A DNA stretch of 33,971 nucleotides, taken from positions 1-33,971 of the IMG/VR virus record IMGVR_UViG_3300038825_000257; one strand, given 5' to 3'. The stretch comes from a virus. Positions 1-33,971 of this stretch are shown piece after piece; position 1 is the first letter of the stretch; every line of letters begins with the position of its first letter. The notes beneath the pieces were generated by a model. It was not told the origin of the DNA, ran no database searches, and saw only the letters and a program-made list of their open reading frames with translations. The position numbers and the translations under genes are program-made.

Positions 1-39
1 CCTAAGGAAGAATTTTGGGAAACATATTTTAACAATTAA
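1..39 (+). CDS. C-terminal end of a rightward gene (partial)
   Basis: The first 12 codons, followed by a TAA, form the end of a reading frame that begins outside the window. The visible tail is PKEEFWETYFNN, too little to identify. It is followed 13 bases later by the next ATG, with a G-run ribosome binding site between. Direct joining of the window's right edge to this edge would not continue this frame: the gene that leaves at the right edge would hit a stop at once. Confidence 0.4.
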   Translation, partial: PKEEFWETYFNN

Positions 40-51
40 AGGGGGGTTATA

Positions 52-216
52 ATGGTTATTAATATAAATAAAATTAAAGAGTATTTACAAGAAGAAATAG
101 ATACTACGGAATTAAATGAAGATACTATGGAAAGTATAGAAGATGGTATTTTAGTTGGTAGAAAAGAATTATCAGAATCTTTATTAAATCAAATTAAAAA
201 ATGGGAGAATGTATAA
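52..216 (+). CDS. Small acidic protein of unknown function (54 aa)
   Basis: A 54-codon frame starting MVININ and ending KKWENV. It has a strong G-rich ribosome binding site (GGGGGG, 41-46) and a TAATG overlap with the next gene, both signs of a real translated gene. The protein is rich in Glu, Asp, Ile and Leu, has no cysteines and no membrane segment, and looks largely helical. It belongs to the run of four tiny overlapping genes ahead of the nuclease and SSB block, so an early regulatory or host-takeover role is possible. No family recognised. Confidence 0.6.
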   Translation: MVININKIKEYLQEEIDTTELNEDTMESIEDGILVGRKELSESLLNQIKKWENV

Positions 217-404
217 TGGCAAATGGATTAGAGGAATTGGATTCTCTCTTGATTTCTGCAAAAATTAATTCATTAAATGCTGTATTATTATACAAGCTAC
301 AAAATGATAAGACCTGGAGTGCAGATTTACTAAAAGTCTTAAAAGACTGTAATTCATTAATAGATAAAATATTAATTGATCAAGATAAAGGATTAGAAAA
401 ATGA
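216..404 (+). CDS. Small protein of unknown function (62 aa)
   Basis: The ATG at 216 shares its A with the previous TAA stop and has a GGGAG ribosome binding site 203-207 just upstream, so it is preferred over an in-frame ATG at 201. The 62-residue product (MANGLEEL...) is helical, Leu-rich and soluble, with no motif. Its stop overlaps the next start (ATGA-type), so translation is probably coupled along this cluster. Function unknown. Confidence 0.6.
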   Translation: MANGLEELDSLLISAKINSLNAVLLYKLQNDKTWSADLLKVLKDCNSLIDKILIDQDKGLEK

Positions 405-550
405 ATAAAGATATAACTATGGAATGTGATTACTGTAATCATATAGAACATTATGAAGATGAGTGTTCATTTTTTCAAGGTGAAATGTGGGGATTACCAG
501 ACAATTCTGTTATGTGTAATACTTGTTTAGATAAGGAGAAAGTAGAATGA
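401..550 (+). CDS. Small zinc-binding protein (49 aa, two CxxC)
   Basis: A 49-residue frame overlapping both neighbours by 4 bases. It contains CDYCNH at residues 9-14 and CNTC near the C-terminus, two CxxC knuckles about 27 residues apart, which is the usual spacing for a treble-clef or zinc-ribbon finger. The acidic middle (HYEDECSFF) makes classic DNA binding less obvious; a protein-protein role is equally likely. Such mini zinc proteins are common in phage early regions, but no named family is recognised. Confidence 0.6.
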   Translation: MNKDITMECDYCNHIEHYEDECSFFQGEMWGLPDNSVMCNTCLDKEKVE

Positions 551-699
551 TTATAGAAGTAAATTCACAATTAAATAGACGTATTTATAATTTAATAAAT
601 GCGAGAAATGACGCAAAATGTCCAGATTTTAAAGCGATATGGAATCACAAGTTATTAGAATTATTAAGAAAATCACAATATAATATTACATTACATTAA
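547..699 (+). CDS. Small protein of unknown function (50 aa)
   Basis: A 50-codon frame starting at the ATGA overlap with the zinc-knuckle gene. The product (MIIEVNSQLNRR...) is mildly basic and predicted helical, with one cysteine, no membrane segment and no recognised motif. The overlap and tight spacing to the following nuclease gene (9 bases) support a real gene in the same transcript. Confidence 0.55.
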   Translation: MIIEVNSQLNRRIYNLINARNDAKCPDFKAIWNHKLLELLRKSQYNITLH

Positions 700-708
700 G
701 GAAATATA

Positions 709-1512
709 ATGGAATTAGAAAAAAGAGTATTTGCTGACGGAACATTAACTTTTGATGAACCTAGTCATAAGTATCAATTTATTAAAAATGACGGAGAAAT
801 TATAGATGTGCGATCTGTTACTTCGCATTTTAGCATACTTGGTAGTTTTAATATTGGTGCTATGGCATCTCGGAAAGCATTTAGAACTACTTTTATGGAA
901 GAAATAGAACTTAATAAACAGTATTCATGGCAATATAAAAAAGATGCTGAATCTTTTATTAAAGATATAAGTAAAAAATCGGCTGATGTCTGGAAACAGG
1001 CTAGTTCTAGGGGGACAGCTGTACATGCAACATTAGAAAATTATGCGAAGGGCATACAACCAACATATGATACAGATGAAAATATAGCTAAAATGCAGAA
1101 AGCAGGAATTGATTGGTTTGATGCTAATGTAGAAAAAGTCTTATCGAGTGAAGTATTGGTTTATAATAAAGAACATAATTACAGTGGTAAATATGACCTA
1201 GAATGTATTTTAAATGACGGCAGAGGGCGAGTGTTATTAGATTGGAAAACTGGCTCTATAGCTAATTTTAAACGATTACCTGACATGTCTAGTAAGTTTC
1301 CATTACAATTATTGGCATATATGGAGTGCCTACTAGAAGATAAAGGGGGAAATCCATTTCCTAGAATGATAGTAATGATTGATAGAGATAATGCTGATAT
1401 AATGACACGAACTTATGACACTAAAAACTATACAAGAGATAAAAGCATTTTCTTACAGATTATTAATTTAAATAATTATTTCCATGATTATGCAGATGAA
1501 TGGAAACAATAA
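709..1512 (+). CDS. PD-(D/E)XK exonuclease, RecB/Cas4-like
   Basis: A 267-residue protein with the ordered motifs of RecB-family nucleases: a conserved His in GTAVHA (about H106), an acidic residue in YSGKYDLE (about D163), the DWKTG metal-binding motif (D178, K180), and the QLLAYME motif (Q200-Y204) typical of RecB/Cas4/AddB nuclease domains. No Cys cluster is present, so it lacks the iron-sulphur part of true Cas4. In phages, single-domain enzymes of this type process DNA ends for recombination or replication, which suits its place directly before an SSB-like gene. A role in degrading host DNA is also possible. Confidence 0.85.
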   Translation: MELEKRVFADGTLTFDEPSHKYQFIKNDGEIIDVRSVTSHFSILGSFNIGAMASRKAFRTTFMEEIELNKQYSWQYKKDAESFIKDISKKSADVWKQASSRGTAVHATLENYAKGIQPTYDTDENIAKMQKAGIDWFDANVEKVLSSEVLVYNKEHNYSGKYDLECILNDGRGRVLLDWKTGSIANFKRLPDMSSKFPLQLLAYMECLLEDKGGNPFPRMIVMIDRDNADIMTRTYDTKNYTRDKSIFLQIINLNNYFHDYADEWKQ

Positions 1513-1514
1513 AC

Positions 1515-1567
1515 GAGTGAGGTTTTATTTTTATGTAGAGGGGTTAGCTCACTCCTTTCCTCTCTAC
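1515..1567 (+). promoter_or_regulatory. Predicted H-type RNA pseudoknot upstream of the SSB-like gene
   Basis: Two interleaved stems fit this leader. Stem 1 pairs GAGTGAG (1515-1521) with CTCACTC (1548-1554), 7 bp. Stem 2 pairs GTAGAGGGG (1535-1543) with CCTCTCTAC (1559-1567), 9 bp with one G-U. The 3' arm of stem 1 lies inside the loop of stem 2, which makes a pseudoknot. It ends 7 bases before the AAGGAG ribosome binding site (1575-1580) of the SSB-like gene. No U-tract follows, so a terminator is unlikely. T4 gene 32, another SSB, is autoregulated through a leader pseudoknot; the parallel is inference. Confidence 0.55.
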
Positions 1568-1586
1568 ACCAAATAAGGAGTTAAAT

Positions 1587-2129
1587 ATGCAGATTACAAT
1601 TAAAGAAATAATAGCACCACAGCCACCAAATGAAGAAAAAGGGTGGAAGGGTACTAAAAATTATAAAATAGTAACAACAGACGGAAAAAAATTACTATGT
1701 AATCCAGATAAAAGACCTAGCGACTTAGATGTTGGCATGGTGGTTGATATAGAAACATGGGCAGATCAGTTTAATAATCTCTATATTAACAGATTTAAAG
1801 TGGTTAATGACGATAATATAGCACCAAGTCCACAACCTACACCAACTGCTGCTCCAACACCACTACAAGCAACACAGAATAGCTATCAACCTACTACGGA
1901 AGGTACAGCAGGTGGACATGATGTAGCAGAGTTACAAGGCAGAGATTGGGCTATTATACTACAAGCATGTGTAAACCGAGATGCAACACTTACTGCTGAC
2001 CAAAAACTTAAATTTATATTATTAAATTATAGTAGAGGTTCAGTAGGAGCATTTAAACATCTGCAACAGACAGAAGATTTAGATAATACTGCTATAAGTG
2101 AAATGCCTGATGATAAAATCCCATTTTAA
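1587..2129 (+). CDS. Single-stranded DNA-binding-like protein
   Basis: A 180-residue protein in three parts. Residues 1-75 are beta-rich and OB-fold-like. Residues 78-105 are a Pro/Thr/Gln-rich linker. Residues 112-165 are a helical segment (RDWAIILQACVNRD), followed by an acidic tail ending PDDKIPF. That tip closely matches the DDDIPF end of bacterial SSB, the docking site for replication and repair partners. An AAGGAG ribosome binding site lies 6 bases upstream, behind a predicted pseudoknot. The middle helical domain is not part of E. coli SSB, so this is an SSB-like or functional analogue rather than a plain SSB. Its neighbours are nucleases and the primase-helicase. Confidence 0.75.
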   Translation: MQITIKEIIAPQPPNEEKGWKGTKNYKIVTTDGKKLLCNPDKRPSDLDVGMVVDIETWADQFNNLYINRFKVVNDDNIAPSPQPTPTAAPTPLQATQNSYQPTTEGTAGGHDVAELQGRDWAIILQACVNRDATLTADQKLKFILLNYSRGSVGAFKHLQQTEDLDNTAISEMPDDKIPF

Positions 2130-2460
2130 AACAGGTAAAAAATATAAATCTAAATCTAAAAGATTTGTAAGTAAAAAACATTTAGAACATATAACTACTT
2201 TTGATTGTATTATGTTTCCATATACATGGTGTACTAGACGACCTGTTCAAGTACATCATTTATTAAAACCTGTGTATTCTGCTAGGGGTATGGGTTTAAG
2301 AGCAAGTGATAAAGATGTAGTGCCATTATGTTTTGATTGTCATACAGAACTACATAGAAATGGTAATGAATTAAATTTTTTTAAATTAAAAGCAGATAAC
2401 GAAAATCTTGGTAAAGAAAAATGTCAAGAACTATGGGAAGGGAGTCCATATTATGAGTAA
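2110..2460 (+). CDS. HNH endonuclease, Ref/DUF968-like
   Basis: A 116-residue basic protein read from ATG 2110; a GTG at 2098 is an alternative start and neither has a clear ribosome binding site. It contains a C-x7-C pair, a PVQVHH motif, a GMGLRASDKDVVPLCFDCH stretch and a closing ELHRNG. This HH...D...PLCxxCHxELH order is that of the HNH/treble-clef nucleases typified by phage P1 Ref, with two Cys pairs for structural zinc and HH...H as catalytic ligands. It overlaps the SSB-like gene by 20 bases. A recombination-linked nicking activity is plausible; homing activity is less likely because the gene is embedded in a coupled operon. Confidence 0.75.
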   Translation: MIKSHFKTGKKYKSKSKRFVSKKHLEHITTFDCIMFPYTWCTRRPVQVHHLLKPVYSARGMGLRASDKDVVPLCFDCHTELHRNGNELNFFKLKADNENLGKEKCQELWEGSPYYE

Positions 2461-2563
2461 ATTAAAGAAAGTAACTTGTAAGCATTGTCAAACTATTGAT
2501 ATGTCTTACATGACCAGAATTTATTGTTGGTATTGCAAGATGCGTTATGGGGATAAGTTATGA
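2453..2563 (+). CDS. Tiny zinc-ribbon protein (36 aa)
   Basis: A 36-codon frame overlapping the HNH gene by 8 bases and the resolvase-like gene by 4. The product holds CKHC (residues 9-12) and CWYC (about 25-28), two CxxC knuckles typical of a minimal zinc ribbon, in a Lys/Tyr-rich basic background, which suggests nucleic-acid contact. The overlaps and the GGGAG site at 2440-2444 support translation. It may assist one of the adjacent nucleases; no specific function is recognised. Confidence 0.6.
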   Translation: MSKLKKVTCKHCQTIDMSYMTRIYCWYCKMRYGDKL

Positions 2564-2922
2564 AAGCAGCATCTGCAAAACAAAAAGGTCGTAAGTTTCA
2601 ACAATGGGTAAGAGATATTCTTATTAATACATTAGGCATAGATGCAGAAGATATTGAATCTAGGTCTATGGGAGCAGGTGGAGAGGATATTATGATGGCT
2701 AAAACTGCCAGAGTACAATTTCCATTTTCTATTGAATGTAAGAACCAACAAACTCTTAATGTTTGGAAGTCTTATAAACAAGCCGAAGCAAATTGTGGAG
2801 AATATGAGCCAATTTTGTTTATGAAAAGAAACAATCAAAAACCTTTGGTTGTAGTTGACGCAGAATTTTTTGTTAATTTATTTAAAAAGGGGAGTAAAGA
2901 CAATGATACAGAAACAAAATGA
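2560..2922 (+). CDS. PD-(D/E)XK nuclease, Holliday-junction-resolvase-like
   Basis: A 120-residue protein with the compact layout of small phage/archaeal resolvases. It has an N-terminal basic helix (KGRKFQQWVRDIL), then SMGAGGEDIMMA carrying the metal-binding Asp (D43), then FSIECKNQ with the ExK pair (E59, K61), and a downstream Gln in SYKQAEAN. The length and the fold order match VRR-NUC/Hjc-type enzymes. It begins with an ATGA overlap and is followed by an overlapping HTH gene. The likely job is to resolve branched replication or recombination intermediates before packaging. A Holliday-junction specificity cannot be proven from sequence alone. Confidence 0.75.
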   Translation: MKAASAKQKGRKFQQWVRDILINTLGIDAEDIESRSMGAGGEDIMMAKTARVQFPFSIECKNQQTLNVWKSYKQAEANCGEYEPILFMKRNNQKPLVVVDAEFFVNLFKKGSKDNDTETK

Positions 2923-3121
2923 TATGATTTTAGAACATTTAAAAGAACATGGTAAGATTGACCCTAAACAAGCCTATGAAAACTTTGGTTGTATGCGATT
3001 ATCGGCAAGAATATTTGATTTAAGACGTGATGATATTCACATTGAAACAACTTATAAAATGGTTAAGAATAAATTTGGTAAAAAAGTAAAGGTTGCTGAA
3101 TATAAGTTACTAGGGGATTAA
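2903..3121 (+). CDS. Winged helix-turn-helix DNA-binding protein
   Basis: The ATG at 2903 has a GGGGAG site 8 bases upstream and overlaps the resolvase stop by 20 bases, so it is preferred over an in-frame ATG at 2855. The 72-residue product begins with IQKQNDMILEHLKEHG, then DPKQAYENFGCMRLSARIFDLRR, then a beta-like VKNKFGKKVKVAEYKL. This is the layout of short phage winged-HTH proteins in which the recognition helix is RLSARIFDLRR. It probably controls the early operon or acts in replication; no target site can be named. Confidence 0.7.
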   Translation: MIQKQNDMILEHLKEHGKIDPKQAYENFGCMRLSARIFDLRRDDIHIETTYKMVKNKFGKKVKVAEYKLLGD

Positions 3122-3122
3122 T

Positions 3123-3872
3123 GTGAAAGCACATCAAAGACTAATTAGAGAAAAAATTAGTAAAGAAGAATCTCATGATTTGTTTGGTAAATATTGGGAA
3201 ACTATTAATATTGATATAAAAAAAGCAGAGGTTAAGCAAATTAGTTTAATAACTGCAAAAAAAATAATAGAAGAATATGAATGGTTAAAATGTTTACCTG
3301 CAATAACTAAATATCAATTTGGAATATTTTTTGATAATGTTTGTGGTGGAGTAGTTACTTTTTCGCCAGAATATATAGAAAATTTAGGTAGGTGGGATAA
3401 GTATAATTATACAGGTAAAATTTTATTATTAAGTAGAGGTGCTTGTGTTCATTGGGCTCATGAACATTCTGCTAGTAAGTTAATAGCTAAAAGTATTAAT
3501 TTATTACCAGAAAAATATAAAATAATTACTGCTACTGTTGACGATTTAGCAGGAGAAATAGGAACCATATACCAAGCGTGTAATTTTTATTATGTAGGCA
3601 GCATGAGAGATGCAAATCCTAATGTAAAAAGTAAAAAAGGAGATAGAGATGCTTGGATAATTAATAATAAATTATATGGTTCAAGAGCTTTGCGTCAAAA
3701 ATTTAAGACTACAAAATTAGAAGTTTTAAAAAAACATTATCCTAATATAAAAAAAGTAAAACAAAATAGTAAGGGCAGATATTTTTATTTTAGAGGTAAT
3801 AAGAAAGAAAAAAAGTATTATTTAAATTTTATTAAACATTTAATTCAACCATATCCAAAGAGGACAACATGA
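3123..3872 (+). CDS. Mom-like DNA-modification protein (GNAT fold)
   Basis: A 249-residue protein read from GTG 3123, with AGGGG 7 bases upstream. The conserved core runs from GIFFDNVCGGVVTF through LLSRGACVHWAHEHSASKLI and ITATVDDLAGEIGTIYQACN to FYYVGS. This is the pattern of phage proteins annotated as the Mom family, after phage Mu Mom, a GNAT-fold enzyme that converts DNA adenine to a carbamoylmethyl form and so blocks restriction. Candidate catalytic residues are Arg105, Asp140/141 and Tyr150, matching the Arg-Asp-Tyr order in Mu Mom. The C-terminal third is strongly basic, as expected for DNA binding. It sits in the replication block, consistent with modifying new phage DNA. Family placement is from memory. 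Confidence 0.7.
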   Translation: MKAHQRLIREKISKEESHDLFGKYWETINIDIKKAEVKQISLITAKKIIEEYEWLKCLPAITKYQFGIFFDNVCGGVVTFSPEYIENLGRWDKYNYTGKILLLSRGACVHWAHEHSASKLIAKSINLLPEKYKIITATVDDLAGEIGTIYQACNFYYVGSMRDANPNVKSKKGDRDAWIINNKLYGSRALRQKFKTTKLEVLKKHYPNIKKVKQNSKGRYFYFRGNKKEKKYYLNFIKHLIQPYPKRTT

Positions 3873-4150
3873 GTCTTGATAGAAAATTTGTATTAGGATT
3901 AAAAAGAAGTGGCAAGTATTCTTGCCCTAATTGTCAACACGAAAGAACGAAGAATAAACGAGATACACCATTATCAGTTACGACACAATCTGATTCTGTT
4001 GTATATTTTTGTCATCATTGCAACATAAAAGGAGTGGAATTCTATGAAGAAACTAACAAACAACGTAATACAATTCGCAGAAAAGAGGGGGATAACAGAA
4101 CAAACACTAAAAAACCTGAAGTGCGAAGCAGGTATGGGACAATATGGTGA
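3869..4150 (+). CDS. Primase zinc-binding domain protein, encoded separately
   Basis: A 93-residue frame beginning at an ATGA overlap with the Mom-like gene. It holds CPNC (C19, C22) and FCHHC (C48, C51), spaced like the zinc-ribbon at the N-terminus of T7 gp4-type and DnaG primases, which reads the template recognition site. The conserved part ends near residue 55. The last 36 codons overlap the primase-helicase gene by 107 bases in another frame and are low-complexity, so they are probably spacer. The two products together match one T7 gp4-like enzyme. Either the finger works as a separate subunit or a frameshift joins them; a -1 shift would not give the right frame. Confidence 0.75.
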   Translation: MSLDRKFVLGLKRSGKYSCPNCQHERTKNKRDTPLSVTTQSDSVVYFCHHCNIKGVEFYEETNKQRNTIRRKEGDNRTNTKKPEVRSRYGTIW

Positions 4151-5543
4151 TAGACAATTAGAATCTATTGTTTTTAATTACTTTAACACAAAAGGTGAGA
4201 AAGTTAATTATAAAGCTAGAGCCATTGCAGAAAAGACCTTTAAACAATTAAAAGGTGGCAAACAACAATTTTATAATATTGAAAATGTTATTAATTCTAA
4301 TAACTTATCTACTGTTTATATTGTAGAAGGAGAGTTTGATTTAGCAGCCATGCTAGAAAGTGGTTACCCTATAGATAGTGTATTAAGTGTTCCGAGTGGT
4401 GCTCCTGCTACAGAAACTGATAATGCTGAATCGGCAAAACGCTATGAATATATATTAGAATCATTAGAACAAGGGTTAGATAAGGCACATTGTTTTGTAT
4501 TATTGACCGATAATGACGATCCAGGTAGGAATCTAAGAGCAGATTTATCTTCTATATTAGGACATGCTAAATGTAAATTTGCAGAGTTTCCACCAGACGT
4601 TAAAGACATAAATGAATATATGTTAAAAGTAGGCAAAGACCAATTACAATGGTTTATTAATGAAGGACTACAAGATTACCCTATAGAAGGTGTTTATACT
4701 TTAAATGATATACCAGAACCTTCACCACCTAAAATATGGAATCCACAATTTGATGGTTGGGATAATAAAGTTATGCTAGGTGCAGGTATGTTATCGGTGT
4801 TTACTGGCTATCCAGGACATGGTAAAACCACTTTTGCACAACAATTATGGGCGAATATAGTAAAAGAATATAAAATACAAGTAGGACTATTTTCGGGAGA
4901 AACAAGAGTTAAACCTTATGTAAGAAGAAACTTACGCACTTTTTATCATGGCAAACAAGAAAGAGATATGACAGAAGGAGAATTAAATGAAGCTGATACA
5001 TGGATAGGTAATAATTTTCATTTCTTAAATCACCCTAATAATGCACCTGAATTTGAATGGGTATGTGATAAGATACGAGATATGAAAGCACGATTTGGTA
5101 TTGAAGCGTTTATGTTTGACCCTTGGAATAAATTAGAAATGCCTGATTTAAATAGAAATACAGAAACAAATTGGATTGGTAAATGTTTAGATGACTTAGC
5201 AACATTAGCTAAAGTATTAGATGTGCACATAATGATACTAGCTCACCCTTCTAAGCCAAGTGAATATAAGGTGGGTAATAATGCACCTACAGCGTACTCT
5301 ATAGCAGGTTCGGCACATTGGTATAATAAACCAGATCATATCTTTAGTTTATGGCGACCTAAGTTTGAAGATGAAGATGGGAATAGACTTACTGAAGCTA
5401 AGTTGGTAGTTTGGAAAACACGATACGAAGAATTAGGTTATCCTAGAACTTTAGAAGTACGCCTAAATATGCAGAATGGTTGCTTTGAAAGTGTTGATAA
5501 GCAACAAGTCTATCAGTCAAATCGCAAAGATATATACGGATAA
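4044..5543 (+). CDS. Replicative primase-helicase (TOPRIM + DnaB/RecA-like helicase)
   Basis: A 499-residue protein. Residues 90-160 form a TOPRIM domain, with VYIVEGEFD (E95) and LLTDNDDPGR (D156, D158). Residues 245-470 form a hexameric-helicase core, with Walker A GYPGHGKTT (K261), Walker B FMFDP (D359) and an ILAHPSKP motif near 398-405. This is the T7 gp4 layout without its zinc finger, which is supplied by the overlapping upstream frame. The ATG at 4044 has an AAAGGAG site 4028-4034; the frame is closed upstream by TAA 4026-4028. It should unwind the fork and make primers. No polymerase gene follows, so a host polymerase is presumably used. Confidence 0.92.
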   Translation: MKKLTNNVIQFAEKRGITEQTLKNLKCEAGMGQYGDRQLESIVFNYFNTKGEKVNYKARAIAEKTFKQLKGGKQQFYNIENVINSNNLSTVYIVEGEFDLAAMLESGYPIDSVLSVPSGAPATETDNAESAKRYEYILESLEQGLDKAHCFVLLTDNDDPGRNLRADLSSILGHAKCKFAEFPPDVKDINEYMLKVGKDQLQWFINEGLQDYPIEGVYTLNDIPEPSPPKIWNPQFDGWDNKVMLGAGMLSVFTGYPGHGKTTFAQQLWANIVKEYKIQVGLFSGETRVKPYVRRNLRTFYHGKQERDMTEGELNEADTWIGNNFHFLNHPNNAPEFEWVCDKIRDMKARFGIEAFMFDPWNKLEMPDLNRNTETNWIGKCLDDLATLAKVLDVHIMILAHPSKPSEYKVGNNAPTAYSIAGSAHWYNKPDHIFSLWRPKFEDEDGNRLTEAKLVVWKTRYEELGYPRTLEVRLNMQNGCFESVDKQQVYQSNRKDIYG

Positions 5544-5661
5544 ATCGCAGATTTCTGGTGTCAAGAAAAAAATAATTTTTTTTTAAACCGCAAAAAACCG
5601 CCATTTATTTACCAAAAATAGTTAAAAATGGCTAAAATCTGCCATTTCTCAAAACCCAATA
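5544..5661. other. AT-rich non-coding region with repeated GCCATTT
   Basis: No gene is seen between the helicase and the next rightward gene. This stretch has an A7-TAA-T8-type inverted tract near 5563-5587 and three GCCATTT copies: 5600-5606 and 5641-5647 on the + strand, and 5626-5632 inverted. Such AT-rich DNA with short repeats beside a helicase could be a replication origin or an operator, but the repeats are short and this may be chance. Confidence 0.3.
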
Positions 5662-5670
5662 TGTTATAAT
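5662..5670 (+). promoter_or_regulatory. Extended -10 promoter-like sequence
   Basis: TGTTATAAT matches the extended -10 form (TGn plus a perfect TATAAT). No good -35 lies 17 bases upstream (CCATTT), which extended -10 promoters can tolerate. It points at the gene starting at 5780 and would give a leader of about 100 bases containing a hairpin at 5745-5763. Confidence 0.45.
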
Positions 5671-5744
5671 GGTCTAAACAAAGCGATAAGTATGCTGTTT
5701 GACATTGTAAATAAATATTGTGTTTGAGTTGGTAGTAACTCTGC

Positions 5745-5763
5745 CCTATGCCAGTTGCATAGG
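5745..5763 (+). promoter_or_regulatory. Leader hairpin beside a ribosome binding site
   Basis: CCTATGC (5745-5751) pairs perfectly with GCATAGG (5757-5763) around the 5-base loop CAGTT. Its 3' arm includes the first part of an AGGAG run (5761-5765), while a second GGAG (5770-5773) remains free 6 bases before ATG 5780. The hairpin could tune translation of the following gene. Confidence 0.4.
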
Positions 5764-5779
5764 AGAAACGGAGATTGCT

Positions 5780-6187
5780 ATGGTAGCAACAAACGAATAC
5801 GATCGTATTAACTCAATTTGGGTTAAAGCAGAAAAAGAAGGAACTATTTATTTATCTAACCAAGAACTTATTAATGCTTTTAAAAAATTATATTTAAAAG
5901 CAATGAAAAAAAGTTGGAAAAAGAAAATAGTTTTAACAAGTGGAAATAGGCAAACTTGGTATAATTATTCAAAACGTGCTTGGGTAATTAACCCTAAATG
6001 TACTAATGATTATCATGGGTTAAAAGATTTAACTCATTCAGTATCTCATTGGTGCAGTAATATATTGTTTCCTAATGATAAACCACATAGTGATAATCAA
6101 TTTTGGTTAGAACTAAGATTAACTAACTATGCTTATGACCAAAAATGGCATTTAGGAACATTAAAAAAGCGTACTAGCTGTAACTAA
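5780..6187 (+). CDS. Conserved phage protein with HxxxSH motif, function unknown
   Basis: The ATG at 5780, with GGAG 6 bases upstream, gives 135 residues; a GTG at 5720 would add 20 residues encoded by the leader hairpin and is less likely. The central stretch reads WVINPK, then LKDLTHSVSHWCSN, then PHSDNQFWLELRLTNY. The HSVSH pair with a later PHS could bind a metal, and the pattern recalls an unnamed family in marine phages. The protein is basic (many KK pairs), which suggests nucleic-acid contact. It is the last gene of the rightward block, behind its own promoter-like sequence. Function unknown. Confidence 0.65.
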   Translation: MVATNEYDRINSIWVKAEKEGTIYLSNQELINAFKKLYLKAMKKSWKKKIVLTSGNRQTWYNYSKRAWVINPKCTNDYHGLKDLTHSVSHWCSNILFPNDKPHSDNQFWLELRLTNYAYDQKWHLGTLKKRTSCN

Positions 6188-6195
6188 TACGCTTT
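6166..6195 (+). terminator. Possible rightward transcription terminator
   Basis: AAAGCGTA (6166-6173) and TACGCTTT (6188-6195) form a perfect 8-bp stem around a 14-base loop that includes the stop codon of the last rightward gene. It is followed by TAATTA rather than a clean U-run. The position at the end of the rightward block and before converging leftward genes supports a terminator role. Confidence 0.4.
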
Positions 6196-6251
6196 AATTA
6201 AAACAATTATTAAGTTACTACCATCTTAAACACAATGTTAAAATAAAGCAA

Positions 6252-6267
6252 TGTTTCATGTGAAACA
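6252..6267. promoter_or_regulatory. parS-like site (ParB-binding consensus, one mismatch)
   Basis: The 16 bases TGTTTCATGTGAAACA match the bacterial chromosomal parS consensus TGTTTCACGTGAAACA at 15 of 16 positions, with C to T at position 8. It lies 2 bases beyond the last leftward stop codon, in the only convergent gap. No parA or parB gene is visible. The same inverted repeat could form a leftward hairpin (stem TGTTTC/GAAACA) followed by a T-rich tract, so a terminator is the main alternative. No second copy was noticed by eye. Confidence 0.5.
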
Positions 6268-6268
6268 A

Positions 6269-6916
6269 TTATTGACCAGCTAAAGGATTGTTTAATGCTC
6301 TTTCTAATACTTTAATTAGACGTTCTTCTAACTCTTTTAACTTAACATCTATGGCTTCATTACGTCTATTAGCATCAGATTCTATAGCCGTTCTTTTGCC
6401 ATCAAACCTATCTTCTGCATGTTGTATTAAAGTTCTGACATCATTTTCTGCTGTACGTTGACTACCCCTTATTTCTTGTTCAGTAGTTCTTGACCTTTTA
6501 TCAACTGCACTTATATTATCCATAACTTCATTTATATCTTTACGAAGTTCATTTCGTATATCTCTAGCATCACCTTGTGCTGCTGTTACTAATTCCATAG
6601 CTGTAGATATTTCAGACTGTAAAATTTGTTCCATATTGGCAATTTTAATTTCTAATGTATTATCCATGCCAGATATTTTATCATTTAATACTGTTTCTAA
6701 ATTAGTTATCTTTTCTTCAAATACATTTAAACGACTTTCATAACCAGATAAATCTGGTGGTTCATAAGATTTTATAACTTCTTTCATGTCCATATAATCT
6801 TTATACACTTCAAATGCACCATAAGCACCACCAACTAATGTTGATAATGCTATTAATATACCTACTAATTTGCCACCTCTAAATTTAATACCAGCAAATT
6901 CTAATTCGTTACTCAT
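6269..6916 (-). CDS. Membrane-anchored coiled-coil protein
   Basis: A 215-residue protein read from ATG 6916 (GGAG 7 bases upstream; an in-frame TTG at 6928 is less likely). After a short N-terminus (SNELEFAGIKFRGGK) comes one membrane segment (about residues 17-37, VGILIALSTLVGGAYGAF). A long heptad-rich, strongly charged coiled coil follows from about residue 50 to the end, with ELEERLIKVLERALNNPLAG at the C-terminus. The layout fits an inner-membrane protein with a rod in cytoplasm or periplasm. It is the last gene of the leftward operon and overlaps the secreted protein gene before it, so a joint role in the envelope, lysis or superinfection exclusion is likely. A similar family occurs in marine phages; function unknown. 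Confidence 0.75.
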   Translation of the reverse strand: MSNELEFAGIKFRGGKLVGILIALSTLVGGAYGAFEVYKDYMDMKEVIKSYEPPDLSGYESRLNVFEEKITNLETVLNDKISGMDNTLEIKIANMEQILQSEISTAMELVTAAQGDARDIRNELRKDINEVMDNISAVDKRSRTTEQEIRGSQRTAENDVRTLIQHAEDRFDGKRTAIESDANRRNEAIDVKLKELEERLIKVLERALNNPLAGQ

Positions 6917-8516
6917 ATTGTGCTCCAATCATTTGCTCAAACACTAAACTATCTCTGACGCCATAGTATGCACCTAATGGGTCTTGTAATATAGTATTTG
7001 CATATATTTCTTTTGATTCATACCACGTTGGTTGCACTTGTGTTGGCACTTGTTGGTATGTTGTAATGTCTGCACCTAAAGCATTAACCAATGCTAATGT
7101 TGTTAATTGTGCTACGGCATCATATTGACTATCAAAACTTTGCATAATCTCTTTAGCTTTTTCTTGTTTAGCTTCTTGTTTTTTAGTGGGTTTATCTTCT
7201 GTTTTAGCTTCTTTTACTTCTTCCTCTTGTTTAGGTTCTTCTTTTACTTCCTCTTTTACTTCTTCTGGTTCTTCTTTAGGCTCATTCTCAGCTACTTCTT
7301 TTTCTTGAGGTTCTGGCTCTGGTTGTTCCTCTACTACTTCCTTTGGTTCTTCTTTAACTTCTTCTATAGGTTCTTCATTAGACGCTGTTTCAGGGGTAGG
7401 CTTACTATCCTCAACTTCCTCTACTGGCTCTGTAGGAGCATTTATGGGCGATTCTATATCATCATTTACTGGTTCTTCAGGTGTATTAACTGCTATTTCT
7501 GGTTCTGGCTGTGATTCTACCTGGGTTGGTTCTGGTTCTGGTTGTGCTACTTCTACTATCATAACCTCTTGTATTTCTTCTGTAATAGTTTCAACTGTTG
7601 CTACAGGTTCGCCAACATTTAATGTAGGTGTAAATCCAGCATCATCTATTGCTTGTATTTCTATAGGTGCAACAGTAGTAGTTAAATCTACACTAGGCAA
7701 ATCTACAGTCATAACAGCAATCTCAGGTATTTCTGGTGCTATAGGTTCTGGGTCTATTGTATTTGTAGTAACTATAGGTGTATTTATAATATTGGTTGCT
7801 GTTGTATCTATTTCTGTTTGTATAATTTGATAGAATATTTCTTCTGTAATTTGTGTAGTTATATAATTATAATTTAAAATAATTCCAGCATTATCAAAAT
7901 AATAATTTTTAGCACCACCTACTGCTACAAATATTTTATCTAACGCTCCAGAAAAATCATAATTATTGCCATAATTAATGCCAATACTACAACCATTGCT
8001 TGCACAACTAGAATTATTCCAACTATTTTCTCTCATAGTCCACAGTAATTGATTTTCATTATAACCTTTAACTTCAAAATAAGTTGTTGTTTCAGGTGTA
8101 GAGTGCCATGCTTCCATATCCCAACGTAAAGAACCACCATCATTTATATGAAACTGTGATATATCTATATTTTGTTGAAATGTAGTTAGTGTATTAGATG
8201 TACCTTTAGCACATGTACCACTACCACCTAATTGTATAGGGCATGTAACCATGCTAGCAGACCCAATCCCACCCCAATCTAAGTCCATATCACCCTCGTA
8301 TCTAGACGATACGATACCTGTATCTCCACTACTTAATATATTACCAGTAGTTTTATTTTCTATAGTTGTTGTTGTAGTTGTTGTAGTAGTAACTTCTAAA
8401 TCACCTTGTATTTCTGTTTCAGAAGTAGAAGTAGAAGTTGTGCCTTCGTCTTGCATTTGAGCATTAGAGGAAAAGCAATATAAGAAGTACACTAAAAATA
8501 CCCAAAGCACTTTCAT
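6909..8516 (-). CDS. Secreted Pro/Glu-rich protein with TonB-like linker
   Basis: A 535-residue protein with a signal peptide (MKVLWVFLVYFLYCFSSNAQ). Next come a Thr/Ser tract (about 26-55) and a globular domain (about 60-220) with four Cys. A Pro/Ile/Glu segment and a long Pro-Glu-Lys repeat region (about 320-450) follow, and then a closing globular part (about 455-535). Extended EP/KE runs of this kind span the periplasm in TonB-like proteins. The protein is expected in the periplasm or outer membrane of the infected cell. It lies between another secreted protein and a membrane-anchored coiled coil, forming an envelope module after the lysozyme gene. It is not a recognised spanin; function unknown. 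Confidence 0.75.
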   Translation of the reverse strand: MKVLWVFLVYFLYCFSSNAQMQDEGTTSTSTSETEIQGDLEVTTTTTTTTTIENKTTGNILSSGDTGIVSSRYEGDMDLDWGGIGSASMVTCPIQLGGSGTCAKGTSNTLTTFQQNIDISQFHINDGGSLRWDMEAWHSTPETTTYFEVKGYNENQLLWTMRENSWNNSSCASNGCSIGINYGNNYDFSGALDKIFVAVGGAKNYYFDNAGIILNYNYITTQITEEIFYQIIQTEIDTTATNIINTPIVTTNTIDPEPIAPEIPEIAVMTVDLPSVDLTTTVAPIEIQAIDDAGFTPTLNVGEPVATVETITEEIQEVMIVEVAQPEPEPTQVESQPEPEIAVNTPEEPVNDDIESPINAPTEPVEEVEDSKPTPETASNEEPIEEVKEEPKEVVEEQPEPEPQEKEVAENEPKEEPEEVKEEVKEEPKQEEEVKEAKTEDKPTKKQEAKQEKAKEIMQSFDSQYDAVAQLTTLALVNALGADITTYQQVPTQVQPTWYESKEIYANTILQDPLGAYYGVRDSLVFEQMIGAQYE

Positions 8517-9021
8517 CAGTTACTATCTCCTCTTCTTTAACATTTTCTTTAACCCACTTATCATAATCAGGTCTTTTCTCTGGGTTTTCTGCCCAACCTT
8601 TTGCAGCTTCTAAGCCAATCTTTCCGTAATACGGACAAGGAGTTCCTGCCATTTCCATAGCTTGAAATATACGTTCATCTTGGCATAACATAGCAACTGC
8701 ACCAACTTTCATACCCATAGCAAATAATGCCCTAGATAATTTAAGCCTTTCACAATTTAAATCTCTAATAGCACCACCACCTGCTAAACCTAGTATTTGG
8801 GTTTGTAATGCAGCACTAGCAGCAAAACTACAGACATCTTGATTATTGATGACAACGCTTGGGGCAGACGCTGTAGAGGGAGTTCTATCTACTGTAGTTG
8901 TGCCACTTACTGTTGAACTTGTACTTGATACAGTATTCGTTTGTGCTTTTGCTATACTACACCAAGACAACCATGACAAGAAAAAAACTACAAATAATAT
9001 TGCCCATAATTTTCCTGTCAT
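8464..9021 (-). CDS. Secreted/membrane protein with C-terminal hydrophobic tail
   Basis: A 185-residue protein with a signal peptide (residues 1-26, ending IAKAQ), a Ser/Thr linker, and a Cys-containing domain (about 60-150) with AGGGAIRDLNCERLKLSRALF and MAGTPCPYYGK. It ends in a hydrophobic tail (LGIFSVLLILLFL). The tail is encoded in the same 53 bases that encode the signal peptide of the next gene in another frame. It overlaps the lysozyme gene by 4 bases. The product should be periplasmic, perhaps anchored by its C-terminus. The GG...RD..CE pattern is shared with unnamed marine-phage proteins. Function unknown. Confidence 0.7.
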   Translation of the reverse strand: MTGKLWAILFVVFFLSWLSWCSIAKAQTNTVSSTSSTVSGTTTVDRTPSTASAPSVVINNQDVCSFAASAALQTQILGLAGGGAIRDLNCERLKLSRALFAMGMKVGAVAMLCQDERIFQAMEMAGTPCPYYGKIGLEAAKGWAENPEKRPDYDKWVKENVKEEEIVTDESALGIFSVLLILLFL

Positions 9022-9482
9022 TCTTCAATCCAATCTCCTAATAACATCATATCTGATAGACGAGCACTTCTTCTTTTTGTTTGTCTTGCCCAATTACTAT
9101 CTAACATTTCTTTACTAGCTGTTCCATAATCTTCATTAGCTAACGCTGTAAACATTTTTGTCCACATAGTAGGATTAAAACGAGTTATACCCATATTAAA
9201 TGCCATATCTATTATTATAGCTCTGCGTGCTTCGTTTAAATGTTCTATTGGAAAGTTTTTAATTTCTTCCTCTACTCTTTCTATATCATTCATAAGCATA
9301 AATTCTGCTTCTTCTTGTGATATACCTAAACCATCTTTTGCTACGTTCCTGCCTACACCTATTGTTGGGTGTCCTATAAGGATATCGCCAGCTTGTAATT
9401 CTTGACCAGTAGCATCATCATATACTTTTAAAATTACGCCTTCATGGTTAGATAATAAATCTACTAATTTTTTTTTATCCAT
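9018..9482 (-). CDS. Endolysin, GH24 (T4-type) lysozyme
   Basis: A 154-residue muramidase. It has SNHEG near the start (catalytic Glu14), then YDDATG (Asp22/23), then HPTIGVGRN (Thr40), the Glu-Asp-Thr catalytic triad order of phage T4-type lysozymes. Length matches the family, with a longer loop between Asp and Thr. No signal peptide or SAR segment is visible, so export to the peptidoglycan needs a holin. It belongs to a lysis region that also includes a holin-like protein and a spanin pair further upstream in the operon. Confidence 0.9.
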   Translation of the reverse strand: MDKKKLVDLLSNHEGVILKVYDDATGQELQAGDILIGHPTIGVGRNVAKDGLGISQEEAEFMLMNDIERVEEEIKNFPIEHLNEARRAIIIDMAFNMGITRFNPTMWTKMFTALANEDYGTASKEMLDSNWARQTKRRSARLSDMMLLGDWIEE

Positions 9483-9484
9483 TT

Positions 9485-9715
9485 TTAATTGTTTCTCATA
9501 CTCATTACTTGTTGCATAGCTTGTTGTTCGTTCATACCTTGTCGCACTAATTCTATAACCATCATTCTTTCTTGTTCGGTTAATTGTTGTTGTGGCATAA
9601 TACTTCTACCTCTAAGTGCTTGTGCTAACATTTGTTGTTCATTAGCTCTAGGTGTAATTGCATAAGGTCTAGATACTGCACCTAATGATTTAACACTTTT
9701 AAAATTTTGATCCAT
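9485..9715 (-). CDS. Small Gln/Met-rich protein of unknown function (76 aa)
   Basis: A 76-residue frame placed 2 bases before the lysozyme start. It has an unstructured N-terminus, then a Met/Gln-rich helical half (ANEQQMLAQAL, QQQLTEQERM, QQAMQQVMSMR). No membrane segment or catalytic motif is seen. The composition resembles small virion or internal proteins, and similar Met/Gln-rich text occurs in the structural protein at 23467-23910. Function unknown. Confidence 0.6.
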   Translation of the reverse strand: MDQNFKSVKSLGAVSRPYAITPRANEQQMLAQALRGRSIMPQQQLTEQERMMVIELVRQGMNEQQAMQQVMSMRNN

Positions 9716-9716
9716 G

Positions 9717-9893
9717 CTATTTTCCTTTATTTATTACTTTTTGTACTTGTTTAATAAGTTTATCTTTTTTTAATCGTCTATCGAGTTCAATGCCTAACTT
9801 CCTACCTTCAGCTTCTAATTCTAACTTTGTAAGTTTATTTAAATTTACTTCTTTAGGTGTTGGTGTAAACCAACCATTAAGCCATTCAAACAT
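9717..9893 (-). CDS. Small SAP/Rho-N-like protein (58 aa)
   Basis: A 58-residue frame with AGGAGA 5 bases before ATG 9893. It starts FEWLNGWFTPTPKEV and continues LTKLELEAEGRKLGIELDRRLKKDKLIKQV. The second part (L-x3-ELExxGRxLGIxLDxRxxKxxLI) resembles the helix-extended-helix of SAP, LEM or Rho-N domains, which bind nucleic acid or nuclear/chromatin proteins. It lies between the thermonuclease and lysozyme genes. Function unknown; a DNA-binding virion or packaging factor is possible. Confidence 0.6.
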   Translation of the reverse strand: MFEWLNGWFTPTPKEVNLNKLTKLELEAEGRKLGIELDRRLKKDKLIKQVQKVINKGK

Positions 9894-9902
9894 AGTTTCT
9901 CC

Positions 9903-10262
9903 TTATACCCATGGTTCTTTAGGTCCATAACCAAAATAACTTCTAGCATGACCTTCTTCTATTAATTGCTCACATATATTAACACCTTCAACTAAAGGTA
10001 TTCCTAATATTCTGCCAAACTTACCTTTGCCATCTTTTTCTGTTTTTACAATAAAGGTCTTTGGCAACAACTCTTTAAGCCGATCCTTCGAAGCCAAACC
10101 CAACTTTTTTTCAGCCAAGTTTCTTGTTCTGCTTTCAGGCGTGTTAATTCCATATAATCGCACTCGTTCCTTCTGCAAGAACACTTTAAATCCCAAATCG
10201 ATATCAACATCTATTGTATCACCATCAATAACCCTTCGTAATATGCAACGATATTCGTACAT
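9903..10262 (-). CDS. Thermonuclease (staphylococcal nuclease family)
   Basis: A 119-residue SNase-fold protein. It has RVIDGDTIDVDIDLGF at residues 10-25, ERVRLYGINTPE with Arg35 and Glu43, and GKFGRILG with Arg84, the Arg-Glu-Arg catalytic set of this family. Asp40 of the staphylococcal enzyme is Asn here. There is no signal peptide, so the protein is presumably cytoplasmic. Related nucleases are common in marine phages and may recycle host nucleotides. It starts at a TAATG overlap with the lipoprotein gene, so its expression is late, with lysis genes. Confidence 0.88.
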   Translation of the reverse strand: MYEYRCILRRVIDGDTIDVDIDLGFKVFLQKERVRLYGINTPESRTRNLAEKKLGLASKDRLKELLPKTFIVKTEKDGKGKFGRILGIPLVEGVNICEQLIEEGHARSYFGYGPKEPWV

Positions 10263-10462
10263 TATTCACACAATCTTTCATAGATTTCATTATGAATTAA
10301 TAAGTCGTCAACAAGTTCGTCAGATATAACATCTATATCTGCATCAGTAGGATTAATCGGACTGGATATTATACAATAGCCTTTATTTCCGCTTCCTATA
10401 CTTCCGCAACTTGCTACGCTTAGCACTAGCAGTAGTAGCATTAATTTTCTTTTTAACTTCAT
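10262..10462 (-). CDS. Rz1-like outer-membrane lipoprotein (o-spanin)
   Basis: A 66-residue lipoprotein: KLKRK, a hydrophobic Leu run, then the lipobox VASC with the lipidated Cys at about residue 19. The mature part is short and ends LLIHNEIYERLCE, a pattern seen in many small phage lipoproteins beside holin genes. The gene starts inside the previous gene and overlaps it by 80 bases in another frame, the usual Rz/Rz1 arrangement. It would sit in the outer membrane and fuse the membranes at the last step of lysis together with the inner partner. Confidence 0.7.
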   Translation of the reverse strand: MKLKRKLMLLLLVLSVASCGSIGSGNKGYCIISSPINPTDADIDVISDELVDDLLIHNEIYERLCE

Positions 10463-10589
10463 CAGCTACCCTTATATCGTCTAATTGTTCTTTCATTACA
10501 TCAGCTTGGACTGCTTTCCGCATTAGCATAAATCCAAAAACTTTAGAAGCAAGTTTTGCGAGAGGACCTAATGCAGAAAGCCAACCCAT
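10383..10589 (-). CDS. Candidate inner-membrane spanin (Rz-like)
   Basis: A 68-residue protein with a hydrophobic N-terminus (LSALGPLAKLASKVFGFML), then a charged helical part (QADVMKEQLDDIRVADEVKKK) and a basic end (KLRKYRKRK). This matches small inner spanins: N-terminal anchor and periplasmic helix. It starts at a TAATG overlap with the holin-like gene, and the Rz1-like lipoprotein gene begins inside it. The anchor is weakly hydrophobic, so an amphipathic helix is possible. The role is inferred mostly from position and overlap. Confidence 0.55.
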   Translation of the reverse strand: MGWLSALGPLAKLASKVFGFMLMRKAVQADVMKEQLDDIRVADEVKKKINATTASAKRSKLRKYRKRK

Positions 10590-10783
10590 TATTTATCGTC
10601 CTTGTTTTTATTTTTTCCAATATTACCAGCAACTAAATTAAGTATGCGTAGTATAAAAGAAATTGCTTTATCGTCTGTTTTTGTAGGTGTTAGAGCTGTA
10701 ATCGCTGTTGCTGCTGTAACTAATGCTGTAATTGCACTAACCCAAGCAGGTGCTCCATCTACTAAGTTTAATATTGTGTCCAT
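10589..10783 (-). CDS. Holin-like small membrane protein
   Basis: A 64-residue protein with one clear membrane segment (about residues 12-32, [19 protein letters not shown]), a second hydrophobic stretch ([13 protein letters not shown], about 41-53) and a charged Lys/Asp tail (KNKNKDDK). Small size, one or two membrane spans and a charged C-terminus are typical of holins, and it directly precedes the spanin pair in a run toward the lysozyme. Holins share little sequence, so the call depends on features and context. Confidence 0.6.
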
Positions 10784-10792
10784 GTTACTCTC

Positions 10793-11098
10793 CTATTCTG
10801 CACTAAATGTGCCCATTTGCGACCATAAACTTCCGGGATCATCTGTACCATTTTGACTGCCTAATTGTGCCATTGCTTCATTCACATTAGTATATGGTCC
10901 TGACCCCCAGTTGTTTCCGTCCCATTCTGCATTATCCCATGCACTACCTTGTGCATTAGTATATGCCAACATCTTTTCTGAAAAAGTACCAGTTGTAAAG
11001 CCTGAATCTGCAAAAACTTGATTCCAATCTTCATTATAAGTACCTGTTGTTTCTGTTGCAGTTCTACAACTTTTTTGTCTAAGTGATTGCTGACTCAT
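10793..11098 (-). CDS. Small virion-type protein, paralogue of the next gene upstream (101 aa)
   Basis: A 101-residue protein whose frame overlaps the upstream gene by 4 bases (ATGA). It shares NEDW, GTF-E, LAY-N, a YT-VN-A segment and a closing MGTF with that neighbour. This copy carries about 16 extra residues (Trp/Asn/Gly-rich, AWDNAEWDGNNWGSGP) in the middle. The pair lies between fibre genes and the lysis cassette. Similar small proteins near tail fibres in marine phages are of unknown role; a tail-fibre accessory is plausible. Confidence 0.65.
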   Translation of the reverse strand: MSQQSLRQKSCRTATETTGTYNEDWNQVFADSGFTTGTFSEKMLAYTNAQGSAWDNAEWDGNNWGSGPYTNVNEAMAQLGSQNGTDDPGSLWSQMGTFSAE

Positions 11099-11346
11099 GG
11101 TGTAAATGTTCCCATACTTGAAAAATTATAATCCCCTTGATCTGTAGCAAATGCTTGTATTGCTAAATTAACATCTGTATATGATGCACTTAACTCACCA
11201 TTAATATACGCTAATAATCTTTCATTAAATGTACCAGCACCAATAGACCTTTCATTAAATAACGCTATCCAATCTTCATTATGCAAAGCTGTTGTTGAAG
11301 TAACAGCTCTTATTGCTATTTGTCTTGCTTCGCTATTAGTCGCCAT
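11095..11346 (-). CDS. Small virion-type protein, paralogue of the next gene downstream (83 aa)
   Basis: An 83-residue protein with EARQIAIRAVTSTTALHNED, then GTFNERLLAYING, then SYTDVNLAIQAF and a closing FSSMGTFTP. The same landmarks occur in the following gene, so the two arose by tandem duplication. This version is the shorter and probably closer to the ancestral form. No membrane segment or Cys. Role unknown, probably virion-associated or tail-fibre accessory by position. Confidence 0.65.
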   Translation of the reverse strand: MATNSEARQIAIRAVTSTTALHNEDWIALFNERSIGAGTFNERLLAYINGELSASYTDVNLAIQAFATDQGDYNFSSMGTFTP

Positions 11347-11348
11347 TA

Positions 11349-11510
11349 TTATGCTTTCTGATCGTGGTCAGTTCTATTCATAACGTAACCTGTTACTTTA
11401 TTTCCTGCTTTACTTGTCATAGCAGTAGATTTTTTCATATTTCCATAAGACATTTTTTTGCCTTTATTTGTAGATTTTTTCATGCTTTTACTACCATATC
11501 CGTAATTCAT
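11349..11510 (-). CDS. Tiny Lys/Met/Ser-rich basic protein (53 aa)
   Basis: A 53-residue frame with GGGAGA 6 bases before its ATG at 11510. It consists of low-complexity SKSMKKSTNKGKKMSYGNM-type text with two KKST repeats, then VTGYVMNRTDHDQKA. Strongly basic and probably disordered, like other tiny basic genes in this operon. It fits exactly between its neighbours (11521 stop, 11346 start). Function unknown; nucleic-acid binding is possible. Confidence 0.55.
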   Translation of the reverse strand: MNYGYGSKSMKKSTNKGKKMSYGNMKKSTAMTSKAGNKVTGYVMNRTDHDQKA

Positions 11511-11520
11511 TATATTCTCC

Positions 11521-11694
11521 CTACAGTTGCTTTATAATTATTGTTACTAACATTAGCATAGTTGCACCACTAAATGCAATAAAGATGGCTTCTAGGCGTT
11601 TTATACGTAGTATAGTTTCTTTCCATCTTTCAGCACATACAGCTTCATGTGTATCAAGTTTTGCTTGTACTCTTTCTGCTGACATTCTTGCCAT
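11521..11694 (-). CDS. Coiled-coil/transmembrane protein, XhlA-like
   Basis: A 57-residue frame with AGGAG 6 bases before ATG 11694. It has a charged helical part (AERVQAKLDTHEAVCAERWK), then RIKRLEAIFI, and a single C-terminal membrane segment (about residues 36-54, AIFIAFSGATMLMLVTIII). This helix-then-anchor plan is that of haemolysin XhlA-type proteins that work with holins. It lies at the start of the lysis region. It may anchor or trigger lysis; the assignment is by architecture. Confidence 0.6.
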   Translation of the reverse strand: MARMSAERVQAKLDTHEAVCAERWKETILRIKRLEAIFIAFSGATMLMLVTIIIKQL

Positions 11695-11695
11695 A

Positions 11696-12352
11696 TTATC
11701 TCCTATGTTGCTTTACGTCTTTATCGTCTGTCCAACGATTTACTCTCGCCACAACATCTACTACTTGTTGACCATCTACTTCTTTATATGTATCAGTATG
11801 CAATGCAATAAATGCATTCATATCACTAGCACCATCAATAGCATCACATATTGCCTTATGATCTGTTCTTATGGCTGCCATATATGTAACCACATCTGAA
11901 GGAATTGCAGTATCAGCAGTAACTTTACGTTGTATTAACCAATCAAATCCTTTTAATAACTCATTAGCTTGTGTAGTTGCTTTGTTTTTAGCTACAGTTT
12001 TTAATCCGTAGTTAATAGTTTTAGAACCATCATCATTTAAAAGTTGATTACCATCTTCATCTTTAGCATCTTCATCTTCTAGTTTTCTATCGGCTGCTTT
12101 TTCTCCTATAGTTCTTACAACACTATTCTTATCACCTGCTATAACAAATGCTTCATCTTTTTCTATATAATATTTACTATCAAGAGATGTGCCACTTGTC
12201 GTTACTGGTACTATACCAATAGCTTTTCGTTCGGCATCTGTCCATGCACTAAATAATGCTCTAGGGTGTCGAACATCATCTATTATCATTTCTTTTGGAT
12301 TAGATATTATTTCTTCTATTGTATCTTTATCCGAGTTTAGTTTAGCCCACAT
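11696..12352 (-). CDS. Tail-fibre assembly-like protein
   Basis: A 218-residue protein read from ATG 12352, preceded by AGGAG; an in-frame upstream start at 12400 lies inside the adhesin gene and is rejected. The N-terminus (MWAKLNSDKDTIEEII) and the central HPRALFSAWTDAERKAIGIVP section resemble baseplate/fibre-associated proteins. The C-terminal part (FDWLIQRKVTADTAIPSDV, then MAAIRTDHKAICDAI) resembles the DUF4376-type domain often found in tail-fibre assembly proteins. It directly follows the large adhesin gene, which fits a chaperone or attachment role. Confidence 0.6.
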   Translation of the reverse strand: MWAKLNSDKDTIEEIISNPKEMIIDDVRHPRALFSAWTDAERKAIGIVPVTTSGTSLDSKYYIEKDEAFVIAGDKNSVVRTIGEKAADRKLEDEDAKDEDGNQLLNDDGSKTINYGLKTVAKNKATTQANELLKGFDWLIQRKVTADTAIPSDVVTYMAAIRTDHKAICDAIDGASDMNAFIALHTDTYKEVDGQQVVDVVARVNRWTDDKDVKQHRR

Positions 12353-12362
12353 TGTTTTTCTC

Positions 12363-14939
12363 CTATCTTGCTGTTGCGAATTGGAAGGGATTTTTTGCAA
12401 ATGCTAAGTAGACATAAGTTACACCACTTGAACCTAAATCTCCGTCTCCATCTCGTACTTTAAAGCCATTACTAAGTATGTCTATATTATAATTACTTAG
12501 GTCTGTACTTGATGTATTTGGTTGAAGAACAGTATCAGCAACATTAGAAGGAGAAGTTGCATTATCATGGATATTCCACCCATCTCCACTTCTAATACCT
12601 TTTGTTAATACAAATGCAGGTCTGAATCCAGTAAAGACAAAGGCATTATCTGTACTTTGACCATTGCCAACGTATGATCCTGCTTTAATGTATCCTTCTA
12701 TATTTGTAAAACAATAATAAATATAATTATCTGTACCTACCCAAGTATAATTTTCTTTACAAGTCATTATAGAAGAATTAATTGTACCCCATCTTCCAGT
12801 AAGAGGAGCATCAGTAGTATTTAATCTCATACCTGATCCAGAAGTAACACCTTCTGCCCAATAAGTATCCCAATTATAAGCTGTATTTCTATTTTTAGCT
12901 AATATGCAAGTAGGTGCCGCTGATAAACCATGAGATACAGTTTTATCTCCAGAACCTCCATCACCGACTGCTTTAACAATACTAAAACCACCACTAGGGT
13001 CTACTTGATGTGTTGATGTTAAATCTCCAGAACCAGAACTTGTCGTTCCACCATTAGCTCTCCAAAACCAACCAACCTGTAATCCACCATTCTCAGTATC
13101 ATTATTATATAATTGACTACTTGCACCCGTAGTGAAACCATCACTACCTACAGCAGATATATCTTGTCCACTTGTTTGGTCCAGTTCTACAACATTTGTA
13201 TTAGCAAATATTCTTTTACCACCATTAGATGCTATACCTCTTGATGTATCATATAATCTATGAGAATATGCATTACTTCTATTTTTAAACCACAACCAAT
13301 CTGGTTGAAATCCTAATCCTGTAATAGCACGACTAGTAGTACCATCACCTGTCCATATTAAAGGATTAAACAATTTCTGTGGAAAATTGTCGTTAGTTTC
13401 TGCAGGTGATATTGATGTGTTAGTTGGTAGATTGCCAGAACACATGGCTAAGAATCCTGTATCTGGAGCATAATAAAAATTACCATAGCCTGTATCATCA
13501 CTATTACCTTGTGCTGTTTTGTTTCCAGCAAAAGTTCCATCTTGTCCTGCGTTTAATATACTACCAGTTCCATTATATATTTGATCTATAAATGATATAG
13601 GATTATTAGGAGTTGCAGTCCATGACCATTGAGGATTAGTACCTGCTGAAGGATCACCAGAATTAACAAATGCTCCATTTTTAGTAATCCAGCATTTACG
13701 ATTATCTAAATCTAAATGAAAACCTATAATATCTCCTGTTGTAGCAGTAGCAAGACCTGTACTTGTAGCAGTTATTGTTCCAAAACCAGCTACATTAGCA
13801 GCAGTACCATTTGCAGCAACTGTTCCAGAAGCAGGAGCAAAACGCATAGCCCAAATATCTCCTCCTGTATTTGTATTATATGCCACATTTCCAATAGCAG
13901 CTAATCCTAAATAAGGATAACCAGAACTTTCATTTGCTATTAATCTTTCAAAATACCATTTACCACTTGTCATAGCAAAAGTACCTGAAGGCATAGCTAT
14001 ATCACTAGAAGTATTGCCTAAAACTTTTAAATTACCTTCTGATAAAGTTGCATAACTACCTGCATTTAAAGGATTATAAGTAGCAAAATTACCACCATTA
14101 GAACTAGAGTTAAAGGTTGGAGAGTCTAGCATTTGATCGTGTGTTGCTATATTTGCTGTTGTCCAATCGTTTCCTTCGCCACTTGTATCATCTCCTAAAG
14201 CACTACTATCTTGAAACATTAATAAATGTCCTGCACTCCCCCAAGTAATTCCACTACTTAAATCCTTGGGAATCCAAACTCCATTTTTTTCTTCTGCAAA
14301 AACAGTAGGAGCTAATGTGCTTCCATCAACATATGCCCATTGTGCAAAATAACATTGAATAGGATAACCATAATTATAGTAATCTCCTATTGTCCAAGCA
14401 CCAGCAGTAATTCCTGGTAAAGAAGTATATGAACCTCTATTATCTGTATTATAACTAGCCTCTGTTCCATTAATAAAAAATTTTAATTTTTCACTAGCTG
14501 TTCCATTATCAAGATCTCCTTGTATATGAATATTGTACCATGCAGAAGTATCACGAAATAAATTATCTGTACTTAAAACTATAGCATTGCTATTTGTGTT
14601 TACAAGCATGAGAGAATCACCTGCTGTATTACCAGCTGTAGGAGAACAAAACTTAAATTCCATTAAAACAGAACCACTTGTACTATTTCTAGGAGTAAAC
14701 CAAGTTAATGGTCTATCACTTGTAACTGGATTAGTTCCACCTATTGCTGACCTTTTAATCCAAAAATTTAAAGTAAAATGTACGTTAGAATCAACAGTAC
14801 TAAATGTTCTTGTTAATCTACCATTACTTGATGATGTACTACTGGTTGCTGGTATACGAACACTATTAGCTATTTGATGGCTATAGAAATCACCACCTGC
14901 TCCACCTGTTGGTTTTTGCCAGAGTTCATTATTAAACAT
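12363..14939 (-). CDS. Large tail adhesin with lectin-like, SPRY-like and repeated C-terminal domains
   Basis: An 858-residue, Ser/Thr/Gly/Asn-rich protein. Residues 40-215 look like a concanavalin/LamG-type fold (FTLNFWIKRS, LKFFINGTEA, GAWTIGDYYNYG). Residues 320-490 look like a SPRY domain (SGKWYFERLI, GDIIGFHLDLDNRKCWITKNG). The C-terminal third contains three related units, each opening with a G-x-P-x-(W/F/C) strand: GFQPDWLWFKNR, LSAAPTCILAKNR and GFRPAFVLTKG. This recalls DUF7483-type phage adhesins. As the largest gene, beside the fibre and a fibre-assembly-like protein, it is the likely receptor-binding protein. No peptidase S74 or enzyme motif is seen here. Confidence 0.75.
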   Translation of the reverse strand: MFNNELWQKPTGGAGGDFYSHQIANSVRIPATSSTSSSNGRLTRTFSTVDSNVHFTLNFWIKRSAIGGTNPVTSDRPLTWFTPRNSTSGSVLMEFKFCSPTAGNTAGDSLMLVNTNSNAIVLSTDNLFRDTSAWYNIHIQGDLDNGTASEKLKFFINGTEASYNTDNRGSYTSLPGITAGAWTIGDYYNYGYPIQCYFAQWAYVDGSTLAPTVFAEEKNGVWIPKDLSSGITWGSAGHLLMFQDSSALGDDTSGEGNDWTTANIATHDQMLDSPTFNSSSNGGNFATYNPLNAGSYATLSEGNLKVLGNTSSDIAMPSGTFAMTSGKWYFERLIANESSGYPYLGLAAIGNVAYNTNTGGDIWAMRFAPASGTVAANGTAANVAGFGTITATSTGLATATTGDIIGFHLDLDNRKCWITKNGAFVNSGDPSAGTNPQWSWTATPNNPISFIDQIYNGTGSILNAGQDGTFAGNKTAQGNSDDTGYGNFYYAPDTGFLAMCSGNLPTNTSISPAETNDNFPQKLFNPLIWTGDGTTSRAITGLGFQPDWLWFKNRSNAYSHRLYDTSRGIASNGGKRIFANTNVVELDQTSGQDISAVGSDGFTTGASSQLYNNDTENGGLQVGWFWRANGGTTSSGSGDLTSTHQVDPSGGFSIVKAVGDGGSGDKTVSHGLSAAPTCILAKNRNTAYNWDTYWAEGVTSGSGMRLNTTDAPLTGRWGTINSSIMTCKENYTWVGTDNYIYYCFTNIEGYIKAGSYVGNGQSTDNAFVFTGFRPAFVLTKGIRSGDGWNIHDNATSPSNVADTVLQPNTSSTDLSNYNIDILSNGFKVRDGDGDLGSSGVTYVYLAFAKNPFQFATAR

Positions 14940-14950
14940 TTATATTTCCT

Positions 14951-16009
14951 TTATGCAAATGCAAGTTGTGGTGCTCCTAATTGAATAGAACCAGATGCTT
15001 TAACAAAGTATGGTATAATGTCAACTGCATTTGCTGCTGTAGATATTGTTAAACCACTACCACCTGCTGTTTCATAATCTGTTCCTAAACTTAATGTTCT
15101 ACTACCAGTACCATCTTGTATTAAAGCTATAATACCAGATTGACCTGCTGCTTCCGTACTTGGATTTGCTAATGTAACATTACCAGTAGCCGTTAATATA
15201 AAGTTTTGATAAGTAAAATCTAATGTTGTTGAACCAGTAACACTTGCAGTTGATGTGCGACCTTGTTGTGCTGCTGCCCATGTATTAGCTGTATTTAACT
15301 TACATATCGTACTATCAACACTTATTGTTACAGTATCAGTAGCACTTGCTGCTGTATCTATACCAGTTCCTCCTGCTATATCTACTGTATTACCATCATT
15401 AATTGTTTGATTAGAACCACTATCACCAGATAATGTCCAAGAACTCATAGACCCTGCTGAAGTACCTAACTGTGATAACATCTGAAAAGATGTACCATCA
15501 TAGATTACAGATACAATAGCATTTTGTTCTATATCACCTGCTGCAATATCTTGATCGTTTTTCTTTTTAATATTTTTAGCACCTAATCCATTAACATTTA
15601 ATGTAGATGCACCAGACGAAGCATTTGCTGCTTTAAAGTGAAAAACTTGTCCTGCAACATATCCTGTTACTGCTGGTGTTAATGCTATAGCATAAGTATT
15701 TGCACTACCACTATCTGTAGCTTGGAATATTAATCCACCATCTTGTACCTGACCAGCATTTACGCCATCTGTATGTGCTGTACCATCTGCTAATGCTGTT
15801 ATCCTTTGACTACCTAAATCGGCAGCTCCTGTAAAAGCATTTGATCCGTCTTTGTTAATACAAGAATTAATACCAGTTGCTAAGTCATTATCATTAGTAT
15901 CATGTCTATCAGCAACAATCTTAGTACCAGCATCTCTATCTTGTTGCCATACTGATGTGCCTGTATGTGTGCCATTTGTTCTTGTAAATGTACCACCTGA
16001 CCAACCCAT
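14951..16009 (-). CDS. Tail fibre protein
   Basis: A 352-residue protein, rich in Thr, Ala, Gly and Asn with alternating beta-type text. The N-terminus (MGWSGGTFTRTNG, then SVWQQDRDAG, INKDGSNAFTG and QRITALADGT) has the layout of phage fibre N-termini that attach to the tail hub. The rest is repetitive beta structure (GGTGIDTAASATDTVTI, then FTYQNFILTATGNVTLANP), as in trimeric fibres. It precedes the large adhesin gene, so it probably forms the shaft or adaptor that carries it. Confidence 0.78.
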   Translation of the reverse strand: MGWSGGTFTRTNGTHTGTSVWQQDRDAGTKIVADRHDTNDNDLATGINSCINKDGSNAFTGAADLGSQRITALADGTAHTDGVNAGQVQDGGLIFQATDSGSANTYAIALTPAVTGYVAGQVFHFKAANASSGASTLNVNGLGAKNIKKKNDQDIAAGDIEQNAIVSVIYDGTSFQMLSQLGTSAGSMSSWTLSGDSGSNQTINDGNTVDIAGGTGIDTAASATDTVTISVDSTICKLNTANTWAAAQQGRTSTASVTGSTTLDFTYQNFILTATGNVTLANPSTEAAGQSGIIALIQDGTGSRTLSLGTDYETAGGSGLTISTAANAVDIIPYFVKASGSIQLGAPQLAFA

Positions 16010-16067
16010 TATTCTTCTCCTTTATTTGTCTTTGTTATAATACTACTTATTTTTAAATTAATTTCTA

Positions 16068-17723
16068 CTAATTTCTTATTCTTTCATTTAATTCTGCTCC
16101 TGCAAATGGCGTAAATCTAGGAGCTATATTTCTTTTTAAAATTTCTGATAATAATTTTCTTCCTCCAGAAGTTCCATATAATGTTGCTAATGTGCCTGCT
16201 GTTATACCTGTAGCAGTTGGAGCTTGAGATAAACCTCCTGCTAATAAAAAAGCTTGCCCTCCTAAAGTATAAAATGGTGCTAATTCCTCTTGTAATGTAG
16301 TTGATCTTAAAATAGGTTTTGCTGTTTGTGAAATATTAGACATAGGAAATTTTCCTTCTGATATCATTCTATCTTTTCCTCTTTTTCTTGCTACTGCTAT
16401 ACCTTCATCTATTAATCTATCTGGAGTTACAGTTCCAGATACAATTTCACCTGCTTTTTCTATAGTATCTTTTTGGCTTTTTATTGATGCTCCTTTATAT
16501 GTTAAATAATCAGGATAAACTTTATCTAATTCTACATATTTAGCATAATCTTTAGGATTACTAGAAATTCTAATAGAATTATCTAATTCTTTTTTTATTA
16601 ACTCTAAAGCATCTATTTTTTCATCATTTGTAATAGGTTTTCTTTTTTCTCTATTAAGAATATTTCTAATTTTACTATGAGCATTTTTTAAATTTCTTCC
16701 TGTTAATATTTCTTCACCATTTTTTTTTATAAATTTATTAAAAATATCTTTGTTTATAATTTTAGTAATTGCTCTTACATCTGTAACATCAGACAAATTA
16801 TTTTCTATAATATTTGCAATATTATTTTCTATATTAGTTTCTTTTTTATTTATTTTTAAAGGTCTAATAGTTCTATCATAAGCTACATTTATAGCTTTAT
16901 TTAATATTACTGTGCCTTCTTGTGCATTTTGATTGTTTTTAATTGGCTTTATGTTTAAACCAGTAGCTTTATTTATTTTATTTAAAATTTGATTAGCAGA
17001 AGTTCTACTAAAAGATATAACACTTTCCTCTCTTGCCCTTCTAGCTCCTCTACCTAAAAATGGAGTAACTGCTTGTATTCTTTCTAAAGAAGAAGCTCCA
17101 GAACCTACTATTTGTGCAGGACTTAATTTAACACCTTCTTTTAATAATTTTTCTGATACTGGACTAGCTTGTAAAGCACTTCCTGCTACAGCAAATGGTG
17201 CAGTTATAGCTGCTCCTATAGCTCCTTCTTTAGCTCTTTCTTCTATTGCTTCTTTAAATGTAGCATCTTTATCTGGTTCTGCTTTACCTGCTGAGTAAAC
17301 ACCACCTAAGCCTGTACTTTTTAAAAATGTTCTTACTGCTGTTTTACCTAACCCTAATCCTCCTGTTAAAGCACCTCCTATTATTTCTGAAGATAACGCA
17401 ACACCAGGATTATTTTGTTGAAACGTTTTTATTTCTGTTCTTATTTGATCTAATGCTTCATTTCTATCTTGACCTGCTAAAGAACGAACATACGATTCTA
17501 TTTCATCTGCTGTTCCTAATGATATGCCTTGAGCTACTTGTCTGCTTACATCTTTTGCTGATTTTCCAGTTAAATTAATTGGTATAGACCCTTGCCCAAA
17601 AACACCTGGTACTGGTATATTTAATTTTACTCCACCATCTACTCTTTGTATAAATTTATTATTATCAACTGCGTTAGAAGCTCCTAATTTTAATTTTTGT
17701 AATTCATCTTTTGTTAAAGTCAT
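16068..17723 (-). CDS. Internal/DNA-ejection virion protein
   Basis: A 551-residue protein. The N-terminal half has Gly/Ala-rich segments able to insert in membranes (SEIIGGALTGGLGLGKTAVR, AIGAAITAPFAVAGSALQ). The middle is Lys/Asn-rich and helical (IENNIANIIENNLSD), and near the end is another Gly/Ala segment (LGGQAFLLAGGLSQ). It overlaps the preceding large internal protein by 4 bases. Such proteins are packed inside podovirus heads and form the channel for DNA entry, as P22 gp7/16/20 or T7 gp14-16 do. Placement by composition and gene order. Confidence 0.6.
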   Translation of the reverse strand: MTLTKDELQKLKLGASNAVDNNKFIQRVDGGVKLNIPVPGVFGQGSIPINLTGKSAKDVSRQVAQGISLGTADEIESYVRSLAGQDRNEALDQIRTEIKTFQQNNPGVALSSEIIGGALTGGLGLGKTAVRTFLKSTGLGGVYSAGKAEPDKDATFKEAIEERAKEGAIGAAITAPFAVAGSALQASPVSEKLLKEGVKLSPAQIVGSGASSLERIQAVTPFLGRGARRAREESVISFSRTSANQILNKINKATGLNIKPIKNNQNAQEGTVILNKAINVAYDRTIRPLKINKKETNIENNIANIIENNLSDVTDVRAITKIINKDIFNKFIKKNGEEILTGRNLKNAHSKIRNILNREKRKPITNDEKIDALELIKKELDNSIRISSNPKDYAKYVELDKVYPDYLTYKGASIKSQKDTIEKAGEIVSGTVTPDRLIDEGIAVARKRGKDRMISEGKFPMSNISQTAKPILRSTTLQEELAPFYTLGGQAFLLAGGLSQAPTATGITAGTLATLYGTSGGRKLLSEILKRNIAPRFTPFAGAELNERIRN

Positions 17724-19864
17724 TGTTTTAACATCTCCTGTAATGCTTGCAGTTGTAATGATGTTATCATATTTTGATAAGTATCAGGATTTTCTTCTAT
17801 TAATTTAGCTAACCTATTCCATATAACGCTATTTGGTTTTGCTGTTTTAATAGAGCCAGAAGATAAATCAGGTATAACAGTATCATCAAAAAAAGCTCTA
17901 GTTTCAAATGTTTTAGTAACGTCTTTTATATTTGGCGTATATTGATATAATTCTTCATTTTCATTTTGTAGATTTGTATATACTTCATAATCTTCTAAAA
18001 AACTTTGTTCTTGTTGATCTAATATTCCTTTAATTTGTTCTCTAAATACTGCTACACTATCAAATGCTCCAGCTTGTCCTCCAACAAAAGATAATAACCT
18101 TAAAGCATCTTGTTCTGTAACTACGCCTGGTCCTAAAACATCTATTCTTAAAGCTCCTATTAATCCTTGAGTTTCTCCTTTAGCTGCTTTTAAAGCTATT
18201 TCTTCTGGAGTTAATCCGCCTTGTATTAAAGTATTATATCCAGCTTTAAATTCATCAAAAAATCTATTAAAACCAATATCTGAATTATCTATTTTTTTAA
18301 TTAATCTATACATACCTGCTAAAGAACTTCTTTTTTGTTGTAATTTTTCTGATAAATTAGTCATTTGTGTATTATTTTTTAACATTATTTTTTTATCTGT
18401 AGTTCTTTCTGAAACTGATGTTCCTTCTGCTACATTTTTAATAATATTAAATGTATCTAAATTATCTATATTATTATATGTTCCTGCATGCACTATTATT
18501 TCACCATTATTATCTTTAATATCTTCGTCTAATAGTATTACTTGTTCTAATCTGCCATCTATAGTTCGGAGTTTAGAATTGCCTATAGTCCCTATTTTTT
18601 CTGTTAAATTAGAAGATAATGCTAAAGGTTTTACATTTTCTAAATTAGAATTAGAATACATACTTCCAATTCTAAATAAGGTTGGATTTTCGTCTAATAA
18701 ATTTAATAAACTTACATCTGTTGGATTTTGTTTATCAAAAGGTATTGTTTGATTTCGATATATAGTTTTTATTTCTCCAGTTTTACTATCTTTATATTTT
18801 ATTGGTTCTATTCCTTGATAAATATAATTTTTTTCGTTTATATTATTTTCTTTTAAAGTTTGCCCAATTCTTTCATTAGGATAAGCTTCTCTAAATTTTC
18901 CAGTTTCATTATCTCTAATTTGTAAAATTTGATTAGTATTACCTAAACCATCTACTGTTGTTTTGTATCTTAAAGTTGCAATATCTGTAGATTGTGTTCC
19001 ATCTTGTAAAATAGTAGTTACATTTTGTTGTTCAGGTTTAGTAAAAGTAATTTTACCAATTTTGTTTTTTTGTTCTTCTAATTCTAAAGCTCTATTTTGT
19101 ATTCTTCTATTTTGCATATAATCTCTAAATTCTAATTCATTTACATCAGCACCTCTTAATGCTTGAGATAATGCTTGTTCTGCATTAGTTGGTAAAACTT
19201 TTTGTGGTAATGTGCCACTTAGAAACTTACTTATTGCAGATTTATCTTCTGGTATTTCTTGTCCTACTGTTAAAGCTACATTTTGTGGTGCGTATGGTAT
19301 GCCTAATGGTGCTTCTGTTGTAGCTTCTACACCTGGCACTCTTCTTCCTGTTAATTTATTTGGATTATCTCTAGCAAATTGTGCGGCTAATGACTCTTCT
19401 GCTAAAATTTTTTCTCTATCTTCAAAAAATTGTTCGTCTGCTATTCCGCTTGATTTATAGTTTTTTAATGTTTCTCCATAAGTTTCTGGTCTAGTAAATG
19501 TAGACACTCCACCACCTTCTACATTAGTTGGCAATATTTCTAAATTACCTTCAGGACTTACACTCATACCTGTTGTAGATAAATTATTACCTCTTTCCAT
19601 AGCCTTTGCTATTTCAAAAGCTCTACTATAAGATTCTTTAGCTTGTTCTTCTCTATTCATAGCTCTTTTATCAGCAGCTCTAGCTAATACACTACCTAAT
19701 ATTTTAGCAGTCATAGTTCCTACTGGAAATTTACCACCATAAGACTCTGCTGCTATATCTCTAGCACCAATACTACCACTCATTTGTCTTAATTGTTCAG
19801 CTAATAATTTATCATACTCTGTTAGATATGATTGTTGTCTAACTGGTGCTTTTAATACTGCCAT
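17720..19864 (-). CDS. Large internal virion protein
   Basis: A 714-residue, mostly helical, charged and Gln/Asn-rich protein. The N-terminus (YDKLLAEQLRQMSGSIGARD) and long mixed regions show no enzymatic motif and no membrane segment. The segment near residues 500-640 contains GYNTLIQGGLTPEEIALKAA and SFVGGQAGAFDSVAVFREQI. It lies between the S74-domain protein and an ejection-type protein, the place of internal core proteins in podoviruses. A structural or ejectosome role is likely; a peptidoglycan-cutting domain is not evident. Confidence 0.6.
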   Translation of the reverse strand: MAVLKAPVRQQSYLTEYDKLLAEQLRQMSGSIGARDIAAESYGGKFPVGTMTAKILGSVLARAADKRAMNREEQAKESYSRAFEIAKAMERGNNLSTTGMSVSPEGNLEILPTNVEGGGVSTFTRPETYGETLKNYKSSGIADEQFFEDREKILAEESLAAQFARDNPNKLTGRRVPGVEATTEAPLGIPYAPQNVALTVGQEIPEDKSAISKFLSGTLPQKVLPTNAEQALSQALRGADVNELEFRDYMQNRRIQNRALELEEQKNKIGKITFTKPEQQNVTTILQDGTQSTDIATLRYKTTVDGLGNTNQILQIRDNETGKFREAYPNERIGQTLKENNINEKNYIYQGIEPIKYKDSKTGEIKTIYRNQTIPFDKQNPTDVSLLNLLDENPTLFRIGSMYSNSNLENVKPLALSSNLTEKIGTIGNSKLRTIDGRLEQVILLDEDIKDNNGEIIVHAGTYNNIDNLDTFNIIKNVAEGTSVSERTTDKKIMLKNNTQMTNLSEKLQQKRSSLAGMYRLIKKIDNSDIGFNRFFDEFKAGYNTLIQGGLTPEEIALKAAKGETQGLIGALRIDVLGPGVVTEQDALRLLSFVGGQAGAFDSVAVFREQIKGILDQQEQSFLEDYEVYTNLQNENEELYQYTPNIKDVTKTFETRAFFDDTVIPDLSSGSIKTAKPNSVIWNRLAKLIEENPDTYQNMITSLQLQALQEMLKQ

Positions 19865-21048
19865 TAGATTCTTTCCATATTTACATCTAGTTTATTATAA
19901 TCAACCATTAAATAACCAAAGATATTAGATAATACAGCTTTTGGTTTAACTTTTTGAACTTCTTGAGCTATTACACCTCTAAAGCGTTCTGGACTCCATA
20001 AGTAATTCCATTCATAAATATTAAATCCTGATGGGGATTGTCCTACTTTAACTATATTTTCTTTTAATGTTTTATCAGAAGCCGCTATAGCACTACCAGC
20101 TATATTACCTATAGCGTTCATTTGAGCACCATAACCTGCCATTTGCTGTCCGTACCTATTAGCTGCATCTGTTCCTTGAGCTATTGCTCCTTGCATAATT
20201 GGTGGTGGTGCAATACTTGTTCCTGGTACATTTAATCCAGTAGTAGCTGTACCTAAACCAGCAGAACCAACACTTGGTGAACCAGTTAATGTTGCTAATT
20301 CTTCCATTGGTAAACGTCTTTGTAATAATGTATCTGCCATAGCTTGAGCTCTTGCTTGATTTTGCATTTCTCTTATCATACTTGCTTCTGCTAATTGTGA
20401 TTGACGCATAGATTGTGCTTCTCCTGCTAATCCTTGACGCATACGCTGTCCTTCTGCAATAGCTGATTGTGCTAACCCTGATAATTGGTCTGCATGTGTC
20501 ATTTCTAATCGACTCATAGCATCATTATATGCAGTAGAGCCTACTGGTAAGCCAGAATTAATTAAATCTGTATGTAAAGCTGTTTTTTCCATTTGTTGAC
20601 CAGGTTGAATACGATTAAAAGCTCTATCATAATACGCTTTTTCGCTTCTATTAGCATAATCAGTTAAATTATCTGTACTTGCTAAAGGTGTAAATCCTGT
20701 TGTATCTATACCTCCTTGAAATGTTGGCAATGCTCCTAAATCAAACTGTCCAGAAGGCAATTCTCCTAATCTTTGTCCTGCTACATCTAAATATTGTCCG
20801 CCTATTTGTGCTTGTTTAGCTCTTTGCGATTCATATTCAGGTCGCAAAGTATAATCCATTCTAAATCTATCATCACCTATATCTGTTACAACTGTTTGGT
20901 CATAAGGCGTAAATACATCAGGTCTATTCATACGACCTTCTAATCGTGCTGTTTCTACATTAGCTGCACCTTGTGCTTGTGCTGCCCCTGTATAATCTGG
21001 AGCTGGTGGTGGTTTAGGTGGGCTAAATAAATTGCTTACAAATTTCAT
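19864..21048 (-). CDS. Virion protein with C-terminal peptidase S74 (intramolecular chaperone) domain
   Basis: A 394-residue protein. The N-terminal part (SPPKPPPAPDYTGAAQAQG, then Arg/Gln/Met-rich helices with repeated QSM, EGQRMRQG and EMQNQARAQ) resembles helical internal or tail proteins. The last 72 residues start ASDKTLKENIVKVG and continue YEWNYLW, FRGVIAQEV and VDYNKL, which is the S74 self-cleaving chaperone with the Ser-Lys dyad in SDxxLK (about S324, K329). S74 domains usually finish fibres and spikes; here it is on a helical protein in the internal-protein region. It begins at an overlap with a small GNAT-like gene. Confidence 0.78.
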   Translation of the reverse strand: MKFVSNLFSPPKPPPAPDYTGAAQAQGAANVETARLEGRMNRPDVFTPYDQTVVTDIGDDRFRMDYTLRPEYESQRAKQAQIGGQYLDVAGQRLGELPSGQFDLGALPTFQGGIDTTGFTPLASTDNLTDYANRSEKAYYDRAFNRIQPGQQMEKTALHTDLINSGLPVGSTAYNDAMSRLEMTHADQLSGLAQSAIAEGQRMRQGLAGEAQSMRQSQLAEASMIREMQNQARAQAMADTLLQRRLPMEELATLTGSPSVGSAGLGTATTGLNVPGTSIAPPPIMQGAIAQGTDAANRYGQQMAGYGAQMNAIGNIAGSAIAASDKTLKENIVKVGQSPSGFNIYEWNYLWSPERFRGVIAQEVQKVKPKAVLSNIFGYLMVDYNKLDVNMERI

Positions 21049-21386
21049 TATAATTCCTTTCTTAAAATTACTTCTTGTTTTTTATATCCGTTTAAAAGTT
21101 TTTCCCAACCTGCACGACCAACAATTTCAATATTTTTATAATTACGTTTTTTTGCATATTTTTCAACTTTTTCCGTAATTTTAATTATTGATTGTAAATT
21201 TCCTCCTGCAATTCCTATTCTTAAAATATCTAAATGACTTGCAGTTACAAGAGAACAATTATCATCTTTAAATAATTGATAAGTATTATTTTTAATACCT
21301 TTTTCTAAATCTTCTCTAGTTATAAATTCTTGTCCTTTTTCTATTGTTGGAAATAATTGTTCCCATATTTTATCTGTTATATACAT
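21048..21386 (-). CDS. Small GNAT-like/T7 gp13-like protein (112 aa)
   Basis: A 112-residue protein. The first half (ITDKIWEQLFPTIEKGQEFI) is mixed, and the second half (SHLDILRIGIAGGNLQSI, KVEKYAKKRNYKNIEIVGRA, GWEKLLNGY) follows the GNAT pattern, with the acetyl-CoA-loop-like IGIAGGNL and a VGRAGW ending. T7-like podoviruses have a small protein of this type between tail tube and internal core genes. Overlaps both neighbours by one base (TAATG). A virion-assembly role is likely; enzyme activity is uncertain. Confidence 0.6.
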   Translation of the reverse strand: MYITDKIWEQLFPTIEKGQEFITREDLEKGIKNNTYQLFKDDNCSLVTASHLDILRIGIAGGNLQSIIKITEKVEKYAKKRNYKNIEIVGRAGWEKLLNGYKKQEVILRKEL

Positions 21387-22900
21387 TATAAACCACGCCC
21401 TCTTTCAAAATATACATCTGTTGCGTGCCATTTAATAGATTGTGCAGTTGTACTTGTTCTTATTCTTATTGCTGCATTCCAACCAATATCAGCAACACTT
21501 CTCCATACTTTTTGTGTTTGTACTGTACCACCCCATGTAGCTTCGTCCCATGTTGCTGTGTCCCATTCTGAACCTGTAGTAGTAGCAGAACTAGGAGTAT
21601 ATACACTTGTACCATCATTAAAATCTACGTCAAAACCAATACTAACTGGTAAATCAGCATTACTACCCATAACTGGTCTTATAGCTGTAAATCTTTTTGG
21701 CGAACCTCTGCCACCATAATATATAAATGCTGTTTTAGCATCTCCTTGTATTGCTGAATTATCATCACTATCGCCATCATCTGCTTTAAATACTTTAGTA
21801 TTTTCACCAAAATATAATTCTCCGTTTAATAATTCCCAACAATACGCATTTTGACCTGTAAATCTACCCCATGCACCTGTACTTACATTAACAACATATT
21901 GGTCAAAATCTCCTACTGTAGACGTAGGAACATTAAATAAACCATATTGTCCTTTAGGATATATAATAGCTTGCCAACCAAAAGTTCCTGAAAAACTATT
22001 TACTGATTGTAATATACTACCACTTATTTTATCAGATATAGCCTTAGCAGGTGAATTTTCTCCAGTTACTAATGTTTGCGATAAAGGCATAAAACCTTGC
22101 TCTGATATTAATACTAAATCTGAATTTACATTAATAAAACATCTTTTACCTATTGGTCTAGGTAATTTAAATGTACCAACTAAACTCCATTTTGTAGCAT
22201 CTGATGGGTCTGAACCAGAATATATTGCTGCTTCTCCATGATTAGTTATAAATACAATATAATCATCTGGACCACTACCGCCATCTCTTGTCCATTGTCC
22301 TATAGCTTGTATAAAACCACCCATGTTAAATATACTACCTAAATTAAAAGTAGATACAGTACCAGCTACATTATTTATTGGTAAATAGCCAAAACTTAAT
22401 GAATTATTAATACAGAAAAATAATCTTTCTTTAAATACTGTAACATTATTAATTGTAGAACCAGTAACGCCACTTAATGATGGTGTTGCCCACGTACTAC
22501 CATTGTAATGTCTAGGTGCATCTGCTCCATTTACTATAAATAAAAATCCACCACCAGATATTGTAAAATTAACATGTTGGAATTGCGAGTTGCTCAATGA
22601 TGTAACTACAGCACTACCTACAGAACCAGAACTTGTAACATCATAAATAGCTGAACCACTAGCTGCAAATAATTTATTTGTAGCACCAGAAGAATATGCC
22701 ATCAATGATTGTACTGTATTAGGTAGACCTGTTGCATGGCTTGTATAACCATTTCTTAATGATACATCTGTACTACCAGGAAAAAAATTATCTAAACGTA
22801 TTGCGTCAGACTGTTCCATCATATCAGGTGCATCTCTAGTGTTTAGACCACCAATAGGTGCTGGAACTGTTGTACTTTCTCCTGTTGGTTGAAATACCAT
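21386..22900 (-). CDS. Tail nozzle/hub protein (P22 gp10 or T7 gp12-like)
   Basis: A 504-residue, beta-rich protein. The N-terminus PAPIGGLNTRDAPDM, followed by IRLDNFFPGSTDVSLRNGY, is the typical opening of short-tail nozzle proteins. Repeated beta-propeller-like blades follow (KLFAASGSAIYDV, FLFIVNGADAPRHYNG, RLFFCINNSLSFGYL). It sits between the adaptor group and the internal proteins, as the nozzle gene does in podoviruses. It would form the distal part of the short tail through which DNA leaves. Confidence 0.75.
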   Translation of the reverse strand: MVFQPTGESTTVPAPIGGLNTRDAPDMMEQSDAIRLDNFFPGSTDVSLRNGYTSHATGLPNTVQSLMAYSSGATNKLFAASGSAIYDVTSSGSVGSAVVTSLSNSQFQHVNFTISGGGFLFIVNGADAPRHYNGSTWATPSLSGVTGSTINNVTVFKERLFFCINNSLSFGYLPINNVAGTVSTFNLGSIFNMGGFIQAIGQWTRDGGSGPDDYIVFITNHGEAAIYSGSDPSDATKWSLVGTFKLPRPIGKRCFINVNSDLVLISEQGFMPLSQTLVTGENSPAKAISDKISGSILQSVNSFSGTFGWQAIIYPKGQYGLFNVPTSTVGDFDQYVVNVSTGAWGRFTGQNAYCWELLNGELYFGENTKVFKADDGDSDDNSAIQGDAKTAFIYYGGRGSPKRFTAIRPVMGSNADLPVSIGFDVDFNDGTSVYTPSSATTTGSEWDTATWDEATWGGTVQTQKVWRSVADIGWNAAIRIRTSTTAQSIKWHATDVYFERGRGL

Positions 22901-23466
22901 TAATTATTTCCTACATATTGATTTAACATTTTCATTTCTTCTTCTTCTGACATTATATTTCCTGGTTCATAAAACATTCCTGAAAGAGCTCCAACACTTC
23001 CTGAACCATAACGTAAAACTTTACTTAAAACTGAAGGTATTAATTTTCTATCAAATTTAAATTCTTTTAATTCAGGCATATTTTCTATAGATTTACCACT
23101 ACTAATATTAGCTCTTATTCTTGGTTTTATTAATTTTTTATTAGCTTTGTAAGATAATTCTGCATTTTTTAAAGCATTTCCTGTTAAAGTTCCTTTTCTT
23201 TCCATTAAATTAGATTTTAATTGATCTCCAGATGCTTTTGCTAAATTTTTAACTTTAATTTCTTCTTTTATTAAATGATTATTAGGTTTATTTGCAAATT
23301 GTTGTGCATATTTTTTGTCAACAGTAAACCATCTACCAGTATCTTTATTTAGTTTATCTTTAGGTAAAAATTCAGGTTTAGGCTCTCCTCTATAGATATT
23401 AACTTTAGTATTATCTAACTTTACGTTTTTTAAAAACTCTGCAAGCATTTTTAATGTTTCGTCCAT
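22900..23466 (-). CDS. Candidate virion ADP-ribosyltransferase-like protein
   Basis: A 188-residue, strongly basic protein. The N-terminal part reads VNIYRGEPKPEF, then GRWFTVDKKYAQQFAN, then HLIKEEIKVKNLA. The order Arg (in YRG), an aromatic-Thr strand followed by a helix (WFTxDxxYAQQFA), and a later acidic strand resembles the R-[ST]-E layout of ART-fold toxins and polyvalent-protein ART domains. The C-terminal half is helical and Lys-rich. Located among tail-hub and head genes, it could be packaged and injected. The catalytic Glu is not certain, so it may be a non-enzymatic structural protein. Confidence 0.4.
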   Translation of the reverse strand: MDETLKMLAEFLKNVKLDNTKVNIYRGEPKPEFLPKDKLNKDTGRWFTVDKKYAQQFANKPNNHLIKEEIKVKNLAKASGDQLKSNLMERKGTLTGNALKNAELSYKANKKLIKPRIRANISSGKSIENMPELKEFKFDRKLIPSVLSKVLRYGSGSVGALSGMFYEPGNIMSEEEEMKMLNQYVGNN

Positions 23467-23910
23467 TTACCCTCTATTCCTTAATGCTTGTATTAACATT
23501 GCCATTTCTTCATCTTCAGTTTGATCGTTTAACATCATTCTTTGTCTACCATACATATTTGCTTCGCCACCTACCATACCTACTTCTTTATTTGGTACAG
23601 TATATGTAGGCATTGCCATTTGTGATGGTGTAGACATTGCATAATTAGATGGAACAAATGGTGTTTCTTCTACTTCTTGTCTAACTACTGGATTAGGAGG
23701 AGCTTTATTAGGATCGCCCATTGGGTCAACTTGTAAATTTTCTCCTATTTGTGCCATATTAGGCGCAGGAGCTTCTTGTAAAACTCTAGCCATTAAACTG
23801 CCTTCAGGGTCATATCTTTTATTTAATAAACTTTGAGCTATATCATTAAAACTACCTGATTCTGGTGTTGCTCCAAATAATTTATTTAATTGGTCATCTA
23901 TAAAAGCCAT
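23467..23910 (-). CDS. Pro/Met/Gln-rich structural protein of unknown function
   Basis: A 147-residue protein beginning AFIDDQLNKLFGATPESG, followed by a Pro/Asn/Met-rich, probably disordered middle (APAPNM, PMGDPNKAPPNPVV, MAMPTYTVPNK), and ending RMMLNDQTEDEEMAML. No Cys or membrane segment. It starts at a TAATG overlap with a tiny basic gene in the head-tail region. Probably virion-associated by location; no family recognised. Confidence 0.6.
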   Translation of the reverse strand: MAFIDDQLNKLFGATPESGSFNDIAQSLLNKRYDPEGSLMARVLQEAPAPNMAQIGENLQVDPMGDPNKAPPNPVVRQEVEETPFVPSNYAMSTPSQMAMPTYTVPNKEVGMVGGEANMYGRQRMMLNDQTEDEEMAMLIQALRNRG

Positions 23911-24047
23911 TATTTTTTACCTTTATTTGTTTTACCATAACCTGAAGCATAGATTGCACGCCCTTGTGCAGTAGCTTTAGATTTGGTTTTATACGTTTTA
24001 CCTTTATTACCAAATTTATATCCGCCTTTTGTTTTTTTAACTGGCAT
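23910..24047 (-). CDS. Tiny Lys/Gly-rich basic protein (45 aa)
   Basis: A 45-codon frame exactly filling the space between the adaptor gene and the next structural gene, with a TAATG junction at each end. The product is MPVKKTKGGYKFGNKGKTYK followed by SKATAQGRAIYASGYGKTN. The AxxQxRAIYASGY motif recurs in short phage proteins from the structural operon. It is highly basic and may bind DNA or a capsid protein. Function unknown. Confidence 0.65.
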   Translation of the reverse strand: MPVKKTKGGYKFGNKGKTYKTKSKATAQGRAIYASGYGKTNKGKK

Positions 24048-24754
24048 TATAAAGTAAAGTTCCCTTCTGGTTCATTTACTGGTAAAAATAATCTAGTATT
24101 ACCAGACATTCTTAATATCGGTTTAGCACCATCTTTAGCTTGTTTTTCAAATACTTTTAACGTATATTCTTGTAATTGATTTTCATAAGGCAACCCTTTT
24201 TGTTTTAAAAATCTCCATATAACACCTAATGTTATTATATCTTCATCTAATACTGTAGTATTACTATCGGCTGCAAATTTTTCTGCATTTGCTACACCAT
24301 TACCTGTAGTATCTACCCACCATTTAGAAATATACTCAAAATAAATAGAATCATTTACTGTAGGTACTGGATTCATTAATAAATACCCACCTCTTATTCT
24401 AAAATAGTTAGTTACGCCACTTTGTACTGATGCTTTTAATCTTTGCCATTCTGTATTGTTTAATGGTCCATAAAACTTTCTATCTGTAGTTCTATTCCAC
24501 ATAGTATTATTACTAAATCTTTCAAAATCACTAGCAATAGAAGCCATAGTTCCTTGACTTTCATTAGCTATTGCAGAATGTGCTTCTTCTTTAATTAATA
24601 CTTCCCAATCATATCCAGAAACTAAATTTCTTCCTTCTCGATTGGCTGCTGCCAATAATTGTATAACTGTTGTATCTGTTGAACCAATTACAGCATTTGG
24701 AGATGGAACTCCAATTTCATTTGCTGCATCTTGGCATATTGTTAATAATGTCAT
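24047..24754 (-). CDS. Head-to-tail adaptor protein
   Basis: A 235-residue protein starting LTICQDAANEIGVPSP, with AANREGRNLVSGYDWEVL, then RLKASVQSGVTNYFRIRGGY and NPVPTVNDSIYFEYISKWWV. The order (short helical N-terminus, then 'ADWEVL-like' strand, then YFRIRGG.. and IYFEYISKWW) is that of podovirus adaptor/tail tubular A or P22 gp4-type gateway proteins. It overlaps the preceding gene (ATGA) and lies between decoration and nozzle genes. It should dock under the portal and carry the short tail. Confidence 0.72.
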   Translation of the reverse strand: MTLLTICQDAANEIGVPSPNAVIGSTDTTVIQLLAAANREGRNLVSGYDWEVLIKEEAHSAIANESQGTMASIASDFERFSNNTMWNRTTDRKFYGPLNNTEWQRLKASVQSGVTNYFRIRGGYLLMNPVPTVNDSIYFEYISKWWVDTTGNGVANAEKFAADSNTTVLDEDIITLGVIWRFLKQKGLPYENQLQEYTLKVFEKQAKDGAKPILRMSGNTRLFLPVNEPEGNFTL

Positions 24755-25143
24755 GAGCCAACTACCTGTAATGGTTTAATATCATGTTTATCCATAAGAA
24801 ATTCTTTAGCTTCTTTTCTATAATCTATAGTGCCTTTGCCTAAACCATGACAAGCACCATCAGATAATGCTGCTAATTGTTCTACTGATGTAATTCCTTC
24901 TAATTTTAAAACGTCTATTTTCTTTTTATTCATACATTCTAAAACATCTAAATTTGTTTCTTTTTTAACTTTTATTCTTTTATCTTTATAAAATTCTGAC
25001 CATTCTCTTGGAAAATTTTTTTCAAATTCTTCTGCTCTTGATTCTACTTTGTGTATTACAGAATTAGGATCACCTATAATTGATAATTCAACCATATCTA
25101 TACCATCTTCTGATTTAAAAAAATTAGCTCTTAAATTTGACAT
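24751..25143 (-). CDS. Conserved head-region protein with helix-hairpin-helix-like end
   Basis: A 130-residue protein. The N-terminus (ANFFKSEDGIDMVELSIIGD) and middle (FPREWSEFYKD) are followed by LEGITSVEQLAALSDGACHG and GLGKGTIDYRKEAKEFL, which resembles a helix-hairpin-helix or SAM-like fold. Such proteins occur next to the adaptor gene in marine podoviruses, with unknown role. It follows a strong GC hairpin, which may set its level below the capsid genes. It overlaps the adaptor gene by 4 bases. Confidence 0.6.
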   Translation of the reverse strand: MSNLRANFFKSEDGIDMVELSIIGDPNSVIHKVESRAEEFEKNFPREWSEFYKDKRIKVKKETNLDVLECMNKKKIDVLKLEGITSVEQLAALSDGACHGLGKGTIDYRKEAKEFLMDKHDIKPLQVVGS

Positions 25144-25161
25144 CTTATTCTCCTTTTTAAT

Positions 25162-25187
25162 GGTAGGGGGAATTTAATCCCCCCACC
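25162..25187 (-). terminator. Strong GC-rich hairpin after the capsid/decoration genes
   Basis: The leftward transcript can form a stem of GGT(G)GGGGGA with TCCCCC(T)ACC around a 6-base ATTAAAT-type loop: nine base pairs and one mismatch, unusually GC-rich here. No U-run follows, so it may act as a partial terminator, an RNase-processing point or an mRNA 3' stabiliser for the highly expressed capsid genes. Strand is given for the leftward transcript. Confidence 0.5.
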
Positions 25188-25195
25188 TTAGTTAA

Positions 25196-25660
25196 TTACC
25201 CAGGAAAGGCACAAGCTATAATTTTAGCTGATGCGTCTATTGCAAAGGCACAGACAGGAGAAGTTGCTGCTGCTGTTACATCTAATGTACCATCAGTAGC
25301 ACCTGTTGCTGTTAGTGGATCACCATCAGCACCTGCTGTTAAAGCAATAGATAGGGTTGTTGTTCCACCTATCTGAATCCAACAATATTGTCCGTCTGTT
25401 GGAGCAGATTGTAAAACACCAGCACCTACCTCATTTGAGTCAGATAAATCACTAGTGCAAACATTTACTGCACCAGCAGAAGCACCAGATGGTGCATAAT
25501 AATAAGCTACTTGTCCACTTACTGCTGCAACACTTCCTGCACCAGTATCATATTGAACATATTTGTAAGTATTACCATCATCATTCATACCTTTTTGACC
25601 AAGATTGAATGTTGGAGTATCACTTACTTCGCTTAAGTCCATTCCTATAATGTAAGACAT
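25196..25660 (-). CDS. Head decoration-like protein
   Basis: A 154-residue protein rich in Ala, Gly, Ser, Thr and Asp with beta-type text: SDTPTFNLGQKGMNDDG, YKYVQYDTGAGSVAAVSG, GQYCWIQIGGTTTL and a closing AKIIACAFPG. Size and position directly after the major capsid gene match capsid decoration or stabilising proteins (the 'YVQ' and 'W-QxxG' signatures are familiar from marine phages). It probably trimerises on the capsid surface. A GC hairpin follows the gene. Confidence 0.65.
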   Translation of the reverse strand: MSYIIGMDLSEVSDTPTFNLGQKGMNDDGNTYKYVQYDTGAGSVAAVSGQVAYYYAPSGASAGAVNVCTSDLSDSNEVGAGVLQSAPTDGQYCWIQIGGTTTLSIALTAGADGDPLTATGATDGTLDVTAAATSPVCAFAIDASAKIIACAFPG

Positions 25661-25678
25661 AATAGTATTCCCTTCTAA

Positions 25679-26635
25679 TTAGTTTTTAAGAACACATTGT
25701 CTTGCACGATTTGAAACAGTCATGTTACCTGCCCAAACTACTGGCAATACCATTGCGTCTTGGTTTACAGAAGCCTTCTCACCTAAAGGAGTAAATTCTC
25801 TGCCTTTAGCTGGACGAAGGAATAAATAGTCCGTATTCAACATATACATATGTGCGGAAGGACATTGATCGTCATAATAAACAGGTGCGTTCATAAACAT
25901 TAAGTTCATAAAACCAGCACTTGCACTATCATCACTTGTAAACCTTTGATTAGTTTGTAGTGATGCCCAATAGAATTGGAAATAAGTGCTATCTGCAACT
26001 ATGCAGTCAGGTTTGTCTGCTCCTCTGATTGTTGATAACCATGCAGTATTCATACCTGATTGTATATTAGTTGCTGATGCGTTTCCACCTGCTGAAGTTG
26101 AAAAATCATACACTTGATTTTGCCAGAAAGAATATGTACTAGCATTAATACCACCAACAGTATTAGTAGGAGTATCTGCAACTGTAAGTTGTAGACCACC
26201 TAAGTCTTTACCATTAGTTCCTGTTCCGTCTGCATACAATGAAGTTGCCATTGTATTTTTAAGTGTTTTTTCAAGATTTTTCACTCTTGATTTAAGTAGG
26301 TTAAATACTTGTTCTTTACCAGAGTTTTCTACTTGCTCTAGTCCAGAAATTACAACATTACCAGCTAATTGTTTATAATTAAACTCGGCTGCTGTAAAAA
26401 CACTACTTGTTGAAGTATCTAATACTTCATAGCCACTATACCATTTTGCAGTACTATTTGTTGCATATTCTAATTCTTGCACAATAGTTCTACCACCTGA
26501 TACAATTTTGTTGCCTTTTTCACTTATTGATTTAAGCAACGCATTATTGTTTGTGATATTGTCTGCCATTGTCCTGCTGTAATTAGCAAGAGTAGTGGTA
26601 ACAATATCTGTAAATGTACTATTTGGAGATGCCAT
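25679..26635 (-). CDS. Major capsid protein (HK97 fold)
   Basis: A 318-residue protein with SPNSTFTDIVTTTLANYS, MADNITNNNALLKSI, KIVSGGRTIVQELEYATN, KYS-GYEVLDTSTSSVF and a C-terminal FTPLGEKASV, then VLPVVWAGNMTVSNRARQ. These match tailed-phage capsid proteins of the HK97-fold type, with an N-arm, the TIVQELEY strand and a P-domain-like SGLEQVENSG. Position after the scaffold gene is standard. No delta domain or protease gene is seen, which is in line with a separate scaffold protein as in podoviruses. Confidence 0.82.
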   Translation of the reverse strand: MASPNSTFTDIVTTTLANYSRTMADNITNNNALLKSISEKGNKIVSGGRTIVQELEYATNSTAKWYSGYEVLDTSTSSVFTAAEFNYKQLAGNVVISGLEQVENSGKEQVFNLLKSRVKNLEKTLKNTMATSLYADGTGTNGKDLGGLQLTVADTPTNTVGGINASTYSFWQNQVYDFSTSAGGNASATNIQSGMNTAWLSTIRGADKPDCIVADSTYFQFYWASLQTNQRFTSDDSASAGFMNLMFMNAPVYYDDQCPSAHMYMLNTDYLFLRPAKGREFTPLGEKASVNQDAMVLPVVWAGNMTVSNRARQCVLKN

Positions 26636-26670
26636 TATCTGCTCCCTATTTAAAAGTTAAAACCCTACAA

Positions 26671-27801
26671 CTAAGCACCAAATCCAGCTCCTTCAATATT
26701 TGTCATAAGCAAACTATCCAAATCAGATGCTTTTACAGAACCTTTAGGAGGATTAGCAGAAGCAGAAGGTTTTACTTTTCTAGCTTTTTCAACTGCTTTT
26801 TTTCTTTTAGAATCCTCTTGTTTTTTTATTGATAGTTGAGATGCTTTAAGTGCTTCTGCATATAAATCATCATCAAGTCTAACAGCTTTAGCATAAGCAT
26901 CATCTAATCCTTTTGCTTCTCCAGCATCTATTAAATTACCCATTTTAACTCTTACTTTGTCAAAATGTGGGTGTAATAAATTACCATTAGCATCAGTTTT
27001 AGTTGAAAATTGCTCTACTGTTTGTTCTGTTTGTGCAACTGTTGATTGCATATTTTGTTGTTTAAATTGATTGAGTTCTGCCATAATTTGCTGATTTTGT
27101 TGCAATAATTGGGCGTATTGTGGGTCTGGATCATTCCAAGACTCACTCTCATCTTCTAAGGACGACAGATTTATTCCGTAACCTTGTGCAAGTTGTCGAA
27201 GTGCCATTTTTGGATTTGTTCTCAGGGCTTGGTCTGCATTAAGTAACCGAGATATATATTCTGCTTCACCTATCCCAGTTGCTTGAATATTTTGTCTAGC
27301 TGGCTGTAAAACTTTATCTAATGCTTCAATGTTTTTGCGTTGTTCCGCTAAATCTTGTGTCTTTTTAGTGTAATCAGATGTCATTTCTTTATCACGTTTT
27401 ATCATAAATTCTTGTGATTCACGAGGTAAAGTGTCAAACACCTTTTTTACATCATCTGACCAATTTTTAGGAGCTTCTAATTTGGATTCCGTAGAATTTT
27501 TAGATGCTTCTACATTGTCAGGGTTTTCTTCTGAATCTTCCGAATCTGATTGGTCATCTTCTTGTTCAGTAGCTAATTGATCCAAGTTGTCAGAGTCATC
27601 TTCGTCATTTTCAGGAGAAGTTTCTTGTTGTTCTGGTACTGTAATATCTTCAATAGTATCTTGTTGCGTTTCTTCAACAGGATTATCTTCTGATACTTCA
27701 GGTTCTTTTAGAGCTTCACCGATTGAACTTTCCAATACAGCATCTAAGCTCATTGGCTCATTTGCTGATTCCTGTATTTCAGGAGTGCTTTCTTCTGCCA
27801 T
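26671..27801 (-). CDS. Capsid scaffolding protein
   Basis: A 376-residue, very acidic protein: the first 120 residues are mostly Glu, Asp, Ser, Thr and Gln (EEDDQSDSEDSEENPDNV). The next part is helical and charged (KNWSDDVKKVFDTLPRESQE, KTQDLAEQRKNIEAL, LLQQNQQIMAELNQFKQQN). It ends with a basic segment (QEDSKRKKAVEKARKVKPS), the usual capsid-binding tail of scaffolds. It lies between portal-side genes and the capsid gene, as scaffold genes do. It would be expelled on head maturation. Confidence 0.78.
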   Translation of the reverse strand: MAEESTPEIQESANEPMSLDAVLESSIGEALKEPEVSEDNPVEETQQDTIEDITVPEQQETSPENDEDDSDNLDQLATEQEDDQSDSEDSEENPDNVEASKNSTESKLEAPKNWSDDVKKVFDTLPRESQEFMIKRDKEMTSDYTKKTQDLAEQRKNIEALDKVLQPARQNIQATGIGEAEYISRLLNADQALRTNPKMALRQLAQGYGINLSSLEDESESWNDPDPQYAQLLQQNQQIMAELNQFKQQNMQSTVAQTEQTVEQFSTKTDANGNLLHPHFDKVRVKMGNLIDAGEAKGLDDAYAKAVRLDDDLYAEALKASQLSIKKQEDSKRKKAVEKARKVKPSASANPPKGSVKASDLDSLLMTNIEGAGFGA

Positions 27802-27813
27802 GTTATACCTTTC

Positions 27814-28074
27814 TTATTGTTGCCAATTATCAGGTTTTGCACTACCTGTGCGTTCACAACCTGACCAATCGTTACCAATTTGGCGAATACCATGTCGCCT
27901 TTCATGATTTCTTAGTGCTGAACGACTACCTATTACAGATTTATCGACAGGACTAACAAATTCTTCTATATCAGACATTACTTGTAAAGATTTACCACGT
28001 CTACGTTTATTTTTATTTTGGTATTCTTTACCACCTGACCAATTTATATTGTCATAATTTTTTAAATAACTCAT
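27814..28074 (-). CDS. Small conserved protein after the portal (86 aa)
   Basis: An 86-residue protein overlapping the portal stop by 4 bases. The N-terminal half is basic (KEYQNKNKRRRGKSLQVM), followed by SDIEEFVSPVDKSVI, then SRSALRNHERRHGIRQIGND. The segment SPVDxxVIxSRSxLRxHERRHGxRQxGND is shared by many marine-phage proteins placed beside the portal. Its His/Arg-rich end may bind nucleic acid; no zinc-binding Cys pairs are present. Function unknown. Confidence 0.65.
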   Translation of the reverse strand: MSYLKNYDNINWSGGKEYQNKNKRRRGKSLQVMSDIEEFVSPVDKSVIGSRSALRNHERRHGIRQIGNDWSGCERTGSAKPDNWQQ

Positions 28075-30008
28075 TCCATAGCCTTTTCTGCTAATTTAAC
28101 GTCTGTATTTAATAATGCTAAATCTTCTTTTAATGCGTTTCTTTCTCTTGAAAGTTCTGCTTCAGACTGTATTTTAGTCATTTCTGCACCAGATTTTGCT
28201 TGAATATCAGCTAATTTACCTTCTTGTTTCATTTTTTCACGCATTAACTCACCTTGTATTCTAGCTTGTGCTATTTTTTCTGCTTCACTAGGTTGTGGTG
28301 GTGCTTGCATTGCTTGTTGCATTTGTTGCATTATTTGTTGTTCAGTTTGATCTATAATTTCTTCAAATTCTCTGCCAACTTTCCATGCCCCTACTAAAAA
28401 TCTTAATGATTGAAAAGCTATAGGTGTTAACATAGGATTAGCATTTGATATAGCTATTGCTTTTTCTAAATAACCGCCCATAGCTTGTAAAAACTCTATT
28501 CTAGTTTGTTTTTCTGCATTTTCATCAGCAAATACAGTAGAATCTGTTTCTACATCAATATTATATTCTCTTAACTTGTCATCACGCATAATTTGTATCA
28601 TTTCAGGTGTTACCTGTATATTTGTAATTGCCTGTAATATTTCTGGTTCGTAATGTTCTGCTACTATTTCAGCTTTTATTCTAAATAAATCTCTAATATA
28701 GCGTTCTATTTCTTCTTGTCTTTTACGCATACGCATACTACCAAATTGTGCTTTTAATTGTTGTGCAGTAGCTGTTTCACTAGCTTTTGTATTACCTCTT
28801 AATAAATCTGATATACCAGTAACCTCGTATATTATTTCTAATATTTGTGTTCTTTGTTGGTACAATCCTTGTAATACTATACCTATTGGAGATATATCCT
28901 CTTGTTGAAACACTCCTGCTAATCCGCCTTTTTGTGCTAATAAACTAAAGTTTTCTGATGGTATAAAATCATTATCTCCTGCGTTAGCTAAGTGTGATAA
29001 TTCAGGCACACTTGCGTCATATACGCCACGCCTTTTTAATCCTTCAATAAGATTTGATATTCTAGTTGTAACTCTGTCTAGTTCTTCTGCTTGGTCTTGA
29101 TACAATGTAAACTCTGGAATTGGAACACTAGTATCATTAGTTCTGACAGCTATCATAGGTGTAGGAGTAGGAAAGAAATCTTGTAATTCATAAGGGTCAT
29201 CATCTACTCTTAAAATTTTATCGTAATTTCTAGCTACATAATATCTTTTGTATTTTACTCTGTCCCATATTTCCCAGACTTCTGCTCTTTTAAATACTTC
29301 TTCTGCTTCATAATTTTCTTCGTCAGAATCAGGCGACCAATCTAATGGTATATCTTCTACATTAGAAAAACCTTTATCTTTTAATTCATCTCTTGTCCAT
29401 AAATGCCTTCTGGCTTTCCAACTTACATCTTCTGGTCTTTTTGCTGGATTTTCTCTGTAATCTTCCCAATGAACATAATCAAAATAACAGCGTTGTTCTG
29501 CTACTCTTTCTTCTTCAACTTCAATGATAACTCTTTCGCCCATTTCGTTGATTTGTTCCATTTGTACCATTTCTTTTACAAATACTGGGTCATACACTAC
29601 CCATACAACACCACGTCCCGGCAATAAATAATCTTCTAATGCTGATTCTATAGGTTTATTAGCATTATATACATCATTAGCATAAGCTAATGTTCTTTCT
29701 AAAACTCTAGCAATATTTTTAGTTACTGGATTATTGTCTGGAAACCTTCTTCTTACATCAGGTTTTGCCATTTTAGCAAATAATGCACCTTTTAAAGTTT
29801 CTGTATTTGCCCATAAAATATTAAATTTTTTTTCAGAACCCATACCATAAGTATCTACATTACGTTCATCTCTGTAGCGTTCTATTACTTTTCTACCTCT
29901 CCTACGCCAATCTTCTTCTGTTTTATCAGCATTGTTTAATTCTATATGCCAATATTGAGCAGTACCTTGTTCTAATTCTAATTTAGACCTTGTTTCTTCG
30001 CTTGCCAT
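28071..30008 (-). CDS. Portal protein
   Basis: A 645-residue protein. The N-terminus (ELNNADKTEEDWRRRGRKVI, then RYRDERN) and the middle (MIAVRTNDTSVPIPEFTLYQD, then ELDRVTTRISNLIEGLKRRG, then GISDLLRGNTKASETATAQQ) follow the podovirus portal order, with a clear wing/stem/crown. The last 100 residues are Gln/Met-rich and coiled-coil (IMQQMQQAMQAPPQPSEA, then KMKQEGKLADIQAKS), matching a portal barrel. It follows the large terminase, with a 43-codon gene between them. Confidence 0.85.
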   Translation of the reverse strand: MASEETRSKLELEQGTAQYWHIELNNADKTEEDWRRRGRKVIERYRDERNVDTYGMGSEKKFNILWANTETLKGALFAKMAKPDVRRRFPDNNPVTKNIARVLERTLAYANDVYNANKPIESALEDYLLPGRGVVWVVYDPVFVKEMVQMEQINEMGERVIIEVEEERVAEQRCYFDYVHWEDYRENPAKRPEDVSWKARRHLWTRDELKDKGFSNVEDIPLDWSPDSDEENYEAEEVFKRAEVWEIWDRVKYKRYYVARNYDKILRVDDDPYELQDFFPTPTPMIAVRTNDTSVPIPEFTLYQDQAEELDRVTTRISNLIEGLKRRGVYDASVPELSHLANAGDNDFIPSENFSLLAQKGGLAGVFQQEDISPIGIVLQGLYQQRTQILEIIYEVTGISDLLRGNTKASETATAQQLKAQFGSMRMRKRQEEIERYIRDLFRIKAEIVAEHYEPEILQAITNIQVTPEMIQIMRDDKLREYNIDVETDSTVFADENAEKQTRIEFLQAMGGYLEKAIAISNANPMLTPIAFQSLRFLVGAWKVGREFEEIIDQTEQQIMQQMQQAMQAPPQPSEAEKIAQARIQGELMREKMKQEGKLADIQAKSGAEMTKIQSEAELSRERNALKEDLALLNTDVKLAEKAME

Positions 30009-30114
30009 TAGCTTTTTTCCTAATTACTTTTATTTTATCTTTTTTATTTGACATTTGATAAAAAGTATAATCCATTTTTTTATAATTACCATCATATTTT
30101 TCATATTTTGTCAT
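29983..30114 (-). CDS. Small basic protein between terminase and portal (43 aa)
   Basis: A 43-codon frame that starts on the last base of the terminase stop (TAATG) and overlaps the portal gene by 26 bases. The product is TKYEKYDGNYKKMDYTFYQM then KKDKIKVIRKKANGKRRNKV: Lys/Tyr-rich and basic, no Cys, no membrane segment. It fits the set of tiny basic genes in this operon. The overlap with both neighbours supports translation. Function unknown. Confidence 0.55.
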   Translation of the reverse strand: MTKYEKYDGNYKKMDYTFYQMSNKKDKIKVIRKKANGKRRNKV

Positions 30115-31448
30115 TATATTCTTGGTTGACCTTTATTTTTCTCTGATTTTAAGTGCATTTCAACCATTTCGTCAAGCGTTGGTTGTTTATATAAATTTTC
30201 TAATGGGTCAATTTCTTTTGGTTTTGGTTTAATATTTTTATATGCCATAGCTAAATATCTAAAGCTATCGCTTGCGTGTGATGCCCAATTATGTAAAGGC
30301 GTTCTTTTAAAAACTCGTTTTATATCGTCCCATTCTCTTTGATAATTTCTTAACGCATTTAATCCATCTTCGCATTTTTCTTGGTCAAAATAGCAATGTT
30401 GTAATAATAATCGTGCTGCATTAATACCATCATCAACTTTATGGCTAGGAACTATGCGTGGTTTTCTACCCATGTTTAATAATGTTTCTGCTCTTGTTCT
30501 ACCTGTGCCTAATTCTCTAACTTTAGCATCATGTGGTAAATAATCATCTCCCCAATAGCTATAAGGCAATTCTTCCATCATTTTAACGTAATGATCTAAA
30601 CCTACTCCGCCACTTTCATAATAATCAATTATTCTTATTTCACCCATAGTAACTTGAAAAAACCATAAAGCACAACTATCAGATATACCTAAATCCCATG
30701 CAACATGCACAGGTAAAGATTCATCATATTCTACTTTTGTTATTCTACCTTCTTGCTCTGCTTCTATAACCAGATTACCATAATATGCACCTTTGATAGC
30801 TGCTGCCCAACTACATTCAAACTCTTGCATATATTCATCTTCACCCATTTGTTGTTTAGCAGCTTCTAATTCTTTAGGGTCTACAACTTGTGTTTCTGAT
30901 GCTCGGTATATAACTCTATACCAATCAGGGTCATGTTTAGAATCTTCGTATAATCGCCAAAACTGATTACGTCCTTTAGGTGTACCAATAAATATAGCCC
31001 ACCCTTTTCTATCCACTAATGCTGGTCTAACAACTTCTGACCATACTCTTGGACTCATATCCGCATATTCATCTAGTATTACACCATCAAGATATATACC
31101 ACGCAACGCATCTGGATCATCACCAGCTCCGTATAAACGAATACGACTACCATTTAATAAATCTACTCTGAGTTCTGATTGATTAATTTTAGTACCAGGA
31201 ATGCCTTTTGTATAATATACAAGATAATCCCAAGCTACAGCTTTTGCTTGTCGGTAATACGGAGCAATATACGCATAACGTCCATCACTACGTTCTGTTT
31301 TTAATTCTAATGCTTTACGTAATAATTCGGTAACAGCATACACAGACTTTCCCCAACGTCTATGCGATACACAGATTTTAAATCTTTTATTATTCTGATG
31401 TAGTTTTGCCTGTAATGGTCTAGGCGTATAGGGTATTGTAATGTGCAT
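30114..31448 (-). CDS. terL: Terminase large subunit
   Basis: A 444-residue packaging motor. The ATPase has Walker A VSHRRWGKS (about 27-35), Walker B GVILDEYAD (D126, E127) and the coupling motif IGTPKG (about 154-159). The nuclease starts with AWDLGISDS (D252), with further acidic residues in YYESGG and near DDGINAA. Length is typical of compact podovirus TerL. It follows the small basic gene with adjacent TAA-ATG and precedes the portal-side genes. It cuts and pumps DNA into the prohead; headful or site-specific cutting cannot be told from this alone. Confidence 0.93.
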   Translation of the reverse strand: MHITIPYTPRPLQAKLHQNNKRFKICVSHRRWGKSVYAVTELLRKALELKTERSDGRYAYIAPYYRQAKAVAWDYLVYYTKGIPGTKINQSELRVDLLNGSRIRLYGAGDDPDALRGIYLDGVILDEYADMSPRVWSEVVRPALVDRKGWAIFIGTPKGRNQFWRLYEDSKHDPDWYRVIYRASETQVVDPKELEAAKQQMGEDEYMQEFECSWAAAIKGAYYGNLVIEAEQEGRITKVEYDESLPVHVAWDLGISDSCALWFFQVTMGEIRIIDYYESGGVGLDHYVKMMEELPYSYWGDDYLPHDAKVRELGTGRTRAETLLNMGRKPRIVPSHKVDDGINAARLLLQHCYFDQEKCEDGLNALRNYQREWDDIKRVFKRTPLHNWASHASDSFRYLAMAYKNIKPKPKEIDPLENLYKQPTLDEMVEMHLKSEKNKGQPRI

Positions 31449-31580
31449 TTACGCTTTTTTCTTAAACCCTCTTTTCATACTAGCATACGCTTTAGGCGAT
31501 ACAGTAGATTTACTTTTAGGTCTACTTATTCCTTTTTTTCTTCTAGCATTTATATTTGCATATAATCCACGTCTTGCCAT
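31449..31580 (-). CDS. Tiny Arg/Lys-rich conserved protein (43 aa)
   Basis: A 43-residue frame read from ATG 31580, which has a strong GGGAGGG site 5 bases upstream; a longer in-frame start at 31637 lies inside the upstream gene and is rejected. MARRGLYANINARRKKGISR is the opening of a family often found beside terminase genes in marine phages. It is highly basic and probably disordered. It ends directly next to the terL start. A packaging-accessory or DNA-binding role is possible. Confidence 0.7.
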   Translation of the reverse strand: MARRGLYANINARRKKGISRPKSKSTVSPKAYASMKRGFKKKA

Positions 31581-31590
31581 ATTACCCTCC

Positions 31591-31860
31591 CTAAGATTTT
31601 TTATGTCTGTTTGCAAAGTTTCTAGCAGACTCTGCATTTCTAAATCCCCATTTTTTTAAAGCTAACGCTTTACGAGTAGGATTACCTTTTGCATCTTTCA
31701 TTGGTCCTTTCATACCACCAAAGCGTGCTGCAAACGATACCCTTCTCGGATTTGTTCCTTTGTTTAACGGAGCTTTTAAATTACTACCAGTAGTTCTATT
31801 TAAATGCGCTCTACCTTTAGCCGATAACCCACCACTTGGACTTTTATGAATTTTCTTCAT
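31591..31860 (-). CDS. DUF6321-like basic protein
   Basis: An 89-residue basic protein: KKIHKSPSGGLSAKGRAHLN, then GSNLKAPLNKGTNPRRVSFA, then ARFGGMKGPMKD and a closing ALKKWGFRNA. The GGLxxKGR, LKxPxN and RxSFxARxGGMKG markers match the DUF6321-type family found next to phage terminases. It overlaps the small terminase gene by 17 bases. Function unknown; likely linked to packaging by position and charge. Confidence 0.7.
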   Translation of the reverse strand: MKKIHKSPSGGLSAKGRAHLNRTTGSNLKAPLNKGTNPRRVSFAARFGGMKGPMKDAKGNPTRKALALKKWGFRNAESARNFANRHKKS

Positions 31861-32239
31861 GTTGCACTTCCTCCACTACCTTCATTTCCTTCGGTGGGTC
31901 TAATGAAAAACTTACACTAATCTGATTAGGTATTCCCTCATGCTCCACCTTCTCTTGAAATCCCCCTTTAGTCTTTGCTAAAAATATAGCCGATATCGTA
32001 TCACCATTCATAGCTTTCTTATACAACTGACTACCTATATCCATAGTCAATCTTTCCTTGCCAGTTTCTAATGCGTGTTGAAAATGTTTCCGTAATGTCT
32101 TAGCACTACACCCCACTAACTTGCCTATCTGCTCATGGGTTAATCCAAACCCTACTCCCAACGAACATACCTTCTCTTGCTCTGGGGTCGGTTTAAAATT
32201 AGGGCGACCACCTAAATCTTTTCTTACCTTGATCTCCAT
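31844..32239 (-). CDS. terS: Terminase small subunit-like DNA-binding protein
   Basis: A 131-residue protein. The first 30 residues (LGGRPNFKPTPEQEKVCSLG) are followed by a helix-turn-helix, GLTHEQIGKLVGCSAKTLRK (about 32-51), then HALETGKERLTMDIGSQLYK and NGDTISAIFLAKTKGGFQEK. This GGRP-xxxPT, HTH, LYKKAxNGDxxAxIFLAKTKGGF order is that of many phage small terminases. It is the first gene of the leftward structural operon, behind a TTGACG/TATATT promoter-like sequence. It would recognise phage DNA for packaging. Confidence 0.78.
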   Translation of the reverse strand: MEIKVRKDLGGRPNFKPTPEQEKVCSLGVGFGLTHEQIGKLVGCSAKTLRKHFQHALETGKERLTMDIGSQLYKKAMNGDTISAIFLAKTKGGFQEKVEHEGIPNQISVSFSLDPPKEMKVVEEVQHEENS

Positions 32240-32264
32240 ACAAAAACCTTTTTGTTTTTTTTAT

Positions 32265-32292
32265 AATATATTTATATTTATACCTTCGTCAA
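32265..32292 (-). promoter_or_regulatory. Sigma70-type promoter for the structural operon
   Basis: On the leftward strand, TTGACG (32292-32287) and TATATT (32270-32265) are separated by 16 bases, close to the -35/-10 consensus. The ATG of the small terminase gene is about 26 bases past the -10. No phage RNA polymerase is encoded, so host sigma70 recognition is plausible. The same TTGACG appears in the promoter-like sequence before the XRE gene. Confidence 0.5.
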
Positions 32293-32406
32293 GTTACACA
32301 CCACAAATTATTATTTTAAAAAAGTTTACAGGAGAAGTGTGAGTAGTATTACTTTATGCCCACCACTACTGCCACCCCCTAGTCGGCTCAGAAAAAAAAA
32401 TACAAA

Positions 32407-32517
32407 TCAAAAAAGATTAGAAGTACCTTCTCTTAGTCTACCTATACCAATATATAATAAACTAGAACTAAGTTTAGGTTTATTTATGCTTATAAACTGA
32501 TTTAAATGCACCACCAT
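32407..32517 (-). CDS. Possible 36-aa leftward gene (weak)
   Basis: A 36-codon frame (MVVHLNQFISINKPKLSSSL...) with AGGAG 10 bases before its ATG at 32517 and a TGA at 32407. It sits alone in a regulatory gap, and its 3' end overlaps a terminator-like hairpin. The product is mildly basic without motif. The ribosome binding site is the only positive signal, so this may be a leader peptide or not a gene at all. Confidence 0.25.
   Translation of the reverse strand: MVVHLNQFISINKPKLSSSLLYIGIGRLREGTSNLF
32413..32431 (-). terminator. Possible leftward intrinsic terminator
   Basis: On the leftward strand AGAAG-GTA-CTTCT (32431-32419) is a 5-bp stem with a 3-base loop, followed by AATC and a run of six T residues (32416-32410 region). 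It would end transcription coming from the XRE/DUF1376-like genes before the terminase promoter. The stem is short, so confidence is low. Confidence 0.3.
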
Positions 32518-32550
32518 TGAACGCTAGCTCCTATTGATAGGCATTACCCT

Positions 32551-32584
32551 ATGCCATGTTATTAAAAGATATGCCACGTTATTA
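32551..32584. repeat. Two tandem iteron-like repeats
   Basis: ATGCCATGTTATTA (32551-32564) and ATGCCACGTTATTA (32571-32584) match at 13 of 14 bases and repeat every 20 bases, about two DNA turns, so a protein could bind both on one face. They lie about 50 bases from the end of the DUF1376-like gene. They could be operators or replication iterons. Confidence 0.5.
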
Positions 32585-32635
32585 TATGGGGTTCTTTTTT
32601 ATAGAGGAAGTAACACCTCTTTAATATATCACCAA

Positions 32636-33160
32636 TCATATATTATTATTAATCATATCTGCATTAAACTTTAATCTTTCCTTTTCTTTTCTTTCTTCTT
32701 CACTTAAAGAACTATATTTATCTATATATATATTATCTGTATGTAACTCTAAATGGGGAGATGAATCAGATCCGTTTCGGATACCTTGACGGAGTGTATG
32801 TTTCTTGTGGTTCTTCCATCTCACTTCATTTGCAACTTTTGAACTTGCTTGTCTTCGAATTCTCAACTCTTTAATTTTATTAAACTCTTCTAATAGTCTT
32901 TTATTAGTTACCTTTGTTTTATCATTATTATATATGAATAGTTCTTCTAGATCATTCTCCCAGATTAATTGCCACTTTTTACCGTTTGAGTATCCGCATA
33001 TTTTATGTAAATTTCTTACTTGTAAATAACAATCTTTTTGCAAGAAACAGATGTTTAATAATTTAATATAACATCCTAAACTTGTATTACTTAAATGCGT
33101 AGTATGGGAAATAAATTCATTGGCATACATTGGATACCAGATATTACTTTCTTTACTCAT
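32636..33160 (-). CDS. DUF1376-like (YdaU-type) protein
   Basis: A 174-residue protein read from ATG 33160, 8 bases after AGGAG; ATG 33166 is too close to it. The opening SKESNIWYPMYANEFISHTT, then HLSNTSLGCYIKLLNICFL, matches the DUF1376 pattern (W-P-x(3)-[DE]-[FY]...H-L-S-x(3)-G-x-Y-x-x-L-L), a winged-helix-like domain found in prophage replication regions. The rest is charged and basic (LRIRRQASSKVANEVRWKNH), then a Ser/Glu-rich tail. It overlaps the XRE gene by 8 bases. A replication-initiation or regulatory role is likely. Iteron-like repeats follow the gene. Confidence 0.65.
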   Translation of the reverse strand: MSKESNIWYPMYANEFISHTTHLSNTSLGCYIKLLNICFLQKDCYLQVRNLHKICGYSNGKKWQLIWENDLEELFIYNNDKTKVTNKRLLEEFNKIKELRIRRQASSKVANEVRWKNHKKHTLRQGIRNGSDSSPHLELHTDNIYIDKYSSLSEEERKEKERLKFNADMINNNI

Positions 33161-33353
33161 TGGCATCACTCCTAGATAATAGAATGGCATAATCTATATT
33201 ATATTTTTTGTGCAATTTGTTTGCCAAGTTCACAGATATATTCCTTTTATTATTCATTATATTAGATAGCAATGAAACAGAAATATTTAAATCATTAGCT
33301 AATTGTACTTGATTTATTTTATTTTCTTTTAAGATTTCTTTTAATATTTGCAT
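33153..33353 (-). CDS. XRE-family (Cro/CI-like) transcriptional regulator
   Basis: A 66-residue protein with a single helix-turn-helix: LKENKINQVQLANDLNISVS then LLSNIMNNKRNISVNLANKL, with the Q-x3-A, S-x-S-x-L-S and N-x-x-R marks of XRE regulators. It is the size of Cro-like proteins with no extra oligomerisation or cleavage domain. It lies beside a divergent intergenic region with promoter-like sequences on both strands, so it probably regulates its own gene and the rightward early genes. Confidence 0.8.
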   Translation of the reverse strand: MQILKEILKENKINQVQLANDLNISVSLLSNIMNNKRNISVNLANKLHKKYNIDYAILLSRSDANE

Positions 33354-33374
33354 GATTATTTTTCCCTTGTTTAC

Positions 33375-33383
33375 TGTTATAAT
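33375..33383 (+). promoter_or_regulatory. Extended -10 promoter-like sequence (rightward)
   Basis: TGTTATAAT, identical to the sequence at 5662-5670, gives a perfect extended -10 in the divergent region between the XRE gene and the rightward gene at 33509. No clear -35 is visible. Identical copies at both rightward leader regions support use by the host polymerase, although such AT-rich strings also arise by chance. Confidence 0.4.
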
Positions 33384-33413
33384 CTTATACTCTTAAAATA
33401 AATAATATGCAAA

Positions 33414-33442
33414 TTGAAAATAAAAGTAGACAACCTTTTATA
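33414..33442 (+). promoter_or_regulatory. Possible rightward sigma70 promoter
   Basis: TTGAAA (33414-33419), a 17-base spacer, then TTTATA (33437-33442). It is closer to the gene at 33509 than the extended -10 at 33375 and overlaps the -10 of the leftward candidate promoter, so a repressor bound here could affect both. Confidence 0.35.
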
Positions 33443-33470
33443 TATATGCATAATGAATATATATCGTCAA
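33441..33470 (-). promoter_or_regulatory. Possible leftward promoter for the XRE gene
   Basis: On the leftward strand TTGACG (33470-33465) precedes TATATA (33446-33441) by 18 bases, with a TGC just before an alternative -10. The -35 is identical to that of the terminase promoter candidate. It would make a leader of about 80 bases before ATG 33353. Confidence 0.4.
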
Positions 33471-33508
33471 TTAAGGCGATTGTAAATTAAATAAGGAGTG
33501 AAAAGAAA

Positions 33509-33856
33509 ATGGATACTAATACAATAGAAATAATAAAAGATATAGAAACTAGAACTAATAAATATCATTTAGAAAATGAAAAAAGATTTAAAGAAAATAA
33601 AAAGAATATTAATTTCAGATTGCAAGGCGATAATAAATATTATTATGCAAATCAATGTGCAAAATTTACTAAACATATAATAGAAAATGGTTATCCTTAC
33701 ATAGATAAAAAAGAAATAAAAGAAAATGGAATTTGTTTTAATACCTATTCTATTAATGTTGGATATAATCAATATTGTAGAGATTTAAAAAGATTTAATA
33801 GCAAAGAGGAATTATTAGGCTTTGTTATTGGATATAATGAAGCTAACAACCTTTAA
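33509..33856 (+). CDS. Rightward early protein of unknown function (115 aa)
   Basis: A 115-residue Lys/Asn/Tyr-rich protein (IEIIKDIETRTNKYHLENEK..., YYYANQCAKFTKHIIENGYP, SINVGYNQYCRDLKRF). It has three Cys but no zinc-knuckle spacing, and no membrane segment. AAGGAG lies 10 bases upstream. As the first gene rightward of the XRE switch it occupies the place of a cro-like or anti-host early gene. No family recognised. Confidence 0.65.
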   Translation: MDTNTIEIIKDIETRTNKYHLENEKRFKENKKNINFRLQGDNKYYYANQCAKFTKHIIENGYPYIDKKEIKENGICFNTYSINVGYNQYCRDLKRFNSKEELLGFVIGYNEANNL

Positions 33857-33864
33857 TAATAAAT

Positions 33865-33887
33865 AAGGGTAGTTTATAGCTACCCTT
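33865..33887 (+). terminator. Hairpin after the first rightward gene
   Basis: AAGGGTAG (33865-33872) pairs perfectly with CTACCCTT (33880-33887) around a 7-base loop, followed by TAATAT. Only a short T-run follows, so this may be a weak terminator or attenuator before the next gene, whose AGGAG site lies 7 bases further on. Confidence 0.45.
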
Positions 33888-33904
33888 TAATATAGGAGTG
33901 AATT

Positions 33905-33971
33905 ATGACTAAAAAACAAAATAAAAAACTAACAGTAAGTAATGAATTATTAGCATTAGTTAATAAAGCTA
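33905..33971 (+). CDS. Start of a rightward gene (partial)
   Basis: ATG 33905 with AGGAG 6 bases upstream (33894-33898). The first 22 residues read MTKKQNKKLTVSNELLALVN followed by KA; the gene leaves the window. The start is Lys-rich and the sequence is too short to classify. Confidence 0.55.
   Translation, partial: MTKKQNKKLTVSNELLALVNKA

Follow-up and report, generated by a model that had tools for sequence, protein, structure and literature searches.

The exonuclease–SSB-like gene junction and its leader

The window analysed here is the whole stretch of 33,971 nucleotides that makes up positions 1 to 33,971 of the IMG/VR record IMGVR_UViG_3300038825_000257. On its + strand, a gene for a PD-(D/E)XK exonuclease of 267 aa (709-1512; Pfam PF12705, 1.8e-6; PHROG 298 'exonuclease', 3.9e-23) is followed by a gene for a 180-aa product resembling single-stranded DNA-binding proteins (SSB-like gene, 1587-2129). 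The neighbours of the latter (the exonuclease, a resolvase-like nuclease and a primase-helicase) form a recombination/replication cluster, which further downstream also includes a Mom-like DNA modification protein (3123-3872, + strand; Pfam Mom, 9.1e-23; PHROG 1384). Elsewhere in the window, a Staphylococcal-nuclease-like protein (9903-10262, - strand; PF00565, 7.6e-11) is encoded among - strand genes, near a phage lysozyme gene (9018-9482).

The initial annotation credited the 180-aa product with an OB-like N-terminus and an SSB-type acidic tip, and both features hold up. AlphaFold2 predicts a five-stranded N-terminal domain (pLDDT ~85 over most of residues 1-70), with an OB fold spanning residues ~1-75, then a disordered linker and C-terminal helices; the helical region at ~118-165 is conserved. 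Structural comparison of residues 1-76 with VIA-align gave as top match the baculovirus ssDNA-binding protein LEF-3 (Z 9.0 over 67 residues, rmsd 2.5), alongside RecO (Z 8.4) and many SSBs (Z 7-8), scores that for such a small OB domain indicate fold, not function. The protein ends in PDDKIPF, with an aromatic last residue, and its relatives have similar tips (EDDIPNNF, EDSF, GDSF, GNSY and the like), with one exception (DDGVL). The tip of Escherichia coli SSB is DDDIPF. The protein thus shares with the bacterial SSB family (PF00436) a predicted OB fold and a C-terminal tip (here DDKIPF), but it has no match to the PF00436 profile and carries an extra conserved helical region before the tip. 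It has no Pfam family, no significant PHROG match and no PDB sequence match, and 12 of its relatives gave no convincing Pfam family either. The PF00436 profile is absent from the window record and from six related ones, some of them incomplete, and does match control genomes. From the predicted fold, the tip, the neighbours and the lack of a PF00436 protein, we infer that the 180-aa protein is probably an SSB.

Between the two genes lie two interleaved stems, S1 (7 bp) and S2 (10 bp, including one G.U), all on the + strand. The exonuclease stop codon ends at 1512, 2 nt ahead of the S1 5' strand (a, GAGUGAG, 1515-1521), which pairs with the S1 3' strand (a', CUCACUC, 1548-1554). Loop 1 (GUUUUAUUUUUA, 1522-1533) comprises the 12 A/U-rich nucleotides that precede the S2 5' strand (UGUAGAGGGG, 1534-1543). 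Then come loop 2 (UUAG, 4 nt, 1544-1547), the S1 3' strand, loop 3 (CUUU, 4 nt, 1555-1558), and the S2 3' strand (CCUCUCUACA, 1559-1568). The A directly 5' of S2, which forms an AUG (1533-1535), and the CC directly 3' of S2 are invariant in the 19 leaders compared (19/19). A spacer of 18 nt with one UUAAA (1569-1586) separates the knot from the start codon (ATG, 1587-1589) and contains the Shine-Dalgarno (SD) sequence AAGGAG (1575-1580), to which a' together with the next CUU is complementary. The initial annotation had placed this structure correctly and given S1 its right length. It counted 9 bp in S2 and a gap of 7 bases to the ribosome binding site; S2 has 10 bp and the element ends at 1568, so that the knot does stop short of this site, at 6 nt from the SD.

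When scored by the stacking energy of two interleaved perfect stems, the leader comes out on top of 1130 + strand segments of the window, and its score (-31.9) is better than those of 40 out of 40 dinucleotide shuffles (mean of the shuffles -18.0). Ordinary minimum free energy folding of the leader is unremarkable (z -1.8), and one - strand segment of the window (10512-10601) matches its pseudoknot score. For these two reasons the single sequence is no more than suggestive; the decisive support for the pseudoknot is comparative. The - strand segment falls within small - strand genes and holds an imperfect inverted repeat of 14 bp (GCUUUCUGCAUUAG x CUAAUGCGGAAAGC). Neither it nor another high-scoring segment (25981-26070, + strand) was retained as a copy of the element, because their stem shapes differ.

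Covariation and conservation among related phages

We searched IMG/VR for relatives of the SSB-like protein by profile and pattern scans. The phages that carry the leader are an uncultured, mostly marine, AT-rich group, and the identity of their proteins to the window product goes down to 28%. Grouped by leader and protein, they form about eight lineages: A (the window, L004, L007 and L027), B (L008 and L010), C (L029), D (L049), E (L011-L022 and L032), F (L031, L034, L035, L040 and L122), G (L039 and L042) and H (L072, L086 and L087). The same S1/S2 topology was found in all 30 distinct leaders, from 48 loci with a full leader. All but one of the 30 beat their shuffles (p<0.02). The exception is L028 (2925-3015), whose SSB-like gene is interrupted by an in-frame stop at codon 6 and whose S2 has lost one pair (C.A), through either decay or sequencing error. 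In each of the 14 loci tested, the leader ranks first or within the top five pseudoknot segments of its own + strand.

The initial annotation had proposed covariation across related phages as a check, with its absence from either stem as a refutation; covariation proved strong in both stems. We aligned eight pairs per stem in 20 distinct leaders, leaving out of the block count L029, where the register of S1 is shifted (CAACAAGGA x UCCUUGUUG) and a 9-bp S1 is kept. Stem cells were paired in 93.4% of cases against 69.1% when partners were shuffled, double-sided changes affected 87 cells against 29.2, and the covariation score was 0.687 against 0.194; none of 500 shuffles, which ignore relatedness, reached the observed value of any of the three. 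Sliding the partner strand by 1-3 bases lowers pairing to 39-47%, in blocks delimited manually according to the proposed structure, a choice that favours the proposed register over slid ones. One S1 pair occurs as GC, AU, UA and CG, and S2 pairs show three or four Watson-Crick types. S1 is also more stable with its own partner (-14.8 kcal/mol) than with the partners of other lineages (-10.0 kcal/mol; 0/5000 permutations). Although the proteins of the window, L004 and L007 share 87-92% identity, their S2 sequences are almost wholly different, and these changes are therefore recent and repeated. The stem cells contain 13 G.U against 3 A.C, which indicates a + strand RNA. Together, these comparisons confirm that the pseudoknot is real.

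Outside the stems, some features are kept and others vary. The distance from the end of S2 to the ATG is 16-22 nt, mostly 17-18, across the 30 distinct leaders. The 12 nt before S2 (the loop 1 region) are 75-100% A+U in 19 of 19 leaders, and 10 of the 19 have a UUAG between the outer arms of S2. As read from the sequences, leaders of lineage E have an additional hairpin inside loop 2, and those of lineages F-H an internal loop within S2. Two pattern scans for S2-like hairpins found AT-rich two-stem leaders followed by an SD and a start codon solely before the SSB-like gene family. These comparisons show an RNA fold, its strand, its fixed position before the gene and, in the loci seen, its sole association with the SSB-like family.

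The SSB-like genes themselves can be mosaic. L008 (2916-3540) has a C-terminal half that hardly differs from that of the window, with a different OB half and leader, and L030 (49-528) joins the OB half and leader of lineage E to the C-terminal half of lineage F. The contig IMGVR_UViG_3300030116_002682 (62.9 kb) holds two diverged SSB-like genes (L031 and L042), both preceded by a pseudoknot leader of their own; instead of a single phage, this record may represent a joined bin.

Beyond this group, a tblastn search of 50,697 phage records returned no match to the SSB-like protein and three weak matches to the exonuclease, and no relative was found in prokaryote genome contigs. The named phages HTVC035P and Venkman have related terminases and give no comparable leader, because their annotated replication genes differ. 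Rfam has no match in the window or in 15 loci, so the element does not belong to a known family of that database.

Candidate functions of the leader

The best-supported reading is that the knot is a cis-acting translational operator of the SSB-like gene within the exonuclease-SSB mRNA. Most likely, at a probability we put at roughly one half, it is the operator of an autogenous loop in which the SSB-like protein represses its own synthesis. By analogy with T4 gp32, an OB-fold protein in excess of the available ssDNA would bind the knot, possibly recognising its structure together with the A/U-rich loop 1, the conserved AUG...CACC and the UUAG. Since no more than 16-22 nt separate the end of the knot from the start codon, the protein on the knot itself, or a few copies spread along the short A-rich spacer, would block 30S binding; abundant ssDNA would draw the protein away again, and translation would resume. 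With such a short spacer, direct hindrance of the 30S subunit is likelier than long cooperative spreading, and nucleation and spreading in the manner of T4 finds no direct support in the ~18 nt with one UUAAA that lie between knot and AUG. Leader and gene are adjacent, so their co-inheritance is no independent proof of an interaction. An OB-plus-helical fold alone does not seem to require a knot: gp54 of the Vibrio phage ICP2_2011_A (42260-42754; 164 aa) has an OB-like start, a G/S/A-rich linker and a helical end, and its leader shows no knot (p 0.28), if this protein, picked from a BFVD listing of a 164-aa ICP2 protein and linked to it by length and position only, is correctly identified.

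The pseudoknot could instead serve translational coupling, mRNA stability or another ligand. The first of these would make it a ribosome-coupled switch with no dedicated protein ligand, in which a ribosome terminating on the exonuclease gene opens S1. The S1 3' strand and loop 3 (ACUCCUU) would then pair alternately with the S1 5' strand or with the SD (AAGGAGU, 1575-1581), the freed anti-SD strand lowering SSB translation, or the two genes would be coupled in some other way. The geometry suits this: in every lineage measured, the S1 5' strand starts close to the exonuclease stop, between 23 nt inside the gene and 6 nt past its stop codon, where a terminating ribosome would presumably cover the strand. 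In the window, the complement between a' and the SD is perfect (7 bp, -12.0 kcal/mol against -13.2 for S1), and a pairing of 4-8 bp is possible in all lineages. Yet this pairing does not covary, being as strong with the SDs of other lineages (-9.95) as with the own one (-9.97), which led us to reject an anti-SD switch as the main explanation. It also falls to 4 bp in lineages E and H and in L035, so that the match may simply follow from a GGAG-like S1 strand. We regard the coupled switch as rather unlikely. Little weight goes to a combination of a ribosome-read switch with a protein operator, in which S1 would be held open, and access to the SSB start altered, by ribosomes that complete the exonuclease or initiate at the AUG at the base of S2; the S1 5' strand is SD-like in most lineages. 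If it were true, translation traffic and SSB feedback would jointly set the ratio of exonuclease to SSB. That AUG does not seem to start a leader peptide, since the frames that it opens are 1-31 codons long (just AUG-UAG in the window) and encode no common peptide in 19 leaders. In one leader of lineage E (L014, 2889-2993), a small ORF (MEQLINKYGG...) extends across the entire pseudoknot as far as a TAATG at the SSB start; its frame is not kept in L012.

A role in mRNA processing or stability, again with no dedicated repressor, would have the knot shield a processed SSB mRNA at its 5' end or block exonucleases. A stable structure directly upstream of the ribosome binding site within a polycistronic mRNA is consistent with this, and the T4 gene 32 mRNA is unusually stable (PMC3014915) and, going by the reference list of the same paper, processed by RNase E. 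A simple hairpin would be enough for this purpose, yet conservation extends to both interleaved stems, to the AUG...CACC flanks and to the distance from the ATG, and we consider the explanation unlikely. H-type pseudoknots also act as ribosomal-protein operators and as riboswitches, and the conserved unpaired bases could form a binding site for a small molecule or for some other protein, be it a ribosomal protein of the host or one of the phage. Such a ligand is improbable for an element that stands solely before the SSB-like gene family in all loci seen, and most of whose stem bases are free to vary, unlike those of small-molecule aptamers. The position within a replication and recombination gene cluster would suit a DNA-level element, such as an origin or a single-strand priming structure; the tolerance of G.U above A.C (13 against 3) and the nearly fixed distance to the start codon make this very improbable. 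Two other RNA signals were rejected: an intrinsic terminator, as the sequence after S2 (CCAAAUAAGG) lacks a U run, and a frameshift signal, as no slippery site was seen ahead of S1 and the downstream gene is equipped with an SD and an ATG of its own.

Relation to known operator pseudoknots

In the E. coli rpsO/S15 and alpha operon/S4 systems, operator pseudoknots at the translation start bind the encoded protein, include the SD or AUG, and trap the 30S subunit. The leader described here resembles them in being a pseudoknot at a translation start, for which binding of the encoded protein is proposed, but it ends 6 nt before the SD. The closest parallel in phages is the gene 32 operator of T4, T2 and RB69. 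The gp32 proteins of T4 and RB69 bind leader pseudoknots and repress their own translation, and that of T4 nucleates on the knot, from which it spreads along a UUAAA-rich leader (PMC535899, PMC3014915). In both cases a pseudoknot lies in the leader of a phage gene for an OB-fold ssDNA-binding protein (predicted, in ours) and is followed by a less structured region that contains the ribosome binding site, and the stem sequences diverge among relatives. There are also clear differences. The H-type leader pseudoknot is present here, whereas a gp32 homologue is absent: the SSB-like protein has no sequence relation to T4 gp32 and falls outside its family. Our knot is found where the preceding cistron ends and not at the 5' end of the leader, its loop 1 is A/U-rich and 12 nt long, and there are unpaired bases between the stems. 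In T4, more than 40 nt with UUAAA/UAAA repeats follow the knot (PMC535899), an element absent here, where 16-22 nt separate knot and AUG. Finally, autorepression is established for the T4-type operator and proposed by analogy for ours. The STAXI motif (RF01728) is likewise a pseudoknot near ssb and other DNA-handling genes, but it consists of two or three knots in tandem, has UUCG loops and is listed for Enterobacteriales, near various genes (PMC2864571), whereas ours is a single knot, has no Rfam match and is always the leader of one gene.

The element thus lies outside the T4 gene 32 operator family, given the unrelated protein and the short spacer, while it seems to work in a similar way; it looks like a solution reached independently and like a new family of RNA. 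The T4-type knot has been described as perhaps the sole viral pseudoknot in translational autoregulation, and RB49 lacks it (PMC3014915). We found no later phage case of pseudoknot autoregulation in the open-licence literature. Standing before an unrelated SSB-like phage gene, this covarying knot would be a second case, evolved independently, and it makes directly testable whether ssDNA-binding proteins tend to evolve pseudoknot operators. The new RNA family also marks, in AT-rich uncultured phages, the SSB-like gene, whose protein has no database name. That the knot is kept although its letters have changed completely suggests that it controls the production of the SSB-like protein, as a different knot does in T4.
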